Assembly: GCF_031458325.1 (NCBI RefSeq) | Contig: NZ_JAVDYG010000001.1 | Location: 3,348,001-3,412,000 of the forward strand | Direction: 5' to 3' | Source of the DNA: Nocardioides marmoribigeumensis | GTDB taxonomy: Bacteria; Actinomycetota; Actinomycetes; Propionibacteriales; Nocardioidaceae | DNA: 64,000 nt | Shown here: positions 1 through 64,000 of the stretch, piece by piece | Numbering within the stretch: position 1 is the first letter of the stretch | Layout of the letters: every line of letters starts with the position of its first letter | The notes under the pieces: generated by a model | Told to the model about the DNA's origin: nothing | Databases searched by the model: none | The model's input: only the letters and a program-made list of their open reading frames with translations | Made by a program: the position numbers and the translations under genes

Positions 1-1502
1 ACCCGATCAACATCTGCAGCTACCACCTGCAGGAGGCCGGCGCGACGCCCGTGCAGGAGCTCGCCTACGCGCTGTGCACGGCCATCGCGGTGCTCGACGC
101 CGTGCGTGACTCCGGTCAGGTCGCGCCCGAGGAGATGGGCAAGGTCGTCGGGCGCATCTCGTTCTTCGTCAACGCCGGTGTGCGCTTCGTCGAGGAGACC
201 TGCAAGATGCGGGCCTTCGTCGAGCTGTGGGACGAGATCACCCGCGAGCGCTACGGCGTCACCGACGACAAGATGCGCCGCTTCCGCTACGGGGTGCAGG
301 TCAACTCCCTCGGTCTCACCGAGGCCCAGCCCGAGAACAACGTGCAGCGCATCGTGCTCGAGATGCTCGGCGTCACACTGTCCAAGAACGCCCGTGCCCG
401 CGCGGTCCAGCTGCCGGCGTGGAACGAGGCCCTCGGCCTCCCGCGGCCCTGGGACCAGCAGTGGTCGTTGCGGCTGCAGCAGGTGCTCGCCTTCGAGTCC
501 GACCTGCTGGAGTACGACGACATCTTCGAGGGCTCGCACGTCATCGAGACCAAGGTCGCCGAGCTGGTCACCGGCGCGCGCGCGGAGATCGACCGCGTGC
601 AGGCGATGGGCGGCGCGATCGCGGCGGTCGAGTCCGGCTACATGAAGCAGGCGCTGGTCTCCAGCCACGCCGCCCGCCGCGCCCGCATCGAGGCCGGCCA
701 CGAGGTCGTGGTCGGCGTCAACAAGTTCGAGACCACCGAGGAGTCGCCGCTGACCGCCGACCTCGACGCGGCCATCCAGGTCGCCGACCCCGAGGCCGAG
801 CGCGCCGCCCAGGCGAGCGTGGAGCAGTGGAAGTCCCAGCGCGACCAGGCCGAGGTCGACGCGGCGCTCCAGCGCCTGGTCGAGGACGCCAAGTCCGGCG
901 CCAACCTGATGGAGGCGACCCTGGCCGCCGCCCGGGCCGGGGCCACCACCGGGGAGTGGGCCGGCACGCTGCGCGAGGTGTTCGGCGAGTACCGCGCCCC
1001 CACCGGCGTCTCCGGCGCGGTCGGCGTGGCCGAGGCGGGCGCCGAGCTGACCGCGGTGCGCGACGCCGTGAAGGCGACCGGCGACGAGCTCGGCGGGCGC
1101 CTACGCCTGCTGGTCGGCAAGCCGGGTCTCGACGGGCACTCCAACGGTGCCGAGCAGGTCGCGGTCCGGGCGCGCGACGCCGGCTTCGAGGTGATCTACC
1201 AGGGCATCCGGCTGACCCCGGAGCAGATCGTGTCCGCGGCGGTGGCCGAGGACGTGCACTGCGTCGGGCTCTCGATCCTGTCCGGGTCGCACATGGAGCT
1301 CGTGCCGGCCGTCCTCGACGGGCTCAGGGCGGAGGGCATGGACGACGTGCCGGTCATCGTCGGCGGGATCATCCCGTCCTCGGACGCCGCACGGCTCAAG
1401 GAGCTCGGGGTCGCCGAGGTGTTCACGCCCAAGGACTTCGGGCTCACCGAGATCATGGCCGGCATCGTGCGGGTGATCCGGAGGGCCAACGGCCTGGACT
1501 GA
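1..1502 (+). CDS. ecm: ethylmalonyl-CoA mutase (MeaA-type B12 mutase), 5' end outside window
   Basis: Adenosylcobalamin-dependent acyl-CoA mutase that converts ethylmalonyl-CoA to methylsuccinyl-CoA in the cytoplasmic ethylmalonyl-CoA pathway. The reading frame is open from base 3, so about 500 C-terminal residues are visible and the N-terminus lies upstream; families of this type are about 650-680 residues. The first residues, NICSYHLQEAGATPVQE, are a conserved strand of the mutase TIM barrel. A linker leads to a C-terminal B12-binding domain with the base-off motif GLDGHSNG (DxHxxG), then LSILSGSH and VIVGGIIP. Catalytic and B12 domains on one chain and a close ccr gene favour Ecm/MeaA over the two-subunit isobutyryl-CoA mutase; methylmalonyl-CoA mutase is the main alternative. 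A convergent gene starts 12 bases after the stop. Confidence 0.85.
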   Translation, partial: PINICSYHLQEAGATPVQELAYALCTAIAVLDAVRDSGQVAPEEMGKVVGRISFFVNAGVRFVEETCKMRAFVELWDEITRERYGVTDDKMRRFRYGVQVNSLGLTEAQPENNVQRIVLEMLGVTLSKNARARAVQLPAWNEALGLPRPWDQQWSLRLQQVLAFESDLLEYDDIFEGSHVIETKVAELVTGARAEIDRVQAMGGAIAAVESGYMKQALVSSHAARRARIEAGHEVVVGVNKFETTEESPLTADLDAAIQVADPEAERAAQASVEQWKSQRDQAEVDAALQRLVEDAKSGANLMEATLAAARAGATTGEWAGTLREVFGEYRAPTGVSGAVGVAEAGAELTAVRDAVKATGDELGGRLRLLVGKPGLDGHSNGAEQVAVRARDAGFEVIYQGIRLTPEQIVSAAVAEDVHCVGLSILSGSHMELVPAVLDGLRAEGMDDVPVIVGGIIPSSDAARLKELGVAEVFTPKDFGLTEIMAGIVRVIRRANGLD

Positions 1503-1514
1503 CCGGGTCCCGCC

Positions 1515-4466
1515 TCAGCGGCCCTTCCAGACCGGCTCGCGCTTCTCGGCGAACGCGGCGACGCCCTCGACGGCGTCCTCCGAGACCAGCGCGACGCCGG
1601 CCAGGTCGCTCTGCCGGTCGAACTCCTCCTCGGTGGACCAGTCGGGCGACTCCTCGACGATGCGCTTGCTCATCGCCACCGAGAGCGGCGCGTTGGCGAC
1701 GATCTCCGCGGCGAGCTCCAGCGCGGCGTCGAGCACCTCGCCGGGCTCGGCCAGCCGGTTGACCAGCCCGAGCTCGGCCATGCGGGTCGCCGGCATCGGG
1801 TTGCCGGTGAGCGCCAGCTCCATCGCGACGTTGCGCGGCAGGCGCTGGGTCAGCCGCATCACGCCGCCGGCCGCGGCGACCAGGCCCCGCTTGGGCTCGG
1901 GGATGCCGAACTGGGCCTCGCGCGAGGCGATGATCAGGTGGGAGACGAGGGCGAGCTCGCAGCCTCCGGCCAGGGCGTGGCCCTCGACGGCGGCGATCAG
2001 CGGCTTCTCGACCCGGCGCGCGGCGATGCCGAGCGGCCCTCCTCGTTCGGTCATCGCGAAGCTGCCCTGCGCGGCCGCCTTGAGGTCCATGCCGGCGCTG
2101 AACGTGCCGCCGGCGCCGGTGAGGATCGCGACGCGGATCTCGTCGTCCGACTCGACGAGGTCGACGACCTGCTCGAGCAGCTCGGCGGTGGCCAGGTCGA
2201 TGGCGTTGCGGCGCTCGGGCCGGTTGAGCGTGATCACCGCGACGCCGCCGCGGCGGTCCAGCAGCACGGGCATGGGCGGGGGAGCGGGCAGGTCGCTGCG
2301 GCTGCGGTCGGTGAACGACACCTCCTGGCCGGCCACCTGCACGGTCCACCCGAGCAGGTCCTCCCCGAGCGCCGCCCGGGCGACCTCGGGCTGCTCGCTG
2401 CGGACCAGCACCCTCGCCCCGGCGGGGGTGAGCAGGCTGAGGATCGTCGCGCGCGGGTCGCCCGACCGGTCCACGTCGACGGTGTAGGACTCGACGACGG
2501 CCGGGCCGTCGTAGCTCTCGGGCGCGGGGCGCTTGGGGGTCGGCTCGAGGACGGGGTGCAGCGAGCAGAAGCGCCGCGCCGGCGGCGTGGCGGAGTAGAT
2601 CCCCAGGGCGTGCTTCGTGGCGAACCACCCGAGCGAGGTGGTCAGGCCGTAGGCCGTCGGGTCCGCGCGCAGCAGCGGCACGATCGAGGCGATGCCGTGG
2701 CCGCCGTAGTTGTTGCCGGGACCGCCGGCGAAGGTCAGGCCGCCGGTGACCGTGAGCGGGCGCCCGGGGTCGCCGACCGGCAGGCCGAGCTCGGTCGCGG
2801 CGATCTGCACCGCCGCGGGGAAGCACGAGTAGAGGTCGACCGGGCCGAGGTCGTCGACGGTGATCCCGGCGTGGGTGAGCGCCTTGTCGCCGATGGTGCG
2901 GATGGCGGGGGACGCGGCCAGGTCGCCGCGCTCGCTGACGAACCACTCGTCGTACGCCGCGGCACCGGCGTGCACGAAGACCCACCGGTCCTGCGGCACC
3001 CCGGCGGCCTCGGCGGCCGAGGCGCTGGTGAGGACCAGCCCGCTGGCGAGGTCGACCTGGAGGTTGGCGCACAGCAGCTTGGGATAGGGCGTGCTCACCA
3101 TGCGGTTGTCGGCGTCCGCGGTCGCGAGCCGCTCGGCGCCCTGGGCCTCGGGCTGCCAGGCGAAGGGGTTGCCGGCGGCGACCTCGGAGAACGTCGACCA
3201 GAGCCCGGTGATGCGCGCGGTGTGCTCCTCCGGCGTCGTGCCGAGCTTGCCGCGCAGGGCCTGCTCCATCAGCGCGTAGGTGTGGACGGGCAGGTTGAGC
3301 CCGGCCGAGACCTCGGCCGGGGTGTTGGCGTCGCGGTCGCTGCCGATGACCGAGTCGGGTGCGAGGTCGGCCGGCTGCTCCGGCCAGCCGGGGTCGACCC
3401 CGGCCTTCTGCGCGTGCGACAGCGTCGCTCCGGCCTCCGCGCCGCAGACCAGGACCACGGCCGCCTCGCCGTCGACCACGGCCTGGGCGGCCTCGTTGAC
3501 CAGGGCCTGGCCCGCGTCGCCGCCGAAGCGTGCGGACATGACCGTGCGGTGCGGCGCGACGCCGAGGCGGTCGGCCACCGCGCGGCCGAGGTCGCGGTAG
3601 GTCCAGCTCGCGCTCGCGACGGCGTAGACCGAGTCGGCCTGGGCGAGGAGCGCCGGGACCCCGGCGTCCTCGGCCGCACGCTGCAGGGCGTGTGCCGCCA
3701 GGGCCGCGGGGTCCTCGAGCCGGTCGGTGGAAGGCTCGCGCTCGACCACCTGGCCCACGCCGACGATGACCGGCGTCCGTCCGTCGATGGTGCGCCCCGA
3801 GGCGTGGTGCAGCACCGGGAGCGCGGCGAACCGGGGGGCGTCGTCACCCTCGTCCCCGGCCTGCTCCTCCAGGAGCCTGGCCAGCTCCTCGAGGGAGGAC
3901 TCCAGGGACTCCTGCATGCTGCGGACCACCGAGCCGCCCAGCGGGCCGCTGACCGGGTCGCCGCCCACGCCGGCGTCGACCACCACGACGGTCCCGCCCG
4001 CCGCGGGCAGCAGGCTCACCCACATGCCGATGACCAGGCCCATCGGGCCCGTGCCGCCCAGGCCGAGCCGCTGCTCGGTGGACTCGGTCACCGTCCAGGA
4101 GACGTCGGCGGGGATGCCCATGAGCTTGACCTTCTGGACGAACCTCACGCCCTCCGCCGCGCCGGTCGGCGCCTCGCCGCGCCAGCCCTGGTGCAGGGCC
4201 AGCCAGTCGCCGATGCGGCCCAGGTCGGTGACGGTCCGGTGCGTGCGGGCGGGGTCGGTGGGCACCTCGCGGACCGCCCGAGCCGTGCGGGAGTAGTCGG
4301 CGAGCCCGGCCGGCGGCTCGTGGGCAGCCTCGGCAGCGGCCGCGACCGGCCCGGTGGAGCGCTGGGGGAGCAGGCCCTTGGCCGCGTCGATGAGGACCTC
4401 GGGGTGGTCCTTGAGCCACTTGGCGGTGTTGACCAGCCGCGCGAAGGGATCGGGTCGGTCGGCCAC
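1515..4466 (-). CDS. SRPBCC - SCP-x-like thiolase - enoyl-CoA hydratase fusion protein
   Basis: A single 983-residue frame with three domains. Residues about 60-205 look like an SRPBCC/START-type lipid-binding fold. Residues about 229-725 are a non-decarboxylating SCP-x-like thiolase starting GRTPVIVGVGQV, with the histidine motif FAGGPGNNYGGHG and the extra C-terminal domain of the thiolase-like type-1 group. Residues about 728-983 are a crotonase with oxyanion-hole motifs (GGTFSAGMDLKA and EGHALAGGCELAL) and both hydratase glutamates (FGIPEP and VAMELALTG). The GTG start at 4466 is chosen because AGGAGG (complement of 4473-4478) sits six bases upstream; the frame is open further out but without a ribosome site. 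These activities are usually separate proteins in beta-oxidation of branched or steroid-like acyl chains. No stop or frameshift is visible at either junction, so the fusion appears real. Substrate unknown. Confidence 0.85.
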   Translation of the reverse strand: MADRPDPFARLVNTAKWLKDHPEVLIDAAKGLLPQRSTGPVAAAAEAAHEPPAGLADYSRTARAVREVPTDPARTHRTVTDLGRIGDWLALHQGWRGEAPTGAAEGVRFVQKVKLMGIPADVSWTVTESTEQRLGLGGTGPMGLVIGMWVSLLPAAGGTVVVVDAGVGGDPVSGPLGGSVVRSMQESLESSLEELARLLEEQAGDEGDDAPRFAALPVLHHASGRTIDGRTPVIVGVGQVVEREPSTDRLEDPAALAAHALQRAAEDAGVPALLAQADSVYAVASASWTYRDLGRAVADRLGVAPHRTVMSARFGGDAGQALVNEAAQAVVDGEAAVVLVCGAEAGATLSHAQKAGVDPGWPEQPADLAPDSVIGSDRDANTPAEVSAGLNLPVHTYALMEQALRGKLGTTPEEHTARITGLWSTFSEVAAGNPFAWQPEAQGAERLATADADNRMVSTPYPKLLCANLQVDLASGLVLTSASAAEAAGVPQDRWVFVHAGAAAYDEWFVSERGDLAASPAIRTIGDKALTHAGITVDDLGPVDLYSCFPAAVQIAATELGLPVGDPGRPLTVTGGLTFAGGPGNNYGGHGIASIVPLLRADPTAYGLTTSLGWFATKHALGIYSATPPARRFCSLHPVLEPTPKRPAPESYDGPAVVESYTVDVDRSGDPRATILSLLTPAGARVLVRSEQPEVARAALGEDLLGWTVQVAGQEVSFTDRSRSDLPAPPPMPVLLDRRGGVAVITLNRPERRNAIDLATAELLEQVVDLVESDDEIRVAILTGAGGTFSAGMDLKAAAQGSFAMTERGGPLGIAARRVEKPLIAAVEGHALAGGCELALVSHLIIASREAQFGIPEPKRGLVAAAGGVMRLTQRLPRNVAMELALTGNPMPATRMAELGLVNRLAEPGEVLDAALELAAEIVANAPLSVAMSKRIVEESPDWSTEEEFDRQSDLAGVALVSEDAVEGVAAFAEKREPVWKGR

Positions 4467-4512
4467 GGCGTACCTCCTGGGAACGGGTGGCCCCATCGTG
4501 GCAGCACGAACT

Positions 4513-4527
4513 GTCACGGTGCGTGAC
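4513..4527. promoter_or_regulatory. inverted repeat in divergent promoter region (GTCACG-N3-CGTGAC)
   Basis: A perfect 6-bp inverted repeat with a 3-base spacer lies between the divergent fusion gene and the stress-protein gene. A half copy, GTCACGGTG, recurs at 4571-4579. It could bind a dimeric regulator of either gene. No family can be named from sequence alone. Confidence 0.3.
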
Positions 4528-4609
4528 CGGCACCGGTCGCGGGTCCTCCCACAGCCTCGTCGGGCGGGAGTCACGGTGTCGCCTCAGGGTGAGGGGGCAC
4601 GATGGAGTC

Positions 4610-5122
4610 ATGAGCATGCAGAACGCCGTCCCCGCCGCCGCCCAGAGCTCCAGGCTGGCCCTTGAGTTCCCGCAGTCCCTCGCGGTCTACGACGACTACG
4701 CGACGGCCCAGAAGGCGGTCGACCACCTCTCCGACGAGGAGTTCCCGGTCGAGAACCTGATGATCGTCGGCACCGACCTCAAGCAGGTCGAGCGCATCAC
4801 CGGCCGCTTGACGACCGGCAAGGTCGCGGCCGCCGGTGCGCTGTCGGGGCTGTGGCTCGGTCTCTTCGTCGGGGTGATCTTCTCGCTGTTCGGGCAGGGC
4901 AACCAGCTCGCCACGATCCTCTCGACGGTCGTGATGGGCGCGCTCTTCGGCCTCATCTGGGCCCTCCTCGGCTACGCCGCGACCAAGGGGCAGCGCGACT
5001 TCTCCGCCGTCTCGGCGGTGGTGGCCACCCGCTACGAGGTGCTGGTCGAGCACAAGCACCTCGCCCGCGCGCAGGAGCTGCTCCAGCAGCGCGCCGACCT
5101 CCGGCCCCAGCCGACCTTCTGA
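4610..5122 (+). CDS. general stress protein 17M-like membrane protein
   Basis: A 170-residue protein of the YflT / general stress protein 17M-like family. The N-terminal domain (about residues 15-65) has the family pattern of a short alpha/beta fold (LAVYDDYATAQKAVDHL, then ENLMIVGTDLKQVERI). Two hydrophobic segments follow (AGALSGLWLGLFVGVIFSLF and LSTVVMGALFGLIWALLGYA), so it is probably a two-pass inner-membrane protein; a soluble tail mentions VVATRYEVLVEHKHLARAQELL. The ATG at 4610 is used because the residues just before it are low-complexity and the conserved part begins at about residue 18. Transcribed divergently from the three-domain fusion gene. The family is stress-induced in other actinomycetes; the exact role is not known. 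Confidence 0.75.
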   Translation: MSMQNAVPAAAQSSRLALEFPQSLAVYDDYATAQKAVDHLSDEEFPVENLMIVGTDLKQVERITGRLTTGKVAAAGALSGLWLGLFVGVIFSLFGQGNQLATILSTVVMGALFGLIWALLGYAATKGQRDFSAVSAVVATRYEVLVEHKHLARAQELLQQRADLRPQPTF

Positions 5123-5166
5123 CGGGCACCTGAGGCGGCCTCCTGCGGCGGACGCCGGATCTTGCG

Positions 5167-6132
5167 ATGATCGGGCCCGTGAGCGAGCGCGTCGTGGTCG
5201 TCGGTGCCGGGGTGATCGGCCTGACCTGCGCGGTGCGCCTGCTCGAGCGGGGCCACGACGTCGCGGTGGTCGCGCGCGACCTGCCGCAGGAGACGACCTC
5301 CGCCGTCGCGGCCGCCCTGTGGTACCCGCACCGCGCCTACCCCTTCGAGCGCGTGACCGCCTGGGGCGCCACCACCTACGCCGCCCTCACCGACCTGGCC
5401 GACCGGCCCGGGACCGGCGTGACCCTGCGCCGGGGGACCGAGGTGCTGCGCCGCACCGGCCCCCGCCCGTGGTGGGCCGACGCGGTCCCCGAGCTGGCAC
5501 GGGCGACCGCCCTGCCCGCGGGTTACGCGGACGGCTGGACCTTCGTGGCGCCGGTGGTGGAGATGCCGGTCCACCTCGACTGGCTGCGGTCCCGCGTGGA
5601 CGAGCTGGGCGGCACCCTCACCCGTATGGCCCTCTCGGCCCTCCCGAGCGCAGGCACGGTCGTCGACGCCAGCGGGCTCGGCGGCCGGCTGCTCGGCGAC
5701 GACGGCTCGGTGCAGCCCGTGCGCGGCCAGGTGGCCTACGTCGAGCAGGTGGGTCTCGACGAGTGGTGGCTGGACGCCGGTGCTGACGGGCCTGGGCCGA
5801 CGTACGTCGTGCCGCGCGAGCACGACATCGTGGTCGGCGGCACCCAGGACGAGGGCGTCTGGGACCGCTCGTTCGACCCCGCGGCGGGGAAGGAGATGCT
5901 CGCCCGGGCCCGCGAGCTCGTCCCGGCGATCCGCCGCGCGCAGGTGCTCGGCACCCGAGTAGGTCTGCGACCCGCGCGCCCGCAGGTGCGGCTGGAGGCG
6001 GAGGAGCGCGACGGCCGGCGAGTGGTCCACTGCTACGGCCACGGCGGCGCCGGGGTGACGTTGTCGTGGGGCTGCGCCGACGAGGTCGCCGACCTGGTCA
6101 GTGGCTCGGGGCCAACCCCTCCAGCCGGGTGA
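5167..6132 (+). CDS. D-amino-acid oxidase-like FAD oxidoreductase
   Basis: A 321-residue flavoprotein of the DAO family that would oxidise D-amino acids to 2-oxo acids with release of ammonia and hydrogen peroxide. The N-terminus has the dinucleotide-binding motif VVVVGAGVIGLTCA, then AALWYPHRAYP, a DAO signature region. The C-terminus has CYGHGGAGVTLSWG, the flavin-contacting segment of D-amino-acid and D-aspartate oxidases, with the preceding arginine-bearing GLRPARPQVRL segment. Length is normal for the family (about 320-350). GTG at 5179 is an alternative start four codons in. The last 35 bases overlap the end of the convergent DUF2254 gene, so the two transcripts are complementary there. 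D-aspartate versus neutral D-amino-acid specificity cannot be read. Confidence 0.82.
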   Translation: MIGPVSERVVVVGAGVIGLTCAVRLLERGHDVAVVARDLPQETTSAVAAALWYPHRAYPFERVTAWGATTYAALTDLADRPGTGVTLRRGTEVLRRTGPRPWWADAVPELARATALPAGYADGWTFVAPVVEMPVHLDWLRSRVDELGGTLTRMALSALPSAGTVVDASGLGGRLLGDDGSVQPVRGQVAYVEQVGLDEWWLDAGADGPGPTYVVPREHDIVVGGTQDEGVWDRSFDPAAGKEMLARARELVPAIRRAQVLGTRVGLRPARPQVRLEAEERDGRRVVHCYGHGGAGVTLSWGCADEVADLVSGSGPTPPAG

Positions 6133-7414
6133 GCTGGGCGGTGAGCCGCTCGCGCTCGGTCTCGACCTCCGGCGAGCGCGGCAGCAGGTCGAGCTCGGCC
6201 CGGAGGACCTCGAGGTCGCGGGCGAGCCGGGCGAGCACGTCGCCGGTCGCCTTGTCCAGCAGGAAGCGGTAGGTGCGCAGCACCTTGGCGGCCTGTTGGT
6301 GCTGGCGGGACTCCCGCGCCACCACCGCGGCCGAGTAGAGCGCGTCGAGGAGGTCGTCGACGTCGCGGTCGGGGTAGACGACCGCGACCGCGTCGGAGGC
6401 GGGCGCGCGCTCACCCTCCGCCACCCAGCGTGAACCGAGGTCGCGCAGCGCGTGAAGGGCCTGCGCGGCGATGGCCGGGTTGTGCTTGGAGGTCGACCCG
6501 CTGCTCCACCCGATGTTGCTGATGTCGCGGACCGCGGTGCTGGGGTCCACGTCGATGTCGGGTCTCGGGCTGATCTGGACGGCTCGGGGCAGCGCCTCAC
6601 AGATCCTGCGGGCGGTCGCCTCCTCCGGGTGTCGCACCACCGCCAGCAGGTCGCCGCGCACGACCTCGTCGCCGATCGTGAAGCGCATCTCGACCTCGCC
6701 CTGCCCGTCGGAGAGGACTCCGGACAGCTGGTCGAGGTCGACCGACTCGACGTAGCCGAAGGTCGGGCAGCGGTGCTCGGCCCGCACCGGGGCGGAGCAC
6801 GTCGAGCGCCGACGTGTGCGGCACACGGTCGCGCCCTCGTGCGCGCGGGCCCGGACCGCCCGGTCGTGCAGCTGGCGCATCACGTTGTCCGGCCGCATCT
6901 GGTCGATCGTGGAGTAGACGAGGACCAGCAGGCACCCGAGCGCGACGACGGTGAGCGCGGTCGCCACGAAGGCCCCGATGATCGGCGGGGTCTTGGGCTG
7001 CACGGCCGCCATCACCAGGTAGGAGTAGAGCGCGAGCCCGACGAACAGGCCGAGGTAGAGCTGGTTGCCCCGCCGACGGACGAATTGGTCGAAGACGACG
7101 GGCGAGAGGCTCGAGGCCGTCTGCTGGACGGCGAGGAGGAGCACCGAGAACGTGATCGAGGTGACCGTGACCAGCCCGGTCGCCACCGCGCCGAGGGTGT
7201 CCGCCGCGGTCTGCTTGCCGATGTAGTGCCCCAGGAACGTGCGAAGCCCCCGGACGAACGGCCCGTGCGCCTGGTCGCCGATGATCGAGGCGGCCGCCAG
7301 GACGACGAGCACCACGACGACGGCGAGCGGGACCGCTGCGAACTCGCGGAGCGCCCGGGGCACCCGCAGGCGCAGAGGCGGTGAGGCGCTCGGCCTGGTG
7401 CGCCTGCTGTGCAT
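6098..7414 (-). CDS. DUF2254 predicted membrane protein
   Basis: A 438-residue protein matching the DUF2254 pattern: four hydrophobic segments in the first 180 residues (for example PLAVVVVLVVLAAASI and YLGLFVGLALYSYLVMAA), the conserved stretch FSVLLLAVQQTASSLSPVVF, and a long cytoplasmic C-terminal half with IRDISNIG-like text (VRDISNIGWSSGSTSKHNP) that is a family hallmark. ATG 7414 is preceded by a G-rich stretch that could serve as a ribosome site. Function of the family is unknown; a channel or transport role is often guessed from the topology, and here the divergent neighbour 63 bases away is an ion channel, which makes a joint role in ion homeostasis a reasonable inference. The 3' end overlaps the D-amino-acid oxidase gene by 35 bases. 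Confidence 0.8.
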   Translation of the reverse strand: MHSRRTRPSASPPLRLRVPRALREFAAVPLAVVVVLVVLAAASIIGDQAHGPFVRGLRTFLGHYIGKQTAADTLGAVATGLVTVTSITFSVLLLAVQQTASSLSPVVFDQFVRRRGNQLYLGLFVGLALYSYLVMAAVQPKTPPIIGAFVATALTVVALGCLLVLVYSTIDQMRPDNVMRQLHDRAVRARAHEGATVCRTRRRSTCSAPVRAEHRCPTFGYVESVDLDQLSGVLSDGQGEVEMRFTIGDEVVRGDLLAVVRHPEEATARRICEALPRAVQISPRPDIDVDPSTAVRDISNIGWSSGSTSKHNPAIAAQALHALRDLGSRWVAEGERAPASDAVAVVYPDRDVDDLLDALYSAAVVARESRQHQQAAKVLRTYRFLLDKATGDVLARLARDLEVLRAELDLLPRSPEVETERERLTAQLTRLEGLAPSH

Positions 7415-7477
7415 GACTGACCCCCGAAGATGAGCCGGGCTCGGACGATGTATGCCTACCCGCATGGAGTTTGGGGT

Positions 7478-8575
7478 ATGCGCATCCGCGTGTGGGACCC
7501 GACGCTGAGCCCGGCCGCCGTGCTGCTGCACCTCCTCGGCGGCGCGGCGGTGGTCGGCCTCGCCCTGAGCGACGTGTTCGCCACGGTCCTGCTCCCGGGG
7601 AGCGGGCGGGGCCCGGTGCGTCGGCCGCTGTCCAGGTGGGTCCGAGCGGTCTTCCGCTGCACCCGGCACCTCTCGCCCGGCCTGAGGAGACGGCTGCTGG
7701 CCTACGCCGGCCCCACCGAGGTGACCGCGAGCCTGCTGGCGTGGTTGGTGCTGCTGCTGGTCGGGTGGGCAGCGATCTACCTCCCGGCGCTGGGTGGCGC
7801 CGTCACCGCGGCGCAAGGCCCGACGGAGCGCTCGTGGGGCACGGCGCTGTACTTCAGCGGCTACGACCTGACCACCCTGGGCCTGGGGGACCTCGTCGCC
7901 ACGACGGCGGCGTACCGCATGCTCGTCGTGGGGGAGGCGGCCACGGGCTTCCTGACGTTCACGATGGCGATCTCCTACTTCATCTCTGTCTACGGCACGC
8001 TCAACGGGCGCAGGACCTTCGCGCTGGCCCTCCACCAGCGCAGTGGCGGGACCGGGCACGGCAGCGAGGTCGTGCGGGCGCTGTGGGAGGAGGGGCCGGT
8101 GGCCGCCGCGGTCGACCTCGCCGCCATGGCCTCCGACCTGCGGGAGGTCGTCCAGACCCATCGCGCCTACCCGGTCCTGCGCTCGTTCCACGACCCGGCC
8201 GGGTGGGACGCGTTGCCGCAGGTCCTCCTGACCTCGTGGGAGACCGTCACCCTGCTGCGCACCTCGGTGGACCTCTCGCAGGCGGACCGGCCGGAGCTCG
8301 GGGGCTCCGCGCTCCGCGAGATCGAGATGGCGGCCACCGCCCTGACCGAGAGCCTGGTCGGGCCCGTCGACGCGGACCCGTCCCCCGACCGCCGCGCCGG
8401 GTGGTGCCGCGACCACGGGCGGACCCTGGCTGACCTGCGCCGGGCCGGGGTGCCGGTCATCGAGGACTCGTGCGCGGGGTACCTCGACGCGCGGGCCCGC
8501 TGGGACGGTGCGCTCCAGCGACTGGCCGAGGAGCTGCTCCACGACTGGCCCGGCGGGCTTCGTGGGAGCGACTGA
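7478..8575 (+). CDS. two-helix ion channel (Ion_trans_2 type)
   Basis: A 365-residue membrane protein. A first hydrophobic helix (about residues 12-32) is followed by a basic loop, a second helix (SLLAWLVLLLVGWAAIYLPA), a pore loop with DLTTLGLGDLV, and a third helix (AATGFLTFTMAISYFISVYG). The pore motif TLGLGD sits where potassium channels carry TVGYGD, so leucine replaces the filter tyrosine; selectivity may therefore differ. The last 180 residues are soluble, mostly helical and unrecognised. ATG 7478 is preferred over GTG/ATG codons up to 48 bases upstream because the membrane domain begins soon after it. Divergent from the DUF2254 gene with a short shared promoter region. Confidence 0.72.
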   Translation: MRIRVWDPTLSPAAVLLHLLGGAAVVGLALSDVFATVLLPGSGRGPVRRPLSRWVRAVFRCTRHLSPGLRRRLLAYAGPTEVTASLLAWLVLLLVGWAAIYLPALGGAVTAAQGPTERSWGTALYFSGYDLTTLGLGDLVATTAAYRMLVVGEAATGFLTFTMAISYFISVYGTLNGRRTFALALHQRSGGTGHGSEVVRALWEEGPVAAAVDLAAMASDLREVVQTHRAYPVLRSFHDPAGWDALPQVLLTSWETVTLLRTSVDLSQADRPELGGSALREIEMAATALTESLVGPVDADPSPDRRAGWCRDHGRTLADLRRAGVPVIEDSCAGYLDARARWDGALQRLAEELLHDWPGGLRGSD

Positions 8576-8655
8576 GCCGCCCGTCCGCGGTCAGGCCGGT
8601 CGCGCGAGGATCCGCGACACCACGCCGTCCGCGGCGAGGGAGGGCCTCCGGTGGC

Positions 8656-9342
8656 TCAGAACAGGCGGGCGGTGGGGTCGTCGATCCCGCGCAGAGCGTC
8701 GTAGTCCACGACCACGCACCGGATGCCGCGGTCCTCGGCGAGGACCCGGGCCTGGGGCTTGATCGCCTGGGCGGCGAACACGCCGCGCACCTGGCCCCTC
8801 GTGGTGAGCAACGGGTCGCGGTTGAGCAGCTCGAGGTAGCGGGTGAGCTGCTCGACCCCGTCGATCTCGCCGCGGCGCTTGATCTCGACCGCGACGCACA
8901 GGCCCTCGGCGTCGCGGCACATCAGGTCCACCGGACCGATCGCGGTGGGGTACTCCCGCCGGACGAGGGTCAGGCCCTCGGCGAGGGTCGCGGGGTGGTC
9001 GGCGAGGAGCTCCTGCAGGTGCTTCTCGACCCCGTCCTTCTGCAGCCCCGGGTCGACGCCGAGGTCGTGGGAGGAGTCGTGGAGGACCTCCTCGAGCAGG
9101 ATGCGCAGGGTGTCGTCGGACTTCGGGTTGCTCACGACCCACTCGACCTGCCCGTCGTCGGTCACGCCCTCGCGGACCGTGCACGGGGGAGACATCCAGT
9201 TGAGCGGCTTGTAGGAGCCGCCGTCGGAGTGGACCAGCACCGACCCGTCGGCCTTGACCATGAGCACCCTGGTGGCCATGGGCAGGTGGGCGGTCAGCCG
9301 TCCCGCGTAGTCGACCTGGCACCGCGCGACGACGAGTCTCAC
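8656..9342 (-). CDS. nucS: endonuclease NucS (non-canonical mismatch repair)
   Basis: A 228-residue homologue of actinobacterial/archaeal NucS (EndoMS), which cuts both strands at mismatches and replaces MutS/MutL in actinomycetes. N-terminal DNA-binding half begins [20 protein letters not shown] and contains [17 protein letters not shown], both highly conserved. The C-terminal RecB-like nuclease has GPVDLMCRD and [20 protein letters not shown], giving the D...ExK catalytic set. The chain ends TARLF, the position of the beta-clamp-binding tail known in this family. GTG 9342 is chosen because family members begin at this Val-Arg-Leu; there is no ribosome site but TAGCGT ends seven bases upstream, so a leaderless mRNA is likely. 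Confidence 0.93.
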
Positions 9343-9349
9343 GCGCGGC

Positions 9350-9355
9350 ACGCTA
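9350..9355 (-). promoter_or_regulatory. -10 element of nucS, leaderless start
   Basis: On the minus strand TAGCGT (TANNNT class) lies seven bases before the nucS GTG, the spacing expected if transcription begins at the start codon. No good -35 is visible. Confidence 0.4.
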
Positions 9356-9430
9356 CCAACCGCCGTACGTCGGCCCGCGACCCGGCGGGGCGCGTGGCCA
9401 GGGTCACAGGGCGACCGGTCCGCGGGACCC

Positions 9431-9448
9431 TGTTACCGAGAGGTAACA
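9431..9448. promoter_or_regulatory. operator-like dyad upstream of hbd (GTTACC-N4-GGTAAC)
   Basis: The 18-base sequence TGTTACCGAGAGGTAACA is a perfect 7-bp inverted repeat with a 4-base centre, ending 19 bases before the dehydrogenase ATG. Variants of the same dyad stand before ccr (15173-15188) and the acetyl-CoA acetyltransferase gene (18433-18448), so it is a candidate operator of one ethylmalonyl-CoA pathway regulator. Size and symmetry suit a TetR-type dimer, but the regulator gene is not in this window. Confidence 0.55.
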
Positions 9449-9467
9449 ACGTGGGATCATCCAGCAC

Positions 9468-10673
9468 ATGTCTGAGATCCACGACCTCCTCGTGCTGCCC
9501 TACCTCAACCACGCCGTGCGCATGTACGAGGCCGACTACGCCTCGCGCGCCGACATCGACGCCGCGATGCGCTTCGGGTGCGGCTACCCCGAGGGCCCGC
9601 TGACCGTGATCGACCGCATCGGGCTGGACGTGGTCCGGGACCGCCTGGCCGCGCGCTTCGAGCAGACCGGGGACCACCTGCACCAGCCGGCCGACCTGCT
9701 GGAGAAGCTGGTCGCCGAGGGTCGCACCGGTGTCGCGGCCGGGCGCGGGTTCTACACCTACGCCGACGGTGCGGTCGCCGCCGACGAGGAGACCCCCTCG
9801 GCCGACGACGCCCCCCAGCTGCGTCACGACATCGCCACGGTCGGCGTCGTGGGCACGGGCACGATGGCCAGCGGCATCGTCGAGGTGTTCGCCAAGGCCG
9901 GCTACGACGTGGTCGTCGTGGGCCGCAGCGACGACAAGCTGGCCGGCGTGGTGAAGGGCATCGAGAAGTCGCTGGACCGGGCGATCGAGAAGGGCCGGCT
10001 GGACGCGGCCGCCAAGGAGCAGGTGCTGGGCCGCCTGACCGGCTCGACCTCCCGCGAGGCGCTCGCCGACGTCGACCTCGTGGTCGAGGCGATCGCCGAG
10101 GACCTCGCGGTCAAGACCGAGCTGTTCGGCGACCTCGACCGCATCTGCAAGCCGGGCGCGATCCTGGCGACGACGACCTCCTCGCTGCCGATCGGCGACT
10201 GCGCCGCGGCGACCAAGCGTCCGGAGTGGGTCATCGGCATGCACTTCTTCAACCCCGCCCCGGTGATGAAGCTGGTCGAGGTCGTCACGACCGAGCAGAC
10301 GCTGCCCGAGGTGGACGAGACCACCAAGGCGCTGTGCGCCGAGGTCGGCAAGGTCGCGGTCTCCTGCGGCGACCGGGCCGGCTTCATCGTCAACTGCCTG
10401 CTGTTCCCCTACCTCAACGACGCGGTGACGCTCTCGGAGTCGGGCGTCGCGCTGGACGAGATCGACGCGGCGATCAAGGCCGAGGCCAACTTCCCGATGG
10501 GGCCGTTCCAGCTCCTCGACGTGGTGGGCAACGACGTCTCCCTGGCGATCCAGGAGGAGCTGCTCAAGGAGTTCGGCGAGCCCGGCTTCGAGCCCGCGGC
10601 CACCCTGCGCGACAAGGTCGCGGCGGGCGAGCTGGGTCGCAAGACCAAGAAGGGCTTCCACGACTACTCCTGA
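9468..10673 (+). CDS. 3-hydroxybutyryl-CoA dehydrogenase with duplicated C-terminal domain
   Basis: A 401-residue NAD(P)-dependent 3-hydroxyacyl-CoA dehydrogenase, most likely converting acetoacetyl-CoA to 3-hydroxybutyryl-CoA between the thiolase and crotonyl-CoA steps. Residues 1-100 form a 3HCDH C-terminal-type domain (YPEGPLTVIDRIGLDVV and GRGFYTY). The Rossmann domain follows with GVVGTGTMASGI, then IGMHFFNPAPVMKLVEVV, which holds the catalytic histidine, and CGDRAGFIVN. A second C-terminal domain repeats the pattern (FPMGPFQLLDVVGNDV and GRKTKKGFHDY). Typical bacterial Hbd is about 285 residues, so the N-terminal copy is extra. The pathway role is inferred from ccr, thiolase and mutase genes nearby and from the shared operator-like dyad. 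Confidence 0.85.
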   Translation: MSEIHDLLVLPYLNHAVRMYEADYASRADIDAAMRFGCGYPEGPLTVIDRIGLDVVRDRLAARFEQTGDHLHQPADLLEKLVAEGRTGVAAGRGFYTYADGAVAADEETPSADDAPQLRHDIATVGVVGTGTMASGIVEVFAKAGYDVVVVGRSDDKLAGVVKGIEKSLDRAIEKGRLDAAAKEQVLGRLTGSTSREALADVDLVVEAIAEDLAVKTELFGDLDRICKPGAILATTTSSLPIGDCAAATKRPEWVIGMHFFNPAPVMKLVEVVTTEQTLPEVDETTKALCAEVGKVAVSCGDRAGFIVNCLLFPYLNDAVTLSESGVALDEIDAAIKAEANFPMGPFQLLDVVGNDVSLAIQEELLKEFGEPGFEPAATLRDKVAAGELGRKTKKGFHDYS

Positions 10674-10733
10674 GCGGAGCCTGAGGGCCCTGGACCTGCG
10701 GGTCCGCGGGTCCTCGACTGTGGATCGGGTGGG

Positions 10734-11279
10734 TCAGGCCTTGTGGCGCCCGGGAGCGGCGTCGTCACTGCTGGGCCGCGGGCCGGTGGAGGCGTCGGAC
10801 TCGGCCTCCTGCGCCGCGGCCTCGCCCTCCTCGTCGGTGTCGGGGGACGCGTCGTCCTGGGCGTCGTCCTGGGCGTCGTCCTTGACGTCGCTCGCGGAGC
10901 CCGCCTGGGCCTCGGGGTCGGGCTCCTTCTGGCCGATCCCGTCCTGGGCGTCGTTCTCCGAGATGTCGCTGTCCTCGAAGCGGGCCTCCTCCGGGATGAA
11001 GGTGCGCTGGGTGTTGTCGACCTCGGCGTTGTCGGGTCGGTTGTCGGGGTCGAGGCGCTCCTGGCGCTCCTCCTCGATCGTCTCCAGCAGGTCCTTGTCG
11101 ACGTCGTCGGGGGAGCTGGCCTCCATGATGGCCCGGGTCTCCTCGCGGGAGTTGTTGGTCGACTCGTAGGGGGTGTCGTCGAGACCGACGGCGTCCGCGG
11201 GCTCGGCCGACTCGGTCGACTCAGCCGACTCGGTCGCGTCCTCCCTCGAGTCGTCCTTCGCCTTGATGTCGTCGCTCAA
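10734..11279 (-). CDS. acidic, disordered hypothetical protein
   Basis: No recognised family. The frame encodes about 181 residues rich in Asp, Glu, Ser and Ala with almost no hydrophobic runs, so it is probably intrinsically disordered. A short DNA tandem gives the repeat DDAQDDAQDD near the C-terminus, and AESTESAE occurs near the N-terminus. The more ordered middle part includes ETRAIMEASSPDDVDKDLLE and TQRTFIPEEARFEDSD. TTG at 11279 is proposed as the start because GAGGGAG lies about seven bases upstream on the coding strand; the frame stays open to GTG/ATG codons 84 bases further out. Convergent with the dehydrogenase gene; the next gene on the same strand is the AI-2E-type transporter upstream. 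Confidence 0.6.
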   Translation of the reverse strand: MSDDIKAKDDSREDATESAESTESAEPADAVGLDDTPYESTNNSREETRAIMEASSPDDVDKDLLETIEEERQERLDPDNRPDNAEVDNTQRTFIPEEARFEDSDISENDAQDGIGQKEPDPEAQAGSASDVKDDAQDDAQDDASPDTDEEGEAAAQEAESDASTGPRPSSDDAAPGRHKA

Positions 11280-11373
11280 CGTGGGCTCCCTCGGGTCGGT
11301 CGGGACAGGGTCCGAGTGGCCCTGCCGCTCCTGGGATGCATTACCGTTCGGACCCACCCTCAAACGCGAGGCG

Positions 11374-12462
11374 CTAGCGAGCCTCCTGCCGGGGCACCCA
11401 GACCTCGCGGAGCAGGAGCAGCAGGGCGGCCGCCGTGGGGATGGCCAGCAGCGCCCCGACGACCCCGAGCAGGGCGGCCCCCGTGAGCGCGGCGATCACG
11501 GTGACCGCGCCGGGGACGTTGACCGAGCGCGACATCACGCGGGGGTAGATCAGGTAGTTCTCGACCTGCTGGTAGACGACGTAGAAGATCACGCAGACGA
11601 TGCCGGTGCGGACGTCGGTGGCCAACGCGATGGCCGAGACGATCGCGGCGCCGATCGTGGCGCCGATCATCGGGATGATGTCGAGCAGCGTCACCACCGC
11701 GGCCAGCGCGACGGCGTAGTCCTTGAGCCCGACGACGGCCAGGAACACCAGCGAGGAGATGCCGGCGCACGAGGCGACGACGACGGCGCCCGAGACGTAG
11801 CCGCCGATGCTCTCGAGCATGCGGTCGCCCAGGTCGCGCACACGGTCGCGCCTGCTCGCCGGGGCCAGCTCGTAGATGGCGCTCTTGGTGCGCTCGAGCG
11901 AGGCGAGGAAGTACAGCGTCAGCACGATGACGATGAAGGCGTTGCCGAGGAACCCCAGCACGGCGACGGTCACGCCGAGCACGCCGCCGAACACGCCCCG
12001 GGCGAACGTGCCGTTGCTGATGAAGGCCTGGGCCTTCTCGATGAAGTGGAAGTGGTCGTCGAGGGACTGGATCTGCTTGTTGCGCTGGAGCTGCTGCAGC
12101 CAGTCGGGGGCGTTGGACACGATCGCGTTGACCTGGTCGGTGATGACCGGGACCAGGGCGACCACGAAGAGCACCAGGGCCGCGAGGAAGCCGAGGATCA
12201 CCGCCAGGACCGCCCACGGCCGTCGCAGCCCTCGACCGGTGAGCCAGCGCACCGACGGGTCGAGGCCGGCCGCGAGGAAGAACGAGACGACGACCAGGAT
12301 CAGCACCGAGCTGATCGAGACGAGCAGGCCACCGAGGACCTGGGCGAGGAACCAGCCCAGGCCCACCAGGAACCCCAGCGCCACCGGGCTGTGGTGGACC
12401 CACCGCGGGACGGCGGGGCGCCGTGCCCCGGCAGCAGGTGCCGGGGCCGAGCCGTCGGTCAC
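11374..12462 (-). CDS. AI-2E / PerM family transporter
   Basis: A 362-residue integral membrane protein with seven or eight hydrophobic segments, the organisation of the AI-2E (PerM/TqsA) exporter family. Recognisable elements are the paired N-terminal helices (SISSVLILVVVSFFLAAGLD), the long amphipathic region around residues 100-150, and the C-terminal signature TLLDIIPMIGATIGA followed by YQQVENYLIYPRVM. Members export autoinducer-2, indole-like compounds or Na+/H+; substrate here is unknown. GTG 12462 overlaps the TGA of the upstream coiled-coil gene by four bases, implying translational coupling with a cell-wall/polarity-type protein. Confidence 0.85.
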   Translation of the reverse strand: MTDGSAPAPAAGARRPAVPRWVHHSPVALGFLVGLGWFLAQVLGGLLVSISSVLILVVVSFFLAAGLDPSVRWLTGRGLRRPWAVLAVILGFLAALVLFVVALVPVITDQVNAIVSNAPDWLQQLQRNKQIQSLDDHFHFIEKAQAFISNGTFARGVFGGVLGVTVAVLGFLGNAFIVIVLTLYFLASLERTKSAIYELAPASRRDRVRDLGDRMLESIGGYVSGAVVVASCAGISSLVFLAVVGLKDYAVALAAVVTLLDIIPMIGATIGAAIVSAIALATDVRTGIVCVIFYVVYQQVENYLIYPRVMSRSVNVPGAVTVIAALTGAALLGVVGALLAIPTAAALLLLLREVWVPRQEAR

Positions 12463-13652
12463 TCGGAGGCGGGGGCCTGGTCGGTCGCCGTGCCCGCGAA
12501 GCCGCCCATCACCTCGCGCAGCGCGTTGAGCTGGGCGGCGATCGCGTCGCGGCGCTTGGTCAGGGCGTCGACCTCGTTGGTCAGCTCGACCAGCTGACGC
12601 TCGGCCTCGGCGTGGCCGGCGTCGATGAAGGTCTGGGCCTGGGACTGGGCGGCCGCGACGACCTGCTCGGCCTCGCGGCGGGCGCGGGACAGCACCCGCT
12701 CGGCCTCGGTGTGGGCGTCCTGGCGCGCGACCTGCGCGGCCTGGATGGCCTCGCGCGAGCGGGTCTCGGCGGCGTCGGCGCGCTCCTCGGCCTGCGCGAG
12801 CAGGGCGTTGGTCTCGGCGATCGCGTTGGAGTGGTTCTCCGCGGCCTCACGGGTGAGGCGCTCCTTCTCGACCGCGAGCGTGCGCTGCATCTCGGAGACC
12901 TCGCGCTGGGCGGTGGCCAGCGCGGTCTCGGCCTCGCGGCGCGCGGAGGTGAGCAGACCCTGGCTCTCCTGCTCGGCGGCCATGCGGCGCTGCTTGGCGT
13001 CGCGCTCGGCCGCGGCGAGCATGTCGGCGGCCTCGGTCTCGGCGGTCGTGCGCAGCCGCTCGACCTCGCTCATCGCCTTGGAGCGGGCCTCGTCGAGCTC
13101 CTTGAGCTGGGTCATGCGCATGTCGTCGGCGTCGCGGGAGGCCTGGTTCTTCAGCGCACCGGCCTCGTGGTTGGCCTTGCGCACGATCTCGTCGGCGCGG
13201 GTGCGGGCCGAGGCGAGGACCTCCGAGGCCTGCTCCTCGGCGAGCCGCAGGATCTCGCTGGCCTTGCCGCCCAGGCCGGCGAAGGTCGGGTTGTCGCGCT
13301 CGGAGGCGTCGGTCTTGAGGGACTCCAGCTCCTGGGCGATCTCGGCGTTGCGCTTCTGCAGCTCGGCCACCTGGGAGGTGAGCAGCTTCTTCTCGGCGGT
13401 GATCGTCTGGAACAGACGGTCGACGCTGGTGGTGTCGTAGCCACGGCGGGCGACGGGGAACTGCGGGGAGGCCCCGGCGACCGGGACGACCGGCTGGGTC
13501 TGGGTCGCGGTGGCGCTCGCGCCGCCCTGCCCGGCCGCGGGCCTGGCTGCGCCGGCCTTCTGCGGTGCGGCGGACCCTGCGGGCGACGCGGGTGCTGCGG
13601 TGCCCTGCTTGTTCTGGTTGTCCTCGAAGATGGACAGTCCGCGCTCACTCAT
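12459..13652 (-). CDS. DivIVA/Scy-like coiled-coil protein
   Basis: A 397-residue protein with a low-complexity Ala/Pro/Gln-rich N-terminus (residues 15-65), a DivIVA-like turn ARRGYDTTSVDRLFQ at about 68-82, then about 300 residues of nearly continuous heptad-patterned helix rich in Ala, Glu and Arg. This is the layout of DivIVA-domain and Scy/FilP-type cytoskeletal proteins that organise polar growth in actinomycetes; the hydrophobic DivIVA membrane loop is not clear, so a Scy-like scaffold is as likely. ATG 13652 is preceded by a purine-rich GGAGAGAGGG. Its TGA overlaps the start of the AI-2E-type transporter, suggesting co-translation. A strong hairpin region separates it from ccr upstream. 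Confidence 0.75.
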   Translation of the reverse strand: MSERGLSIFEDNQNKQGTAAPASPAGSAAPQKAGAARPAAGQGGASATATQTQPVVPVAGASPQFPVARRGYDTTSVDRLFQTITAEKKLLTSQVAELQKRNAEIAQELESLKTDASERDNPTFAGLGGKASEILRLAEEQASEVLASARTRADEIVRKANHEAGALKNQASRDADDMRMTQLKELDEARSKAMSEVERLRTTAETEAADMLAAAERDAKQRRMAAEQESQGLLTSARREAETALATAQREVSEMQRTLAVEKERLTREAAENHSNAIAETNALLAQAEERADAAETRSREAIQAAQVARQDAHTEAERVLSRARREAEQVVAAAQSQAQTFIDAGHAEAERQLVELTNEVDALTKRRDAIAAQLNALREVMGGFAGTATDQAPASE

Positions 13653-13715
13653 GGGGGTTCCCTCTCTCCTGCTGGTGCTGCGGCGACGCCCCTAGTCTCA
13701 CCCAGGCAGGGCACG

Positions 13716-13761
13716 ACGACGGGGCGCCACCCCGTCGTGTCGACGGATTTGGTGGCGCCCC
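13716..13761 (-). terminator. two alternative hairpins between ccr and the coiled-coil gene
   Basis: Downstream of ccr, 13716-13724 pairs perfectly with 13730-13738 (9 bp, loop of 5). The same bases can instead enter a longer-range pairing of 13721-13730 with 13752-13761 (10 bp perfect). The two folds are mutually exclusive. There is no T run, as is usual in high-GC actinomycetes. Termination of ccr is the simple reading; an attenuator for the coiled-coil gene is possible. Confidence 0.5.
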
Positions 13762-13790
13762 GATGTCGGGAGTGGCTCTGACCAGCCGGT

Positions 13791-15128
13791 TCAGACCCCG
13801 CGGAAGGCGTTGATCTGGTCCAGGTGCTGGGACCGCAGCTCCTCGTCGCGGACCCCGAGGCCCTCCTCGGGCGCCAGGCAGAGGACGCCGACCTTGCCCT
13901 GGTGGGCGTTCTTGTGGACGTCGAGCGCGGCCTGGCCGACGTCGGCCAGCGCGTAGGACTTCGACAGGGTCGGGTGGATCTTGCCCTTGGCGATGAGGCG
14001 GTTGGCCTCCCACGACTCGCGGTAGTTGGCGAAGTGCGAGGAGATGATCCGCTTGAGGTTCATCCAGAGGTAGCGGTTGTCGTACTCGTGCATGTAGCCG
14101 GTGGTCGAGGCGCAGGTGGTGATCGTGCCGCCCTTGCGGGTGACGAACACCGAGGCGCCGAAGGTCTCGCGGCCCGGGTGCTCGAAGACGATGTCGATGT
14201 CCTCGCCGCCGGTCAGCTCGCGGATCTTGGCCCCGAAGCGCTTCCACTCCTTGGGGTCCTGGGTGCGCTCGTCCTTCCAGAACCGGTAGTCCTCCTCGGA
14301 GCGGTTGATCACCAGCTCGGCGCCCATCTTGCGGGCGATCGCGGCCTTCTCCTCGTTGGAGACCACGCAGATCGGGGTGGCGCCGCCGTTGAGGGCGTAC
14401 TGCGTCGCGAAGCCGCCCAGGCCGCCCGAGGCGCCCCAGATCAGGACGTTGTCGCCCTGCTTCATGTTGCCGCCGTTGGTCGAGACCAGCTGACGGTAGG
14501 CGGTGGAGTTGACCAGGCCGGGGGAGGCGGCCTCCTCCCAGGTGAGGTGCGCGGGCTTGGGCATGAGCTGGTTGGACTTGACCAGCGCGACCTGGGCCAG
14601 ACCACCGAAGTTGGTCTCGAAGCCCCAGATGCGCTGCTCGGGGTCGAGCATCGTGTCGTTGTGGCCGTCGGGGCTCTCCAGCTCGACCGAGAGGCAGTGC
14701 GCGACGACCTCGTCACCGGGCTTCCAGGAGTGCACGCCCAGGCCGGTCTTGAGCACGACGCCGGCCAGGTCGGAGCCGACCACGTGGTAGGGCAGGTCGT
14801 GACGCTTGGCCAACGGCGACATCCGGCCGTAGCGCTCGAGGAAGCCGAAGGTGGAGACGGGCTCGAAGATCGAGGTCCACACCGTGTTGTAGTTGATCGC
14901 GCTGGCCATCACCGCGACCAGGGCCTCGCCCGGCCCGAGCTCGGGCAGCGGCACGTCCTCGACGTGCAGCGACTTGCGGGGGTCCTTGTCGCGGCTGGCG
15001 AGCCCCTCGAACATCCCCTGCTCGTCCTTCTTGACGAAGGCGGCGGTGTAGTGGTCGGGGACCTCGAGGGCGGCGTAGTCCTCCGAGGAGGTGTCACCGG
15101 CCATGATCGCGTCGAGGATGTGCTGCAC
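13791..15128 (-). CDS. ccr: crotonyl-CoA carboxylase/reductase
   Basis: A 445-residue NADPH-dependent enzyme that reductively carboxylates crotonyl-CoA to (2S)-ethylmalonyl-CoA, the defining step of the ethylmalonyl-CoA pathway and a supplier of extender units. The medium-chain reductase fold is clear, with the nucleotide motif WGASGGLGG. CO2-binding residues described for Ccr are present: Asn in AINYNTVW, Phe-Glu in WGFETNFGG, and His in ISSHFANYRESW. The GTG start at 15128 has AGGAG about six bases upstream. The gene is divergent from the FMN glutamate synthase-like gene; the 112-base gap contains one of three operator-like dyads, overlapping a possible -10 (TAACCT) for ccr. Length matches the family (about 430-450). 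Confidence 0.95.
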   Translation of the reverse strand: MQHILDAIMAGDTSSEDYAALEVPDHYTAAFVKKDEQGMFEGLASRDKDPRKSLHVEDVPLPELGPGEALVAVMASAINYNTVWTSIFEPVSTFGFLERYGRMSPLAKRHDLPYHVVGSDLAGVVLKTGLGVHSWKPGDEVVAHCLSVELESPDGHNDTMLDPEQRIWGFETNFGGLAQVALVKSNQLMPKPAHLTWEEAASPGLVNSTAYRQLVSTNGGNMKQGDNVLIWGASGGLGGFATQYALNGGATPICVVSNEEKAAIARKMGAELVINRSEEDYRFWKDERTQDPKEWKRFGAKIRELTGGEDIDIVFEHPGRETFGASVFVTRKGGTITTCASTTGYMHEYDNRYLWMNLKRIISSHFANYRESWEANRLIAKGKIHPTLSKSYALADVGQAALDVHKNAHQGKVGVLCLAPEEGLGVRDEELRSQHLDQINAFRGV

Positions 15129-15172
15129 AAGGGCTCCTGGGTGTCGAGGAAGGCAGACAGGGTTCGCAGGAG

Positions 15173-15188
15173 GTTACCGGCGGGTCAC
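15173..15188. promoter_or_regulatory. operator-like dyad upstream of ccr (GTTACC-N4-GGTCAC)
   Basis: GTTACCGGCGGGTCAC is one mismatch away from the perfect dyad found before the dehydrogenase gene. On the ccr strand it reads GTGACC-N4-GGTAAC and runs into TAACCT, a plausible -10 with GTGCCA 18 bases upstream as -35, so a bound protein would block RNA polymerase. It could also affect the divergent FMN-protein gene. Confidence 0.55.
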
Positions 15189-15240
15189 CGCGTGTGGCAC
15201 CTGCGTGTGACCAATCCGACGAGGGGGGAACGCTGGTCCC

Positions 15241-16824
15241 ATGAAGCTCTCTCGGATCGTGTCGGGCGTCGGAGCGGCGCTGGCGGGGGTCGCCGCCCAC
15301 GACCTCCTCCAGCGCCGGCACTCCCTGCTGCGGGCCTTCCCGGTCCTCGGGCACGGGCGCTACCTGGTGGAGATGGTCGGCCCCGAGCTGCGGCAGTACG
15401 TCGTCGCCTCCAACGACGAGGAGCGGCCCTTCAGCCGCGACCAGCGGCGCTACATCTACGCCTCGTCCAAGGGAATGGACAACTACTTCGGGTTCGGGAC
15501 CGACAACGACCTCGAGCACTCGCAGGACTACCCGATCATCAAGCAGCGGACGTTCAGCGACGTCGTCCCCTCCAGCACCCAGGCCCACCACGGGCTCGAC
15601 GCCTGGATCCCCGGCGCCAAGGTGCTCGGCGGCGCCCGCGGACGGCGTCACGCCTTCCGGCCCCAGTCCGTGGTCAACACCTCGGCGATGAGCTACGGCA
15701 GCCTGTCCGGACCGGCCGTCGAGGCGATCAACCGCGGGGCCGCCCTGGGCGGCTTCTGGCAGAACACCGGCGAGGGCGGCCTCTCGGCGCACCACCGCCA
15801 CGGCGGCGACCTGATGCTGCAGATCGGCACGGCGTACTTCGGCTGTCGCGACGAGGACGGCCGCTTCGACCTCGACCGTCTGGTCGACCTGGTCGGCTCG
15901 GCGCCGGTCCGCGCGATCGAGATCAAGCTCAGCCAGGGCGCCAAGCCCGGGCTGGGCGGCGTGCTGCCGGCGGCCAAGATCACCCCGGAGATCGCCGAGA
16001 TCCGCAACGTGCCCCGCGACCGCGACTGCGTGAGCCCCTCGCGTCACACCGCGTTCCACGACGTCGACTCGATGCTCGACTTCGTCGAGACGATCGCCGA
16101 CGCCACCGGCCTGCCCGTCGGCATCAAGTCCGCGGTCGGCGACGAGCGCTTCTGGGAGGAGCTCGCCGCCACGATGGCCGACGGCCAGCGCGGGGTCGAC
16201 TTCGTGACGATCGACGGGGGCGAGGGCGGCACCGGGGCGGCTCCGCTGGTCTTCGCCGACCACGTGGCGCTGCCCTTCCAGGCGGCCTTCCCCCGCGCCT
16301 ACTCCGCCTTCGCCCGGCGGGGCATCAGCGACCGCGTCGTCTTCATCGGCTCGGGCAAGCTCGGCCTCCCCGAGAACGCCCTGATGGCGTTCGCGGTGGG
16401 TGCCGACCTGGTCAACGTCGCCCGCGAGGCGATGCTGGCCGTCGGCTGCCTGCAGACCCTCAAGTGCCACGAGGGCACCTGCCCGACCGGCGTCGCCACC
16501 CAGAACCCGTGGCTGACCCGCGCCCTCGTGCCCGAGCTCAAGGCCGAGCGGGTCGCGAGGTACGTCGGGGCGTTCCGCCGCGACCTGAGCAAGCTCGCCG
16601 AGGCGGTCGGCGTGGCGCACCCGTCGCTGGTCACCGCGGAGGACGTCGAGCTGCTCGACGGGCGCGCGACCTCCCGCACGCTGCGCGAGGTGCTGGGCTA
16701 CCAGAGCGGCTGGGGCCAGCCGAGCCAGGCCGACATGGACGAGGTGGCCCGGCTGGTGCGGGGGCCGCACCCCCAGCACCGCGTGCCCGAGCGCCGGCCC
16801 GGCTGGGCGGTCGACCGCTCGTGA
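15241..16824 (+). CDS. FMN-binding glutamate synthase-like protein
   Basis: A 527-residue stand-alone protein of the glutamate synthase large-subunit central/FMN domain type. A short hydrophobic N-terminus (residues 7-22) precedes the barrel. FMN-site motifs include MSYGSLSGPAVEAINRGA, NTGEGGLS and IEIKLSQGAKPG, then DGGEGGTGAAPLVF. The cluster motif C-x5-C-x4-C is seen in GCLQTLKCHEGTCPTG and would hold a 3Fe-4S centre. It lacks the amidotransferase domain of GltB, so it is not a full glutamate synthase. Similar orphan proteins are common in actinomycetes and have no settled role. The stop overlaps the start of the next gene by four bases. Confidence 0.8.
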   Translation: MKLSRIVSGVGAALAGVAAHDLLQRRHSLLRAFPVLGHGRYLVEMVGPELRQYVVASNDEERPFSRDQRRYIYASSKGMDNYFGFGTDNDLEHSQDYPIIKQRTFSDVVPSSTQAHHGLDAWIPGAKVLGGARGRRHAFRPQSVVNTSAMSYGSLSGPAVEAINRGAALGGFWQNTGEGGLSAHHRHGGDLMLQIGTAYFGCRDEDGRFDLDRLVDLVGSAPVRAIEIKLSQGAKPGLGGVLPAAKITPEIAEIRNVPRDRDCVSPSRHTAFHDVDSMLDFVETIADATGLPVGIKSAVGDERFWEELAATMADGQRGVDFVTIDGGEGGTGAAPLVFADHVALPFQAAFPRAYSAFARRGISDRVVFIGSGKLGLPENALMAFAVGADLVNVAREAMLAVGCLQTLKCHEGTCPTGVATQNPWLTRALVPELKAERVARYVGAFRRDLSKLAEAVGVAHPSLVTAEDVELLDGRATSRTLREVLGYQSGWGQPSQADMDEVARLVRGPHPQHRVPERRPGWAVDRS

Positions 16825-17873
16825 GCACCCCTCCTCCCGGGCCGCCGGACGGGCCGCGCCACCTCAGCCCCTGGTCGGTGCTCCGCAGCACGATCCACGT
16901 CCTGGTCACCCAGGATCCGTCGACCGGCCGCCTCGCCCTGGTGCACGGCGCCACCGACGCCGGCGAACCGATGGCCGTCGCGTTCACCGACCCGGCCTTC
17001 GGCCGCGCCCAGGCCGCGGCCAACCCCGTGGCCGGCACGCCCCAGGAGGTCAGCGCCGCGACCGGCTACGAGATCGTCGCGCTGCTCCCGCAGGGCTGCG
17101 GGCTCTGGATCGACCCCGGCACGCCGGGCTGGACCACCCTCACCCCGGCGACGGTCGAGGACCTGCGCCCCTACGCCGTGCCGGTGCCCGACGGCGTGCA
17201 CCTGGTCTGGGAGGACTTCCCGCCGATCCCCGCGGTCAAGGAGCTCACCGCCGGGGTGCGGCGGGCGGCCAGGGCCCACGAGGGGGTCGCCGCGGTGTGG
17301 ATGCTCGGCATGCAGGTCGGCGACGCCCCGCGCGAGGGGCTGCTGGTCGTCGGGTCCGAGGACGTCGGCCCGGCCCTCACCGCAGTCGCCGACGCCGTGC
17401 GCACCGCCCTGCCCGACCCCGCCGCACGAGGGGCGGAGATCCGGCTGGTCGCCTTCCCCGACGTGCCCCCGCGCGTGCAGGAGCTGCTCGCGACGCGACG
17501 GCCGACGTACTCCCGCATCGGCAACCCTCCGCCGACCCCGCACGCGCGCAGCACGGTCGACCACCTGCGGATGGTCGTGGTGCTCGAGGAGGCGCGCGGC
17601 AACAGCGTGGTCAGCGGCGACGGGGCGCTCGTGGACGGGCGCCCCGCCGTGGTGATGAAGCACCACCTCGACGTCGACGCGCTCAGCCTCGAGCTCGCCC
17701 TGCAGGAGGGGCATCGGCTGGTCGATCTCGGCGACCGGTGGGCGGTGGTGTGCGACCACGGCAGCCCCTCGGTGGTCGGCGGCACGGCCGAGCGCGGGCG
17801 GCTCGCCCAGCGCCTCCAGCGCACCTGGTGGAAGCGCTGGAACAAGAAGCCGCGCGACCCGATCCCGTTGTAG
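16821..17873 (+). CDS. SseB-like hypothetical protein
   Basis: A 350-residue soluble protein starting at GTG 16821, which overlaps the TGA of the FMN-protein gene, so the two are probably co-translated. The first half resembles the SseB N-terminal domain (AVAFTDPAFGRAQAAANPV then LWIDPGTPGWTTLTPATV), and residues about 140-200 (VAAVWMLGMQVGD) resemble an SseB C-terminal domain. The last third (RPAVVMKHHLDVDALSLELA) has no family I recognise. SseB proteins were named for serine-sensitivity phenotypes and have no established activity. Identification is by pattern only and could be wrong. Confidence 0.55.
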   Translation: MSTPPPGPPDGPRHLSPWSVLRSTIHVLVTQDPSTGRLALVHGATDAGEPMAVAFTDPAFGRAQAAANPVAGTPQEVSAATGYEIVALLPQGCGLWIDPGTPGWTTLTPATVEDLRPYAVPVPDGVHLVWEDFPPIPAVKELTAGVRRAARAHEGVAAVWMLGMQVGDAPREGLLVVGSEDVGPALTAVADAVRTALPDPAARGAEIRLVAFPDVPPRVQELLATRRPTYSRIGNPPPTPHARSTVDHLRMVVVLEEARGNSVVSGDGALVDGRPAVVMKHHLDVDALSLELALQEGHRLVDLGDRWAVVCDHGSPSVVGGTAERGRLAQRLQRTWWKRWNKKPRDPIPL

Positions 17874-17876
17874 GGC

Positions 17877-18332
17877 TCAGTGACCGCCGTCGGAGGCCGG
17901 CTCGACGAGCTCGACGAGCACGCCGCCGGCGTCCTTGGGGTGCAGGAAGTTGACCCGGCTGTCGGACGTGCCGCGCTTGGGAGCGTCGTACAGCGTGCGG
18001 ACGCCGCGCTCGTTGAGGATCGCGGCGACCTTCTCCACGTCGGTGACGCGGTAGGCCAGCTGCTGCATCCCCGGCCCGTTGCGGTCCAGGAACTTGGCGA
18101 TCGTGCTCGTCTCGTCGAGCGGGGCCAGCAGTTGGATGCACGAGCCGGAGTCGCCGACGCCGACCATCGCCTCGCGGACGCCCTGCTCCTCGTTGGTCTC
18201 CTCGTGGAGGACCTTCATGCCGTAGACGTCGCGGTAGAACGCCATCGCCTCGTCGAGGTCGGGCACGGCCACGCCGACGTGGTCGATCGCGATGAACAGG
18301 TGCTCGGGGATCTGCAGGGAGGCGTCGCTCAT
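17877..18332 (-). CDS. mce: methylmalonyl-CoA / ethylmalonyl-CoA epimerase
   Basis: A 151-residue vicinal-oxygen-chelate protein that interconverts C2 epimers of methylmalonyl-CoA and ethylmalonyl-CoA, linking Ccr to the mutase. The first metal histidine is in IDHVGVAVPDLDEAMAFY, with IQLLAPLDETSTIAKFL and GMQQLAYRV in the middle and NFLHPKDAGGVLVELVEP at the end; these are the conserved metal and substrate segments. ATG 18332 is preferred because VOC epimerases begin just before the IDHVGVAV strand; the frame is open for 72 bases more. Ends four bases from the convergent SseB-like gene. Divergent from the acetyl-CoA acetyltransferase gene. Confidence 0.9.
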   Translation of the reverse strand: MSDASLQIPEHLFIAIDHVGVAVPDLDEAMAFYRDVYGMKVLHEETNEEQGVREAMVGVGDSGSCIQLLAPLDETSTIAKFLDRNGPGMQQLAYRVTDVEKVAAILNERGVRTLYDAPKRGTSDSRVNFLHPKDAGGVLVELVEPASDGGH

Positions 18333-18432
18333 GCCGCCATCGTCGTACGACGGCCGCGCGGGCGTCCACGGCGCAGGCGCGACTGTGACCTGTCCCTCAG
18401 ACACCAGGGCCGGTCACCCCTGCCGCCGACCG

Positions 18433-18448
18433 GCTACCCGTCGGTATC
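18433..18448. promoter_or_regulatory. operator-like dyad upstream of acetyl-CoA acetyltransferase
   Basis: GCTACC-CGTC-GGTATC is a degenerate copy (one change per half) of the dyad before hbd and ccr. It overlaps TATCGT (18445-18450), a possible -10 for the thiolase gene 35 bases downstream. Confidence 0.45.
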
Positions 18449-18484
18449 GTCGGTGAGTCCGCCACGTCCCTCCAGGAGGCACAC

Positions 18485-19672
<1,188 letters not shown>

Positions 19673-19674
19673 AC

Positions 19675-19700
19675 GTGGTCTCGACAGGCTCGACCACCGG
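19675..19700 (+). repeat. REP-like palindrome GTGGTC...GACCAC at meaB start
   Basis: The segment starting GTGGTCTCGACAGGCTCGAC and closing in GACCACCGG forms an imperfect dyad (GTGGTC/GACCAC with inner TCGA arms). From memory, sequences of this form are dispersed extragenic palindromes in Nocardioides and relatives. It occupies the gap between thiolase and meaB and supplies the first codons of the called meaB frame. Only one copy was noticed in this window. Confidence 0.45.
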
Positions 19701-20661
19701 AGGTGGCCTGAGCACACGCAGAGTCGTCGCCGTCCCCGAGCTGGTCGACCAGGCCCGCTCGGGGAAGGCGCGCGCCGTCGGACGGCTGATCTCGCTGGTC
19801 GAGGACGGCTCGCCCCAGCTGCGTGAGGTGATGGCCGCGCTCGCGCCGCACGTGGGTCGGGCGCACGTCGTGGGCGTCACCGGCGCCCCGGGCGTGGGCA
19901 AGTCGACCTCGACCAACGCGCTGGTCCGCTCCTGGCGGTCCCAGGGCAAGCGGGTCGCGGTCCTCGCGGTCGACCCCTCGTCGCCGTACTCCGGGGGCGC
20001 GCTGCTCGGCGACCGCGTGCGGATGGGCGACCACGCGACCGACCGCGACGTCTACATCCGCTCGATGGCCTCCCGCGGCCACCTCGGCGGCCTGGCCTGG
20101 GCCGCGCCGCAGGCGGTGCGCGTGCTGGACGCGGCCGGCTTCGACGTGGTGCTGCTCGAGACCGTCGGCGTCGGGCAGAGCGAGGTCGAGGTGGCCGGCG
20201 CCGCCGACACCACCGTCGTGCTCCTCGCCCCCGGCATGGGCGACGGGATCCAGGCGGCGAAGGCCGGCATCCTCGAGGTCGGCGACGTCTACGTGGTCAA
20301 CAAGGCCGACCGGCCCGAGGCGGCGACCGTCCGCCGCGACCTGCGCTCGATGCTCGCGCTGACCGAGCGGCGTGACGCCGCCTGGCGGCCACCGGTCCTG
20401 CTCATGTCGGCCCAGTCGGGCGAGGGCGTCGAGGAGGTCACCGAGGCCCTCGACCGCCACCTCGCCCAGGCCCAGGAGAGCGGCGACCTCGAGCGCCGTC
20501 GCCTGCGTCGTGCCCGGGCCGAGGTCGAGGCGCTCGCGGTGGACGCCCTGCGCAGGCAGTGGGAGGGCGTCGGCTCCGACGGACGCGTCGACGACCTGGC
20601 CGCCCAGGTCGCCGAGGGACGGCTGGACCCCTACGCCGCCGCCGACGCGCTGCTGGGATGA
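19675..20661 (+). CDS. meaB: MeaB GTPase, chaperone of B12-dependent acyl-CoA mutase
   Basis: A 328-residue G3E-type GTPase that gates cofactor loading and protects methylmalonyl- or ethylmalonyl-CoA mutase. P-loop GAPGVGKS is at about residues 70-77; DPSSPYSGGALLGDRVRM, a MeaB/ArgK signature, follows, then ETVGVGQSE (switch) and NKAD for guanine recognition. MeaB of other bacteria is about 320-330 residues. The GTG at 19675 is the only standard start before the conserved region, but it lies in a REP-like palindrome, so the first 15 residues (VSTGSTTGGGLSTRR) may be encoded by an inserted repeat or the true start may be the non-standard CTG downstream. Coupled to the thiolase gene. Confidence 0.9.
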   Translation: MVSTGSTTGGGLSTRRVVAVPELVDQARSGKARAVGRLISLVEDGSPQLREVMAALAPHVGRAHVVGVTGAPGVGKSTSTNALVRSWRSQGKRVAVLAVDPSSPYSGGALLGDRVRMGDHATDRDVYIRSMASRGHLGGLAWAAPQAVRVLDAAGFDVVLLETVGVGQSEVEVAGAADTTVVLLAPGMGDGIQAAKAGILEVGDVYVVNKADRPEAATVRRDLRSMLALTERRDAAWRPPVLLMSAQSGEGVEEVTEALDRHLAQAQESGDLERRRLRRARAEVEALAVDALRRQWEGVGSDGRVDDLAAQVAEGRLDPYAAADALLG

Positions 20662-20733
20662 GGCCGAATCCCACTCCGCCCGGCTGGACCGTCGCTAGGG
20701 TCGTCGGGACTCTCGAGGGAGGACGGGGAGCCC

Positions 20734-21282
20734 ATGAAGGGGATCATCTTCAACCTGGTCGAGGAAGCCGTGACGGCCCGCCACGGTGAGGACGCCTGGG
20801 ACCAGGTGCTCGACCGCGCCGGCGTCACCGGCGCCTACACCTCGCTGGAGCTCTACCCCGACGAGGAGCTGCGGGCGCTGGTCGCCTCCGGCGCGGAGCT
20901 GCTCGACACCGACCCGGGCGAGCTCACCCGCTGGCTGGGCCACGAGGCCCTGCTGGGCCTCGCCGAGCGCTACCCGCACTTCTTCGCGCCGCACGCCTCG
21001 ACGCGGCCGTTCCTGCTCACGCTCAACGACGTGATCCATCCCGAGGTCCGCAAGCTCCACGTCAACGCCGACCCGCCCGACTTCGGGTTCGACGAGGGGG
21101 AGGGGGACGCGCTGCTCCTCACCTACGCCTCGCGCCGCCGGCTGTGCGACCTGGCCGTCGGCATGATCGACGGTGCCGCGACCCACTTCCGCGAGACCTC
21201 CCGGCTGACCCACGACGTCTGCATGAAGGACGGTGCCGAGGCCTGCGTGCTCACGGTGTCGTTCGCGCCGGCGCATGCTTGA
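20734..21282 (+). CDS. H-NOX haem nitric-oxide sensor
   Basis: A 182-residue haem NO/oxygen-binding protein. The proximal haem ligand is His102 in LNDVIHPEVRKL, and the propionate-binding motif is Tyr131-x-Ser133-x-Arg135 in LTYASRRRL; both fall at the canonical residue numbers of the family. Position 140, a tyrosine in oxygen-binding members, is leucine here, so a NO-selective sensor is predicted. Starts MKGIIFNLVEEAV, the normal H-NOX N-terminus. The next gene, a histidine kinase, overlaps the last eight bases, the standard H-NOX/kinase pairing in bacteria. It stands directly before the nitrate assimilation operon, where reactive nitrogen could arise. Confidence 0.93.
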   Translation: MKGIIFNLVEEAVTARHGEDAWDQVLDRAGVTGAYTSLELYPDEELRALVASGAELLDTDPGELTRWLGHEALLGLAERYPHFFAPHASTRPFLLTLNDVIHPEVRKLHVNADPPDFGFDEGEGDALLLTYASRRRLCDLAVGMIDGAATHFRETSRLTHDVCMKDGAEACVLTVSFAPAHA

Positions 21283-22639
21283 CGGGGTCCAGGGGGGACC
21301 GGTCGAGGCGGAGCGGGCCTCGGAGGTCGCGCGCCTGCGCCAGCGGCTGACCCGCGAGCGCGAGGCGCGCCGCGCGGCGGAGCGCACCGGCGAGGCGGCC
21401 ACGACCGCGTTGTACGACGCGCTGCAGGACCTGCGCGCCGCCCAGGCCGACCTGGTGGAGCAGGCGGGCCGCGAGCGGCTCGTCGCCGAGCTGGTCCGCG
21501 ACTTCCGGCAGGACCTCGACCCGGTCAAGCTGCGCGACCGCGCGTGCACCGGGCTCCAGGCGGCCCTCGGGGTCGACCGCTGCGAGGTGCTCGCCCATCC
21601 GTGGGTGGACCACCCCGCCCTCGCCACCCGGCTGGCGGCGCTCACCGAGCCCGCCGACGGGCTGTGGGTCGACGACCTCGAGGACCTCGAGGACGACCCC
21701 GAGCTGTGGGAGGACATGGGGGGCGCGGCGCTCGGCTGCGAGCCGATCCTGGTGGGCGCGGACTACCAGGGCTGGCTCCTGGTCGTCTCGTCGACACCGC
21801 GGACCTGGGCCGGTCGCGACCGCGCCCTGCTGCGCGGCATCGTGCGCGACCTGGGCGCCTCCCTGGTGCAGGCCGACGCCTGGGAGCAGCAGGCGCAGAC
21901 CATGCGCCGCCTGCGGGAGCTCGACCAGGCCAAGACCGACTTCGTGGCGACGGTGTCGCACGAGCTGCGCACCCCGCTGTCCAGCATCCGGGGCTACAGC
22001 GAGCTCCTGCGTGAGGGGATGCTCGGCGCGCTGTCGTCCGAGCAGGACCGCGCCGTCGAGGTGATCGACCGCAACGCCGACCGGCTGCTGCGGCTCGTGG
22101 GCGACCTGCTCACGCTCGCCGAGGTCGACTCGGGCGCGGGCTCGCACCACGAGGCGCTCGAGCCGGTCGACCTGACTGCCGTCGTGCACGACAGCCACCG
22201 CTCACTGCTGCCGATCCTCCGGGCGCGGCGGCTCGAGGTCGTGCTGCCCGAGCGCGGGCTCGTGCCGACGGTCCTCGGGGTCGCCAGCCACCTCGACCGG
22301 GTGGTCCTCAACCTGCTGAGCAACGCGGTGAAGTTCACCGAGGACCTCGGCCGGGTGGTGGTCGAGCTGTGCCTCGCCGACGCGCCCGACCCGACGCGGC
22401 CGGCCCACGTCGTGCTCAGCGTGCGTGACTCCGGCATCGGCATCTCCCGGGAGCAGCAGCACCGGCTCTTCGAGCGTTTCTTCCGCTCGGTCGAGGCCCA
22501 GCAGGCCGCGATCCAGGGCACCGGGCTCGGCCTGGCGGTGTGCAAGGCGATCGTCGACGCCCACGGCGGCACGATCCACGTCGACTCCGAGGTCGGCGTC
22601 GGCACCACCGTCACCGTCTCGCTGCCCACCGCCGTCTGA
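21275..22639 (+). CDS. H-NOX-associated sensor histidine kinase
   Basis: A 454-residue cytoplasmic kinase without membrane helices. A coiled coil (residues 10-75) leads to a GAF-like region (about 80-200), then HisKA with His229 in VSHELRTPLSSI, and a HATPase domain with NLLSNAVKFTE (N box), DSGIGIS (G1) and GTGLGLAVCKAI (G2). ATG 21275 lies inside the end of the H-NOX gene, so the two are translationally coupled and very likely form a complex in which haem ligation controls kinase activity. No response regulator gene is adjacent; the partner must be elsewhere. Confidence 0.9.
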   Translation: MLDGVQGGPVEAERASEVARLRQRLTREREARRAAERTGEAATTALYDALQDLRAAQADLVEQAGRERLVAELVRDFRQDLDPVKLRDRACTGLQAALGVDRCEVLAHPWVDHPALATRLAALTEPADGLWVDDLEDLEDDPELWEDMGGAALGCEPILVGADYQGWLLVVSSTPRTWAGRDRALLRGIVRDLGASLVQADAWEQQAQTMRRLRELDQAKTDFVATVSHELRTPLSSIRGYSELLREGMLGALSSEQDRAVEVIDRNADRLLRLVGDLLTLAEVDSGAGSHHEALEPVDLTAVVHDSHRSLLPILRARRLEVVLPERGLVPTVLGVASHLDRVVLNLLSNAVKFTEDLGRVVVELCLADAPDPTRPAHVVLSVRDSGIGISREQQHRLFERFFRSVEAQQAAIQGTGLGLAVCKAIVDAHGGTIHVDSEVGVGTTVTVSLPTAV

Positions 22640-22784
22640 GCGCGGACCTCACGACCGGCCGAGGGTCGTTGCGAGGAACGCTTAACGCGGCCGCGACGCC
22701 ACCGGCCACGACCCGAAACACGGTCCGGCTTGTCTGTGCGTCACGAGGTCCCGACGGGGGGCCCGTGGACGACGGGAGACAGCC

Positions 22785-24320
22785 GTGGCGGCAACCGACG
22801 TGGTCTCGGCAGGGACCACCCAGACCGGAGCGGCGACCGGCGCCGGGCGGTGGATCGAGCACTGGGACCCCGAGGACGAGGTGTTCTGGGAGACGACCGG
22901 GCGCCGGGTGGCCCGGCGCAACCTGGCCTGGTCGGTCCTCGCCGAGCACCTCGGCTTCTCGGTGTGGGTCCTGTGGAGCGTGAGCGCCGCCCTGCTGGCG
23001 AAGGCCGGCTTCGCCTTCACCCCGCAGCAGCTGTTCTGGCTGGTCGCGGTGCCCAACCTGGTCGGCTCGCTGCTGCGCCTGCCCTACACGTTCGCGGTGC
23101 CGCGCTTCGGCGGCCGCAACTGGACGGTCGTCAGCGCGCTGCTCCTGCTGGTCCCGACGCTGCTCTTCGCCTACGTCGTCCAGCAGCCCGGGACGCCGTA
23201 CTGGGTGTTCGTCGCGATCGCCGCGACCGCCGGCGTCGGCGGCGGCAACTTCGCCTCGTCGATGGCCAACATCAACCACTGCTACCCGGTGCGCCGCAAG
23301 GGCGCGGCGCTCGGGCTCAACGCGGCGGGGGGCAACGCGGGCGTCGCGGTGATCCAGCTCTTCCTGCCGGTGGTGGTCGGGGGTGCGGGCCTGTTCGGCC
23401 TGGTCAAGGGGTCGGAGGCGCTGGACCTGCCGCGGGCCGGGTTCCTGTACGCCGGCCTCGCGCTGGTGGCGGCCGCCGCGGCGTACTTCTTCATGGACAA
23501 CCTGCGCACGGCCCACTCCACGCCTCGCGAGCAGCTGGCCGTCGTGCGCTACCGGCACACGTGGGTGATGGCGTTCCTCTACATCGGCACCTTCGGCTCG
23601 TTCATCGGCTACTCCTCGGCGATGCCGCTGCTGATCAGGCTGAACTTCTGGAACCAGCCGGTCCCGACGGTCCCCGGCATCGGCATCAACTTCGTGTACT
23701 ACGCGTTCCTCGGGGCGCTCGTCGGCTCCGCCGCACGGCCCTTCGGCGGCTGGCTGGCCGACCGCTTCGGCGGGGCGCGGGTCACGTTGGCCGGCTTCCT
23801 GGCGATGGTCGTCGGCACTCTCGCGGTGCTCGCCACGCTGGTGCAGCTCAGCCCCGTGCCCAAGCCGACCGGCGTCCCGGACCCGGCCACCTTCGAGTAC
23901 TCCGACGCGGTGCGCGCGGCGGTCGACGACAACGCGGCGGTGTTCCCCTTGTTCCTGGCGGCGTTCCTCTTCGTCTTCGCGGCGACCGGCATCGCCAACG
24001 GGTCGGCCTACCGGATGATCCCGGCGATCTGGAAGGGCCACTACGCCGCCCGCACCGGCGCGCCCGGCTCGCCGGAGCGCCGGCTCGCCGAGCGGCGGGC
24101 GGCCAAGGAGTCCTCGGCGGTGCTCGGCCTGGTCGGCGCCGTCGGCGCGATGGGTGGCTTCCTCGTCCCGATCACCTTCGGCGCCCCCTGGGTGTCCGAC
24201 CCGGTCGCCGCCACCAAGAGCGCGTTCGTGGTGTTCACGGGCTTCTACGTCGTGTGCCTGGCGGTCACCTGGGCGGTCTACCTGCGCAAGGGCGCCGCGC
24301 TGGCGGAGGTCCGCGTGTGA
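22785..24320 (+). CDS. narK: nitrate/nitrite transporter (NarK/NasA family MFS)
   Basis: A 511-residue major-facilitator protein with about 12 hydrophobic helices. The nitrate signature is present twice in kind: GGGNFASSMANINHCYP with LGLNAAGGNAGVAV in the first half, and GAVGAMGGFLVPI in the second. A soluble N-terminal stretch WIEHWDPEDEVFWETTG is typical of actinobacterial and NarK2/NarU-like members. GTG 22785 is preceded by GGGAG at good spacing. It leads an operon whose products reduce nitrate to ammonium, so nitrate uptake is the likely job. The stop overlaps the nitrate reductase start by four bases. Confidence 0.9.
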   Translation: MAATDVVSAGTTQTGAATGAGRWIEHWDPEDEVFWETTGRRVARRNLAWSVLAEHLGFSVWVLWSVSAALLAKAGFAFTPQQLFWLVAVPNLVGSLLRLPYTFAVPRFGGRNWTVVSALLLLVPTLLFAYVVQQPGTPYWVFVAIAATAGVGGGNFASSMANINHCYPVRRKGAALGLNAAGGNAGVAVIQLFLPVVVGGAGLFGLVKGSEALDLPRAGFLYAGLALVAAAAAYFFMDNLRTAHSTPREQLAVVRYRHTWVMAFLYIGTFGSFIGYSSAMPLLIRLNFWNQPVPTVPGIGINFVYYAFLGALVGSAARPFGGWLADRFGGARVTLAGFLAMVVGTLAVLATLVQLSPVPKPTGVPDPATFEYSDAVRAAVDDNAAVFPLFLAAFLFVFAATGIANGSAYRMIPAIWKGHYAARTGAPGSPERRLAERRAAKESSAVLGLVGAVGAMGGFLVPITFGAPWVSDPVAATKSAFVVFTGFYVVCLAVTWAVYLRKGAALAEVRV

Positions 24321-26437
24321 GCGAGCCCGTCCGCACGCACTGCCCCTACTGCGCGCTGCAGTGCGCGACGACCCTCCACGCCGTCCCCGGCGGTGGCGTG
24401 GAGGTGTCGCCGCGCGACTTCCCGACCAACCGGGGTGGCCTGTGCCAGAAGGGCTGGACGGCGGCCGAGGTGCTGCGCGCACCGGACCGCCTCACGCACC
24501 CCTGGGTGCGCCGCGACGGGGCCCTCGTGCCGGCGTCCTGGGACGAGGCGCTCGGGCTCGTCGCCTCGCGGGTCCGGTCGCTGCAGGCCGAGCACGGCCG
24601 CGACTGCGTCGGCGTCCTCGGTGGGGGCGGCCTCACCAACGAGAAGGCCTACACGCTGGGCAAGTGGGCGCGTCTCGCGCTGGGCACCCGGATGATCGAC
24701 TACAACGGCCGCTTCTGCATGTCCGCCGCGGCCGCTGCGGGCAACCGGGCCTTCGGGATCGACCGCGGGCTGCCCTTCCCCGTCGCCGACATCGACCGCG
24801 CACAGGCCGTGCTCCTGCTGGGCAGCAACGTGGCGGACACGATGCCGCCGTTCGTCCAGCACCTCGCCGGTGCCCGGCGGGCCGGCGGCCTCGTGGTGGT
24901 CGACCCCCGCCGGTCGGCGACCGCGGCGCTCTGCGCGGACGGGGGCGGCCTGCACCTGCAGCCGGTGCCCGGGACCGACCAGGTGCTGCTGCTCGGCCTG
25001 CTGCACGTGCTCGTGCGCAGCGGCCGCGTCGACGCGTCGTACGTCGGGTCGCGCACGACGGGCTTCGACGCGGTCGCACGCTCGGTCGCGGACCTGTGGC
25101 CGGAGCGGCTGGCGTCGCTGACCGGTGTGCCCGCGCCGCTGGTGGAGCAGGCCGCGCACCTGCTGGCCGACGCCGCCCCGGTCCACGGGGGTGGCGGCGC
25201 GATGGTGCTCAGCGGCCGCGGCGTGGAGCAGCACGTCGACGGCAGCGACACCGTGGCCGCCGCGATCAACCTCGCCCTGGCGCTCGGCCTGCCGGGTCGC
25301 CCGGCCTCGGGCTACGGCTGCCTGACCGGCCAGGGCAACGGGCAGGGCGGCCGCGAGCACGGGCAGAAGTCGGACCAGCTGCCCGGCTACCGCTCGATCT
25401 CGGACCCCGGTGCCCGTGCCCACGTGGCCGCGGTGTGGGGCGTCGAGGAGTCGGCAGTCCCCGGGCCGGGCGTGCCGGCCGTCGAGCTGCTGGCACGGTG
25501 CGGCTCGTCGGTGCGGGCGCTGTTCGTGCACGGCAGCAACCCGGTCGTCAGCGTCCCCGACGCCTCGGCGGTCACCCGCCGGCTGCGGTCCCTCGACCTC
25601 CTGGTCGTGAGCGACCTCGTGCCCAGCGAGACCGCGCTCCTCGCCGACGTCGTGCTCCCCGTGCCGCAGTGGGCGGAGGAGGAGGGCACGGTCACCAGCC
25701 TCGAGGGCCGCGTGCTGCGCCGGCGCCGCGCGCTGGCGCCCCCACCCGGCGTACGCGACGAGCTGGAGGTGCTCGCCGACCTGGCCGCGCGGCTGGGGTG
25801 CCCGGTGCGGTTCGAGACCGAACCGGCGCGGGTCTTCGACGAGCTGGCGCGGGCCTCGGCCGGTGGGCGTGCGGACTACTCGGGGCTGAGTCACGCGCTG
25901 CTCGACGACGACGAGGCGCGGTTCTGGCCGGTGGCCGACGGCGTGGGCACACCGCGGCTGTTCGCCGACCGCTTCGCCCACGAGGACGGGCTCGCCCGCT
26001 TCCACCCCGTGCGGCCGGGCGACCCGGCCGAGGACCTGCGACCGGACGCGCCGGTCCACCTGGTGACGGGCCGCGTGCTCGCGCACTACCAGTCCGGCGC
26101 CCAGACCCGCCGGGTCCCCGCGCTCGCCGAGTCCGCGCCGGGACCGTTCGTCGAGGTGCACCCGCGCCTGGCCGAGCGGCTCGGTCTGCACGACGGCGAG
26201 CCGGCCGAGGTCGAGTCGGCGCGGGGCGTCGTCGTCGTGCCGGTGCGGGTGACCACCGCCGTGCGGCCCGACACCCTCTTCATGCCCTTCCACTGGCCGG
26301 GCTCGGCCAACGTGCTGACCACCGACGCGACCGACCCCGTCTGCGGGATGCCGGAGCTCAAGGTCTGCGCGGTGCAGGTGCGGCCGCTGTCCCCCTCGCG
26401 GGAGGCGGCCGCCGAGATCGAGGAGGTCCTCGTATGA
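24317..26437 (+). CDS. assimilatory nitrate reductase catalytic subunit
   Basis: A 706-residue cytoplasmic molybdopterin oxidoreductase. The N-terminal [4Fe-4S] motif is HCPYCALQC with a fourth cysteine in GGLCQKGW. Molybdopterin regions include GGGGLTNEKAYTLGKWARL, IDYNGRFCMS (cysteine at the expected Mo-ligand position), LGSNVADTMPP and GCLTGQGNGQGGREHGQKSD, and the C-terminal cap domain starts near LVTGRVLAHYQSG. Lack of a signal peptide and the next gene fit assimilatory NasA/NarB-type nitrate reductase. GTG 24317 overlaps the transporter stop. Formate dehydrogenase-like members are related but do not sit in such an operon. Confidence 0.9.
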   Translation: MSEPVRTHCPYCALQCATTLHAVPGGGVEVSPRDFPTNRGGLCQKGWTAAEVLRAPDRLTHPWVRRDGALVPASWDEALGLVASRVRSLQAEHGRDCVGVLGGGGLTNEKAYTLGKWARLALGTRMIDYNGRFCMSAAAAAGNRAFGIDRGLPFPVADIDRAQAVLLLGSNVADTMPPFVQHLAGARRAGGLVVVDPRRSATAALCADGGGLHLQPVPGTDQVLLLGLLHVLVRSGRVDASYVGSRTTGFDAVARSVADLWPERLASLTGVPAPLVEQAAHLLADAAPVHGGGGAMVLSGRGVEQHVDGSDTVAAAINLALALGLPGRPASGYGCLTGQGNGQGGREHGQKSDQLPGYRSISDPGARAHVAAVWGVEESAVPGPGVPAVELLARCGSSVRALFVHGSNPVVSVPDASAVTRRLRSLDLLVVSDLVPSETALLADVVLPVPQWAEEEGTVTSLEGRVLRRRRALAPPPGVRDELEVLADLAARLGCPVRFETEPARVFDELARASAGGRADYSGLSHALLDDDEARFWPVADGVGTPRLFADRFAHEDGLARFHPVRPGDPAEDLRPDAPVHLVTGRVLAHYQSGAQTRRVPALAESAPGPFVEVHPRLAERLGLHDGEPAEVESARGVVVVPVRVTTAVRPDTLFMPFHWPGSANVLTTDATDPVCGMPELKVCAVQVRPLSPSREAAAEIEEVLV

Positions 26438-27891
26438 CGACCCGTGTGGTGGTCGTGGGCGCCGGGATGGTCGGGCACCGCCTCGCCGAGGAGCTGTGCC
26501 GGCGCGACCCGGAGGGGCGGCTCGACGTGCGGGTCGTGGGCGCGGAGGCCTACGAGCCCTACAACCGCGTGCTGCTGAGCGAGGTGGTCGCGGGCCGAGC
26601 CGCGTGGCGCTCGCTGACGCTGCCCGAGCTGCCTGCGCGCGTGGAGGTGCGACGCTCGGTCGCCGCCTGCTCGGTCGACCGGGAGGCGCGGACCGTGCTC
26701 CTCGACGACGGCACGGCCTGGGGCTGGGACCACCTGGTGCTCGCCACGGGAGCGGCGGCGTTCGTGCCGCCCGTGGCCGGGCTGGAGGAGCGGCCACGCC
26801 ACGTGCACGTGCTGCGCGACCTCGACGACGTGCGCGCGGTGGTGTCCCGCTCGGCCAACGCCCGGCACGCGGTCGTCCTCGGTGGAGGGGTGCTGGGCCT
26901 GGAGGTCGCGGCGGGCCTGCACCACCGCGGGGTGGGCGTGACCGTCCTCCAGGTCGACCCCTCGCTGATGACCGGCCAGCTCGACCCTGCCCCGGCCGCG
27001 GTCCTCGCGCGCCGGCTCGAGGAGTCGGGGGTGCGGGTGCGGACCGGCACGAGCGTCGCCGAGGTCCTGCAGGCCTACGGCGAGCTGGTGGCGGTGCGGC
27101 TCACCGACGGCACCGTCATGTCGACCGACCTGCTGGTGATGAGCTGCGGGGTCCGTGCCCGCACCGGGCTGGCCGCGGACGCCGGTCTGCCCGTGGACCG
27201 CGGGATCGTGGTGGGTCGCGACCTGGCCAGCCCGGCCGACCCCCGCGTGCACGCGATCGGCGACTGCGCGCAGGAGCCCGGGTCCGTCCCGGGGCTGGTC
27301 GCGACGGGCTGGGACCAGGCGGCCCGGCTGGCCGCACGGCTCGTGGGTGCGCCGCTCGAGGAAGCGCCCGCGGTCGACGACGGGTCCGGTGACATCAGGC
27401 TCAAGGCCGTCGGGGTCGACCTGGTCGCCCTCGGGGTCCGGGCGTCGGCGGCGCTGCCCGAGGACCGGGTGATCACCGTCGACGACCCCTCGGGCGGGCG
27501 GCACCTCAGCCTGGTCGTGCGCGGGGAGCACCTGGTCGGGGCCACGGTCCTCGGCGCCCCCGCGGTCGCCGCGGAGGTCTCGGTCGCGCTCGACCGTCGT
27601 ACGCCCCTGCCCCGCGACCCCCTCGCCCTGCTGACCCCCGAGCGCACGGGGGAGTCCACCTCGCCGATGCGCATGCCGGGCGCGACCACCGTGTGCCGGT
27701 GCAACTCGGTCACCAAGGCGCAGGTCGTCGAAGCGTGGGAGGCGGGCGCCGACTCGGTCGAGAAGGTCGCCGCCCGCACCCGGGCCACGACCGGTTGCGG
27801 TGGATGCCGGGAGGTGGTCTGCGGGCTCGTCGACTGGCTCGCGTCGGTCGACCCGCTGGAGCCGGTGCCCGTCCCCGTTACATCGGCGTAA
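26434..27891 (+). CDS. nitrate reductase electron-transfer flavoprotein with BFD [2Fe-2S] domain
   Basis: A 485-residue protein with two dinucleotide-binding motifs (VVVVGAGMVGHRLAEEL and AVVLGGGVLGLEVAAGL) like the N-terminal half of NirB, then a C-terminal bacterioferredoxin-associated-ferredoxin-like [2Fe-2S] domain with CRC and CGGC cysteines (TVCRCNSVTK and TTGCGGCREV). It probably passes electrons from NAD(P)H to the nitrate reductase, as NasB/NasC-type subunits do. ATG 26434 overlaps the previous stop by four bases. A possible GlnR-like site overlaps its own 3' end. Confidence 0.85.
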   Translation: MTTRVVVVGAGMVGHRLAEELCRRDPEGRLDVRVVGAEAYEPYNRVLLSEVVAGRAAWRSLTLPELPARVEVRRSVAACSVDREARTVLLDDGTAWGWDHLVLATGAAAFVPPVAGLEERPRHVHVLRDLDDVRAVVSRSANARHAVVLGGGVLGLEVAAGLHHRGVGVTVLQVDPSLMTGQLDPAPAAVLARRLEESGVRVRTGTSVAEVLQAYGELVAVRLTDGTVMSTDLLVMSCGVRARTGLAADAGLPVDRGIVVGRDLASPADPRVHAIGDCAQEPGSVPGLVATGWDQAARLAARLVGAPLEEAPAVDDGSGDIRLKAVGVDLVALGVRASAALPEDRVITVDDPSGGRHLSLVVRGEHLVGATVLGAPAVAAEVSVALDRRTPLPRDPLALLTPERTGESTSPMRMPGATTVCRCNSVTKAQVVEAWEAGADSVEKVAARTRATTGCGGCREVVCGLVDWLASVDPLEPVPVPVTSA

Positions 27892-27892
27892 C
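27877..27892. promoter_or_regulatory. possible GlnR-type site upstream of nirB (GTTAC-N6-GTAAC)
   Basis: GTTAC-N6-GTAAC straddles the stop of the flavoprotein gene, 45 bases before nirB, followed by GTCAC (27898) and GAAAC (27910). The pattern resembles the actinobacterial GlnR box (gTnAc-n6-GnAAc), but the spacing of the second pair is off by one. It may give nirB a second, nitrogen-controlled promoter. Confidence 0.3.
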
Positions 27893-27937
27893 GCCACGTC
27901 ACCGTCACAGAAACCAACGACTGGAAAGGTCCCTCAC

Positions 27938-30508
27938 ATGTCTCACGACTCCGCCCTGCCGCCGACGGCCCGACGACGCCTGGTCGTCGTGGGCGGCGGG
28001 ATGGTCGCCCACCGGCTGGTCGAGGCGCTCGTCGCCCGCGACAGGGCCGGCGAGTGGCTGGTCGACCTCGTCTGCGAGGAGGACGTCGCGCCCTACGACC
28101 GGGTCGCGCTCACGTCGTACTTCTCGGGCCGGACCGTGGAGGACCTCCTCCTCGGCGACGCCTCGCTCTGGGACGACCCGGCGGTCACCCTGCACCTGTC
28201 CGCACAGGTCACCTCCGTCGACACCGACGCCCGGCGGGTGGTGCTCGCCGGCGGAGGGACGCTCGCCTACGACGCGCTCGTGCTGGCGACCGGGTCCTCC
28301 GCCTTCGTCCCGCCCGTCCCCGGGAGCGAGCTGCCGGGCGTCTTCGTCTACCGCACCGTGGAGGACGTCGTCGCGCTGCGGACCTGGGTGATGGGCCTCG
28401 CCGGCCGGCCGCTGCGCGGCGCGGTGATCGGCGGCGGCCTGCTCGGGCTCGAGGCGGCCGGCGCCCTCACCGGGATGGGCGTCGACACCACGGTCGTGGA
28501 GCTCTCCGACCGGCTGATGCCGATGCAGGTGGACGCCGGCGGTGGTGAGGCGCTGCGCCGCATCGTGGAGGGCCTCGGTGTCACCGTGCGGACCGGCGTC
28601 GGCACCTCGGCGATCCGGGCCGCCGCTGACGGGTCCGTGGGGTCGATGGCTCTCAGCGACGGCACGACCGCCGAGGTCGACGTCGTCGTGATGGCCGCCG
28701 GCGTGCGGCCGCGCGACGAGCTCGGACGCGGGGCCGGCCTCCCGGTCGGCGAGCGTGGCGGCGTGGTCGTCGACGAGGCCTGCGCGACCCCGGTCCCGGG
28801 TGTCCACGCCGTCGGCGAGGTGGCCTGCGTCGACGGTCGGTGCTGGGGCCTGGTCGGGCCGGGCAACGCGATGGCCGAGGTCGTGGTCGACCGGCTCCTC
28901 GGGGGCAGCGCCGTCTTCCCCGGCGCCGACACCTCCACCAAGCTCAAGCTCCTCGGGGTCGACGTGGCCAGCTTCGGCGACGCGTTCGCCACCACTCCGG
29001 GCGCGCTCGAGGTGGTGTACGCCGACCCGGTCGCCGGTGCGTACAAGAAGCTCGTGCTCTCCGACGACGCCCGCACGCTGCTGGGCGGGGTGCTGGTGGG
29101 CGACGCGTCGGCGTACACCACGCTCCGCCCGCTCGTCGGCACGGCCCTGGAGGGCGACCCCAACGCCTGGCTGCTGGGCAACGGCCCCGAGCGGCAGGGC
29201 GACCTGCCCGACGAGGCGTCCGTGTGCTCGTGCAACAACGTCAGCGCCGGCGCGGTCCGCTCGGCCGTCTCCGAGCAGGGTGCGTGCGACCTGGCCGCGG
29301 TGAAGGCCTGCACCCGGGCGGGCACCAGCTGCGGGTCCTGCCTGCCGCTGGTGAAGAGCCTGATGGGGGCCGAGCTGGCCAAGCAGGGCGTGACCGTGAG
29401 CAACGCGCTGTGCGAGCACTTCGAATTGTCACGAGCACAATTGTTCGACGTGGTGCGCGTGACGGGCCTGCGGACCTTCAGCGAGATCATCGCCGCGCAC
29501 GGGCGCGGTCGGGGCTGCGACATCTGCCGCCCGGTGGTGGCCTCGGTGCTCGCCTCGCTCGGCACGGGGCACGTGCTCGACGCCGACCAGGCCCGGCTGC
29601 AGGACACCAACGACCACGTGATGGCCAACCTGCAGAAGGACGGCACCTACTCGGTCGTCCCGCGCATCCCCGGCGGCGAGATCACCCCGGAGAAGCTCAT
29701 CGTGATCGGCGAGGTGGCGCGCGAGTTCGAGCTCTACACCAAGATCACCGGCGGCCAGCGCATCGACCTCTTCGGCGCCCGGCTGGAGCAGCTGCCCTCG
29801 ATCTGGCGGCGCCTGGTCGACGCGGGGTTCGAGTCCGGGCACGCCTACGGCAAGTCGCTGCGCACGGTGAAGTCGTGCGTCGGCTCGACGTGGTGCCGCT
29901 TCGGCGTGCAGGACTCGGTCGCGCTCGCGATCGACCTCGAGCTGCGCTACCGCGGGCTGCGGGCGCCGCACAAGATCAAGCTCGGCGTCTCCGGGTGCGC
30001 CCGCGAGTGCGCTGAGGCCCGGGGCAAGGACGTGGGCGTCATCGCCACCGACAAGGGGTGGAACGTCTACGTCGGCGGCAACGGCGGCTTCACGCCCCGG
30101 CACGCGAGGCTGCTCGCGGAGGACCTCGACACCGAGACCCTCGTGCGCACGGTCGACCGCTTCCTGATGCTCTACGTCCGCACCGCGGACCGGCTCCAGC
30201 GCACCGCGGCCTGGGTCGAGGAGCACGAGGGCGGCCTGGACGCGATCCGCGCGGTCGTCCTCGAGGACAGCCTGGGCATCGCCGAGGAGCTGGACCGCGC
30301 GATGGCGGAGCACGTGGGCAGCTATCGCGACGAGTGGGCCGCGACGCTGGCCGACCCGGCCAAGCTGGCGCAGTTCTCCTCGTTCCTCAACGCCCCCGAC
30401 GTCGCCGACCCGGACCTGGCCTACGTCGACGAGCGGGGCCAGCGACGACCCGCGCGGCCCGACGAGCGACCGCTGATCGCCGGCGCGACGCTGGAGGTGC
30501 GGTCATGA
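27938..30508 (+). CDS. nirB: assimilatory nitrite reductase large subunit
   Basis: An 856-residue sirohaem enzyme reducing nitrite to ammonium with NAD(P)H. Order of domains: FAD/NAD domain (VVVGGGMVAHRLVEALV; second Rossmann AVIGGGLLGLEAAGAL), BFD [2Fe-2S] domain (VCSCNNVS and GTSCGSCLPL), ferredoxin-like halves, and the sirohaem/[4Fe-4S] site with KSCVGSTWCRFG and GVSGCARECAEA. These four cysteines bind the cluster next to sirohaem. ATG 27938 has GGAAAGG eight bases upstream. nirD follows with a four-base overlap. This is the only gene in the operon with a gap before it (46 bases), which holds a possible GlnR site. Confidence 0.95.
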   Translation: MSHDSALPPTARRRLVVVGGGMVAHRLVEALVARDRAGEWLVDLVCEEDVAPYDRVALTSYFSGRTVEDLLLGDASLWDDPAVTLHLSAQVTSVDTDARRVVLAGGGTLAYDALVLATGSSAFVPPVPGSELPGVFVYRTVEDVVALRTWVMGLAGRPLRGAVIGGGLLGLEAAGALTGMGVDTTVVELSDRLMPMQVDAGGGEALRRIVEGLGVTVRTGVGTSAIRAAADGSVGSMALSDGTTAEVDVVVMAAGVRPRDELGRGAGLPVGERGGVVVDEACATPVPGVHAVGEVACVDGRCWGLVGPGNAMAEVVVDRLLGGSAVFPGADTSTKLKLLGVDVASFGDAFATTPGALEVVYADPVAGAYKKLVLSDDARTLLGGVLVGDASAYTTLRPLVGTALEGDPNAWLLGNGPERQGDLPDEASVCSCNNVSAGAVRSAVSEQGACDLAAVKACTRAGTSCGSCLPLVKSLMGAELAKQGVTVSNALCEHFELSRAQLFDVVRVTGLRTFSEIIAAHGRGRGCDICRPVVASVLASLGTGHVLDADQARLQDTNDHVMANLQKDGTYSVVPRIPGGEITPEKLIVIGEVAREFELYTKITGGQRIDLFGARLEQLPSIWRRLVDAGFESGHAYGKSLRTVKSCVGSTWCRFGVQDSVALAIDLELRYRGLRAPHKIKLGVSGCARECAEARGKDVGVIATDKGWNVYVGGNGGFTPRHARLLAEDLDTETLVRTVDRFLMLYVRTADRLQRTAAWVEEHEGGLDAIRAVVLEDSLGIAEELDRAMAEHVGSYRDEWAATLADPAKLAQFSSFLNAPDVADPDLAYVDERGQRRPARPDERPLIAGATLEVRS

Positions 30509-30882
30509 CGTTCACCGCCGTGTGCACCGTGAGGCAGCTCGTCCCCGAGCGCGGGGTGGCGGTCCTCGTCGGCGGCCGTCAGGTCGCGCTGTTCCTCGTG
30601 AGCGGGGAGAGCGGCTCGTTCGTCCACGCCGTGGGCCACCGCGACCCGTTCAGCGGGGCCAACGTGATGGCCCGCGGGCTGCTCGGCAGCGTCGGCGACC
30701 GCGACACGATCGCCTCGCCGATGTACAAGCAGGTCTTCGACCTCGTCACCGGCGAGTGCCTCACCGACCGGTCCGTCCGGCTGCCCGTGCACCGCACCTG
30801 GGTCGCCGGGGGAGTCGTCCACGTCGAGGACGCCCCTCGGTCCGTCGCCGAGCCGACGCGGGTGGAGGTGGTCGCGGGGTGA
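30505..30882 (+). CDS. nirD: nitrite reductase small subunit
   Basis: A 125-residue Rieske-fold subunit of the NADH nitrite reductase. It has the NirD pattern VGHRDPFSGANVMARGLLG and SPMYKQVFDLVTGEC but lacks the CxH...CxxH ligands, as is normal for NirD, so it carries no cluster. Starts at ATG overlapping the nirB stop (ATGA) and ends overlapping the hemD start. Confidence 0.92.
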   Translation: MTFTAVCTVRQLVPERGVAVLVGGRQVALFLVSGESGSFVHAVGHRDPFSGANVMARGLLGSVGDRDTIASPMYKQVFDLVTGECLTDRSVRLPVHRTWVAGGVVHVEDAPRSVAEPTRVEVVAG

Positions 30883-32003
30883 TCGAGCTCGCTCCGGTCC
30901 TCGCCGGGTGCCGCATCCTCGTGACCGCCCAGCGGCGCAGCGAGGAGCTGGCGTCCGCCCTCGAGCGCCGCGGCGCCGTGGTGGACCGGGTGCCGGCGCT
31001 GAGCGTGATCCGGCACGTCGACGAGCCGGAGCTGCTGCGCCGCACGGTCGAGCTGCTCGCGCAGCCGCCGGACATCCTGGTGGTGACCACCGCGATCGGC
31101 TTCCGCCAGTGGATGGAGACCGTCGAGGCGGCCGGGCTCGTCGAGCAGGTGCTGGCGACGCTCGACTCGGCCTACCTCGTGGCCCGCGGGCCCAAGGCGC
31201 AGGGCGCGCTGCAGAGCTTCGGGCTGGCCGCCGACCGCGTGGCCGAGTCCGAGACCTCCGCGGAGATCCGCGAGTTCCTGGTCGCCGACGGAGTGGCCGG
31301 CCGACGGATCGCGGTCCAGCACCACGGCGCCCTCGACCACGCGCTCGACGACGCCTTCCGCGCGGCCGGCGCGGCCGTCGTACCGCTCGCGGTCTACAAG
31401 TGGGGCCCGCCCCCCGACCCGGAGGCGGTCGCGAGGTCCGCCCGCGGCCTCGGCGAGGGGGAGTACGACGCGGTGACGTTCACCAGCGCCCCCGCGGTCC
31501 TGGCCTGGCTCGACGGCCTCCGCGCCCACGGCGTGGAGGAGCAGGTGCGGGCCCGGGTCGGCACCGGCGAGCTGATGCTCGCAGCCGTCGGGTCGGTCAC
31601 GGCCGAGCCGCTGGGCTTCGCCGGCCTGCTGGCCCGGCAGCCGACCCGCCCGCGCATGGGGGCGCTGGCGCGCCTGGTGATCGAGGAGCTCGGCCACGGC
31701 AGGCACGTGCTGCACACCGAGGGAGGCAGCCTGCGCGTGCGTGCCGAGGTGGCCACGCTCGACCACCGGCCGCTCGCGGTGCCGCCGACGAGCCTGGCCG
31801 TGCTGCGCCGGCTCGCCGCGACGCCCGGTCACGTGGTCTCCCGCGACGCGCTCCTGGACGCGCTGCCCGGCGGCTCGGACGACCCGCACCGCGTCGAGGT
31901 CGCGGTCGCGAGGCTGCGGGAGTCGCTGCGCGCGGCGGGCGTCGACGCCGCCCTGGTGCGAACCGTCGTGAAAAGGGGATACCTCCTGGCAGGGAAGAGG
32001 TGA
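30879..32003 (+). CDS. hemD: uroporphyrinogen-III synthase with C-terminal winged helix
   Basis: A 374-residue bifunctional-looking protein. Residues 1-265 match the HemD fold (ILVTAQRRSEELASALERRG at the start, VTFTSAPAVLAWLDGL, and LMLAAVGSVTAEPL in the second lobe). Residues about 285-374 form an OmpR/PhoB-type winged helix (TSLAVLRRLAATPGHVVSRD, RVEVAVARLRESL, VVKRGYLLAGKR). The same architecture is known in mycobacteria next to nirBD (for example Rv0260c). It may make the sirohaem precursor and/or control the operon. GTG 30879 overlaps the nirD stop. Confidence 0.88.
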   Translation: MIELAPVLAGCRILVTAQRRSEELASALERRGAVVDRVPALSVIRHVDEPELLRRTVELLAQPPDILVVTTAIGFRQWMETVEAAGLVEQVLATLDSAYLVARGPKAQGALQSFGLAADRVAESETSAEIREFLVADGVAGRRIAVQHHGALDHALDDAFRAAGAAVVPLAVYKWGPPPDPEAVARSARGLGEGEYDAVTFTSAPAVLAWLDGLRAHGVEEQVRARVGTGELMLAAVGSVTAEPLGFAGLLARQPTRPRMGALARLVIEELGHGRHVLHTEGGSLRVRAEVATLDHRPLAVPPTSLAVLRRLAATPGHVVSRDALLDALPGGSDDPHRVEVAVARLRESLRAAGVDAALVRTVVKRGYLLAGKR

Positions 32004-32007
32004 GGTC

Positions 32008-32760
32008 ATGGATGGTTCGCTGGTGCTCTGCGCCCACGGGACGCGGTCGGACACCGGCCGCGCGGCCGTGCAGGCGCTGGTGCAGCGCGTCGCTGACGTG
32101 TGGCCCGCCCCGGTCGAGGAGGCCTACGTCGACGTGCACGGCCCGACGCTCGGCAGCGTGCTGCGGCCCGGGGCGACCGTCGTGCCGCTGCTCCTCTCAC
32201 CCGGCTTCCACACCGAGGTCGACATCGCCGGGGCCGCCGCCACGGTCGGTCGCGTCCACGTCACCCCGCCGCTGGGCCCCTCCACCCGGCTCGTGGCGCT
32301 GCTGCACCAGCGGCTCGTCGTGGCCGGAGTGTCGCCGGGGGACGCGGTGGTCCTCGCGGCCGCCGGGTCCAGCCGTCCCGAGGCGGCCGAGGCGGTGGCG
32401 CGCACCGCCGAGGACCTGGCCCTGCTGGTGCGCCGCCCGGTCACGGTCGGCTACGCCGCACCGTCCGCGTCCTCGCCGGTCCCGTCGGTCCCCGAGGCGG
32501 TCGCCGCGGCCCGCGCCGCCGGTGCGCGGCGGGTCCTCGTGGCGTCGTACCTCCTGGCCCCGGGGCACTTCCAGCAGCGTCTGCGCGAGAGCGGCGCCGA
32601 CGTGGTGACCAGCCCGCTGCTGCACCCCTCCCGGGTGCCCGACCTGCTCGTCGAGCTGGTCCTCGGCCGGGCGGGGGACACTTGTGACAACGCCCGTTTC
32701 CTGTTGCAATGGGCGCGTGACCAGCGCCGCCGCCCCCACGCGCCCCTCCTCGCCGGCTGA
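32008..32760 (+). CDS. sirohydrochlorin chelatase / CbiX-type protein
   Basis: A 250-residue CbiX/SirB-family protein, with LVLCAHGTRSDTGRAAVQAL (catalytic His in the first half) and the internal repeat of the fold with VASYLLAPGHFQQRL (second His). It would insert ferrous iron into sirohydrochlorin to make sirohaem for NirB. Position four bases after hemD supports this. The last 44 bases overlap the next gene in another frame. Confidence 0.87.
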   Translation: MDGSLVLCAHGTRSDTGRAAVQALVQRVADVWPAPVEEAYVDVHGPTLGSVLRPGATVVPLLLSPGFHTEVDIAGAAATVGRVHVTPPLGPSTRLVALLHQRLVVAGVSPGDAVVLAAAGSSRPEAAEAVARTAEDLALLVRRPVTVGYAAPSASSPVPSVPEAVAAARAAGARRVLVASYLLAPGHFQQRLRESGADVVTSPLLHPSRVPDLLVELVLGRAGDTCDNARFLLQWARDQRRRPHAPLLAG

Positions 32761-33616
32761 GCCCCCGTCGTACGCCCCCCGGCTCGGTGAGCCCCTCGGC
32801 CCCGACAGCCTGACCTGGCGCACGCTCGGCGACTGGCGTCTGGCGCTGGTCGGGATGCGCGCGGGGGTCCTGCAGACGATGCACCCCGCGATCGAGAAGG
32901 GCGTGCGCGACCACAGCGACTACTTCAAGGGGCCGTTCGACCGCATCTGGCGCTCGGTGCCGCAGATCGTCGGGGTCGTCTACGACGCCGACCGGCTCGG
33001 GGTCGCGGCCAAGGTGCGCGACTACCACAAGCCGATCAAGGGGTCGCTGGACGACGGGGAGCGCTACCACGCCCTCGACCCCGAGACCTACTACTGGGCG
33101 CACGCGACGTTCTTCGAGGCGCAGATCGCCGCGATGCACTTCTTCGGGGAGGAGCTGAGCGACGCCGACAAGGAGCGGCTCTACCAGGAGTCGGTCCAGT
33201 GGTGGTCGCTCTACGGGATGTCGATGCGGCCCGTGCCGCCCGACTACGCCGCGTTCTGCGACTACTGGGACCGCATGTGCGCAGACGTGCTCGAGCACAA
33301 CCGGTTCAGCCGCGGCACCTTCAAGAAGCGTCGCGGGGCCTTCGGACCGTCGCCGTCGCGGTGGGTCCCGGGGCCGGTGTGGCGGGTCGCCTCCGACGCG
33401 GCGTACGACGCCGGGGTGTGGATGATCCGTGGCACCCTCCCGCCCGCCCTGCGCGAGCGGATGGGGCTGGAGTGGTCGGCGGCCGACGAGCGCCGGCTGC
33501 GCCGGATCGGGTTCCTCACCCGCCACACGATCGGCCGCCTGCCGCTGCGCTGGCGGCTCGCGCCGCAGGCCTCCTCGGCGTACACCCGGGAGGGCGTCCG
33601 CCCACCGGGCTGGTGA
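32717..33616 (+). CDS. DUF2236 / MpaB-type oxygenase family protein
   Basis: A 299-residue protein of the DUF2236 (oxygenase MpaB, rubber oxygenase Lcp-like) family, thought to bind haem b. Family segments seen: GVLQTMHPAIEKGVRDHSDY, YYWAHATFFEAQ, and the C-terminal LTRHTIGRLPLRWR. GTG 32717 is used; GTG 32684 would add 11 residues and lengthen the overlap with the chelatase gene. Its stop codon lies in a hairpin shared with the convergent SDR gene. No direct link with nitrate metabolism is apparent. Confidence 0.8.
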   Translation: MTSAAAPTRPSSPAEPPSYAPRLGEPLGPDSLTWRTLGDWRLALVGMRAGVLQTMHPAIEKGVRDHSDYFKGPFDRIWRSVPQIVGVVYDADRLGVAAKVRDYHKPIKGSLDDGERYHALDPETYYWAHATFFEAQIAAMHFFGEELSDADKERLYQESVQWWSLYGMSMRPVPPDYAAFCDYWDRMCADVLEHNRFSRGTFKKRRGAFGPSPSRWVPGPVWRVASDAAYDAGVWMIRGTLPPALRERMGLEWSAADERRLRRIGFLTRHTIGRLPLRWRLAPQASSAYTREGVRPPGW

Positions 33617-33642
33617 CCCCGACGCCCGGAGGGGGTCACCAG
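33610..33642. terminator. bidirectional hairpin containing both stop codons
   Basis: 33610-33620 pairs perfectly with 33632-33642 (11 bp, loop of 11). The arm CTGGTGACCCC contains the last Trp codon and TGA of the DUF2236 gene, and the complementary arm contains the last Trp codon and TGA of the convergent SDR gene. It can act as a terminator in both directions. Confidence 0.65.
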
Positions 33643-34382
33643 ACGACGCCCCGGTCGACGACCAGGTTGGACCCGGTGATCGAGACGGCGTGGTCGGAGG
33701 CGAGGAAGAGCACCGCGTCGCAGACGTCGGAGGGCGGCATGAACCCCGGGAAGGCGCTGGAGTGCCGGGTGAGCAGGTCCCAGTCGATGTCCTCGGGCAG
33801 CTGGGCGGCGGAGGTGTGGGGCATCGGTGTCTCGATCCCGCCGGGGGAGACGCAGTTGACGCGCACGCGCACCTTGGCCAGCTCGATCGCCATCGACCGC
33901 ATCGCCATCAGCAGGCCGGCCTTGCTCGCGCAGTAGACCGAGTTGTAGCCCTGCGCGGTGACCGCCGAGATCGAGGCGATCGTGACCACGTTGCCCCGTG
34001 ACTCGGCGAGCGCGGGGACCAGGGCCTGGGTGAGCAGGACCGGGGCGACGAGGTTGACGTCGAGGTGCAGGTGGAGCGCGTCGGCGGTGATGTCGCCGAC
34101 CTGTGCGAACCGCTGGACCCCGGCGACGTTGCACAGCACGTCGACCCCGCCGAGCCGGTCGACCGCCGAGGCGGCGAAGGCCTCCACCGCCGTGGTGTCG
34201 CGCAGGTCGACCTCGAGCAGGTCGGGGTCAGTCGACGTCGTGACGTCGCAGCCGACCACCCGTGCGCCCTCGGTCCGGAACATCTCGACCAGCGTCGCGC
34301 CCACGCCCCCGGCGGCCCCGGTCACCACGACCCGCTTCCCCGCGAAGCGGGCAGGACCAGAACGAGAACGTGTTTCAGTCAC
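33636..34382 (-). CDS. SDR family NAD(P)-dependent oxidoreductase
   Basis: A 248-residue classical short-chain dehydrogenase. Cofactor motif VTGAAGGVGATL is near the N-terminus, then CNVAG (NNAG variant), catalytic Ser in TIASISAVTAQG, and YxxxK in YNSVYCASKAG. An acidic residue after the second strand (GCDVTT) suggests NAD preference. GTG 34382 is the start of the conserved part; no ribosome site, but TACACT stands six bases upstream, so a leaderless mRNA is likely. Substrate unknown; related proteins act on 2,3-dihydrodiols or 3-hydroxy acids. Confidence 0.85.
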   Translation of the reverse strand: MTETRSRSGPARFAGKRVVVTGAAGGVGATLVEMFRTEGARVVGCDVTTSTDPDLLEVDLRDTTAVEAFAASAVDRLGGVDVLCNVAGVQRFAQVGDITADALHLHLDVNLVAPVLLTQALVPALAESRGNVVTIASISAVTAQGYNSVYCASKAGLLMAMRSMAIELAKVRVRVNCVSPGGIETPMPHTSAAQLPEDIDWDLLTRHSSAFPGFMPPSDVCDAVLFLASDHAVSITGSNLVVDRGVVW

Positions 34383-34388
34383 GGGGGG

Positions 34389-34394
34389 AGTGTA
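34389..34394 (-). promoter_or_regulatory. -10 element of SDR gene, leaderless start
   Basis: On the minus strand TACACT fits TANNNT and is six bases from the GTG start. A weak -35, TGCACC, lies 17 bases further up. The stretch between is all C, so no ribosome site is possible there. Confidence 0.45.
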
Positions 34395-34545
34395 GGGCCA
34401 CGGCGCGCCTCGGTGCACCCGCCCGGCGTACCTGCTACCAATGGCCCAGAACTGTCGTACCCGCGGCAGTGTGGCGGGCGGAGCCCGACAGCCTCGCGTC
34501 GTGCAGAGCCCCGCCCGACGACGGACGACCGGACGGAGCAAGCCC

Positions 34546-34713
34546 GTGAAGTTCCTCGTGATCGGCGTCGTCGCGCTGTTCCTGGGCTACTGGATCGTCC
34601 AGGACCCCGCGTCGCTGGCCGGCCTCACCCAGGACGCCCTGGCGTGGACCTGGGAGATGGCCCAGACGGTCTTCGGCGGCATCATCGACTTCGCCAAGCA
34701 GCTGCTCGCCTAG
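34546..34713 (+). CDS. small single-pass membrane protein
   Basis: A 55-residue protein starting at GTG: a hydrophobic helix at the N-terminus (FLVIGVVALFLGYWIVQD) and an amphipathic tail ending AKQLLA. GGAG lies nine bases before the start. It stands 18 bases before a PH-domain membrane protein, and both are likely one operon. No family recognised; conservation next to the PH protein in relatives would confirm it. Confidence 0.55.
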   Translation: MKFLVIGVVALFLGYWIVQDPASLAGLTQDALAWTWEMAQTVFGGIIDFAKQLLA

Positions 34714-34731
34714 CCCCCGAGGGCTCCGCGC

Positions 34732-35403
34732 ATGGCTCTCCGGCTCGAGCTCCGGCCCCGGCACCGCATCGAGGACCAGCTCCTCGAGCAGCTGGGCGAG
34801 GAGATCGTGCGCGCGATGCCCCACCACCCGATCGCGTTCCTGCGCGGCGGTCTGTGGCTGCTGCTGTCGGCACTCTGGACCGTCGCGGTCATGATCACCA
34901 ACGGCCCGGTCGGGGCACTGCTGCCGGTGTTCCTCTTCCTCCTGCGCGGGGGATGGCTGCTGCTCGCGGTCTACGAGGACTGGTTCGTCATCACCGACAT
35001 GCGGATCTTCCGCATCCGGGGCGTCCTCAACCAGCGGGCGGCGGCGATGTCGCTGAGCCGCATCGTCGACTTCACCATGGAGCAGCCGCTGATGGGCCAG
35101 CTCCTCGGCTACGGCCACTTCGTCTTCGAGAACGCCGCCCAGGACCAGGGCCTGCGCGAGATCCGGATGCTGCGCGACGTGGTGGCCGTCAACAACCTCA
35201 TCCAGCAGCTCGTGTTCGAGGCCGGTGGTGGCCCGGCCAAGCACAAACGCGGCAAGGTGCCCGAGTCGGTCGCGGTCGCCCCCGGCGCCGAGGGCGGGCC
35301 GCTGGTGCCCCAGGAGCCGCTCGGCGACCCCGTCGTCGGGTGGGGGACGTACGACGACCCCGACGCGACCGGCCAGATCCCTCACGTGCGCGACGAGGAC
35401 TGA
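34732..35403 (+). CDS. bacterial PH-domain membrane protein
   Basis: A 223-residue protein with two close hydrophobic helices (GGLWLLLSALWTVAVMI and PVFLFLLRGGWLLLAVYED) followed by a bacterial PH (YdbS-like) domain: WFVITDMRIFRIRGVLNQR, MSLSRIVDFTMEQPLMGQLL, GYGHFVFENA. The C-terminal 50 residues are hydrophilic and poorly ordered. Family members are membrane-attached scaffolds of unknown role. The MarR gene follows after four bases. Confidence 0.75.
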   Translation: MALRLELRPRHRIEDQLLEQLGEEIVRAMPHHPIAFLRGGLWLLLSALWTVAVMITNGPVGALLPVFLFLLRGGWLLLAVYEDWFVITDMRIFRIRGVLNQRAAAMSLSRIVDFTMEQPLMGQLLGYGHFVFENAAQDQGLREIRMLRDVVAVNNLIQQLVFEAGGGPAKHKRGKVPESVAVAPGAEGGPLVPQEPLGDPVVGWGTYDDPDATGQIPHVRDED

Positions 35404-35407
35404 GACC

Positions 35408-35911
35408 GTGGGACGCACCCCCGACCCCCTCCCGTTCGACCCGATCGACGAGGCCGCCCGGCAGTGGGCGCTGCGCTGGGAGGGCGTGCCCCAGATGCAC
35501 GCGGTCACCTCGCTGATGCGGGTGCAGCAGCTGGTCCTGGCCGGCCTCGACGAGACGCTCAAGCCGCACGGGCTGACCTTCGCCCGCTACGAGGCGCTGG
35601 TGCTGCTCACCTTCACCCGCGCCGGCTCGCTCCCGCTGGGCAAGATGGGCCGCCGGCTGCAGGTGCACCCGACCTCGGTCACCTCGATCGTCGACCGGCT
35701 CGAGCGGGCGGGCCACGTGCGCCGGCGTCCCCACCCCGACGACGGGCGCACCGTCCTGGCCGAGATCACCCCCGAGGGGCGGGCCGTCGTGGAGGCTGCG
35801 ACGGCCGACCTGGTGGCCGCCGACTTCGGTCTCGGGGCGATGGCGGTCGAGGACCTGGCCCGGCTCTCGGAGATCCTGCGGCCGGTGCGGGCCGCCGCGG
35901 GCGACTTCTGA
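35408..35911 (+). CDS. MarR family transcriptional regulator
   Basis: A 167-residue winged-helix regulator. LTFARYEALVLLTFTRAGSL is the first helices, LGRRL-like KMGRRLQVHPTSVTSIVDRL the recognition helix, and RRRPHPDDGRTVLAEITPEG the wing. GTG 35408 directly follows the PH-domain gene. MarR dimers usually repress nearby genes and respond to small phenolic ligands; no clear operator was found between its neighbours. Confidence 0.87.
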   Translation: MGRTPDPLPFDPIDEAARQWALRWEGVPQMHAVTSLMRVQQLVLAGLDETLKPHGLTFARYEALVLLTFTRAGSLPLGKMGRRLQVHPTSVTSIVDRLERAGHVRRRPHPDDGRTVLAEITPEGRAVVEAATADLVAADFGLGAMAVEDLARLSEILRPVRAAAGDF

Positions 35912-35959
35912 GGGGTGGGCGCGTGACCGGCCCGACCGGCGGCTTGGGATGATCGGGTC

Positions 35960-36889
35960 ATGACGATGCCGTTCTCCCGTCCTGGTGCGATCGACCTCTC
36001 CGCGCTGAAGCAGCCCGCCCCCCGGCCCAGCGCCCCCGCGGGTGGCCCCGGCGGGACCGGTGGGTCGTTCTCCGTCGACACCGACGAGCAGAACTTCCAG
36101 ACCCTGCTCGAGGCCTCGATGACCGCGCCCGTGGTCCTCGTCGTGCACAGCGCCTCCCGCATGCCGGCCAGCGTGCAGCTCGCCGACGACCTCAGCACGC
36201 TGGCCGAGGAGCTCGACGGTGCGATCGCGGTCGGTCGCGTGGACGCCGACCGCCAGCCCTCGATCGTGCAGGCGATGCAGGTCCAGTCGATCCCGTTCGC
36301 CGCGATGGTCCTGCAGGGCCGCCTCGCCCCGCTGCTCCAGGACGCGCCGCCGCTGGCCGAGCTGCGCCCGATGATGCAGCAGCTGGTCCAGCAGCTGGCG
36401 AGCCAGGGGATGAGCGGGCGCCACCAGCCCTTCGGTGCCGCGGCGCCGGCGGCTGACGAGGGCGAGGAGCCGGCCGGCGACCCGCGCTACGCCGCGGCCG
36501 AGGACGCCCTGATGGCCGGTGACCTCGACACGGCGGTCGCGGAGTACGAGCGGCTCCTCTCCGAGAGCCCCGCCGACGCCGAGGCGCAGGTCGGGCTGTC
36601 CCGCGCGCGGCTGATGCAGCGCACCGCCGGCGCCGACCTCGCCGCCGCCCGGGAGGCCGCGGCGGCCCGTCCCGACGACGTCGAGGCCCAGGTCCTCGTG
36701 GCGGACCTCGACCTGCTCGGGGGCCACGTCGAGGACGCCTTCCGGCGACTGCTGGACGTCGTACGCCGGACGTCGGGCGACGAGCGCTCGGCCGCCCGTC
36801 TCCACCTGCTCGAGCTGTTCGCCGTGGTCGGCAACGAGGACCCGCGCACGCTGCGCGCCCGCCGCGACCTCGCCTCCGCCCTCTTCTGA
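35960..36889 (+). CDS. YbbN/CnoX-like thioredoxin-TPR protein without active-site cysteines
   Basis: A 309-residue protein. After a Pro/Gly-rich N-terminus (residues 15-40), residues about 40-145 form a thioredoxin fold (FQTLLEASMTAPVVLVVHSA, VGRVDADRQPSIVQAMQVQS) where the CxxC site is replaced by SASRMPAS, so it is redox-inactive. Residues 180-300 are tetratricopeptide-like helices (AEDALMAGDLDTAVAEYERL). CnoX/YbbN proteins hold oxidised or misfolded clients for GroEL/DnaK. Lack of cysteines is common in actinobacterial members. Confidence 0.82.
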   Translation: MTMPFSRPGAIDLSALKQPAPRPSAPAGGPGGTGGSFSVDTDEQNFQTLLEASMTAPVVLVVHSASRMPASVQLADDLSTLAEELDGAIAVGRVDADRQPSIVQAMQVQSIPFAAMVLQGRLAPLLQDAPPLAELRPMMQQLVQQLASQGMSGRHQPFGAAAPAADEGEEPAGDPRYAAAEDALMAGDLDTAVAEYERLLSESPADAEAQVGLSRARLMQRTAGADLAAAREAAAARPDDVEAQVLVADLDLLGGHVEDAFRRLLDVVRRTSGDERSAARLHLLELFAVVGNEDPRTLRARRDLASALF

Positions 36890-36932
36890 CCCGGCCGGCG
36901 CCCCGTCCTGGCCCGCCTGCGCCAGGTCGGCC

Positions 36933-36946
36933 GGGACCTAGGTCCT
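36933..36946. promoter_or_regulatory. DosR/DevR-like box upstream of membrane two-component cluster
   Basis: GGGACCTAGGTCCT contains a perfect 12-bp palindrome and has the GGGAC-N4-GTCC core of DosR (NarL-type) operators. It lies 53 bases before GTG 37000. The flanks do not extend the match, so the assignment is tentative. Confidence 0.4.
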
Positions 36947-36999
36947 GCGGTGTGGCATTCGGGTCACGAGGCCCGCTCCGCACCCAGGAGGATGACCCG

Positions 37000-37626
37000 G
37001 TGAGCCCTGAGACCCGGGCCGGCCTGGGGTCGATCGTCGTCCTGCTCTTCGAGGTGCTGTGGTGGGGCGGCCTGGTCGGCGTCGCGGGCCTGCTCGTGAC
37101 CAGCCTCCGCGCGCGGCGCGCGGAGCGCCGTCCCGTCCCCATCGGCCCCCCACGTCAGCCGGCGCCGCCGGGCGAGCAGTGGCCCCTGCGCGTCGCGGTC
37201 GCCCTGGCGGCCGCCGCCGCGGTCCACCTGGTGATGGTGCTCGCCCACGCCGCCGACGGTCCGGCCCACCAGGCGTTCTTCCTGCTCACCGGGCTCGGCC
37301 AGCTCGTGCTCGCGGTGCTGGTCCTGCTCGCCCCCTCCCGCCACCTGCACACGGTCCTGTGGTCCGGGGTCGGCCTGGTCGCGCTGTGGGCGGCGAGCCG
37401 CACGGTCGGCGTGGCCGGACCCCGCGAGGCGGTCGGGTCGTGGGACCTGTGCGTCGTGCTCTGGCAGGGCTACACCGTCGTCGAGGCGCTCCGGCGGCTC
37501 CCGTCCCCGCTGCCCACCACCTGGCGTCCGGCGGTCCCGCGGGCCTGGACGCCCGAGACGTACGGCGTCGCCGGGCTCACCGGCCTCGTGCTGGCCGTGC
37601 TCCCCTGGAGCGGGGGGCACGGATGA
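37000..37626 (+). CDS. hypothetical six-helix membrane protein
   Basis: A 208-residue membrane protein with about six hydrophobic segments, for example SIVVLLFEVLWWGGLVGVAG, VAVALAAAAAVHLVMVLAH and FFLLTGLGQLVLAVLVLLA. Histidines occur in or next to several helices (HLVMVLAHAADGPAHQ). GTG 37000 is fixed by AGGAGG eight bases upstream. It precedes a second histidine-bearing membrane protein and a receiver-kinase gene, so it may be the input part of a sensory system. No family recognised. Confidence 0.6.
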   Translation: MSPETRAGLGSIVVLLFEVLWWGGLVGVAGLLVTSLRARRAERRPVPIGPPRQPAPPGEQWPLRVAVALAAAAAVHLVMVLAHAADGPAHQAFFLLTGLGQLVLAVLVLLAPSRHLHTVLWSGVGLVALWAASRTVGVAGPREAVGSWDLCVVLWQGYTVVEALRRLPSPLPTTWRPAVPRAWTPETYGVAGLTGLVLAVLPWSGGHG

Positions 37627-37651
37627 CCGGGTCACGACCGAGGAGGTCCTG

Positions 37652-38263
37652 ATGGAGTGGTGGCAGGCCGGCATGGTCGCCAACGGCGTGATCGCAGTGG
37701 CGTACTTCCTCATCTTCGGCGCGATCGTGCTCCCGCTCGTGCGCGGCCGGCAGCTGCGCAAGAACCCGCTCGGCACCGCGACGGCCGCGATCTTCCTCAC
37801 CTGCGCGGTGCACCACGGCGTGCACGCGGTCCACATGGTGATGCCGGTCTTCGGCCTCGACCTCGTGCAGGGCAACGCGATGCGCGCGGCGTGGACCTGG
37901 CAGCTGGCGGTGTGGGACGTCGTCGGGGCGGTCGTGGCGACGTACTACTGGTCGCTGCGGCGCACCTACGGCTCCCTGATGCAGGGCGCGCAGCTGTTCG
38001 AGGACATGAAGCGCCGCGAGGAGCAGGCGCTGGAGATCAACGACACGATCCTCCAGGGCATCGTCGTGGCCAAGATGGCGCTCGACCTCGGCGACCGCGA
38101 CCGCGCGATGAGCGCCTTGGACAGCTCGATCAGCTCGGCCAGCCACCTGGTCACCGACCTCCTCGGCCCCGGGCACCTGCCGGCGTCGCGGATGACGCGC
38201 AGCCAGGCCGCCACGATCCAGCCCTCTCCGCGCGACGGGGACGGCGGGTCGCGCGGCGGGTGA
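37652..38263 (+). CDS. membrane protein with histidine-kinase dimerisation-like tail lacking the histidine
   Basis: A 203-residue protein with three hydrophobic helices; the second is rich in histidine (CAVHHGVHAVHMVMPVFG), which could bind haem or metal. After the last helix a coiled coil leads into EINDTILQGIVVAKMALDLG, which resembles the HisKA_3 box HDxxxQ but has Asn where the phosphorylated His should be. No ATPase domain follows. The stop overlaps the start of the receiver-kinase gene (GTGA), suggesting that the two proteins work together, with this one as membrane sensor or decoy dimerisation partner. Function is inferred only. Confidence 0.55.
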   Translation: MEWWQAGMVANGVIAVAYFLIFGAIVLPLVRGRQLRKNPLGTATAAIFLTCAVHHGVHAVHMVMPVFGLDLVQGNAMRAAWTWQLAVWDVVGAVVATYYWSLRRTYGSLMQGAQLFEDMKRREEQALEINDTILQGIVVAKMALDLGDRDRAMSALDSSISSASHLVTDLLGPGHLPASRMTRSQAATIQPSPRDGDGGSRGG

Positions 38264-39687
38264 GCGGACAGCTGCGGGTCGTCATCGTCGACGACACCCC
38301 CGACATGAGGCTCCTGGTGCGGCTCAGCCTGGAGCTCGACCCCCACATCGACGTGGTCGCCGAGGGCGCGGACGGCCGGGCGGCGATCGACCTCGCCGAG
38401 CGGCACCGGCCCGACGTGATGCTGCTCGACCTCGCGATGCCGGTGATGGACGGCATGCAGGCGCTGCCGCAGGTGGTGCGCCGCAGCCCCGGGACCGCGG
38501 TGCTCGTGCTCTCCGGCTTCTCCGCGACGGCGATGCGCGACGAGGCGCTCGCGGCCGGGGCGGCCGGCTACGTGCAGAAGGGCATCGTCGCCGAGGAGCT
38601 GTGCGAACGCGTCTGGGCGGTCAGCGGCCGGGAGCGTCCGGCTCGCGGTCCCGAGGTCATCCCCACGCTGCCGCTCCCGGCCGAGCCACGGGTCGAGGGA
38701 GCCGACCGGGTCGAGGTGGCCGCCGCTCGGGCCGCCGAGGCCGCCCCGTCCGGCCTGGTCGTCCTCGACGCCCCGGCGGACCGCCCTGCCGCGTCCTGGA
38801 CGGTGCGCTGGCTCAACGACCGGGCCTCCGAGCTGCTCGGCCTCGCGACCGGCCCGGCCGGCGCCCGCGTGGGCGACCTGCTCCCCGACCTGGCCGGGGT
38901 CCTCGACGGGCTCGTCGCCCGGCCGCGTGAGGACGCCCGGGTCGGAGCGGTGCGGGTGCGGGCGAGCCGCACGGGGGACGAGGTGGTGCTCAGCCTGGAC
39001 CCGAGCGCCTCGGACGTGGACCGCGACGACGTCGAGCGCCTGCGCACGGCCCTGGCCCGCACGGCTCACGAGCTGCGCAACCCGGTCGCGGTGCTGGTCG
39101 GCATCTCCGAGGCCGTCCGCGTCGGCTACGACCGGCTCTCCGACGGGCAGCGCGACCACCTGCGGGCGGCTCTGCGTCGCCAGTCCGACATCCTCCAGCG
39201 GCTCACCAACGACCTGGTGACCGCGGTCCAGGTGGAGCGCGGCGGGCTGTCGGTCGAGCTCGAGGCCGTCGACGTGGCAGCGGTGGTCCGGGCCTGCCTC
39301 GACCAGGAGCCCGCCGACCAGGGCAGCCCGGTCACGGTGCGGGTGGACGGCGAGGTCACCGCCCTCGCCGACCCGGCCCGCCTCACCCAGGTCGTGACCA
39401 ACCTGCTGAGCAACGCGCGGAAGTACGCCGACCCGCCGTACGACGTGCGCGTGGCCCGCGAGGGCGACCAGGTCGTCCTCTCCTTCGCCGACCGCGGCGA
39501 CGGGGTGCCGGAGGCGTTCCGGCCCCGGCTGTTCGAGGAGTTCACCCGCGCCGGGACCGACGCCCGGGGGACGGGGCTCGGGCTGTTCGTGGTCCGCTCG
39601 CTGGCCGAGGCCCAGGGCGGGTCGGTGGACCACCGCCCGCGCGAGGGCGGCGGGTCCGTCTTCACGGTGCGGTTGCCCGCGTCCTGA
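38260..39687 (+). CDS. receiver-histidine kinase hybrid
   Basis: A 475-residue soluble protein. Residues 1-120 form a receiver domain (VVIVDDTPDMRLLV, phospho-acceptor Asp57 in MLLDLAMPVMDG, VLSGFSAT, YVQKG). Residues about 160-250 look PAS-like. The kinase core has His270 in TAHELRNPVAVL, NLLSNARKYAD (N box), FADRGDGVP (G1) and GTGLGLFVVRSL (G2). An N-terminal receiver ahead of a kinase core is the reverse of usual hybrid kinases and suggests that an upstream phosphorelay controls it. GTG 38260 overlaps the membrane protein gene. Confidence 0.82.
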   Translation: MSGQLRVVIVDDTPDMRLLVRLSLELDPHIDVVAEGADGRAAIDLAERHRPDVMLLDLAMPVMDGMQALPQVVRRSPGTAVLVLSGFSATAMRDEALAAGAAGYVQKGIVAEELCERVWAVSGRERPARGPEVIPTLPLPAEPRVEGADRVEVAAARAAEAAPSGLVVLDAPADRPAASWTVRWLNDRASELLGLATGPAGARVGDLLPDLAGVLDGLVARPREDARVGAVRVRASRTGDEVVLSLDPSASDVDRDDVERLRTALARTAHELRNPVAVLVGISEAVRVGYDRLSDGQRDHLRAALRRQSDILQRLTNDLVTAVQVERGGLSVELEAVDVAAVVRACLDQEPADQGSPVTVRVDGEVTALADPARLTQVVTNLLSNARKYADPPYDVRVAREGDQVVLSFADRGDGVPEAFRPRLFEEFTRAGTDARGTGLGLFVVRSLAEAQGGSVDHRPREGGGSVFTVRLPAS

Positions 39688-39773
39688 CCCGCTCGCGCGC
39701 CCACGGGGTGCCGGGCGGACCGTCTGGTTCGGCCACGATGGGGCTCCGTCGGACCGGGCAGGAGGAGGCGAGC

Positions 39774-39980
39774 ATGGTGCGGGTCGCGATCGCGGACGAC
39801 GCCCCGGACATCCGGCTGCTCGTCCTCGACCTGTCGATGCCGGTGATGAGCGGCCTGGAGGCCCTGCCGCACGTGCTGCGCGCGAGCCCCTCGACCGGGG
39901 TCGTGGTCCTGTCGGGGTTCTCCGCGAGCGTCGGCCTCCTGACCCGACGCGGTCAGACGGGCCGCCCCGACTCGGTGTAG
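39774..39980 (+). pseudogene. receiver-domain remnant with internal deletion
   Basis: A 68-codon frame with a strong ribosome site (GGAGGAGG) at ATG 39774. It encodes VRVAIADDAPDIRLLV and then directly LDLSMPVMSGLEALPHVL and VVVLSGFSAS, matching the preceding receiver-kinase gene but lacking about 37 residues between LLV and the phospho-acceptor LD strand, and everything after GFSAS. A deletion between CTGCTCG repeats would explain the junction. It cannot fold as a receiver and overlaps the convergent Nudix gene by 28 bases. A small regulatory peptide is less likely. Confidence 0.6.
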
Positions 39981-40753
39981 ACCGGGCCCTCGCCCGCCGC
40001 CAGCGAGGCGAGCGCGGAGTCGATGCGGCGTGCGGTGAAGTCGGCGCACAGGTGGTGCACCTCGGCCGTCGTGCACCAGGCCGCACGGCGGATCTCGCGG
40101 GCCTGCGGCCGGATCCGGTCGGCCAGTGACGCGTCGTGCACCCCGCCGTCGAAGACCAGGCACACCGCGTCGTCCCAGCCGCCCCACGGCGGCAGCCAGT
40201 CGGTGAGCAGCAGCGCGCCGGGCTCGACCCGCAGCGCGAGCTCCTCCTCCACCTCGCGGAACGCCGCCAGGAGCGGCGACTCGTTGACCTCGACCACGCC
40301 ACCGGGCAGGTCCCAGTCCTGCTTGTAGGTCAGGTTGCACAGCAGCACGCGGCCCTCGGTGTCGCGCAGCAGCACCTGGGAGATCGCCCGCTTGCGCGGC
40401 AGGAACGAGTTGAGCAGCGCGCGGAACCCGCGGCCGCCCCGGCTCACCGGTGCGTCGGTGTGGAGGCGGGCGAAGACCACGCGGTCCAGCCGGCCGTCGT
40501 CACCCTCGACCGCGCCTCGGCGCACGCCCTCGCGCTGCAGGCCCGACCAGGTCGCGATGCGCGCCGCCTGCTCGTCGTCGGGGTCGACCAGCGCCTCGAC
40601 GCGCGCCTGCTTGAGGTCCTCGAAGGCGATCCGGACCTGCTCGCGCACCGCGGCGCTCGCGGTCTCGAAGCCGGCGTCCTGGAGCCGGTGGGTCCAGCTG
40701 ACGCGGGTCACGCCGTTGCCGACCGGTTCGAGGTGCACGCCGTCCTGGGTCAC
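39953..40753 (-). CDS. Nudix hydrolase fused to the C-terminal half of a GNAT domain
   Basis: A 266-residue protein. Residues about 25-100 match the second half of a RimJ/RimL-type acetyltransferase (VREQVRIAFEDLKQARVEAL, DPDDEQAARIATWSGLQREG), without the N-terminal strands. Residues about 125-255 are a Nudix domain; the Nudix box GX5EX7REUXEEXGU is GGVVEVNESPLLAAFREVEE plus EL, with leucine-alanine in place of the last Gly-U. It would hydrolyse a nucleoside-diphosphate derivative. The GNAT part probably has no catalysis. GTG 40753 is used. Downstream of the alpha-glucan operon on the same strand. Confidence 0.75.
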   Translation of the reverse strand: MTQDGVHLEPVGNGVTRVSWTHRLQDAGFETASAAVREQVRIAFEDLKQARVEALVDPDDEQAARIATWSGLQREGVRRGAVEGDDGRLDRVVFARLHTDAPVSRGGRGFRALLNSFLPRKRAISQVLLRDTEGRVLLCNLTYKQDWDLPGGVVEVNESPLLAAFREVEEELALRVEPGALLLTDWLPPWGGWDDAVCLVFDGGVHDASLADRIRPQAREIRRAAWCTTAEVHHLCADFTARRIDSALASLAAGEGPVYTESGRPV

Positions 40754-40776
40754 GCCCCGACCCTAGCCCGGCCCGG

Positions 40777-42948
40777 TCAGCCGACGTGGCGCAGCCAGAC
40801 CGCGCTCATCGCGGGCACCATCACGCGCGCCGAGGCCGGGAGGCCGTGGCTCGGGGTGTCGGTGGCCTCGACCCCACCGAGGTTGCCCTCGCCGCTGCCG
40901 CCGTACGTCGTGGCATCGGTGTTGAGCACCTCGGTCCACCTCCCCGTGTGGGGGAGACCGACGGTGTAGCCGTGGTGGGGGGAGCCGGAGAAGTTCGTCA
41001 CGCAGGCCAGCAGGTTGCCGTCCTGGTCGCTGCGCAGCCAGGAGAAGACGTTGCCGTTGGCGTCGTTGGCGTCGATCCACCGGAAGCCGGCCGGGTCGGA
41101 GTCCAGCCGCCACAGCGCCGGGTTGTCGCGGTAGCGCGCGTTGAGGTCGTCGACCAGCCGCAGCAGCCCCGCGTGCTGCGGGTCGTCGAGGTGCCACCAG
41201 TCGAGGTCGCGCTCCTCTGCCCACTCGCGGTCCTGGCCGAGCTCGCAGCCCATGAACAGCAGCTGCTTGCCGGGGTGGGACCACATGAAGGAGAGGTAGG
41301 CGCGCAGGTTGGCCAGCTGCTGCCAGCGGTCGCCGGGCATCTTGCGCAGCAGCGACCCCTTGCCGTGCACGACCTCGTCGTGGCTGATCGGGAGGCAGTA
41401 GTGCTCGGAGTAGGCGTACATCATCGAGAACGTCATCTGGCCGTGGTGGTAGGAGCGGTGCACCGGCTCGTGCGCGACGTAGCCGAGGCTGTCGTGCATC
41501 CAGCCCATGTTCCACTTCAGCGAGAAGCCGAGGCCGCCGAGGTGGGTCTCCCGGGTGACGCCGGGCCACGAGGTCGACTCCTCCGCGATCGTCATCGCGC
41601 CGGGGTTGCGGCGCAGGGCGGTGGCGTTCATCTCCTGCAGGAACGTGACCGCCTCGAGGTTCTCGCGGCCGCCGTAGATGTTGGGCGTCCACTCACCGTC
41701 CTTGCGGGCGTAGTCGAGGTAGAGCATCGAGGCGACCGCGTCGACGCGCAGGCCGTCGGCGTGGAACTCCTCGAGCCAGTAGAGCGCGCTGGCGACCAGG
41801 AAATTGCGCACCTCGGCGCGGCCGAAGTCGAAGATGTAGGTGCCCCACTCGGTGTGCTCGCCGCGCTGCGGGTCGGGGTGCTCGTAGAGCGGGGTCCCGT
41901 CGAAGCGCGCCAGGGCGAAGGCGTCCTTGGGGAAGTGCGCCGGCACCCAGTCGAGGATCACGCCGATGCCCGCGGCGTGGAAGGCGTCGATGAGGAAGCG
42001 CAGGTCGTCGGGGCTGCCGAAGCGCGAGGTCGGTGCGAAGTACGACGTCACCTGGTAGCCCCACGAGCCGCCGAACGGGTGCTCCATCACCGGCAGCAGC
42101 TCGACGTGGGTGAAGCCCCGGTCGCGGACGTAGTCGACCAGCTCGGTGGCCAGGTCGCGGTAGGAGCGACCCTGCTTCCACGAGGCGAGGTGCACCTCGT
42201 AGACCGACATGGCCTCGCGGTAGGGCTCCTTGGTGGCGCGCTCGGCCAGCCAGGCCTCGTCCTGCCACTCGTAGGTCGACTCGAAGACCACGCTGCCGGT
42301 GGCCGGCGGCACCTCGGTCGCCGTCGCCAGCGGGTCCGCCTTGTCGCGCCACTCGCCGTCGGCGCCGAGGACGGAGTACTTGTACGTCGTGCCGCCGCGC
42401 ACGCCGGGCACGAACAGCTCCCAGACCCCCGAGACGCCCATCTGGCGCATCGGGTGCTCGCGGCCGTCCCAGGAGTTGAAGTCGCCCTTGACCCGCACGC
42501 CGCGGGCGTGGGGCGCCCACACCGCGAACGACGTGCCGGTGATCGTGCCGAACGGGGAGTCGTAGTGCTGCACGTGCGAGCCGAGGACGTCCCACAGCTG
42601 CTCGTGCCGGCCCTCGTTGATCAGGTGCAGGTCCATCTCGCCGAGCGTGGGGAGGTAGCGGTAGGCGTCGTCGACCACGTGGGGCACGCCGTCGCCGTAG
42701 ACCACCTCGACGCGGTAGTCCGGGACCTCCGTGGTGTCGAGCTCGCCGGTCCACACGCCGTGCTCGAGGTGCGTCAGCTCGACGCGCTCCTCGCCCAGCA
42801 CGACGCTCACCCGCTCGGCCAGCGGCTTGAGCACGCGGACGGTGACGCCGCCGGCGTGCGGGTGGGCGCCCAGCACCGAGTGCGGGTCGCCGTGGCGACC
42901 TTCGACGAGCAGGGTCAAGGAGTCGGGGGACGGAGCGGGGGCGGGCAT
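40777..42948 (-). CDS. glgB: 1,4-alpha-glucan branching enzyme
   Basis: A 723-residue GH13 branching enzyme that adds alpha-1,6 branches to the glucan made by GlgE. An N-terminal CBM48-like domain ([18 protein letters not shown], then [15 protein letters not shown]) precedes the barrel. Catalytic residues: nucleophile Asp in [16 protein letters not shown], acid Glu in [12 protein letters not shown], and transition-state Asp in [18 protein letters not shown] lies before ATG 42948. It is the last gene of the glgE-treS-mak-glgB operon, 14 bases after mak. Confidence 0.95.
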
Positions 42949-42962
42949 GTCGGACCTCCGGG

Positions 42963-44389
42963 TCAGGACGGGTCGGTGGCGGCCAGTCGCCGCAGGGCGG
43001 CGAGCGGGATGGACAGCCACGTCGGGCGGTTGCGTGCCTCGTAGACCGCTTCGTAGACGGCCTTGTCGACGGCGTAGGCGGTGAGCAGCGCCTCGTCGAG
43101 GTCGTCGGCGCACACCTCGTCGTAGCCGGCGAGGAACGCGTTGACGTTGCGCGCGGCCCACTCGCGGGCGCCTTGGGCGGCGGAGGAGTCGATGTCGCCG
43201 ACCGCCTCGAGACGGTCCTGCAGGCTGCCCTCGGCGGCGTAGTCGAAGGACCGCAGCATGCCGGCCACGTCGCGCCACGGGCTGTCGGGCCGGCGGCGCT
43301 CGGCCAGCGGCTTGGCGGGCTCGCCCTCGAAGTCGATGATCTTCCACCCGCGCACCGTGCGCAGGGTCTGGCCGAGGTGCAGGTCGCCGTGCACCCGCTG
43401 GATGGTCACCGGACCCTCCACCCGGCGTACGCCGTCGAGCAGGGGACGCAGGGACGGCGCGAGCTCGGCGACCTCGGGCACGGCAGCGGCTGCGGCGTCG
43501 AGGCGACCGACCATCGTGTCGGCCAGGGCTGCGAGGTCGTCGGGACCCCACTGCTCGGTGCCGAAGGCGCCCGCCATCGTCTCGTGGACCTCGGCGACCG
43601 CGACGCCGAGGCGGTGGGCCTCGGCGGCGAAGTCCCCGCCCGAGCTGCGTGGTGTGTCCACGTCGTCGGCGAAGAGGGTGCGCAGGCTCGACAGCGCCAG
43701 TCCCCAGCCGTCGCTGGCGGTGGTGAGGAACTGCTGGAGGATGCCCAGCTGCAACGGCTCGTCGTCGGTGCCCAGCGCGGGGGCGTCCATCCAGCCGTAG
43801 AGCGTGGCGACGTGGTCGCTCCCGGCCTCGGTCAGGGCGGCGAGGATCTCGATGTCGGGGTTGACGCCGGGGGTGACGCGCCGGAAGAGCTTCATCATCG
43901 CGGTGTCGCCGAAGAAGACCGAGCTGTTGCTCTGCTCGCCGCTGAGCAGCGTCGAGCGGGCCTCGGGGTCGAGGTCGGGCTCGCCGACCACGTGGAAGTG
44001 CACGGCCTCCCGGTCGTCGGGGGCGGTGGCGGCCGCACCGGCGTCGGTGAAGCCGCGCAGCCACAGCGCCATCGCGTGGTGGTCGTGCACCGCGTCGTAG
44101 GCGTGCACCTCGCCGAGCTGCTCGTCGGTCCACGACCCGATCAGGGCGTGGGCGAGGTCCTCACGCGGCTCGGGGTAGTAGGACAGCGGCACGTGGTAGT
44201 GGTCGCGGCCCGTGCCGTCGGCCGAGGTGACCTCGACGACGAACACCCGCACCGCGGGGTCACCGGCGCCCGGCATCGTGAGGCGCCGCACGCTGTGGAT
44301 CTCCACCTCGCGCCCCTTGCCGGCGTACCACCGGGCCGTGGAGAGGTAGGCCGCGAGCTTGGCGGTGCGTTCTGCCTGGTCGGTGACGG

Positions 44390-44393
<4 letters not shown>
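42963..44393 (-). CDS. mak: maltokinase
   Basis: A 476-residue ATP-dependent maltose kinase (Pep2) that makes maltose 1-phosphate for GlgE. It has a Mak N-terminal cap ([20 protein letters not shown]), [20 protein letters not shown] for the phosphate-binding lobe, the kinase loop [11 protein letters not shown] and [12 protein letters not shown] for metal binding. M. tuberculosis Mak is about 455 residues. GTG 44393 overlaps the treS stop by four bases, so TreS and Mak are co-translated; they form a complex in mycobacteria. Confidence 0.92.
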
Positions 44394-48135
<3,742 letters not shown>

Positions 48136-48189
48136 GGGCTCACCCTGCCCAACTCAGGGGAGAGCATGCAACGCCGCCCCCGGCGAGGG

Positions 48190-51100
48190 TCAGCCGCCGA
48201 AGACCTCCAGCTCGGCGGCGTGGACGATCGAGCCGCGGTCCGAGGCCGACTTGCAGTCGGTGTCGTTGGTCGGGTCGTTGTCGATCTCGCCGGCGTAGCC
48301 CGCGAACCCGGTGCACTGGTTCTCCAGCGCGACGAGCCGCACGTGGGTGGCCCGGACCGCCGAGCGCAGGCGGAACACCCGGGCGTTGAGCGTCGGCGCC
48401 GTCGGTCGCGGGCGCACGCTCGGGAACGCCGAGCCGCTGCTGGTGTAGACCCGCTTCCAGACCGCGCCCGAGGTGGTGCACGCCTTGGTGCACACGTCGA
48501 TGCCGAACTTGCGCAGCGCGGTGAAGCGCGACCCCGAGTCGGGGTCCTGCGCGAGCGGCACGTCGGTCGGACTGGCCGGGGCCGGCCGGAGCATCGCGCT
48601 GACCAGGAACCGGGTGATCCGCTGCGAGTGCGAGCCGGCCAGGTCGACCACGACGAACGGGTGCTTGCCCTTGTCGTCGACGTTGCCGCTGCCGACGACG
48701 CCTGCCCAGTTGGTGCCCTCCGTCGCGTCGATGAGGTACGACGGGTTGAGGCTGCCGCTGCTGGACCGGACCACCTTGGCGCCGTTGGCCTGGCCGGCGA
48801 GGTTGGGGTGGACGGTGAACCGCACCGCCTGGGTGCCGCGGCCGGCGCGGACGGTGAACCGGACCCGCTGGAGGCCGGTCCGGGCGCTCTGCACGAGGCC
48901 GCGGTAGGTGCCGGGGGCGAACCTGTCGACCGCGTCGCGGCCGGTCTTGCTCAGCGTGTCGGCGACCGGGGTGGCGCGCGCCTCGTAGGTGCCGACGTAC
49001 ACCTTGCCGGCGACGGCCTTGCCGCTCGGCAGGCGCAGCCCGAAGCGCACCGAGCGGTGGCCGGTCGGCGTCGCGAAGCTCGGCGTGGGGTTGCTGCTGT
49101 CGGCGTCGGGCGTCCTGGCGCGGGTGCCCATGCCGCTGCGGGCGAAGGCCTTCCACAGCACCTTCTGGTCCGCACCGCCGAAGCGCATGCGGTCCGCGGC
49201 GAGCATGGCGTCGCGGGCGTCGAGCATGCTGGTGGCCCCCTGCTGCAGCAGGAAGGCGTCGAAGACGAGCTGGATCCAGCGGCGGTTGCCCGGGCAGCGC
49301 GACGCGGGCAGCGGCGACTGGACGCCCTTCCCCCGAGCGCAGCGCAGCTGCAGCGCCTTGTCGGAGTAGGGGTACGTCGCGTTCCACTTCCGGACCAGCG
49401 CCTGGCGGACGCGCCAGTTGGTCGCGTTCCAGATCTCGCCGTCGGCGTGGACCTCGGGCCCGGTGGAGTCGAAGCCGTACTCGCCGTAGGTCAGCGGGTT
49501 GTGGTTGATCGAGTAGTCGCGGATCGCCACGGACTTGTTGCCGGTCGCGTAGAGGCCGACCGCCCACGGGTTGCCGCCGTTGCGGTAGCCGTTGCTGAAC
49601 ATGTACTCGCCGGCGGTCAGGTCGCCCCACGACTCGCCCATGGCGCCGCCCTGCTCGGAGGTGAGCCCCTCGTCGGGGCCGCCGACCATGCGGTTGCTGA
49701 TCGCGTGGGTGTACTCGTGGCCGACGATCCCCATGTCCATCCCGCCGTCGGTGCAGGGGGAGTAGAACGACCCTGCGATCGGCTGGAAGAGGTACTGGTT
49801 GGTGATGCCTGGCACGCCGTCCTGCAGCGCGATCTGGTTGGCGTTGTCACGACCGAGGTAGGACGGCTGGCCGCCGGTGAGCGCACCGGCCTGCGTGTTG
49901 CCGATCTCGGCGTCCCCGCCGGCCCCACCACGACCGAAGTTGCTGGACTGCAGGTTGTAGTTCCGCTCGGTGAAGCCGAGGAAGTAGGCGTAGTCGTGCA
50001 TGCGGTTGTGCGCGACGAACAGGTTGGTCACCGAGGCGAGGATGTCGTTGCCGCCGGGGACGAGCTGGGTCGGGTCGCACTTGGAGTTGTTCCACGCGTC
50101 GGTGAACTTCGTGGTGTAGTCCCGCTGCGGCGACTGGGGTGCCTGGGCGGTGCCACCGGGGGTCAGGGGGCTGGCCCACGCCTCGTGGGTGTTGGCGTTG
50201 TTGCCGATGGTCGTGCCGGTGGTCTGTCCCGTGGACGGGTCGGCGTCCCACGGCAGGCGCGAGGCGAGGTTGTCCCACGGGCCCGTGGGCTCGGTGCACC
50301 CGGCACCCTTGACGAAGCAGCCCACGACGGAGTTCTTCGGAGTGGTGCCGTCGAAGACGGGGGTCGGGTTGGCGTCGAAGTAGCGCCAGCGGGCCTGGGT
50401 GTCGGGCGTCGTGCTGGGGGTCTCCTGCTCGCTCAGGCTGACCGAGGCGGCGTACTGGTCGGGGCCGACGAACGGCACGGTCGGGTCGTCGAAGGGGCAG
50501 ACCTGGACGGCGTAGGAGCCCTGCGGGAGCGCGCCGCCGGGGGCGTAGCTCGCGGTCTCGGGGCTGGTGCCGGTGTCACCGGTGGTGAGCAGGGTCCCGC
50601 CGGGGCCGAACAGCTTGAGCTCGATGTCGTTGGTGGCGATCGCCACGCCCGCCGCGGCGTCGATGCGCTTGGTCGCGTTGTCGGAGATCGCGAAGGCGTG
50701 CTTGGGGCCGCAGTCGGTCGCGGTCAGCGTGCCCTGGAAGGTCTTGGTGTCGGTGGCCTGGTCGACCTTGTTCTCGCGGTAGAGCACCGCGCCGGTGACC
50801 GCGTCGACGAGCGAGGTGTACGCCGCGACGGCCGATCCCTGCACGTCGACGACGTTGGCCTCGACGACGGGGCGCACCGACCCGTCGGCCAGGGCGAGCG
50901 AGCGGGGCCGGGCCATCTGCACCTGGGCGAAGCCCGGCACGGCGAAGCGCGTCCAGCCCTGGGAGACCCCGGTGCGCGTGGGCAGCGAGACCTGGGCGCC
51001 GAGGTCGCGCGCGGCCCGGAGCCACCCCTGGGCCGGACTGAGGCGCGCGGCGGCGGGCGTGCCGGAGGCCTTGACCAGCGAGGAGGTGACGAGCTGGATG

Positions 51101-51663
51101 CGTCCACCGGCCACGCCGACGGTGACCATGCTGCCGAGCGCGGTGGGCAGCCCGCCGAAGCGCTGGCGGAACAGCACGGCCCGTGCCCGGCTCTGGGTGA
51201 ACGGCTGGGCGCCCACGAGCTCGAGGGCGTCGACCTGGGCGGCGCTGAGGCCGAGGAGGGAGGCGTGCTGCCGCAGCCAGGTGCGCGCGGCGACCGCGGG
51301 GTCGCTGCTGCTCGCGCGGCCCAGCGACCCGGTGCGGGGAGAGATCACCGCGGGGGTGCCGAAGCGGTTCCAGCGCACCTGGGCCGAGATGGCCGAGGAC
51401 AGGGCCGAGGCCGCACGGCGCTGCGTCGCGCTGGGCAGCGCGCTGCCGCGGCGGTCGAGGTCGGGCATGGCGAGTGGGGTGTCACCGAGCACGCGGACGT
51501 CCGCCGCCCGGTCGACGGTCGGGTGCAGACCGGGGACGCCGGGCAGGTCGAGGGCGCCTGCCGGTGCGGCCAGCCCCAGTGCGACGGCGCCGGCGACCAG
51601 GCCGGTGGTCGCGGTGAGGGCGAGGCGGGGACGTGGGACTCGTGCTGACGCTCGTGCTGGCAC
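48190..51663 (-). CDS. secreted fungalysin-type (M36) metallopeptidase
   Basis: A 1157-residue exported protease. A basic N-terminus and hydrophobic stretch (LALTATTGLVAGAVALGLAA) ending APAGALD form a signal peptide. Residues about 60-330 are a fungalysin/thermolysin-type propeptide. The M36 catalytic domain has zinc motif HEYTH at residues 649-653 and a third ligand in GESWGDLTAGEYMFSN downstream. The C-terminal 160 residues look like a discoidin-type carbohydrate-binding domain (YLIDATEGTNWAG, HVRLVALENQC). GTG 51663 has GGGAG upstream. It sits between divergent glgP and glgE, which are direct neighbours in M. tuberculosis. Confidence 0.88.
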   Translation of the reverse strand: MPARASARVPRPRLALTATTGLVAGAVALGLAAPAGALDLPGVPGLHPTVDRAADVRVLGDTPLAMPDLDRRGSALPSATQRRAASALSSAISAQVRWNRFGTPAVISPRTGSLGRASSSDPAVAARTWLRQHASLLGLSAAQVDALELVGAQPFTQSRARAVLFRQRFGGLPTALGSMVTVGVAGGRIQLVTSSLVKASGTPAAARLSPAQGWLRAARDLGAQVSLPTRTGVSQGWTRFAVPGFAQVQMARPRSLALADGSVRPVVEANVVDVQGSAVAAYTSLVDAVTGAVLYRENKVDQATDTKTFQGTLTATDCGPKHAFAISDNATKRIDAAAGVAIATNDIELKLFGPGGTLLTTGDTGTSPETASYAPGGALPQGSYAVQVCPFDDPTVPFVGPDQYAASVSLSEQETPSTTPDTQARWRYFDANPTPVFDGTTPKNSVVGCFVKGAGCTEPTGPWDNLASRLPWDADPSTGQTTGTTIGNNANTHEAWASPLTPGGTAQAPQSPQRDYTTKFTDAWNNSKCDPTQLVPGGNDILASVTNLFVAHNRMHDYAYFLGFTERNYNLQSSNFGRGGAGGDAEIGNTQAGALTGGQPSYLGRDNANQIALQDGVPGITNQYLFQPIAGSFYSPCTDGGMDMGIVGHEYTHAISNRMVGGPDEGLTSEQGGAMGESWGDLTAGEYMFSNGYRNGGNPWAVGLYATGNKSVAIRDYSINHNPLTYGEYGFDSTGPEVHADGEIWNATNWRVRQALVRKWNATYPYSDKALQLRCARGKGVQSPLPASRCPGNRRWIQLVFDAFLLQQGATSMLDARDAMLAADRMRFGGADQKVLWKAFARSGMGTRARTPDADSSNPTPSFATPTGHRSVRFGLRLPSGKAVAGKVYVGTYEARATPVADTLSKTGRDAVDRFAPGTYRGLVQSARTGLQRVRFTVRAGRGTQAVRFTVHPNLAGQANGAKVVRSSSGSLNPSYLIDATEGTNWAGVVGSGNVDDKGKHPFVVVDLAGSHSQRITRFLVSAMLRPAPASPTDVPLAQDPDSGSRFTALRKFGIDVCTKACTTSGAVWKRVYTSSGSAFPSVRPRPTAPTLNARVFRLRSAVRATHVRLVALENQCTGFAGYAGEIDNDPTNDTDCKSASDRGSIVHAAELEVFGG

Positions 51664-51822
51664 CGGGGGCTCCCGAGGGGTGAGGGGGCGGTCTGAGCCG
51701 CACCTGAGGGGGTCGAGGTGCAGCCGCCCCCACAACGAGGGAGCCCGCACAGTGTTACGACACCTGCTCAGATTTTCTTTACCTCTCGGCGCGCGTCGCA
51801 GGAGGGGAGTGCGGAGCCCGAA

Positions 51823-51836
51823 CTGGATCGGTCCGG
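51823..51836. promoter_or_regulatory. imperfect second copy of glgP operator
   Basis: CTGGATCGGTCCGG pairs at five of seven positions and shares TGGATCG with the perfect palindrome 27 bases downstream (centre to centre). It may be an auxiliary operator. Confidence 0.3.
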
Positions 51837-51849
51837 GTGTGACGAAGGC

Positions 51850-51879
51850 TTGGATCGATCCAACAATCTGGGCTAGCGT
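51850..51879 (+). promoter_or_regulatory. glgP promoter with LacI-type palindrome on -35
   Basis: TTGGAT (51850-51855), an 18-base spacer and TAGCGT (51874-51879) form a good promoter whose start point would fall at the glgP GTG, six bases on, so the mRNA is probably leaderless. The perfect palindrome TTGGATCGATCCAA (51850-51863), with a central CG as in LacI/GalR operators, covers the -35 and would allow repression, plausibly by a sugar-responsive regulator. Confidence 0.6.
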
Positions 51880-51885
51880 GACGCC

Positions 51886-54468
51886 GTGCGCGCGATCCGA
51901 CGATTCACCGTCCGACCTGTCCTGCCCGAGGCCCTGCTCCCGCTCGGCGAGCTGGCCGGCAACCTGAGGTGGTCCTGGCACCCCCCGACCCAGGACCTCT
52001 TCGCCTCGATCGACCAGCAGCTGTGGACCCGCAGCCGCCAGGACCCGACCCGCATGCTCGGGCTGGTCCCGACCGCGCGGCTCGAGGAGCTGGCCGAGGA
52101 CGCCGACTTCCGTGCGCGCCTCGAGGCCGTCCACGCCGACCTGCGCGACTACCTGGAGAACCCGCGCTGGTTCCAGGGCCTGCCCGAGGGCGCCCCGCGC
52201 GGGATCGCCTACTTCTCCCCGGAGTTCGGCATCACCGCCGCCCTCCCGCAGTACTCCGGCGGCCTCGGCATCCTGGCCGGTGACCACCTCAAGTCGGCCA
52301 GCGACCTGGGCGTGCCGATCATCGGCGTGGGCCTGCTCTACCGCCACGGCTACTTCAAGCAGTCGCTGTCCCGCGAGGGCTGGCAGCAGGAGCGCTACCC
52401 CGTCCTCGACCCCGACGAGCTGCCGATCTCGGTCCTCCGCGAGGCCGACGGGTCCCTGGCCAAGGTCACCGTCGGCATGCCGGAGGGCCAGACGGCCACC
52501 GCTCGGGTCTGGGTGGCCAACGTCGGCCGCGTCCCGCTGCTGCTCCTCGACACCGACGTGGAGGAGAACAACGAGGTCCTGCGCGACATCACCGACCGTC
52601 TCTACGGCGGCCAGACCGAGCACCGCCTGCGCCAGGAGATGCTCCTCGGCATCGGCGGCGTGCGGGCGATCCGCACCTTCACCCGCCTGACCGACCGCCC
52701 CGCGCCCGAGGTGTTCCACACCAACGAGGGCCACGCCGGCTTCCTGGGCCTGGAGCGCATCCGCGAGCTCACCGAGGAGCAGGGCCTGGAGTTCGACGCC
52801 GCGCTCGAGGTCTCCCGCGCCGGCACCGTCTTCACCACCCACACCCCGGTCCCGGCCGGTATCGACCGCTTCCCGCGCGAGCTGGTGGCGCAGTACTTCG
52901 GCGGCGACAACGCCCAGCCCGGCGTGCCGGTCGAGCGCATCCTCGCCCTGGGCGCGGAGAGCTACGAGGGCGGCGACCCCGGCGTCTTCAACATGGCCGT
53001 GATGGGTTTCCGGCTCTCCCAGCGCGCCAACGGCGTCTCGCAGCTGCACGGCCACGTCAGCCGCGGCATGTTCGGCGGACTGTGGCCCGCCTTCGACGAG
53101 TCCGAGCGGCCGATCGGCTCGATCACCAACGGCGTGCACGCGCCGACGTGGGTCGCCCGCGAGATCTTCGACCTCGCCCGCGAGATGGGCGTCGACCCCG
53201 ACAGCTCCCCGCAGGCCGACAGCCCCGAGCGCGTCTTCGAGGTCGCGGACCAGGTGCCGGGCAAGCGCGTCTGGGAGATCAAGCGCATCCTCCGCGAGCG
53301 CCTCGTCCTCGACGCGCGTCGCCGGCTCAAGGAGTCGTGGCTCGAGCGCGGTGCCAGCTCCGCCGAGCTCAAGTGGGTCGACAGCGCCCTGGACCCCGAC
53401 GTGCTCACGATCGGGTTCGCGCGCCGCGTGCCGTCGTACAAGCGTCTGACGCTGATGCTGCGCGATCCCGCGCGCCTCAAGGCGCTGCTGCTCGACCCCG
53501 AGCGCCCGATCCAGCTGCTCATCGCCGGCAAGGCCCACCCGGCCGACGACGGCGGCAAGCGCCTGATCAACGAGATCGTCCGCTTCGCCGACGACCCCGA
53601 GGTCCGCCACCGCATCGTCTTCATGCCCAACTACGACATCGCGATGGCCCAGCCGCTCTACCCCGGCTGCGACGTGTGGCTCAACAACCCGCTGCGTCCC
53701 TACGAGGCGTGCGGCACCTCCGGCATGAAGGCCGCGCTCAACGGCGGCCTCAACCTGTCGATCCTCGACGGCTGGTGGGACGAGTGGTACGACGGCAACA
53801 ACGGCTGGGCGATCCCGTCCGCCGACGGCGTCGAGGACCCCGACCGCCGCGACGACCTCGAGTCGGCTGCGCTCTACGACCTGATCGAGAACGACGTCGC
53901 GCCGCGGTTCTACGACCACGACGCCGACGGCGTGCCGCAGCGCTGGCTGGAGATGGTGCGCCACACTCTGCGCTCGCTCGGCCCCAAGGTGCTCGCCGAC
54001 CGCATGGTGCGCGACTACGTCACCACGCTCTACCAGCCCGCCACCGAGTCCGCCCGCACGCTCAACGACGACTACAAGGGCGCCCTCGAGCTCGCCGCCT
54101 GGAAGGACCGCGTCCGCAAGGCGTGGCCGGGCGTGCGTGTCGACCACGTCGACTCCAGCGGCATCGGCGACGCCCCCGAGGTCGGCGCGGTCATGAAGGT
54201 CCAGGCGTTCGTCACCCTCGCCGGCCTCAGCCCCGACGACGTCGACGTCCAGGTGCTGCACGGTCGGGTCGGTGAGTCCGACACGCTGCGCGACCTCACC
54301 GTCTCGCCGCTGCAGCTGGCCGAGTCCTACGAGGCCGACCGGCACCGCTACGACGGCGAGGTCCGGCTCAGCACGAGCGGCGCGTTCGGCTACACGCTGC
54401 GCGTCGTGCCCCGCAACAGCCACCTGGCCTCGGTCGCAGAGCTCGGACTGGTCACGCTGCCGAGCTGA
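51886..54468 (+). CDS. glgP: alpha-glucan phosphorylase
   Basis: An 860-residue glycogen/maltodextrin phosphorylase of the shorter actinobacterial type, releasing glucose 1-phosphate from alpha-glucan. It starts VRAIRRFTVRPVLPEAL and LRWSWHPPTQDLF, typical of this group; active-site parts include FHTNEGHAGF, TNGVHAPTWVA, and the pyridoxal-phosphate lysine Lys615 in GTSGMKAALNGGLNLS. The GTG start has no ribosome site but a well-placed promoter directly in front. It degrades the polymer that GlgE and GlgB make, and is divergent from that block. Confidence 0.94.
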   Translation: MRAIRRFTVRPVLPEALLPLGELAGNLRWSWHPPTQDLFASIDQQLWTRSRQDPTRMLGLVPTARLEELAEDADFRARLEAVHADLRDYLENPRWFQGLPEGAPRGIAYFSPEFGITAALPQYSGGLGILAGDHLKSASDLGVPIIGVGLLYRHGYFKQSLSREGWQQERYPVLDPDELPISVLREADGSLAKVTVGMPEGQTATARVWVANVGRVPLLLLDTDVEENNEVLRDITDRLYGGQTEHRLRQEMLLGIGGVRAIRTFTRLTDRPAPEVFHTNEGHAGFLGLERIRELTEEQGLEFDAALEVSRAGTVFTTHTPVPAGIDRFPRELVAQYFGGDNAQPGVPVERILALGAESYEGGDPGVFNMAVMGFRLSQRANGVSQLHGHVSRGMFGGLWPAFDESERPIGSITNGVHAPTWVAREIFDLAREMGVDPDSSPQADSPERVFEVADQVPGKRVWEIKRILRERLVLDARRRLKESWLERGASSAELKWVDSALDPDVLTIGFARRVPSYKRLTLMLRDPARLKALLLDPERPIQLLIAGKAHPADDGGKRLINEIVRFADDPEVRHRIVFMPNYDIAMAQPLYPGCDVWLNNPLRPYEACGTSGMKAALNGGLNLSILDGWWDEWYDGNNGWAIPSADGVEDPDRRDDLESAALYDLIENDVAPRFYDHDADGVPQRWLEMVRHTLRSLGPKVLADRMVRDYVTTLYQPATESARTLNDDYKGALELAAWKDRVRKAWPGVRVDHVDSSGIGDAPEVGAVMKVQAFVTLAGLSPDDVDVQVLHGRVGESDTLRDLTVSPLQLAESYEADRHRYDGEVRLSTSGAFGYTLRVVPRNSHLASVAELGLVTLPS

Positions 54469-54477
54469 CCCGTGCAC

Positions 54478-54520
54478 CAGGCCGGGCCGGGGTGAGGACG
54501 GCGCCCCCCGGCCCGGCCTG
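54478..54520 (+). terminator. terminator after glgP
   Basis: 54478-54492 pairs perfectly with 54506-54520 (15 bp, all but two pairs G-C; loop of 13), starting nine bases after the glgP stop. No T run follows. It also marks the left limit of the core genome before the accessory island. Confidence 0.75.
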
Positions 54521-54578
54521 TGCGTGTCTGTGGTCTATGCCTTGACGCGTCTCAAGCGGCGGAAGGACGCACCCTTTC

Positions 54579-54604
54579 GAGGTGCCCGACTCTGCCGATG
54601 GTCG
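54579..54604 (+). repeat. left copy of 26-bp island inverted repeat
   Basis: The 26 bases starting GAGGTGCCCGACTCTGCCG match the reverse complement of 62467-62492 at 25 of 26 positions (G to T at the tenth base). Both copies point inward, as terminal inverted repeats of a 7.9-kb element would. Confidence 0.6.
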
Positions 54605-54618
54605 CTCGCGAAGAAAGG

Positions 54619-54711
54619 TTCGGCGGATCGGGTCCGAGTTCGGCGGATGCCGACATCCGACCACGGACAACCGGTGTCCGGATCCGCCGAACAGTGCACG
54701 GATCCGCCACA
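54619..54711. repeat. four GGCGGAT boxes in two inverted 20-bp-spaced pairs
   Basis: TTCGGCGGAT occurs at 54619-54628 and again exactly 20 bases later at 54639-54648. Its reverse complement ATCCGCCGAA is at 54682-54691 and, with the last three bases changed, 20 bases later at 54702-54711. The pairs face each other across a 33-base centre. Two-helical-turn spacing suggests cooperative protein binding. Confidence 0.55.
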
Positions 54712-54946
54712 CATCGGCGGGCCGTGCCCATCATCCGTGAGAACGGGAAACGACTGATCCCCGATCCGCTGGGCGACTGGGTACGGATCGGACCCCGCAG
54801 CGAGGCCCGAGTCGCACCCAACCTCCTGCCCGACCATGCCGCGATCCGAGCGGTCAGGAGTGCGGCCGATCGGGGTCGATGGGTGCTGATCCGGCCGTCT
54901 TGTACCTGCTCGACGAGAACGGGATCTCGTACGTTATCCATCTCCC

Positions 54947-55471
54947 ATGACCCTGTACGCGGACCTGACTGAGCAGCAGGCGGCGGCTGCTCTCGAGGAA
55001 TTCCTGGAGGAGCGGCCCGCCGCCCTGCGGCATCTCGTGCTCTCCGTGGGCGATGCGGTCGAGTTGGACCACTCGGTCAGGAGCCTCGAGCCGCTGTGGG
55101 TGTGGGTGAAGGAGAGGCTCCGGCTCGGGCCGTCCGGGCAGCAGCCCTCCTGGTCGAGGTTGGGGGTGGGAAGTCACGAGCGACTCGATGCGGGCTCTCT
55201 CCAGCTTCTCGACGGACTGATCTCTTACGTGGTTGACATCGTCACGATCGCCGTCCCGGAGGCGACGTGGGAGGTGGCGACGGATCCGCACCCCAAGTTT
55301 CTGCACAAGAACCAGCCAATGCTGAGGGCCGGGGCCTGGGAGCAGGTGCCGGCTTGGACGATCGGCAACCTGGGGCGCCAAGTGTTCAGCGACTGGCCGC
55401 CGGCCGATGACCGACTCGCGTCGATCGTCGACTTCTGGCTCTTCTGCCTCGCGGAGGTCGCCAACACCTGA
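54947..55471 (+). CDS. hypothetical protein
   Basis: A 174-residue soluble protein with no family I recognise. Predicted mostly helical, with LTEQQAAAALEEFLEERPAA at the start and an aromatic-rich end (SDWPPADDRLASIVDFWLFC). Codon choice is less GC-extreme than in glgP, which fits an acquired gene. First gene inside the island after the border repeats. Start ATG 54947 has no clear ribosome site; an A+T-rich TACGTTATCC precedes it. Confidence 0.5.
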   Translation: MTLYADLTEQQAAAALEEFLEERPAALRHLVLSVGDAVELDHSVRSLEPLWVWVKERLRLGPSGQQPSWSRLGVGSHERLDAGSLQLLDGLISYVVDIVTIAVPEATWEVATDPHPKFLHKNQPMLRAGAWEQVPAWTIGNLGRQVFSDWPPADDRLASIVDFWLFCLAEVANT

Positions 55472-55754
55472 TCAGGGAGTCAGGGGTCGCGGCGTTCAGT
55501 CGATGGTGGCGCCTGCCGTCATGAGACCGCACTCTCGAGAACTCGGGTCTGGCGTCGGTGCCCGGACCGGCTGAGCGCAAGCGCGGGTTGTGCGGGAGTA
55601 GTGGCCAGCGGTGACCGGGACATCGCGTATTGACGAACTCGCAAAGTTCTCGTGCTGCACCGGAGTACTGGAACAGGGCCTGGTCGACGTCCAAGGCCTT
55701 GAGTTCGCCGTTGCGAATGCGGTCGGCCGCGTTGGAAGCCAGCCGACCGCTCAT
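55386..55754 (-). pseudogene. possible truncated gene remnant
   Basis: The first 43 codons from ATG 55754 down to 55626 read like a real protein (ADRIRNGELKALDVDQALFQ, then YSGAARELCEF), but the remaining 80 codons are low-complexity and overlap the end of the plus-strand hypothetical gene. I take this as the N-terminus of a gene that lost its 3' part by rearrangement. The stretch 55472-55868 holds nothing else that I can support. Confidence 0.35.
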
Positions 55755-55854
55755 GCCGCGTAGCGTGCGCCCGCGGCCACTCGCACATGCCGCTGAGAAC
55801 TCGGTCCTGCCGACGAGCGGGCGGCTCCCATGATCGGCGGCGTCGGTCCTGCAC

Positions 55855-55860
55855 TACCGT
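55855..55860 (+). promoter_or_regulatory. -10 element of lipoprotein gene
   Basis: TACCGT fits TANNNT and ends eight bases before ATG 55869; there is no ribosome site between, so a leaderless or near-leaderless start is likely. Confidence 0.35.
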
Positions 55861-55868
55861 CCACACCC

Positions 55869-56981
55869 ATGCGCACCCTCGGTACGGCCGCGTCTGCGGC
55901 CCTGGTCCTGGTCCTCCTCGCCGGCTGCGGCGGCAACGACTCCAACAACACGAGCTCGCCGAAGCCGACCGCCCAGAGCGCCGCCCTGGTGGTGAAGGCC
56001 CAGGTCGATGAGGTGAGCGAGGCGATCGCGGTCGACGAGAACAACGACCCCAACAACCTCATCGGGCGCCCGAACGGCTACACCGCCGCGACCGTCCTTG
56101 TCGACGACCGAGCTGGCTGCGACACCACTGATACCAGCAGCACCGGCGACTTCGGGGTCGATTGCGGCGCCACCATCGAGCAGTGGCCCTCCGACGACGA
56201 CGCCCAGAACCGCTCCGAATACATCCAGGAGCTCCAGGACGGCAACAGCATCCTGGGCAGCGAGTACGACACCGTGCGCGACAACCTGCTGCTGCGCGTC
56301 AGCGGAGACCTCAAGCCGTCGGAGGCCAAGGAGTACGCCGAGGTGTTCAAGTCGGCCGACCTGGCGAAGAAGGTCACCGACGATACGTCCGTACAGACGG
56401 GCGAGGAGGCCGGCGACCCGTGGAAGCTCATCGACGCCGGCTTCGGGTCCCAGTACGGGTACGCGTGGGTGATTGCACGAGTGCGGAACAACGACGACCA
56501 CGCCGGACACACCGTGACCGTCAACTTCAACCTGCTCGACAAGGCTGGTGAGCTCGTCTCCAGCGGCTCCCAGGTCTCCCACTTCAGCTGGCCCGGGCAG
56601 GTCCTGCCAGTCGCCACCCAGGTCGACGTCCCCAAGGGCCGTAAGCCCGTCCGGGTTGAGGCGACCCTCGACGTCAAGGACGATGGCACCTTCGACGACC
56701 AGACCTCAGGGGACCTCGGCACCGTGCGCGGCAAGATCTACCGGCCGGAGTTCTCCGACTCCTTTGGTGCCCGCTTCGAGGTGGCCAACCCGACCGACGA
56801 GCCGCTCGAGGGGCCCTCGCTGGAGGTCGTGTGCACGAATAGGGCCGGCAAGATCATGGGCGGCGCCGGTGAGTATCCCGACCTCATCCCCGCCTCCGGA
56901 CGCGTCCTGGTCGACGTGACCTCGCTCTACACCGCGGCCAGGCCGGCCAAGTGTGTCGGCTACCTCGCACCCTGGATGTAG
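55869..56981 (+). CDS. hypothetical lipoprotein
   Basis: A 370-residue exported lipoprotein. Signal peptide MRTLGTAASAALVLVLLAGC ends in lipobox LAGC with the modified cysteine at residue 20, followed by an Asn/Ser/Thr/Pro linker. The mature part has no known domain; two beta-rich stretches (HTVTVNFNLLDKAGELVSSG and GARFEVANPTDEPLEGPSLE) look like FxLYD-type extracytoplasmic modules that describe side-chain-free beta sandwiches. ATG 55869 is set by the signal peptide. Island gene, role unknown. Confidence 0.7.
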   Translation: MRTLGTAASAALVLVLLAGCGGNDSNNTSSPKPTAQSAALVVKAQVDEVSEAIAVDENNDPNNLIGRPNGYTAATVLVDDRAGCDTTDTSSTGDFGVDCGATIEQWPSDDDAQNRSEYIQELQDGNSILGSEYDTVRDNLLLRVSGDLKPSEAKEYAEVFKSADLAKKVTDDTSVQTGEEAGDPWKLIDAGFGSQYGYAWVIARVRNNDDHAGHTVTVNFNLLDKAGELVSSGSQVSHFSWPGQVLPVATQVDVPKGRKPVRVEATLDVKDDGTFDDQTSGDLGTVRGKIYRPEFSDSFGARFEVANPTDEPLEGPSLEVVCTNRAGKIMGGAGEYPDLIPASGRVLVDVTSLYTAARPAKCVGYLAPWM

Positions 56982-57056
56982 GGACGCTCCCGCACAGGGC
57001 ACCCCCGTCGCGAGCGGATCAGGCCGGCGGCGCAGTCCGTGGAGGTACGGGGTTGG

Positions 57057-57395
57057 CTACTCGAGCAGAGTCGCCGAGCCCCGGTAGTAATCGTCGGAGT
57101 CCAACCGCACGTCACAGGTCCAGTCCGCTCGGATGTTGGCACCGAAGCCGTTCTCCGCGTCTACGTAGCCAGTGACTGTCCAGGGTCCGGAGCCGCTGAC
57201 CTCGACGTCGCCGAAGTCGGCTGTCGATGGTGACTTGAGCTGATCCTCAACCCAGTCCTTGCAAGCGGATTCCGCGCCATACGAGTCCCCAGAGCCGCCA
57301 CCACTGTCGTCACCGCCGCTGCACATGCTTGACAGGCCGCCTACGACCAGCACGACAGCCACCAGACCAAGACATCCACTCGACCCTTCGGCCAT
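57057..57395 (-). CDS. small secreted or membrane-anchored hypothetical protein
   Basis: A 112-residue protein with one N-terminal hydrophobic helix (GCLGLVAVVLVVGGLSSMC), a Gly/Ser/Asp linker, and a compact domain with CKDWVEDQLKSPSTADFGDV and GYVDAENGFGANIRADWTC. The two cysteines could form a disulphide outside the cell. Domains of this pattern (a cysteine, then KSPSTA, then VDAxNxFGA) occur in many small actinobacterial proteins of unknown role. ATG 57395. Confidence 0.6.
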   Translation of the reverse strand: MAEGSSGCLGLVAVVLVVGGLSSMCSGGDDSGGGSGDSYGAESACKDWVEDQLKSPSTADFGDVEVSGSGPWTVTGYVDAENGFGANIRADWTCDVRLDSDDYYRGSATLLE

Positions 57396-57543
57396 AAGTT
57401 CTCCCCCGAGATTCAGCTGATACCGCGGCTATCAATATCAGCGAATGTCCCGCACCGGACTTGAAGCGGACGGCGGGGTGCCGAATGGCGACTAAAGGCC
57501 CCCTGGGAGTGGACCTATCGCCCAGTGCGGCGACGACCACGCC

Positions 57544-58134
57544 CTACGGCAGCCATTCCCAACGGTACGAGCCGTCGCGCGAGAACGTGAGCTCGACAGC
57601 TGCGGTGCCTTGCTTGTCGCGGGCGTAGCAGATGGTGGTGTCGCCGTCGCGGCGGACGTCGTCCACGTCCGGGCAGGAAACCCTGACCCGCCCCCCGCCC
57701 TCCTCGCGAATCGCAGTCGCGAGACCACTCTCGATGGCCCAATCGAACACCTCAAGCTGCCTCACGTAGGCATTCCCAATGGCGGCGAGCGCGACGACCG
57801 AGACAAGCCAAGCGACCGGGATCAAAGGTGTCCCTCGCAGCTTGATGGTGCGGAGAAGCAGGTACGCCGGCGACACCAGCAAAAGGCTGGCCGGGAAGAT
57901 GATGGAGCCGGAGCGGGGCTCACCCCAGAAGGTGCGCCAGTCAAGGAAGCCCAGCACGAGCATCGCGATCCCGACGGGTGGCCCTATGGTCTCCCACTCG
58001 GGGTCGGCGGCACTCATGGCGTACAGGAGCCCACCAAGCGGCGTCAGCGCTGCCAGCCAGCCCCAAATGTCCTGAGACGTGTCCCGGTTCGCTCGCGCCA
58101 CAGCAGGCGCGGGCTTAGGCTCCGCGTGTACCAC
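57544..58134 (-). CDS. hypothetical membrane protein, probably 5'-truncated by the IS element
   Basis: Called as 196 residues from GTG 58134: four hydrophobic segments (for example WGWLAALTPLGGLLYAM and VAWLVSVVALAAIGNAYV) and an external C-terminal domain with GRVRVSCPDVDDVRRDGDTT, similar to DUF4333-type domains. The frame remains open upstream through a run of prolines right up to the IS edge at 58210, so the original protein started further out, perhaps with a DUF2510-type N-terminal module as is common before such Pro linkers. The insertion probably removed its start and promoter. Confidence 0.55.
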   Translation of the reverse strand: MVHAEPKPAPAVARANRDTSQDIWGWLAALTPLGGLLYAMSAADPEWETIGPPVGIAMLVLGFLDWRTFWGEPRSGSIIFPASLLLVSPAYLLLRTIKLRGTPLIPVAWLVSVVALAAIGNAYVRQLEVFDWAIESGLATAIREEGGGRVRVSCPDVDDVRRDGDTTICYARDKQGTAAVELTFSRDGSYRWEWLP

Positions 58135-58280
58135 CGGCGGTGGGGGCGGAGGTGGGGGTGGAGCTGGCGGGGTCGGGACGGCCCTCTTGCGTGGCCGGAT
58201 GGTCGGATAGTGGGTCTGCTGCAGGGGTCGGTGACATCTGATCTGTGGTGCCGAGAGGTGCCGCTGGAAGGATGTGCACC

Positions 58281-58574
58281 ATGCCCAAGCCCTATCCCCA
58301 GGAGTTCCGCGACGATGTCGTGCGCGTGGCCCGCAACCGGGAGCCAGGTCAGCATCTGAAGCAGATCGCGGCCGACTTCGGGATCAGCGAGTCGTGCCTG
58401 ACGAACTGGATGGCCAAGGCCGATGTCGAGGACGGCACCAAGCCCGGGGTGACCGCGGCCGAGAACGCCGAGCTGCGTGAGGCCAGGAAGCGGATCCGGC
58501 TGCTGGAGCAGGAGAACGAGGTCCTGCGTCGTGCGGCGGCGTATCTCTCGCAGGCGAACCTGCCGGGAAAGTGA
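58281..58574 (+). CDS. IS3-family transposase OrfA
   Basis: A 97-residue protein: helix-turn-helix (HLKQIAADFGISESCLTNWM) that binds the terminal repeats and a C-terminal leucine-zipper-like helix (ARKRIRLLEQENEVLRRAAA). It ends at TGA 58572-58574, directly after the heptamer GGGAAAG (58565-58571), which is in the phase required for -1 ribosomal frameshifting (codons GGA AAG). Confidence 0.9.
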   Translation: MPKPYPQEFRDDVVRVARNREPGQHLKQIAADFGISESCLTNWMAKADVEDGTKPGVTAAENAELREARKRIRLLEQENEVLRRAAAYLSQANLPGK

Positions 58575-59458
58575 TGTACCCGCTCGTCCGCGAGCTGGCC
58601 GAGGACGGGATCCCCGTCACGGTGACGTGCCGGGTGCTGAAGATCGCTCGCCAGCCCTACTACCGCTGGCTGGCGGGCCCGGTCACCGAACGCGACCTGG
58701 TCGAGGCGCACCGGGCCAATGCCCTGTTCGACGCCCATCGCGACGACCCGGAGTTCGGCTACCGGTTCCTGCTCGACGAAGCCGTCGAGGCCGGTCAGGA
58801 CATGGCCAGCAGGACTGCGTGGCGGATCTGCTCGAGCAACGGCTGGTGGAGCGCGTTCGGCAAGCCCAAGCGCGGCAAGAACGGCCGGACGGGGCCGCCG
58901 GTGCACGACGACCTGGTGGAACGCGACTTCACCGCTGAGGTCCCCAATGAGCTGTGGCTGACCGACATCACCGAGCACCGCACCGCCGAGGGCAAGCTCT
59001 ACCTCTGCGCGATCAAGGACGTCTTCTCCAACCGGATCGTGGGCTACTCCATCGACTCGCGGATGAAGTCACGCCTGGCCGTCGCTGCCCTGGACTCAGC
59101 GGTCGCCCGACGCGCCGCCGAGGGCTACTCGGCGGCGGGGTGCATCGTTCACTCGGACCGCGGGTCGCAATTTCGCAGCCGGAAATTCGTCCATGCCCTG
59201 AACCGGTACGGCTTGGTCGGATCGATGGGCAGGGTGGGCGCGGCTGGCGACAACGCCGCCATGGAGTCGTTCTTCTCGCTGTTGCAGAAGAACGTCCTGG
59301 ACCGACAGAGCTGGGCCACTCGCCAGGACCTGCGGATCGCGATCGTGACCTGGGTCGAGAGGACCTATCACCGTCGTCGCCGACAAGACGCGCTCGGTCG
59401 GTTGACCCCCATTGAGTACGAGACCATCATGACCACGCCAGCCACTCAGGCTGCGTGA
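58571..59458 (+). CDS. IS3-family transposase OrfB (DDE integrase)
   Basis: Up to 295 residues, in the -1 frame relative to OrfA and overlapping it by four bases (GTG 58571, ATG 58574). An HTH_21-like N-terminus (VTCRVLKIARQPYYRWLAG) precedes the catalytic core with first Asp in LTDITEHRTAEGKLYLC, second Asp in IVHSDRGSQF and Glu in GDNAAMESFFSLLQ. Probably made mainly as an OrfAB fusion through the slippery heptamer GGGAAAG. No internal stop, so the element may still be active. Confidence 0.9.
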   Translation: MMYPLVRELAEDGIPVTVTCRVLKIARQPYYRWLAGPVTERDLVEAHRANALFDAHRDDPEFGYRFLLDEAVEAGQDMASRTAWRICSSNGWWSAFGKPKRGKNGRTGPPVHDDLVERDFTAEVPNELWLTDITEHRTAEGKLYLCAIKDVFSNRIVGYSIDSRMKSRLAVAALDSAVARRAAEGYSAAGCIVHSDRGSQFRSRKFVHALNRYGLVGSMGRVGAAGDNAAMESFFSLLQKNVLDRQSWATRQDLRIAIVTWVERTYHRRRRQDALGRLTPIEYETIMTTPATQAA

Positions 59459-59733
59459 CCCAACCTGTCACCCGTCCCTGCAGCAGACCCAGAGACGGTC
59501 GCTGGCTTGTAGCGACGCTCCTCCTGCATCCAGCGCACGAACAACTCGATGTGGACACGCTTGGCCTCCACCGGATCGAGCTGATGCTCCGCACACCACA
59601 TCAGGTACGAGCGGAGGTCGGACTCAGCATGTTGACGGGTCAGTCCCTTGTACTGCGCGAGGTATGCCGCTGCAGCGCGCCAGGTCCGGTCCTGACCGGG
59701 AACGATGAGAGAGGAAATGAGGACTGCATTCAT
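59446..59733 (-). pseudogene. tyrosine recombinase (phage integrase) N-terminal fragment cut by the IS
   Basis: From ATG 59733 the minus strand encodes about 80 residues of a SAM-like core-binding domain (TWRAAAAYLAQYKGLTRQHA and ESDLRSYLMWCAEHQLDPVE, then HIELFVRWMQEERRYKPATV). The frame enters the IS terminal repeat at 59491 and stops at 59446, so the catalytic domain with R-H-R-Y residues is missing. No continuation is found on the other side of the IS. The intact gene was likely the mobility gene of the island. Confidence 0.75.
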
Positions 59734-59807
59734 CTGATGAGTCCCGCACCGCCACCCCCTACAGTCAACCGGCCCGAGTGGCACGGGGCTACGCCATGCA
59801 GTCGCGA

Positions 59808-60946
59808 CTCCGCCCCGACAGCGGCATGGTCGGGCTCCGCCCCGACAGCGGCATGGTCGGGCTCCGCCCCGACAGCGGCATGGTCGGGCTCCGCCCCGAC
59901 AGCGGCATGGTCGGGCTCCGCCCCGACAGCGGCATGGTCGGGCTCCGCCCCGACAGCGGCATGGTCGGGCTCCGCCCCGACAGCGGCATGGTCGGGCTCC
60001 GCCCCGACAGCGGCATGGTCGGGCTCCGCCCCGACAGCGGCATGGTCGGGCTCCGCCCCGACAGCGGCATGGTCGGGCTCCGCCCCGACAGCGGCATGGT
60101 CGGGCTCCGCCCCGACAGCGGCATGGTCGGGCTCCGCCCCGACAGCGGCATGGTCGGGCTCCGCCCCGACAGCGGCATGGTCGGGCTCCGCCCCGACAGC
60201 GGCATGGTCGGGCTCCGCCCCGACAGCGGCATGGTCGGGCTCCGCCCCGACAGCGGCATGGTCGGGCTCCGCCCCGACAGCGGCATGGTCGGGCTCCGCC
60301 CCGACAGCGGCATGGTCGGGCTCCGCCCCGACAGCGGCATGGTCGGGCTCCGCCCCGACAGCGGCATGGTCGGGCTCCGCCCCGACAGCGGCATGGTCGG
60401 GCTCCGCCCCGACAGCGGCATGGTCGGGCTCCGCCCCGACAGCGGCATGGTCGGGCTCCGCCCCGACAGCGGCATGGTCGGGCTCCGCCCCGACAGCGGC
60501 ATGGTCGGGCTCCGCCCCGACAGCGGCATGGTCGGGCTCCGCCCCGACAGCGGCATGGTCGGGCCGGGCTCCGCCCCGACAGCGGCATGGTCGGGCTCCG
60601 CCCCGACAGCGGCATGGTCGGGCTCCGCCCCGACAGCGGCATGGTCGGGCTCCGCCCCGACAGCGGCATGGTCGGGCTCCGCCCCGACAGCGGCATGGTC
60701 GGGCTCCGCCCCGACAGCGGCATGGTCGGGCTCCGCCCCGACAGCGGCATGGTCGGGCTCCGCCCCGACAGCGGCATGGTCGGGCTCCGCCCCGACAGCG
60801 GCATGGTCGGGCTCCGCCCCGACAGCGGCATGGTCGGGCTCCGCCCCGACAGCGGCATGGTCGGGCTCCGCCCCGACAGCGGCATGGTCGGGCTCCGCCC
60901 CGACAGCGGCATGGTCGGGCTCCGCCCCGACAGCGGCATGGTCGCG
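59808..60946. repeat. minisatellite: 42 tandem copies of a 27-bp unit
   Basis: The unit begins CTCCGCCCCGACAGCGGC and ends ATGGTCGGG. 28 perfect copies run 59808-60563, then five extra bases CCGGG (60564-60568), then 14 copies run 60569-60946, the last with one changed base. Because 27 is a multiple of three and the unit lacks stops in every phase, all six frames are open, giving spurious long frames (MVGLRPDSG on plus, PLSGRSPTM on minus). Each unit can form a hairpin GTCGGGC-TCC-GCCCCGAC with one bulged C. No ribosome site or real gene start precedes it, and there are no spacers, so it is neither a CRISPR nor a clear gene. It separates the recombinase fragment from the next island gene; the flanks 59734-59807 and 60947-61106 hold nothing I can name. 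Confidence 0.95.
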
Positions 60947-61106
60947 CGGCTGTCAGCTCGAGGCTAGTTGCCCTGCGAGTCTGATCTCTATTCCATGAGT
61001 CGACGAGGCCGCTCTGCGGCTTGGGCACGAGTGGGCTCGTGGCCCGCTGACCCACCTACGCTTGGCGTCCTCGGTCACGCTCAATCGGACTGTCGAATCG
61101 GACAGG

Positions 61107-61112
61107 TAGCGT
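61107..61112 (+). promoter_or_regulatory. -10 element of island membrane gene
   Basis: TAGCGT, identical to the -10 of glgP and nucS, ends eight bases before GTG 61121. A small inverted repeat CTGTC-N6-GACAG (61090-61105) lies just upstream. Confidence 0.35.
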
Positions 61113-61120
61113 GTCGAACC

Positions 61121-62413
61121 GTGCTTAGTGGAATTCTGCCCGGGCTCAGGCAAGTCAGAGCCCCACTCATTTCTGGCGCCATTTACTTCGTTGTGGTGTG
61201 GGTCGTGATCGACGGCAAAGACCGGCTGTCAGACCTTGGACACTCGACGGGTCTGGAAAGGATCGCAGAGCTTGCGCAGACTGTAGGCCCAGGCGTGACG
61301 CTCGCTGCTGCGGGACTCGCGGCTTACCTGCTCGGAACCTTTCTCGTCATCCGTGACTGGCCTCAGTTCCTCACACTGCAGCACTGGAGACTCCTCCCAT
61401 CGACACTGACGGAGGAAGAGATGGCCAACTGGCGCCGCTTGGACCCACTGCGCCGGTTCTTACGGAATTCCTGGAATGCGGTGGCTGCCATCTGGCGCGG
61501 ATATCGATCAATCGAGATGTCAACGATGGAGTTCACCGAGTGGCGCCGTCGTGAGTACCCGTACAACCATGACCGATTCGATCCCGTTTGGAGTTATGAC
61601 CGCGCGGACGGGCTTGGCACCGAGATGTCGGCCAGGCGAACCCACGAGTGGGCTGGTCGCCTCGACAACTGGGTGTACCGCCAAATGGACAACCTCCACA
61701 GGACCTTCACCTACAAGGACCTAAAGTCCATTGATCCTCCCGACGACTTCTGGGGAGAGGTATATAGCTCGTGGAACGACTTTCGCGACTTCCAGTGGAG
61801 GCGTGCTAACAATGAATGGCAATATCGCGGTGGTGACTGGGAGGGTGGCCTGCGGCTTGAGGACAACGAAACCGTCAGCCTTCCATCACACTATTTTCCG
61901 CTGCGAAGCGATCAGATCCCGCCATGGGCGCCGACCCCTGATGGCTGGGAAAAGAATCCAGAGCACGAGTGGTGGGATTTTGACCGCAACCTCCATGAGG
62001 ACGTTCACCACATCGTTCTGCGCGAAGCCTTTCTGGCAAACCTAAGCGAAGAGCGGCAGCGTCTCGTTGCGAAACTCAAGGCGGATGGCGGGGTGCACTT
62101 CGGCGAGTATGATCGAGCCAAGGCTGAAGCCGAGTTGCGCTATTCAGCCGCGCCGCCTCTACTTCTACTAATCGTCGTGTTGGCGGTGCTGTGGTCGCCA
62201 GTAGTTCTGGTGGGTGTCGTGCTCCCGCTACTAATGATCAAACAAGGTTTAAGTATCGAGCTCAGTGGTGTCGTCGATTTATACATGGCGCTCCAGTACG
62301 GCGGAGTCAAGTCGCCGACGATGGCCTTGCTTTACGAATGTCGGGCACGTTCACGCCCTCCCCAAACGGAGAACAGCGACCTTGCGGCGAGCGAAGTCAA
62401 CCAATCGGTTTGA
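61121..62413 (+). CDS. hypothetical membrane protein of accessory island
   Basis: About 430 residues from GTG 61121, selected for its position after TAGCGT and directly before the first helix. Two N-terminal hydrophobic segments (LISGAIYFVVVWVVIDG and GVTLAAAGLAAYLLGTFLVI), a large Trp/Arg/Asp-rich cytoplasmic domain (residues about 90-370), and a C-terminal hydrophobic hairpin (PPLLLLIVVLAVLWSPVVLV). No family recognised. The coding sequence has many A/T-ending codons, unlike all core genes in the window, which is a sign of recent transfer. Last gene inside the right 26-bp repeat. Confidence 0.6.
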   Translation: MLSGILPGLRQVRAPLISGAIYFVVVWVVIDGKDRLSDLGHSTGLERIAELAQTVGPGVTLAAAGLAAYLLGTFLVIRDWPQFLTLQHWRLLPSTLTEEEMANWRRLDPLRRFLRNSWNAVAAIWRGYRSIEMSTMEFTEWRRREYPYNHDRFDPVWSYDRADGLGTEMSARRTHEWAGRLDNWVYRQMDNLHRTFTYKDLKSIDPPDDFWGEVYSSWNDFRDFQWRRANNEWQYRGGDWEGGLRLEDNETVSLPSHYFPLRSDQIPPWAPTPDGWEKNPEHEWWDFDRNLHEDVHHIVLREAFLANLSEERQRLVAKLKADGGVHFGEYDRAKAEAELRYSAAPPLLLLIVVLAVLWSPVVLVGVVLPLLMIKQGLSIELSGVVDLYMALQYGGVKSPTMALLYECRARSRPPQTENSDLAASEVNQSV

Positions 62414-62466
62414 CGACTTCTGCGCCCAACTCCTGTCGTGCTATGAGTCGAGCGTGTCCCGATGCC

Positions 62467-62492
62467 CGACCATCGGCAGAGTAGGGCACCTC
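62467..62492 (-). repeat. right copy of 26-bp island inverted repeat
   Basis: Reverse complement of 54579-54604 with one difference. It lies in the 158-base gap after the membrane gene and reads inward, so the pair delimits 54579-62492 (7914 bp). No flanking direct duplication is seen. Confidence 0.6.
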
Positions 62493-62571
62493 AGGGCGGC
62501 ATCGGACCGACCCACAGTGGGCGGAATGCCGCTCGTTACAGGATCGGTGGCGCTTACGACTTCCGCAGGAC

Positions 62572-64000
62572 TCAGCGGCGGAGGTTGATCTCGACAGACA
62601 GAGGCTGGTCAGGGAAGTAGAGCTCGACCTGCTCGCCGGCCCCGAGCATCTGCCGAGCCTCATCGGGGTCGATGCGTCGTGACCCGCGGTGGTCGACCAG
62701 GAATGCCAGGCCGTGAGGGGTGAGCCAGACGTAGCGGCCGTGGCCGCACTGCCGGGAAGTGAAGCCCGCACGAGTCTTCCAGCGGTGGTGTCGCCGACCG
62801 AGTGGGCCGGAGTTGTGGGTGCCTGTCTGGGGCGGGTGGTCCGGTGGTGCCCCCGGTCTGTAGGGGGTGGGATGGTCGTAGTCCACGCCCCGGCCGGTGG
62901 AAGAGGCGTAGGGCCAGTAGTCACCGCCGGTGATCAGGTGCACCCGCTCCTTGATCGACTCCGGGTGCTCGTAGGCGGTGGTGCGGACCCGGTCGGAGAG
63001 GTCGATGACCGGTTGGACCACCACGTTGTGCCGAGCCAGGAGGACCTGGAGCTCGGAGAGTGTCATGGCGCCGAGGCCCTCGACCCGGGCGACCCCCTCC
63101 TCGCCGAGCAGGACGGCTTCGTGGAGGTGGACGTAGAGCTTTGCCTGAGGGGCGATTCGTGCGGCGATCGCCGGGTCACGCAGCAGGTCCAGCACGTCGG
63201 CCGGGATCGCGAGGGCGCGGGCGATCGCGTCGGGATCGGTGTTGGGGTCGGTGGTCGGGTCCACGCCGCGGAGCAGGAGCTCGAACAGCTGCCCGAGGCG
63301 ACCGAAGTAGCCCATCGCCATCGATCGCCGCTCATCGAGCGTGGCGTCGGGGTGGGAGGTCAGGAGGGCCTCGGCCACCCGCTCGAGGACCGCGTCGATG
63401 CCGGGCCCGTCGGCGGCGTCGATCCGCGCCACGACCATCCGGGTCCCGTCGTCCTCGGTCTGCCCGACCGCGGCGAAGCCGCGCTGCTTGGCCTCCGCGA
63501 CCTCGTCCTCGTGGGTGCCGGTGTCGGCCTCGATGATCTTGGCGTCCGCCACGTCGAGGATGCGCTTGATCGACTCGGTCGCGATCATCCGGGCCACAGC
63601 CTGGTCGACGATCCACATCCGGTCCGCCGGGACCCTGCGAGAACGGGAGGCGACCGTGCGGGCCACCCACACCTCGGCATCGCCGGCCAGGCAGACCGCC
63701 CACGTGAGCGGCATCCGGTGGACCAGGTCGAGCACGTCGGCCATCGCGGACCGAGTGGCGTTGACGTGCTCCTCGCGAGCCAGCGCGATCTCGCCCAGAC
63801 AGAAGTCCTGGACCCCGGGGGTGCCTTCACCGCCGAGCTGACGCAGGACCTTGCCGATCGCGCGCGCGTGCTCGCGGCCACGAGCGTCGAGACCGTCCAG
63901 CGGGTCCGCGCCGTGCATCGCCACCCACTGCTCCAGGACCCGCAGCTCCTGGACCTCCAGGAGCCGCCGCGTCCGGAGCGTGCTCGTCGCTGCGTCGAGC
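62572..64000 (-). CDS. DUF222 / HNH endonuclease-like (13E12 repeat family) protein, 5' end outside window
   Basis: The frame is open to the window edge, giving at least 475 residues; the visible start codons near 63924 are internal. DUF222 patterns: VLEQWVAMHGADP, then REHARAIGKVLRQLGGEGTP, LGEIALAREEHVNATRSAMAD and IDAADGPGIDAVLERVAEAL. The C-terminal part is HNH-like with VDYDHPTPYRP and NSGPLGRRHHRWKT, where Asp-His and the final His-Lys are present, though the usual cysteine pair is missing. This family is multicopy in many actinomycetes and behaves as a selfish or recombination-prone gene. Its role is not established. Confidence 0.75.
   Translation of the reverse strand, partial: LDAATSTLRTRRLLEVQELRVLEQWVAMHGADPLDGLDARGREHARAIGKVLRQLGGEGTPGVQDFCLGEIALAREEHVNATRSAMADVLDLVHRMPLTWAVCLAGDAEVWVARTVASRSRRVPADRMWIVDQAVARMIATESIKRILDVADAKIIEADTGTHEDEVAEAKQRGFAAVGQTEDDGTRMVVARIDAADGPGIDAVLERVAEALLTSHPDATLDERRSMAMGYFGRLGQLFELLLRGVDPTTDPNTDPDAIARALAIPADVLDLLRDPAIAARIAPQAKLYVHLHEAVLLGEEGVARVEGLGAMTLSELQVLLARHNVVVQPVIDLSDRVRTTAYEHPESIKERVHLITGGDYWPYASSTGRGVDYDHPTPYRPGAPPDHPPQTGTHNSGPLGRRHHRWKTRAGFTSRQCGHGRYVWLTPHGLAFLVDHRGSRRIDPDEARQMLGAGEQVELYFPDQPLSVEINLRR

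Follow-up and report, generated by a model that had tools for sequence, protein, structure and literature searches.

In the textbooks, integrons are the means by which bacteria stockpile and shuffle single genes; their attC sites carry R'' and R' boxes ending in GTTRRRY. The system described below resembles them in having a tyrosine recombinase gene, a leader, and small unrelated genes separated by recombination sites. The array begins beside the recombinase gene, at an attI-like leader that is conserved in four of five sister pairs; clusters without a recombinase also occur, and the content varies between sister loci. It differs from integrons in its Xer-like recombinase, which scores far below the IntI cut-off, in the core CGGCA, in units of 27-34 bp, in the cores that flank the recombinase gene on both sides (two pairs), and in the long tandem arrays that empty sites form. 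Actinobacteria do not appear among the integron-bearing lineages tabulated in a 2008 survey, which leaves it open whether the absence is complete (PMC2426708).

Acinetobacter plasmids carry pdif modules, genes between short Xer-type sites that are shuffled by site-specific recombination. One report gives the sites as 28 bp with a 6-bp spacer, names XerC/XerD as the recombinases, and defines C and D modules by the inward-facing half of the site (PMC13141974). The likeness lies in gene modules bounded by short Xer-type sites. In contrast, the present system has a dedicated linked recombinase, is found in actinobacterial genomes, and has its cores on the same strand at both ends, as seen in the cassettes of L029, L068 and L100 and in a 260-nt element (L and G numbers denote loci and genomes, respectively). 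The tyrosine integrases of Arthrobacter and Gordonia phages are named relatives of the recombinase, but they are phage integrases. Bacterial minisatellites or VNTRs share the short tandem unit and the near-perfect copies, whereas the unit here is read as part of a recombination system and is found at cassette junctions as single copies or short runs.

We analysed a 64,000-nt stretch of the Nocardioides marmoribigeumensis genome (the window) that contains a long array of 27-bp units. Judging from sequence comparison, we think it likely that this array is a tandemly expanded empty site of an integron-like cassette system that has an Xer-like tyrosine recombinase of its own. On the tests applied, the system resembles integrons or dif modules but belongs to neither, because the IntI score is below the cut-off, the attC box is not regular, and the cores lie on the same strand. 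Cassette exchange would here be carried out by a tyrosine recombinase that is apparently not an IntI; the literature searched, largely open-access journal papers, yielded no description of such a cassette system.

The array and its surroundings

Tandem Repeats Finder places the array at 59808..60944 (forward strand), with a period of 27, 41.9 copies and 99% match. Its score is 2229, against 50-79 for the 12 further repeats listed in the window. Matching of the unit, CTCCGCCCCGACAGCGGCATGGTCGGG, gave 41 perfect units with starts from 59808 to 60893 and a single spacing of 32 instead of 27. The order is 28 perfect units, five extra bases (CCGGG, 60564..60568, forward strand, located by unit spacing between units 28 and 29), 13 perfect units, and a final unit (60920-60946) with one mismatch. 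These counts agree with the initial annotation, which had given 28 perfect units, a 5-base interruption and 14 units. It had also taken the near-absent divergence as a sign of youth or of upkeep by recombination or selection, and such extreme uniformity does fit a recent expansion. Units abut, and the array contains no CRISPR-type unique spacers. It is the longest among the site arrays found, and within the genus its pattern is confined to this genome among the five searched.

The unit has inverted arms, GCCCCGAC and GTCGGGC, flanking AGCGGCATG; cut at an alternative point, it reads GCCCCGAC-AGCGGCATG-GTCGGGC plus TCC. Inverted arms around a core are the general form of a tyrosine-recombinase site. 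From this layout we read the units at 59808..60944 as putative consecutive empty cassette-recombination sites. A protein-binding array had been one of four options raised for the repeat, and it is the one we favour, in the form of tandem tyrosine-recombinase sites.

A tyrosine recombinase remnant, identified by homology, lies beside the array (59491..59733, reverse strand) and comprises residues 1-81 of the N-terminal part, with a weak SAM-like domain match below the Pfam cut-off. No further pieces of the recombinase were found elsewhere in the window. The cut gene is adjoined by an insertion sequence (58211..59491, forward strand) with 24-bp terminal inverted repeats that match at 21 of 24 positions; its two ORFs match the Pfam families HTH_Tnp_1 (58245-58574) and rve (58571-59458). 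The recombinase had thus been correctly described as broken, with about 81 of its first residues left, and the position of the array beside it, previously termed unusual, turns out to be the key to the locus. Between recombinase start and array lies a leader (59734..59807, no strand assigned) in an attI-like position, as judged by comparison with L029.

On the other side of the array is a putative cassette (60945..62478, forward strand), defined by position only, from the last unit to a CGGCA at 62474. Its 481-aa ORF (60968-62413) matches no Pfam family. A far-end gene follows (62572..63924, reverse strand), with protein relatives in L029 (73% identity), L051 (57%) and L127 (30%). It was not found in the other 41 of the 45 sequences searched, and we therefore do not treat it as a core part of the system. 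A DUF222/13E12-like protein was considered at first, but Pfam gave no match; the gene is possibly a cassette or a homing-type gene.

Searching the genome with the unit and allowing three mismatches returned 46 matches: the 42 of the window array and four at C1:222353-224848 (L029). A 244-bp stretch with the recombinase start and leader is 98% identical between the two loci. About six leader bases differ just before the first core, and final divergence comes two bases past a CGGCA core. The L029 recombinase is also split by an insertion sequence, with about 34 N-terminal residues on one side and homologue residues 246-302 on the other. Small ORFs follow the L029 leader, including two that lie in 91% identical segments, and the junctions between the ORFs contain one to several units of 27-28 bp. 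With a full-length homologue as query, no intact recombinase was found in this genome at E <= 1e-15, the search returning the two remnants and one 33% Xer-like gene. As both copies are broken, the cassette system is a relic in this genome.

Recombinase homologues and apparent gene exchange at CGGCA cores

Among 294 genomes of the family Nocardioidaceae, 56 have a match to the 81-residue piece at E <= 1e-6, and in 22 of these, this one included, the match is at about 1e-13 or better. In a class-wide sample, 33 of 394 genomes match the full-length recombinase at E <= 1e-40. The loci examined were 20 among the better matches of the 81-residue piece and 20 from the class-wide sample. Homologues elsewhere are open frames of about 300 aa with conserved catalytic residues. 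Across an alignment of nine full-length recombinases, eight are 71-85% identical to the first, and the window piece is 63% identical; R155, K181, H245/R248, H271 and Y280, which we take to be the catalytic residues of tyrosine recombinases, are invariant or nearly so. One homologue matches Phage_integrase (PF00589) at 1.5e-22, and among solved structures XerD is the closest in sequence. The Arthrobacter and Gordonia integrases are 46.5-47.6% identical over 94% of the protein among the best 10 of 111 phage records, and one further phage record falls into the 60-80% identity band. Three plasmid records match at E <= 1e-30, with identities of 36-43%. The exact 23-base site pattern occurs in one record of the named collection, from Nocardioides halotolerans.

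Comparison of these loci shows the anatomy of the system: a recombinase gene of about 300 aa, a short leader, and cassettes of mostly single small genes, joined by one or more putative short sites with the core CGGCA. For example, the intact recombinase of L057 (G213) is followed by 6 kb of ORFs separated by the site GCGGCATGGTCGGGC...GCTCCGACAGCGGCATG or its halves. The sites of L066, L058, L061, L068, L070 and L052 differ from locus to locus but retain this core, and L100, a locus of another family, combines cassettes with a 34-bp unit in 18.6 tandem copies. Counts of same-strand CGGCA pairs are higher than in every one of 40 shuffles for 13 of 42 loci (the window, L029, L052, L055, L057, L059, L066, L068, L070, L098, L100, L102 and L103), L102 and a 281-bp stretch of L103 representing distant homologues. 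Also from another family, L149 (G440:C8:546500-566400) has eight sites of the 34-bp type, 0.5-5 kb apart over 12 kb, in a genome with just 33-34% Xer-like relatives of the recombinase.

Gene content changes at these cores. In sister loci the recombinase and leader match, and four of the five pairs examined (window/L029, L063/L064, L065/L066 and L053/L055) stop matching within two bases of a CGGCA; L053/L054 part away from a core. The alike blocks of L063/L064 and L065/L066 have cores at both ends, outside the recombinase start and stop, so that the recombinase gene itself looks like a cassette. L058 and L061 have 3.9 kb in common, then partly different cassettes, then a common distal flank, and one common cassette ends within seven bases of a core. 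Considering HSP ends between distinct loci, 12 of 36 had a core within 10 bp on both sides, compared with 1.3% at random, and 24 were not at cores. The 36 ends were obtained from 71 HSPs by removing self matches, copies of the 260-nt element, the L151/L155 tandem match, the duplicate L061/L101 and two distant-family pairs, none of whose four ends was at a core. The binomial probability is 2e-14 for 35 ends that are not fully independent. When cassette ends were compared with swapped partners, there was no significant difference, 67 of 500 swaps being as good at the best central width; the set of 66 segments was gathered automatically and includes false segments. The arm geometry is therefore tentative.

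The 260-nt element (54593..54841 in the window, forward strand, no assigned product) was found by repeat comparison and has TGCCG cores at both ends. Its five copies in the genome are 97-100% identical and have cores at all ten ends, with five different left and four different right neighbours. There are just four on the right because the same cassette follows the copies in the window and in L127. This is cassette B (54837..55758, forward strand), whose 174-aa ORF (54947-55471) has no Pfam family; element and cassette are repeated at L127 with 97% identity over 1102 bp, up to 55693. At L128:7918-8173, a copy with cores at its ends sits directly behind a purE-like gene (the name is presumed), the recombinase remnants being elsewhere; it is perhaps an insertion at a secondary site. 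Positions ~44-150 of the element are partly palindromic and have diverged relatives (74-83%) at eight further places in G000:C1, for example at 4331596, 1429092 and 2152292. A putative cassette near the element (L127:9315-9925) is 89% identical to 5338-5945, about 4 kb away. We presume that this stretch encodes a response regulator, and its duplication may show how a cassette captures a gene.

Sequence comparison also revealed a 2,014-bp block with an ArsR-type regulator that is 98.8% identical in G092 and G260 (oriented L054:303-2316 and L067:6094-8104). It lies on opposite sides of the recombinase in the two genomes and ends 9 bp from cores, and we read it as a probable recent transfer between two genomes of the family. 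L067 additionally has 5.4 copies of another 28-bp repeat (GCGGGATGGGCTCGCGGAGCGTGCCGGT) at 11118-11269, about 8 kb from the intact recombinase. Pfam assigned a family to 12 of 20 proteins from the loci and none to eight; the 20, one of them a recombinase, are a selection from script-called ORFs plus three others, and some calls may be wrong. The families are Barstar, DUF4279, glyoxalase, Imm8, sigma-70, PhyH, VanZ, HIT, DUF6308, DUF6461, ArsR and recombinase. The cassette genes thus belong to unrelated families.

Mechanistically, the recombinase would bind the arms flanking the core and exchange strands in or beside the core, and cassettes between direct sites would be excised and inserted. 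The recombinase gene, which lies between cores in two of the sister pairs, may itself be mobile. A site without a cassette would be a 27-34-bp unit, such as is left at a cassette-free junction and seen between cassettes in L029.

Alternative readings of the repeat

The array could instead be a dispersed palindromic repeat, REP/BIME- or terminator-like, that was amplified by slippage and whose closeness to a recombinase is secondary. The unit is indeed an inverted repeat of high G+C content, slippage alone accounts for perfect copies, and some arrays have no recombinase nearby or no intact one in the genome. A search of 288 family genomes with the site pattern is in keeping with this reading as well: 62 genomes matched, mostly once and at the level of the reversed control, with G000 (this genome), G213, G279 and G272 as the conspicuous ones. 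What speaks against it is that changes in gene content break at the core, and that site motifs cluster at close recombinases. Close homologues (N-terminal matches of the 81-residue piece, or full-length matches of 58-76%) are surrounded by at least one of three short junction motifs in 18 of 26 loci, with 59 occurrences in all; the other eight loci lack them. The motifs had zero occurrences in the 14 loci around distant homologues (40-51%), as had their reversed controls. Nine array loci chosen for their sites gave 31 occurrences in eight. Leaving out the loci that defined the motifs (L058, L061, L066, L068 and L100), 13 of 21 close loci have matches, the junctions of some of these 21 having been seen before the motifs were chosen. 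Across ten whole genomes, CGCTCATCGGCANGA has 27 matches, 16 of them within 10 kb of a recombinase (nine of 15 without the motif-source genomes G200, G095 and G153), and its reversed control has none.

The folding of the unit is a further point against a REP-like element. Single strands of the unit with its flanking cores are no more stably folded than shuffled sequences (z -0.22 and +0.28 for the two strands). The initial annotation had noted a hairpin in each unit; the inverted repeat is present, but it is not unusually stable, and the hairpin is not supported as the functional feature of the 27-bp unit. An ordinary repeat scattered without any link to recombinases had been named there as an outcome that would refute the observation. 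The unit is scattered, but both loci in this genome carry the same recombinase remnant; the link holds here, whereas some arrays in other genomes have no intact close relative. On balance, we think it unlikely that the array is a dispersed repeat of this kind.

A true integron, in which attC-like sites recombine as folded single strands and the recombinase is an unusual IntI, would also have a recombinase, a leader, a diverging cassette array and small unrelated genes. One full site of L068 does form a more stable single-strand fold than its shuffles (z -2.9 and -3.0), but the 27-bp unit does not. Two recombinases scanned with the integron-integrase model TIGR02249 scored 46.8 and 49.5 bits against a cut-off of 265, the match covering just ~65 residues near the C-terminus. 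Xer models score higher, yet also below their cut-offs. IntI membership was rejected on the TIGR02249 score. CGGCA forms the core, and GTTRRRY boxes are not regularly present in the sites: this motif or its complement starts five times in the 3,739 bp that surround site motifs (nine loci), and there are 102 starts in the remaining 129,400 bp. In addition, attC sites are longer than the 27-34 bp of these units, and the recombinase gene is core-bounded in two pairs. These points make a true integron distinctly improbable.

Long perfect repeats are error-prone to assemble, and two related arrays contain N gaps (L052 and L151), so the true array might be short. The genome, however, is a single contig of 4,440,796 bp, comparable arrays occur in one-contig G279 (23.9 x 27 bp) and in G320 (18.6 x 34 bp), and the 5-bp interruption and variant last unit are landmarks typical of real arrays; we give an assembly artefact very little weight. 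The chance of a coding repeat or an RNA array is negligible: all six frames are open, as the initial annotation had stated, but this follows from a stop-free unit of 78% G+C whose length is a multiple of three and, together with the frame shift at the 5-base interruption, is no evidence of coding; related arrays have periods of 27, 28, 29 and 34, not all multiples of three, and Rfam gave no family at gathering score in the window, L029, L057 and L100, which, with the ordinary stability of the hairpin, speaks against the RNA hairpin array suggested earlier.

Proposed empty-site expansion and a possible link to recombinase loss

Under our preferred reading of the array as expanded empty recombination sites, growth to 42 copies would most likely have occurred by replication slippage or unequal exchange, which we favour because a 27-bp circle is too small as a duplex intermediate. 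As the recombinase is dead here, a need for it in the expansion cannot be shown. Tandem site arrays are found in other genomes with the same range of periods: 23.9 x 27 bp (L153, G279), 18.6 x 34 bp (L100, G320), 6.7 x 29 bp (L155, G272), 3.8 plus a gap plus 4.0 x 29 bp (L151, G213) and, with an N gap, 3.6 x 34 bp (L052). Shorter runs occur in further loci.

A working recombinase would keep runs of empty direct sites short by excision, and after its death the sites would be free to expand. The long arrays are in line with such a signature of recombinase loss, since the 42 copies here and the 24, 19 and 7 copies in G279, G320 and G272 go with recombinases that are broken or absent. In G320, the recombinase frame is lost after the catalytic tyrosine. 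G279 has a 51% match over 124 residues, with the middle of the frame not recombinase-like, plus a 35% Xer-like gene, and G272 has just a 34% Xer-like gene. G213 argues against the signature, because it combines an intact recombinase with a gapped array of about eight or more units. G279 and G272 were chosen for their arrays and are thus a biased sample for this question, and the association of broken recombinases with long arrays is suggestive only. Arrays in genomes that lack an intact close recombinase at E <= 1e-15 occur in G279, G272, G066 and G440. Either their arrays are relics, or another recombinase serves them. The host XerC/XerD may use the sites, above all in genomes without an intact recombinase.

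The wider reading is that of an actinobacterial integron analogue with an origin apart from IntI, in which the Xer-type recombinase is itself a cassette and long perfect arrays signal loss of the recombinase. For this combined claim, we regard the case as evenly poised. If true, a separate recombinase with shorter sites would mean that the integron lifestyle has more than one evolutionary origin, and the compact sites would allow direct tests of the rules of cassette capture. An odd minisatellite would become a readable record of recombinase activity and loss, and the system would help to explain gene turnover in the family Nocardioidaceae and its relatives.
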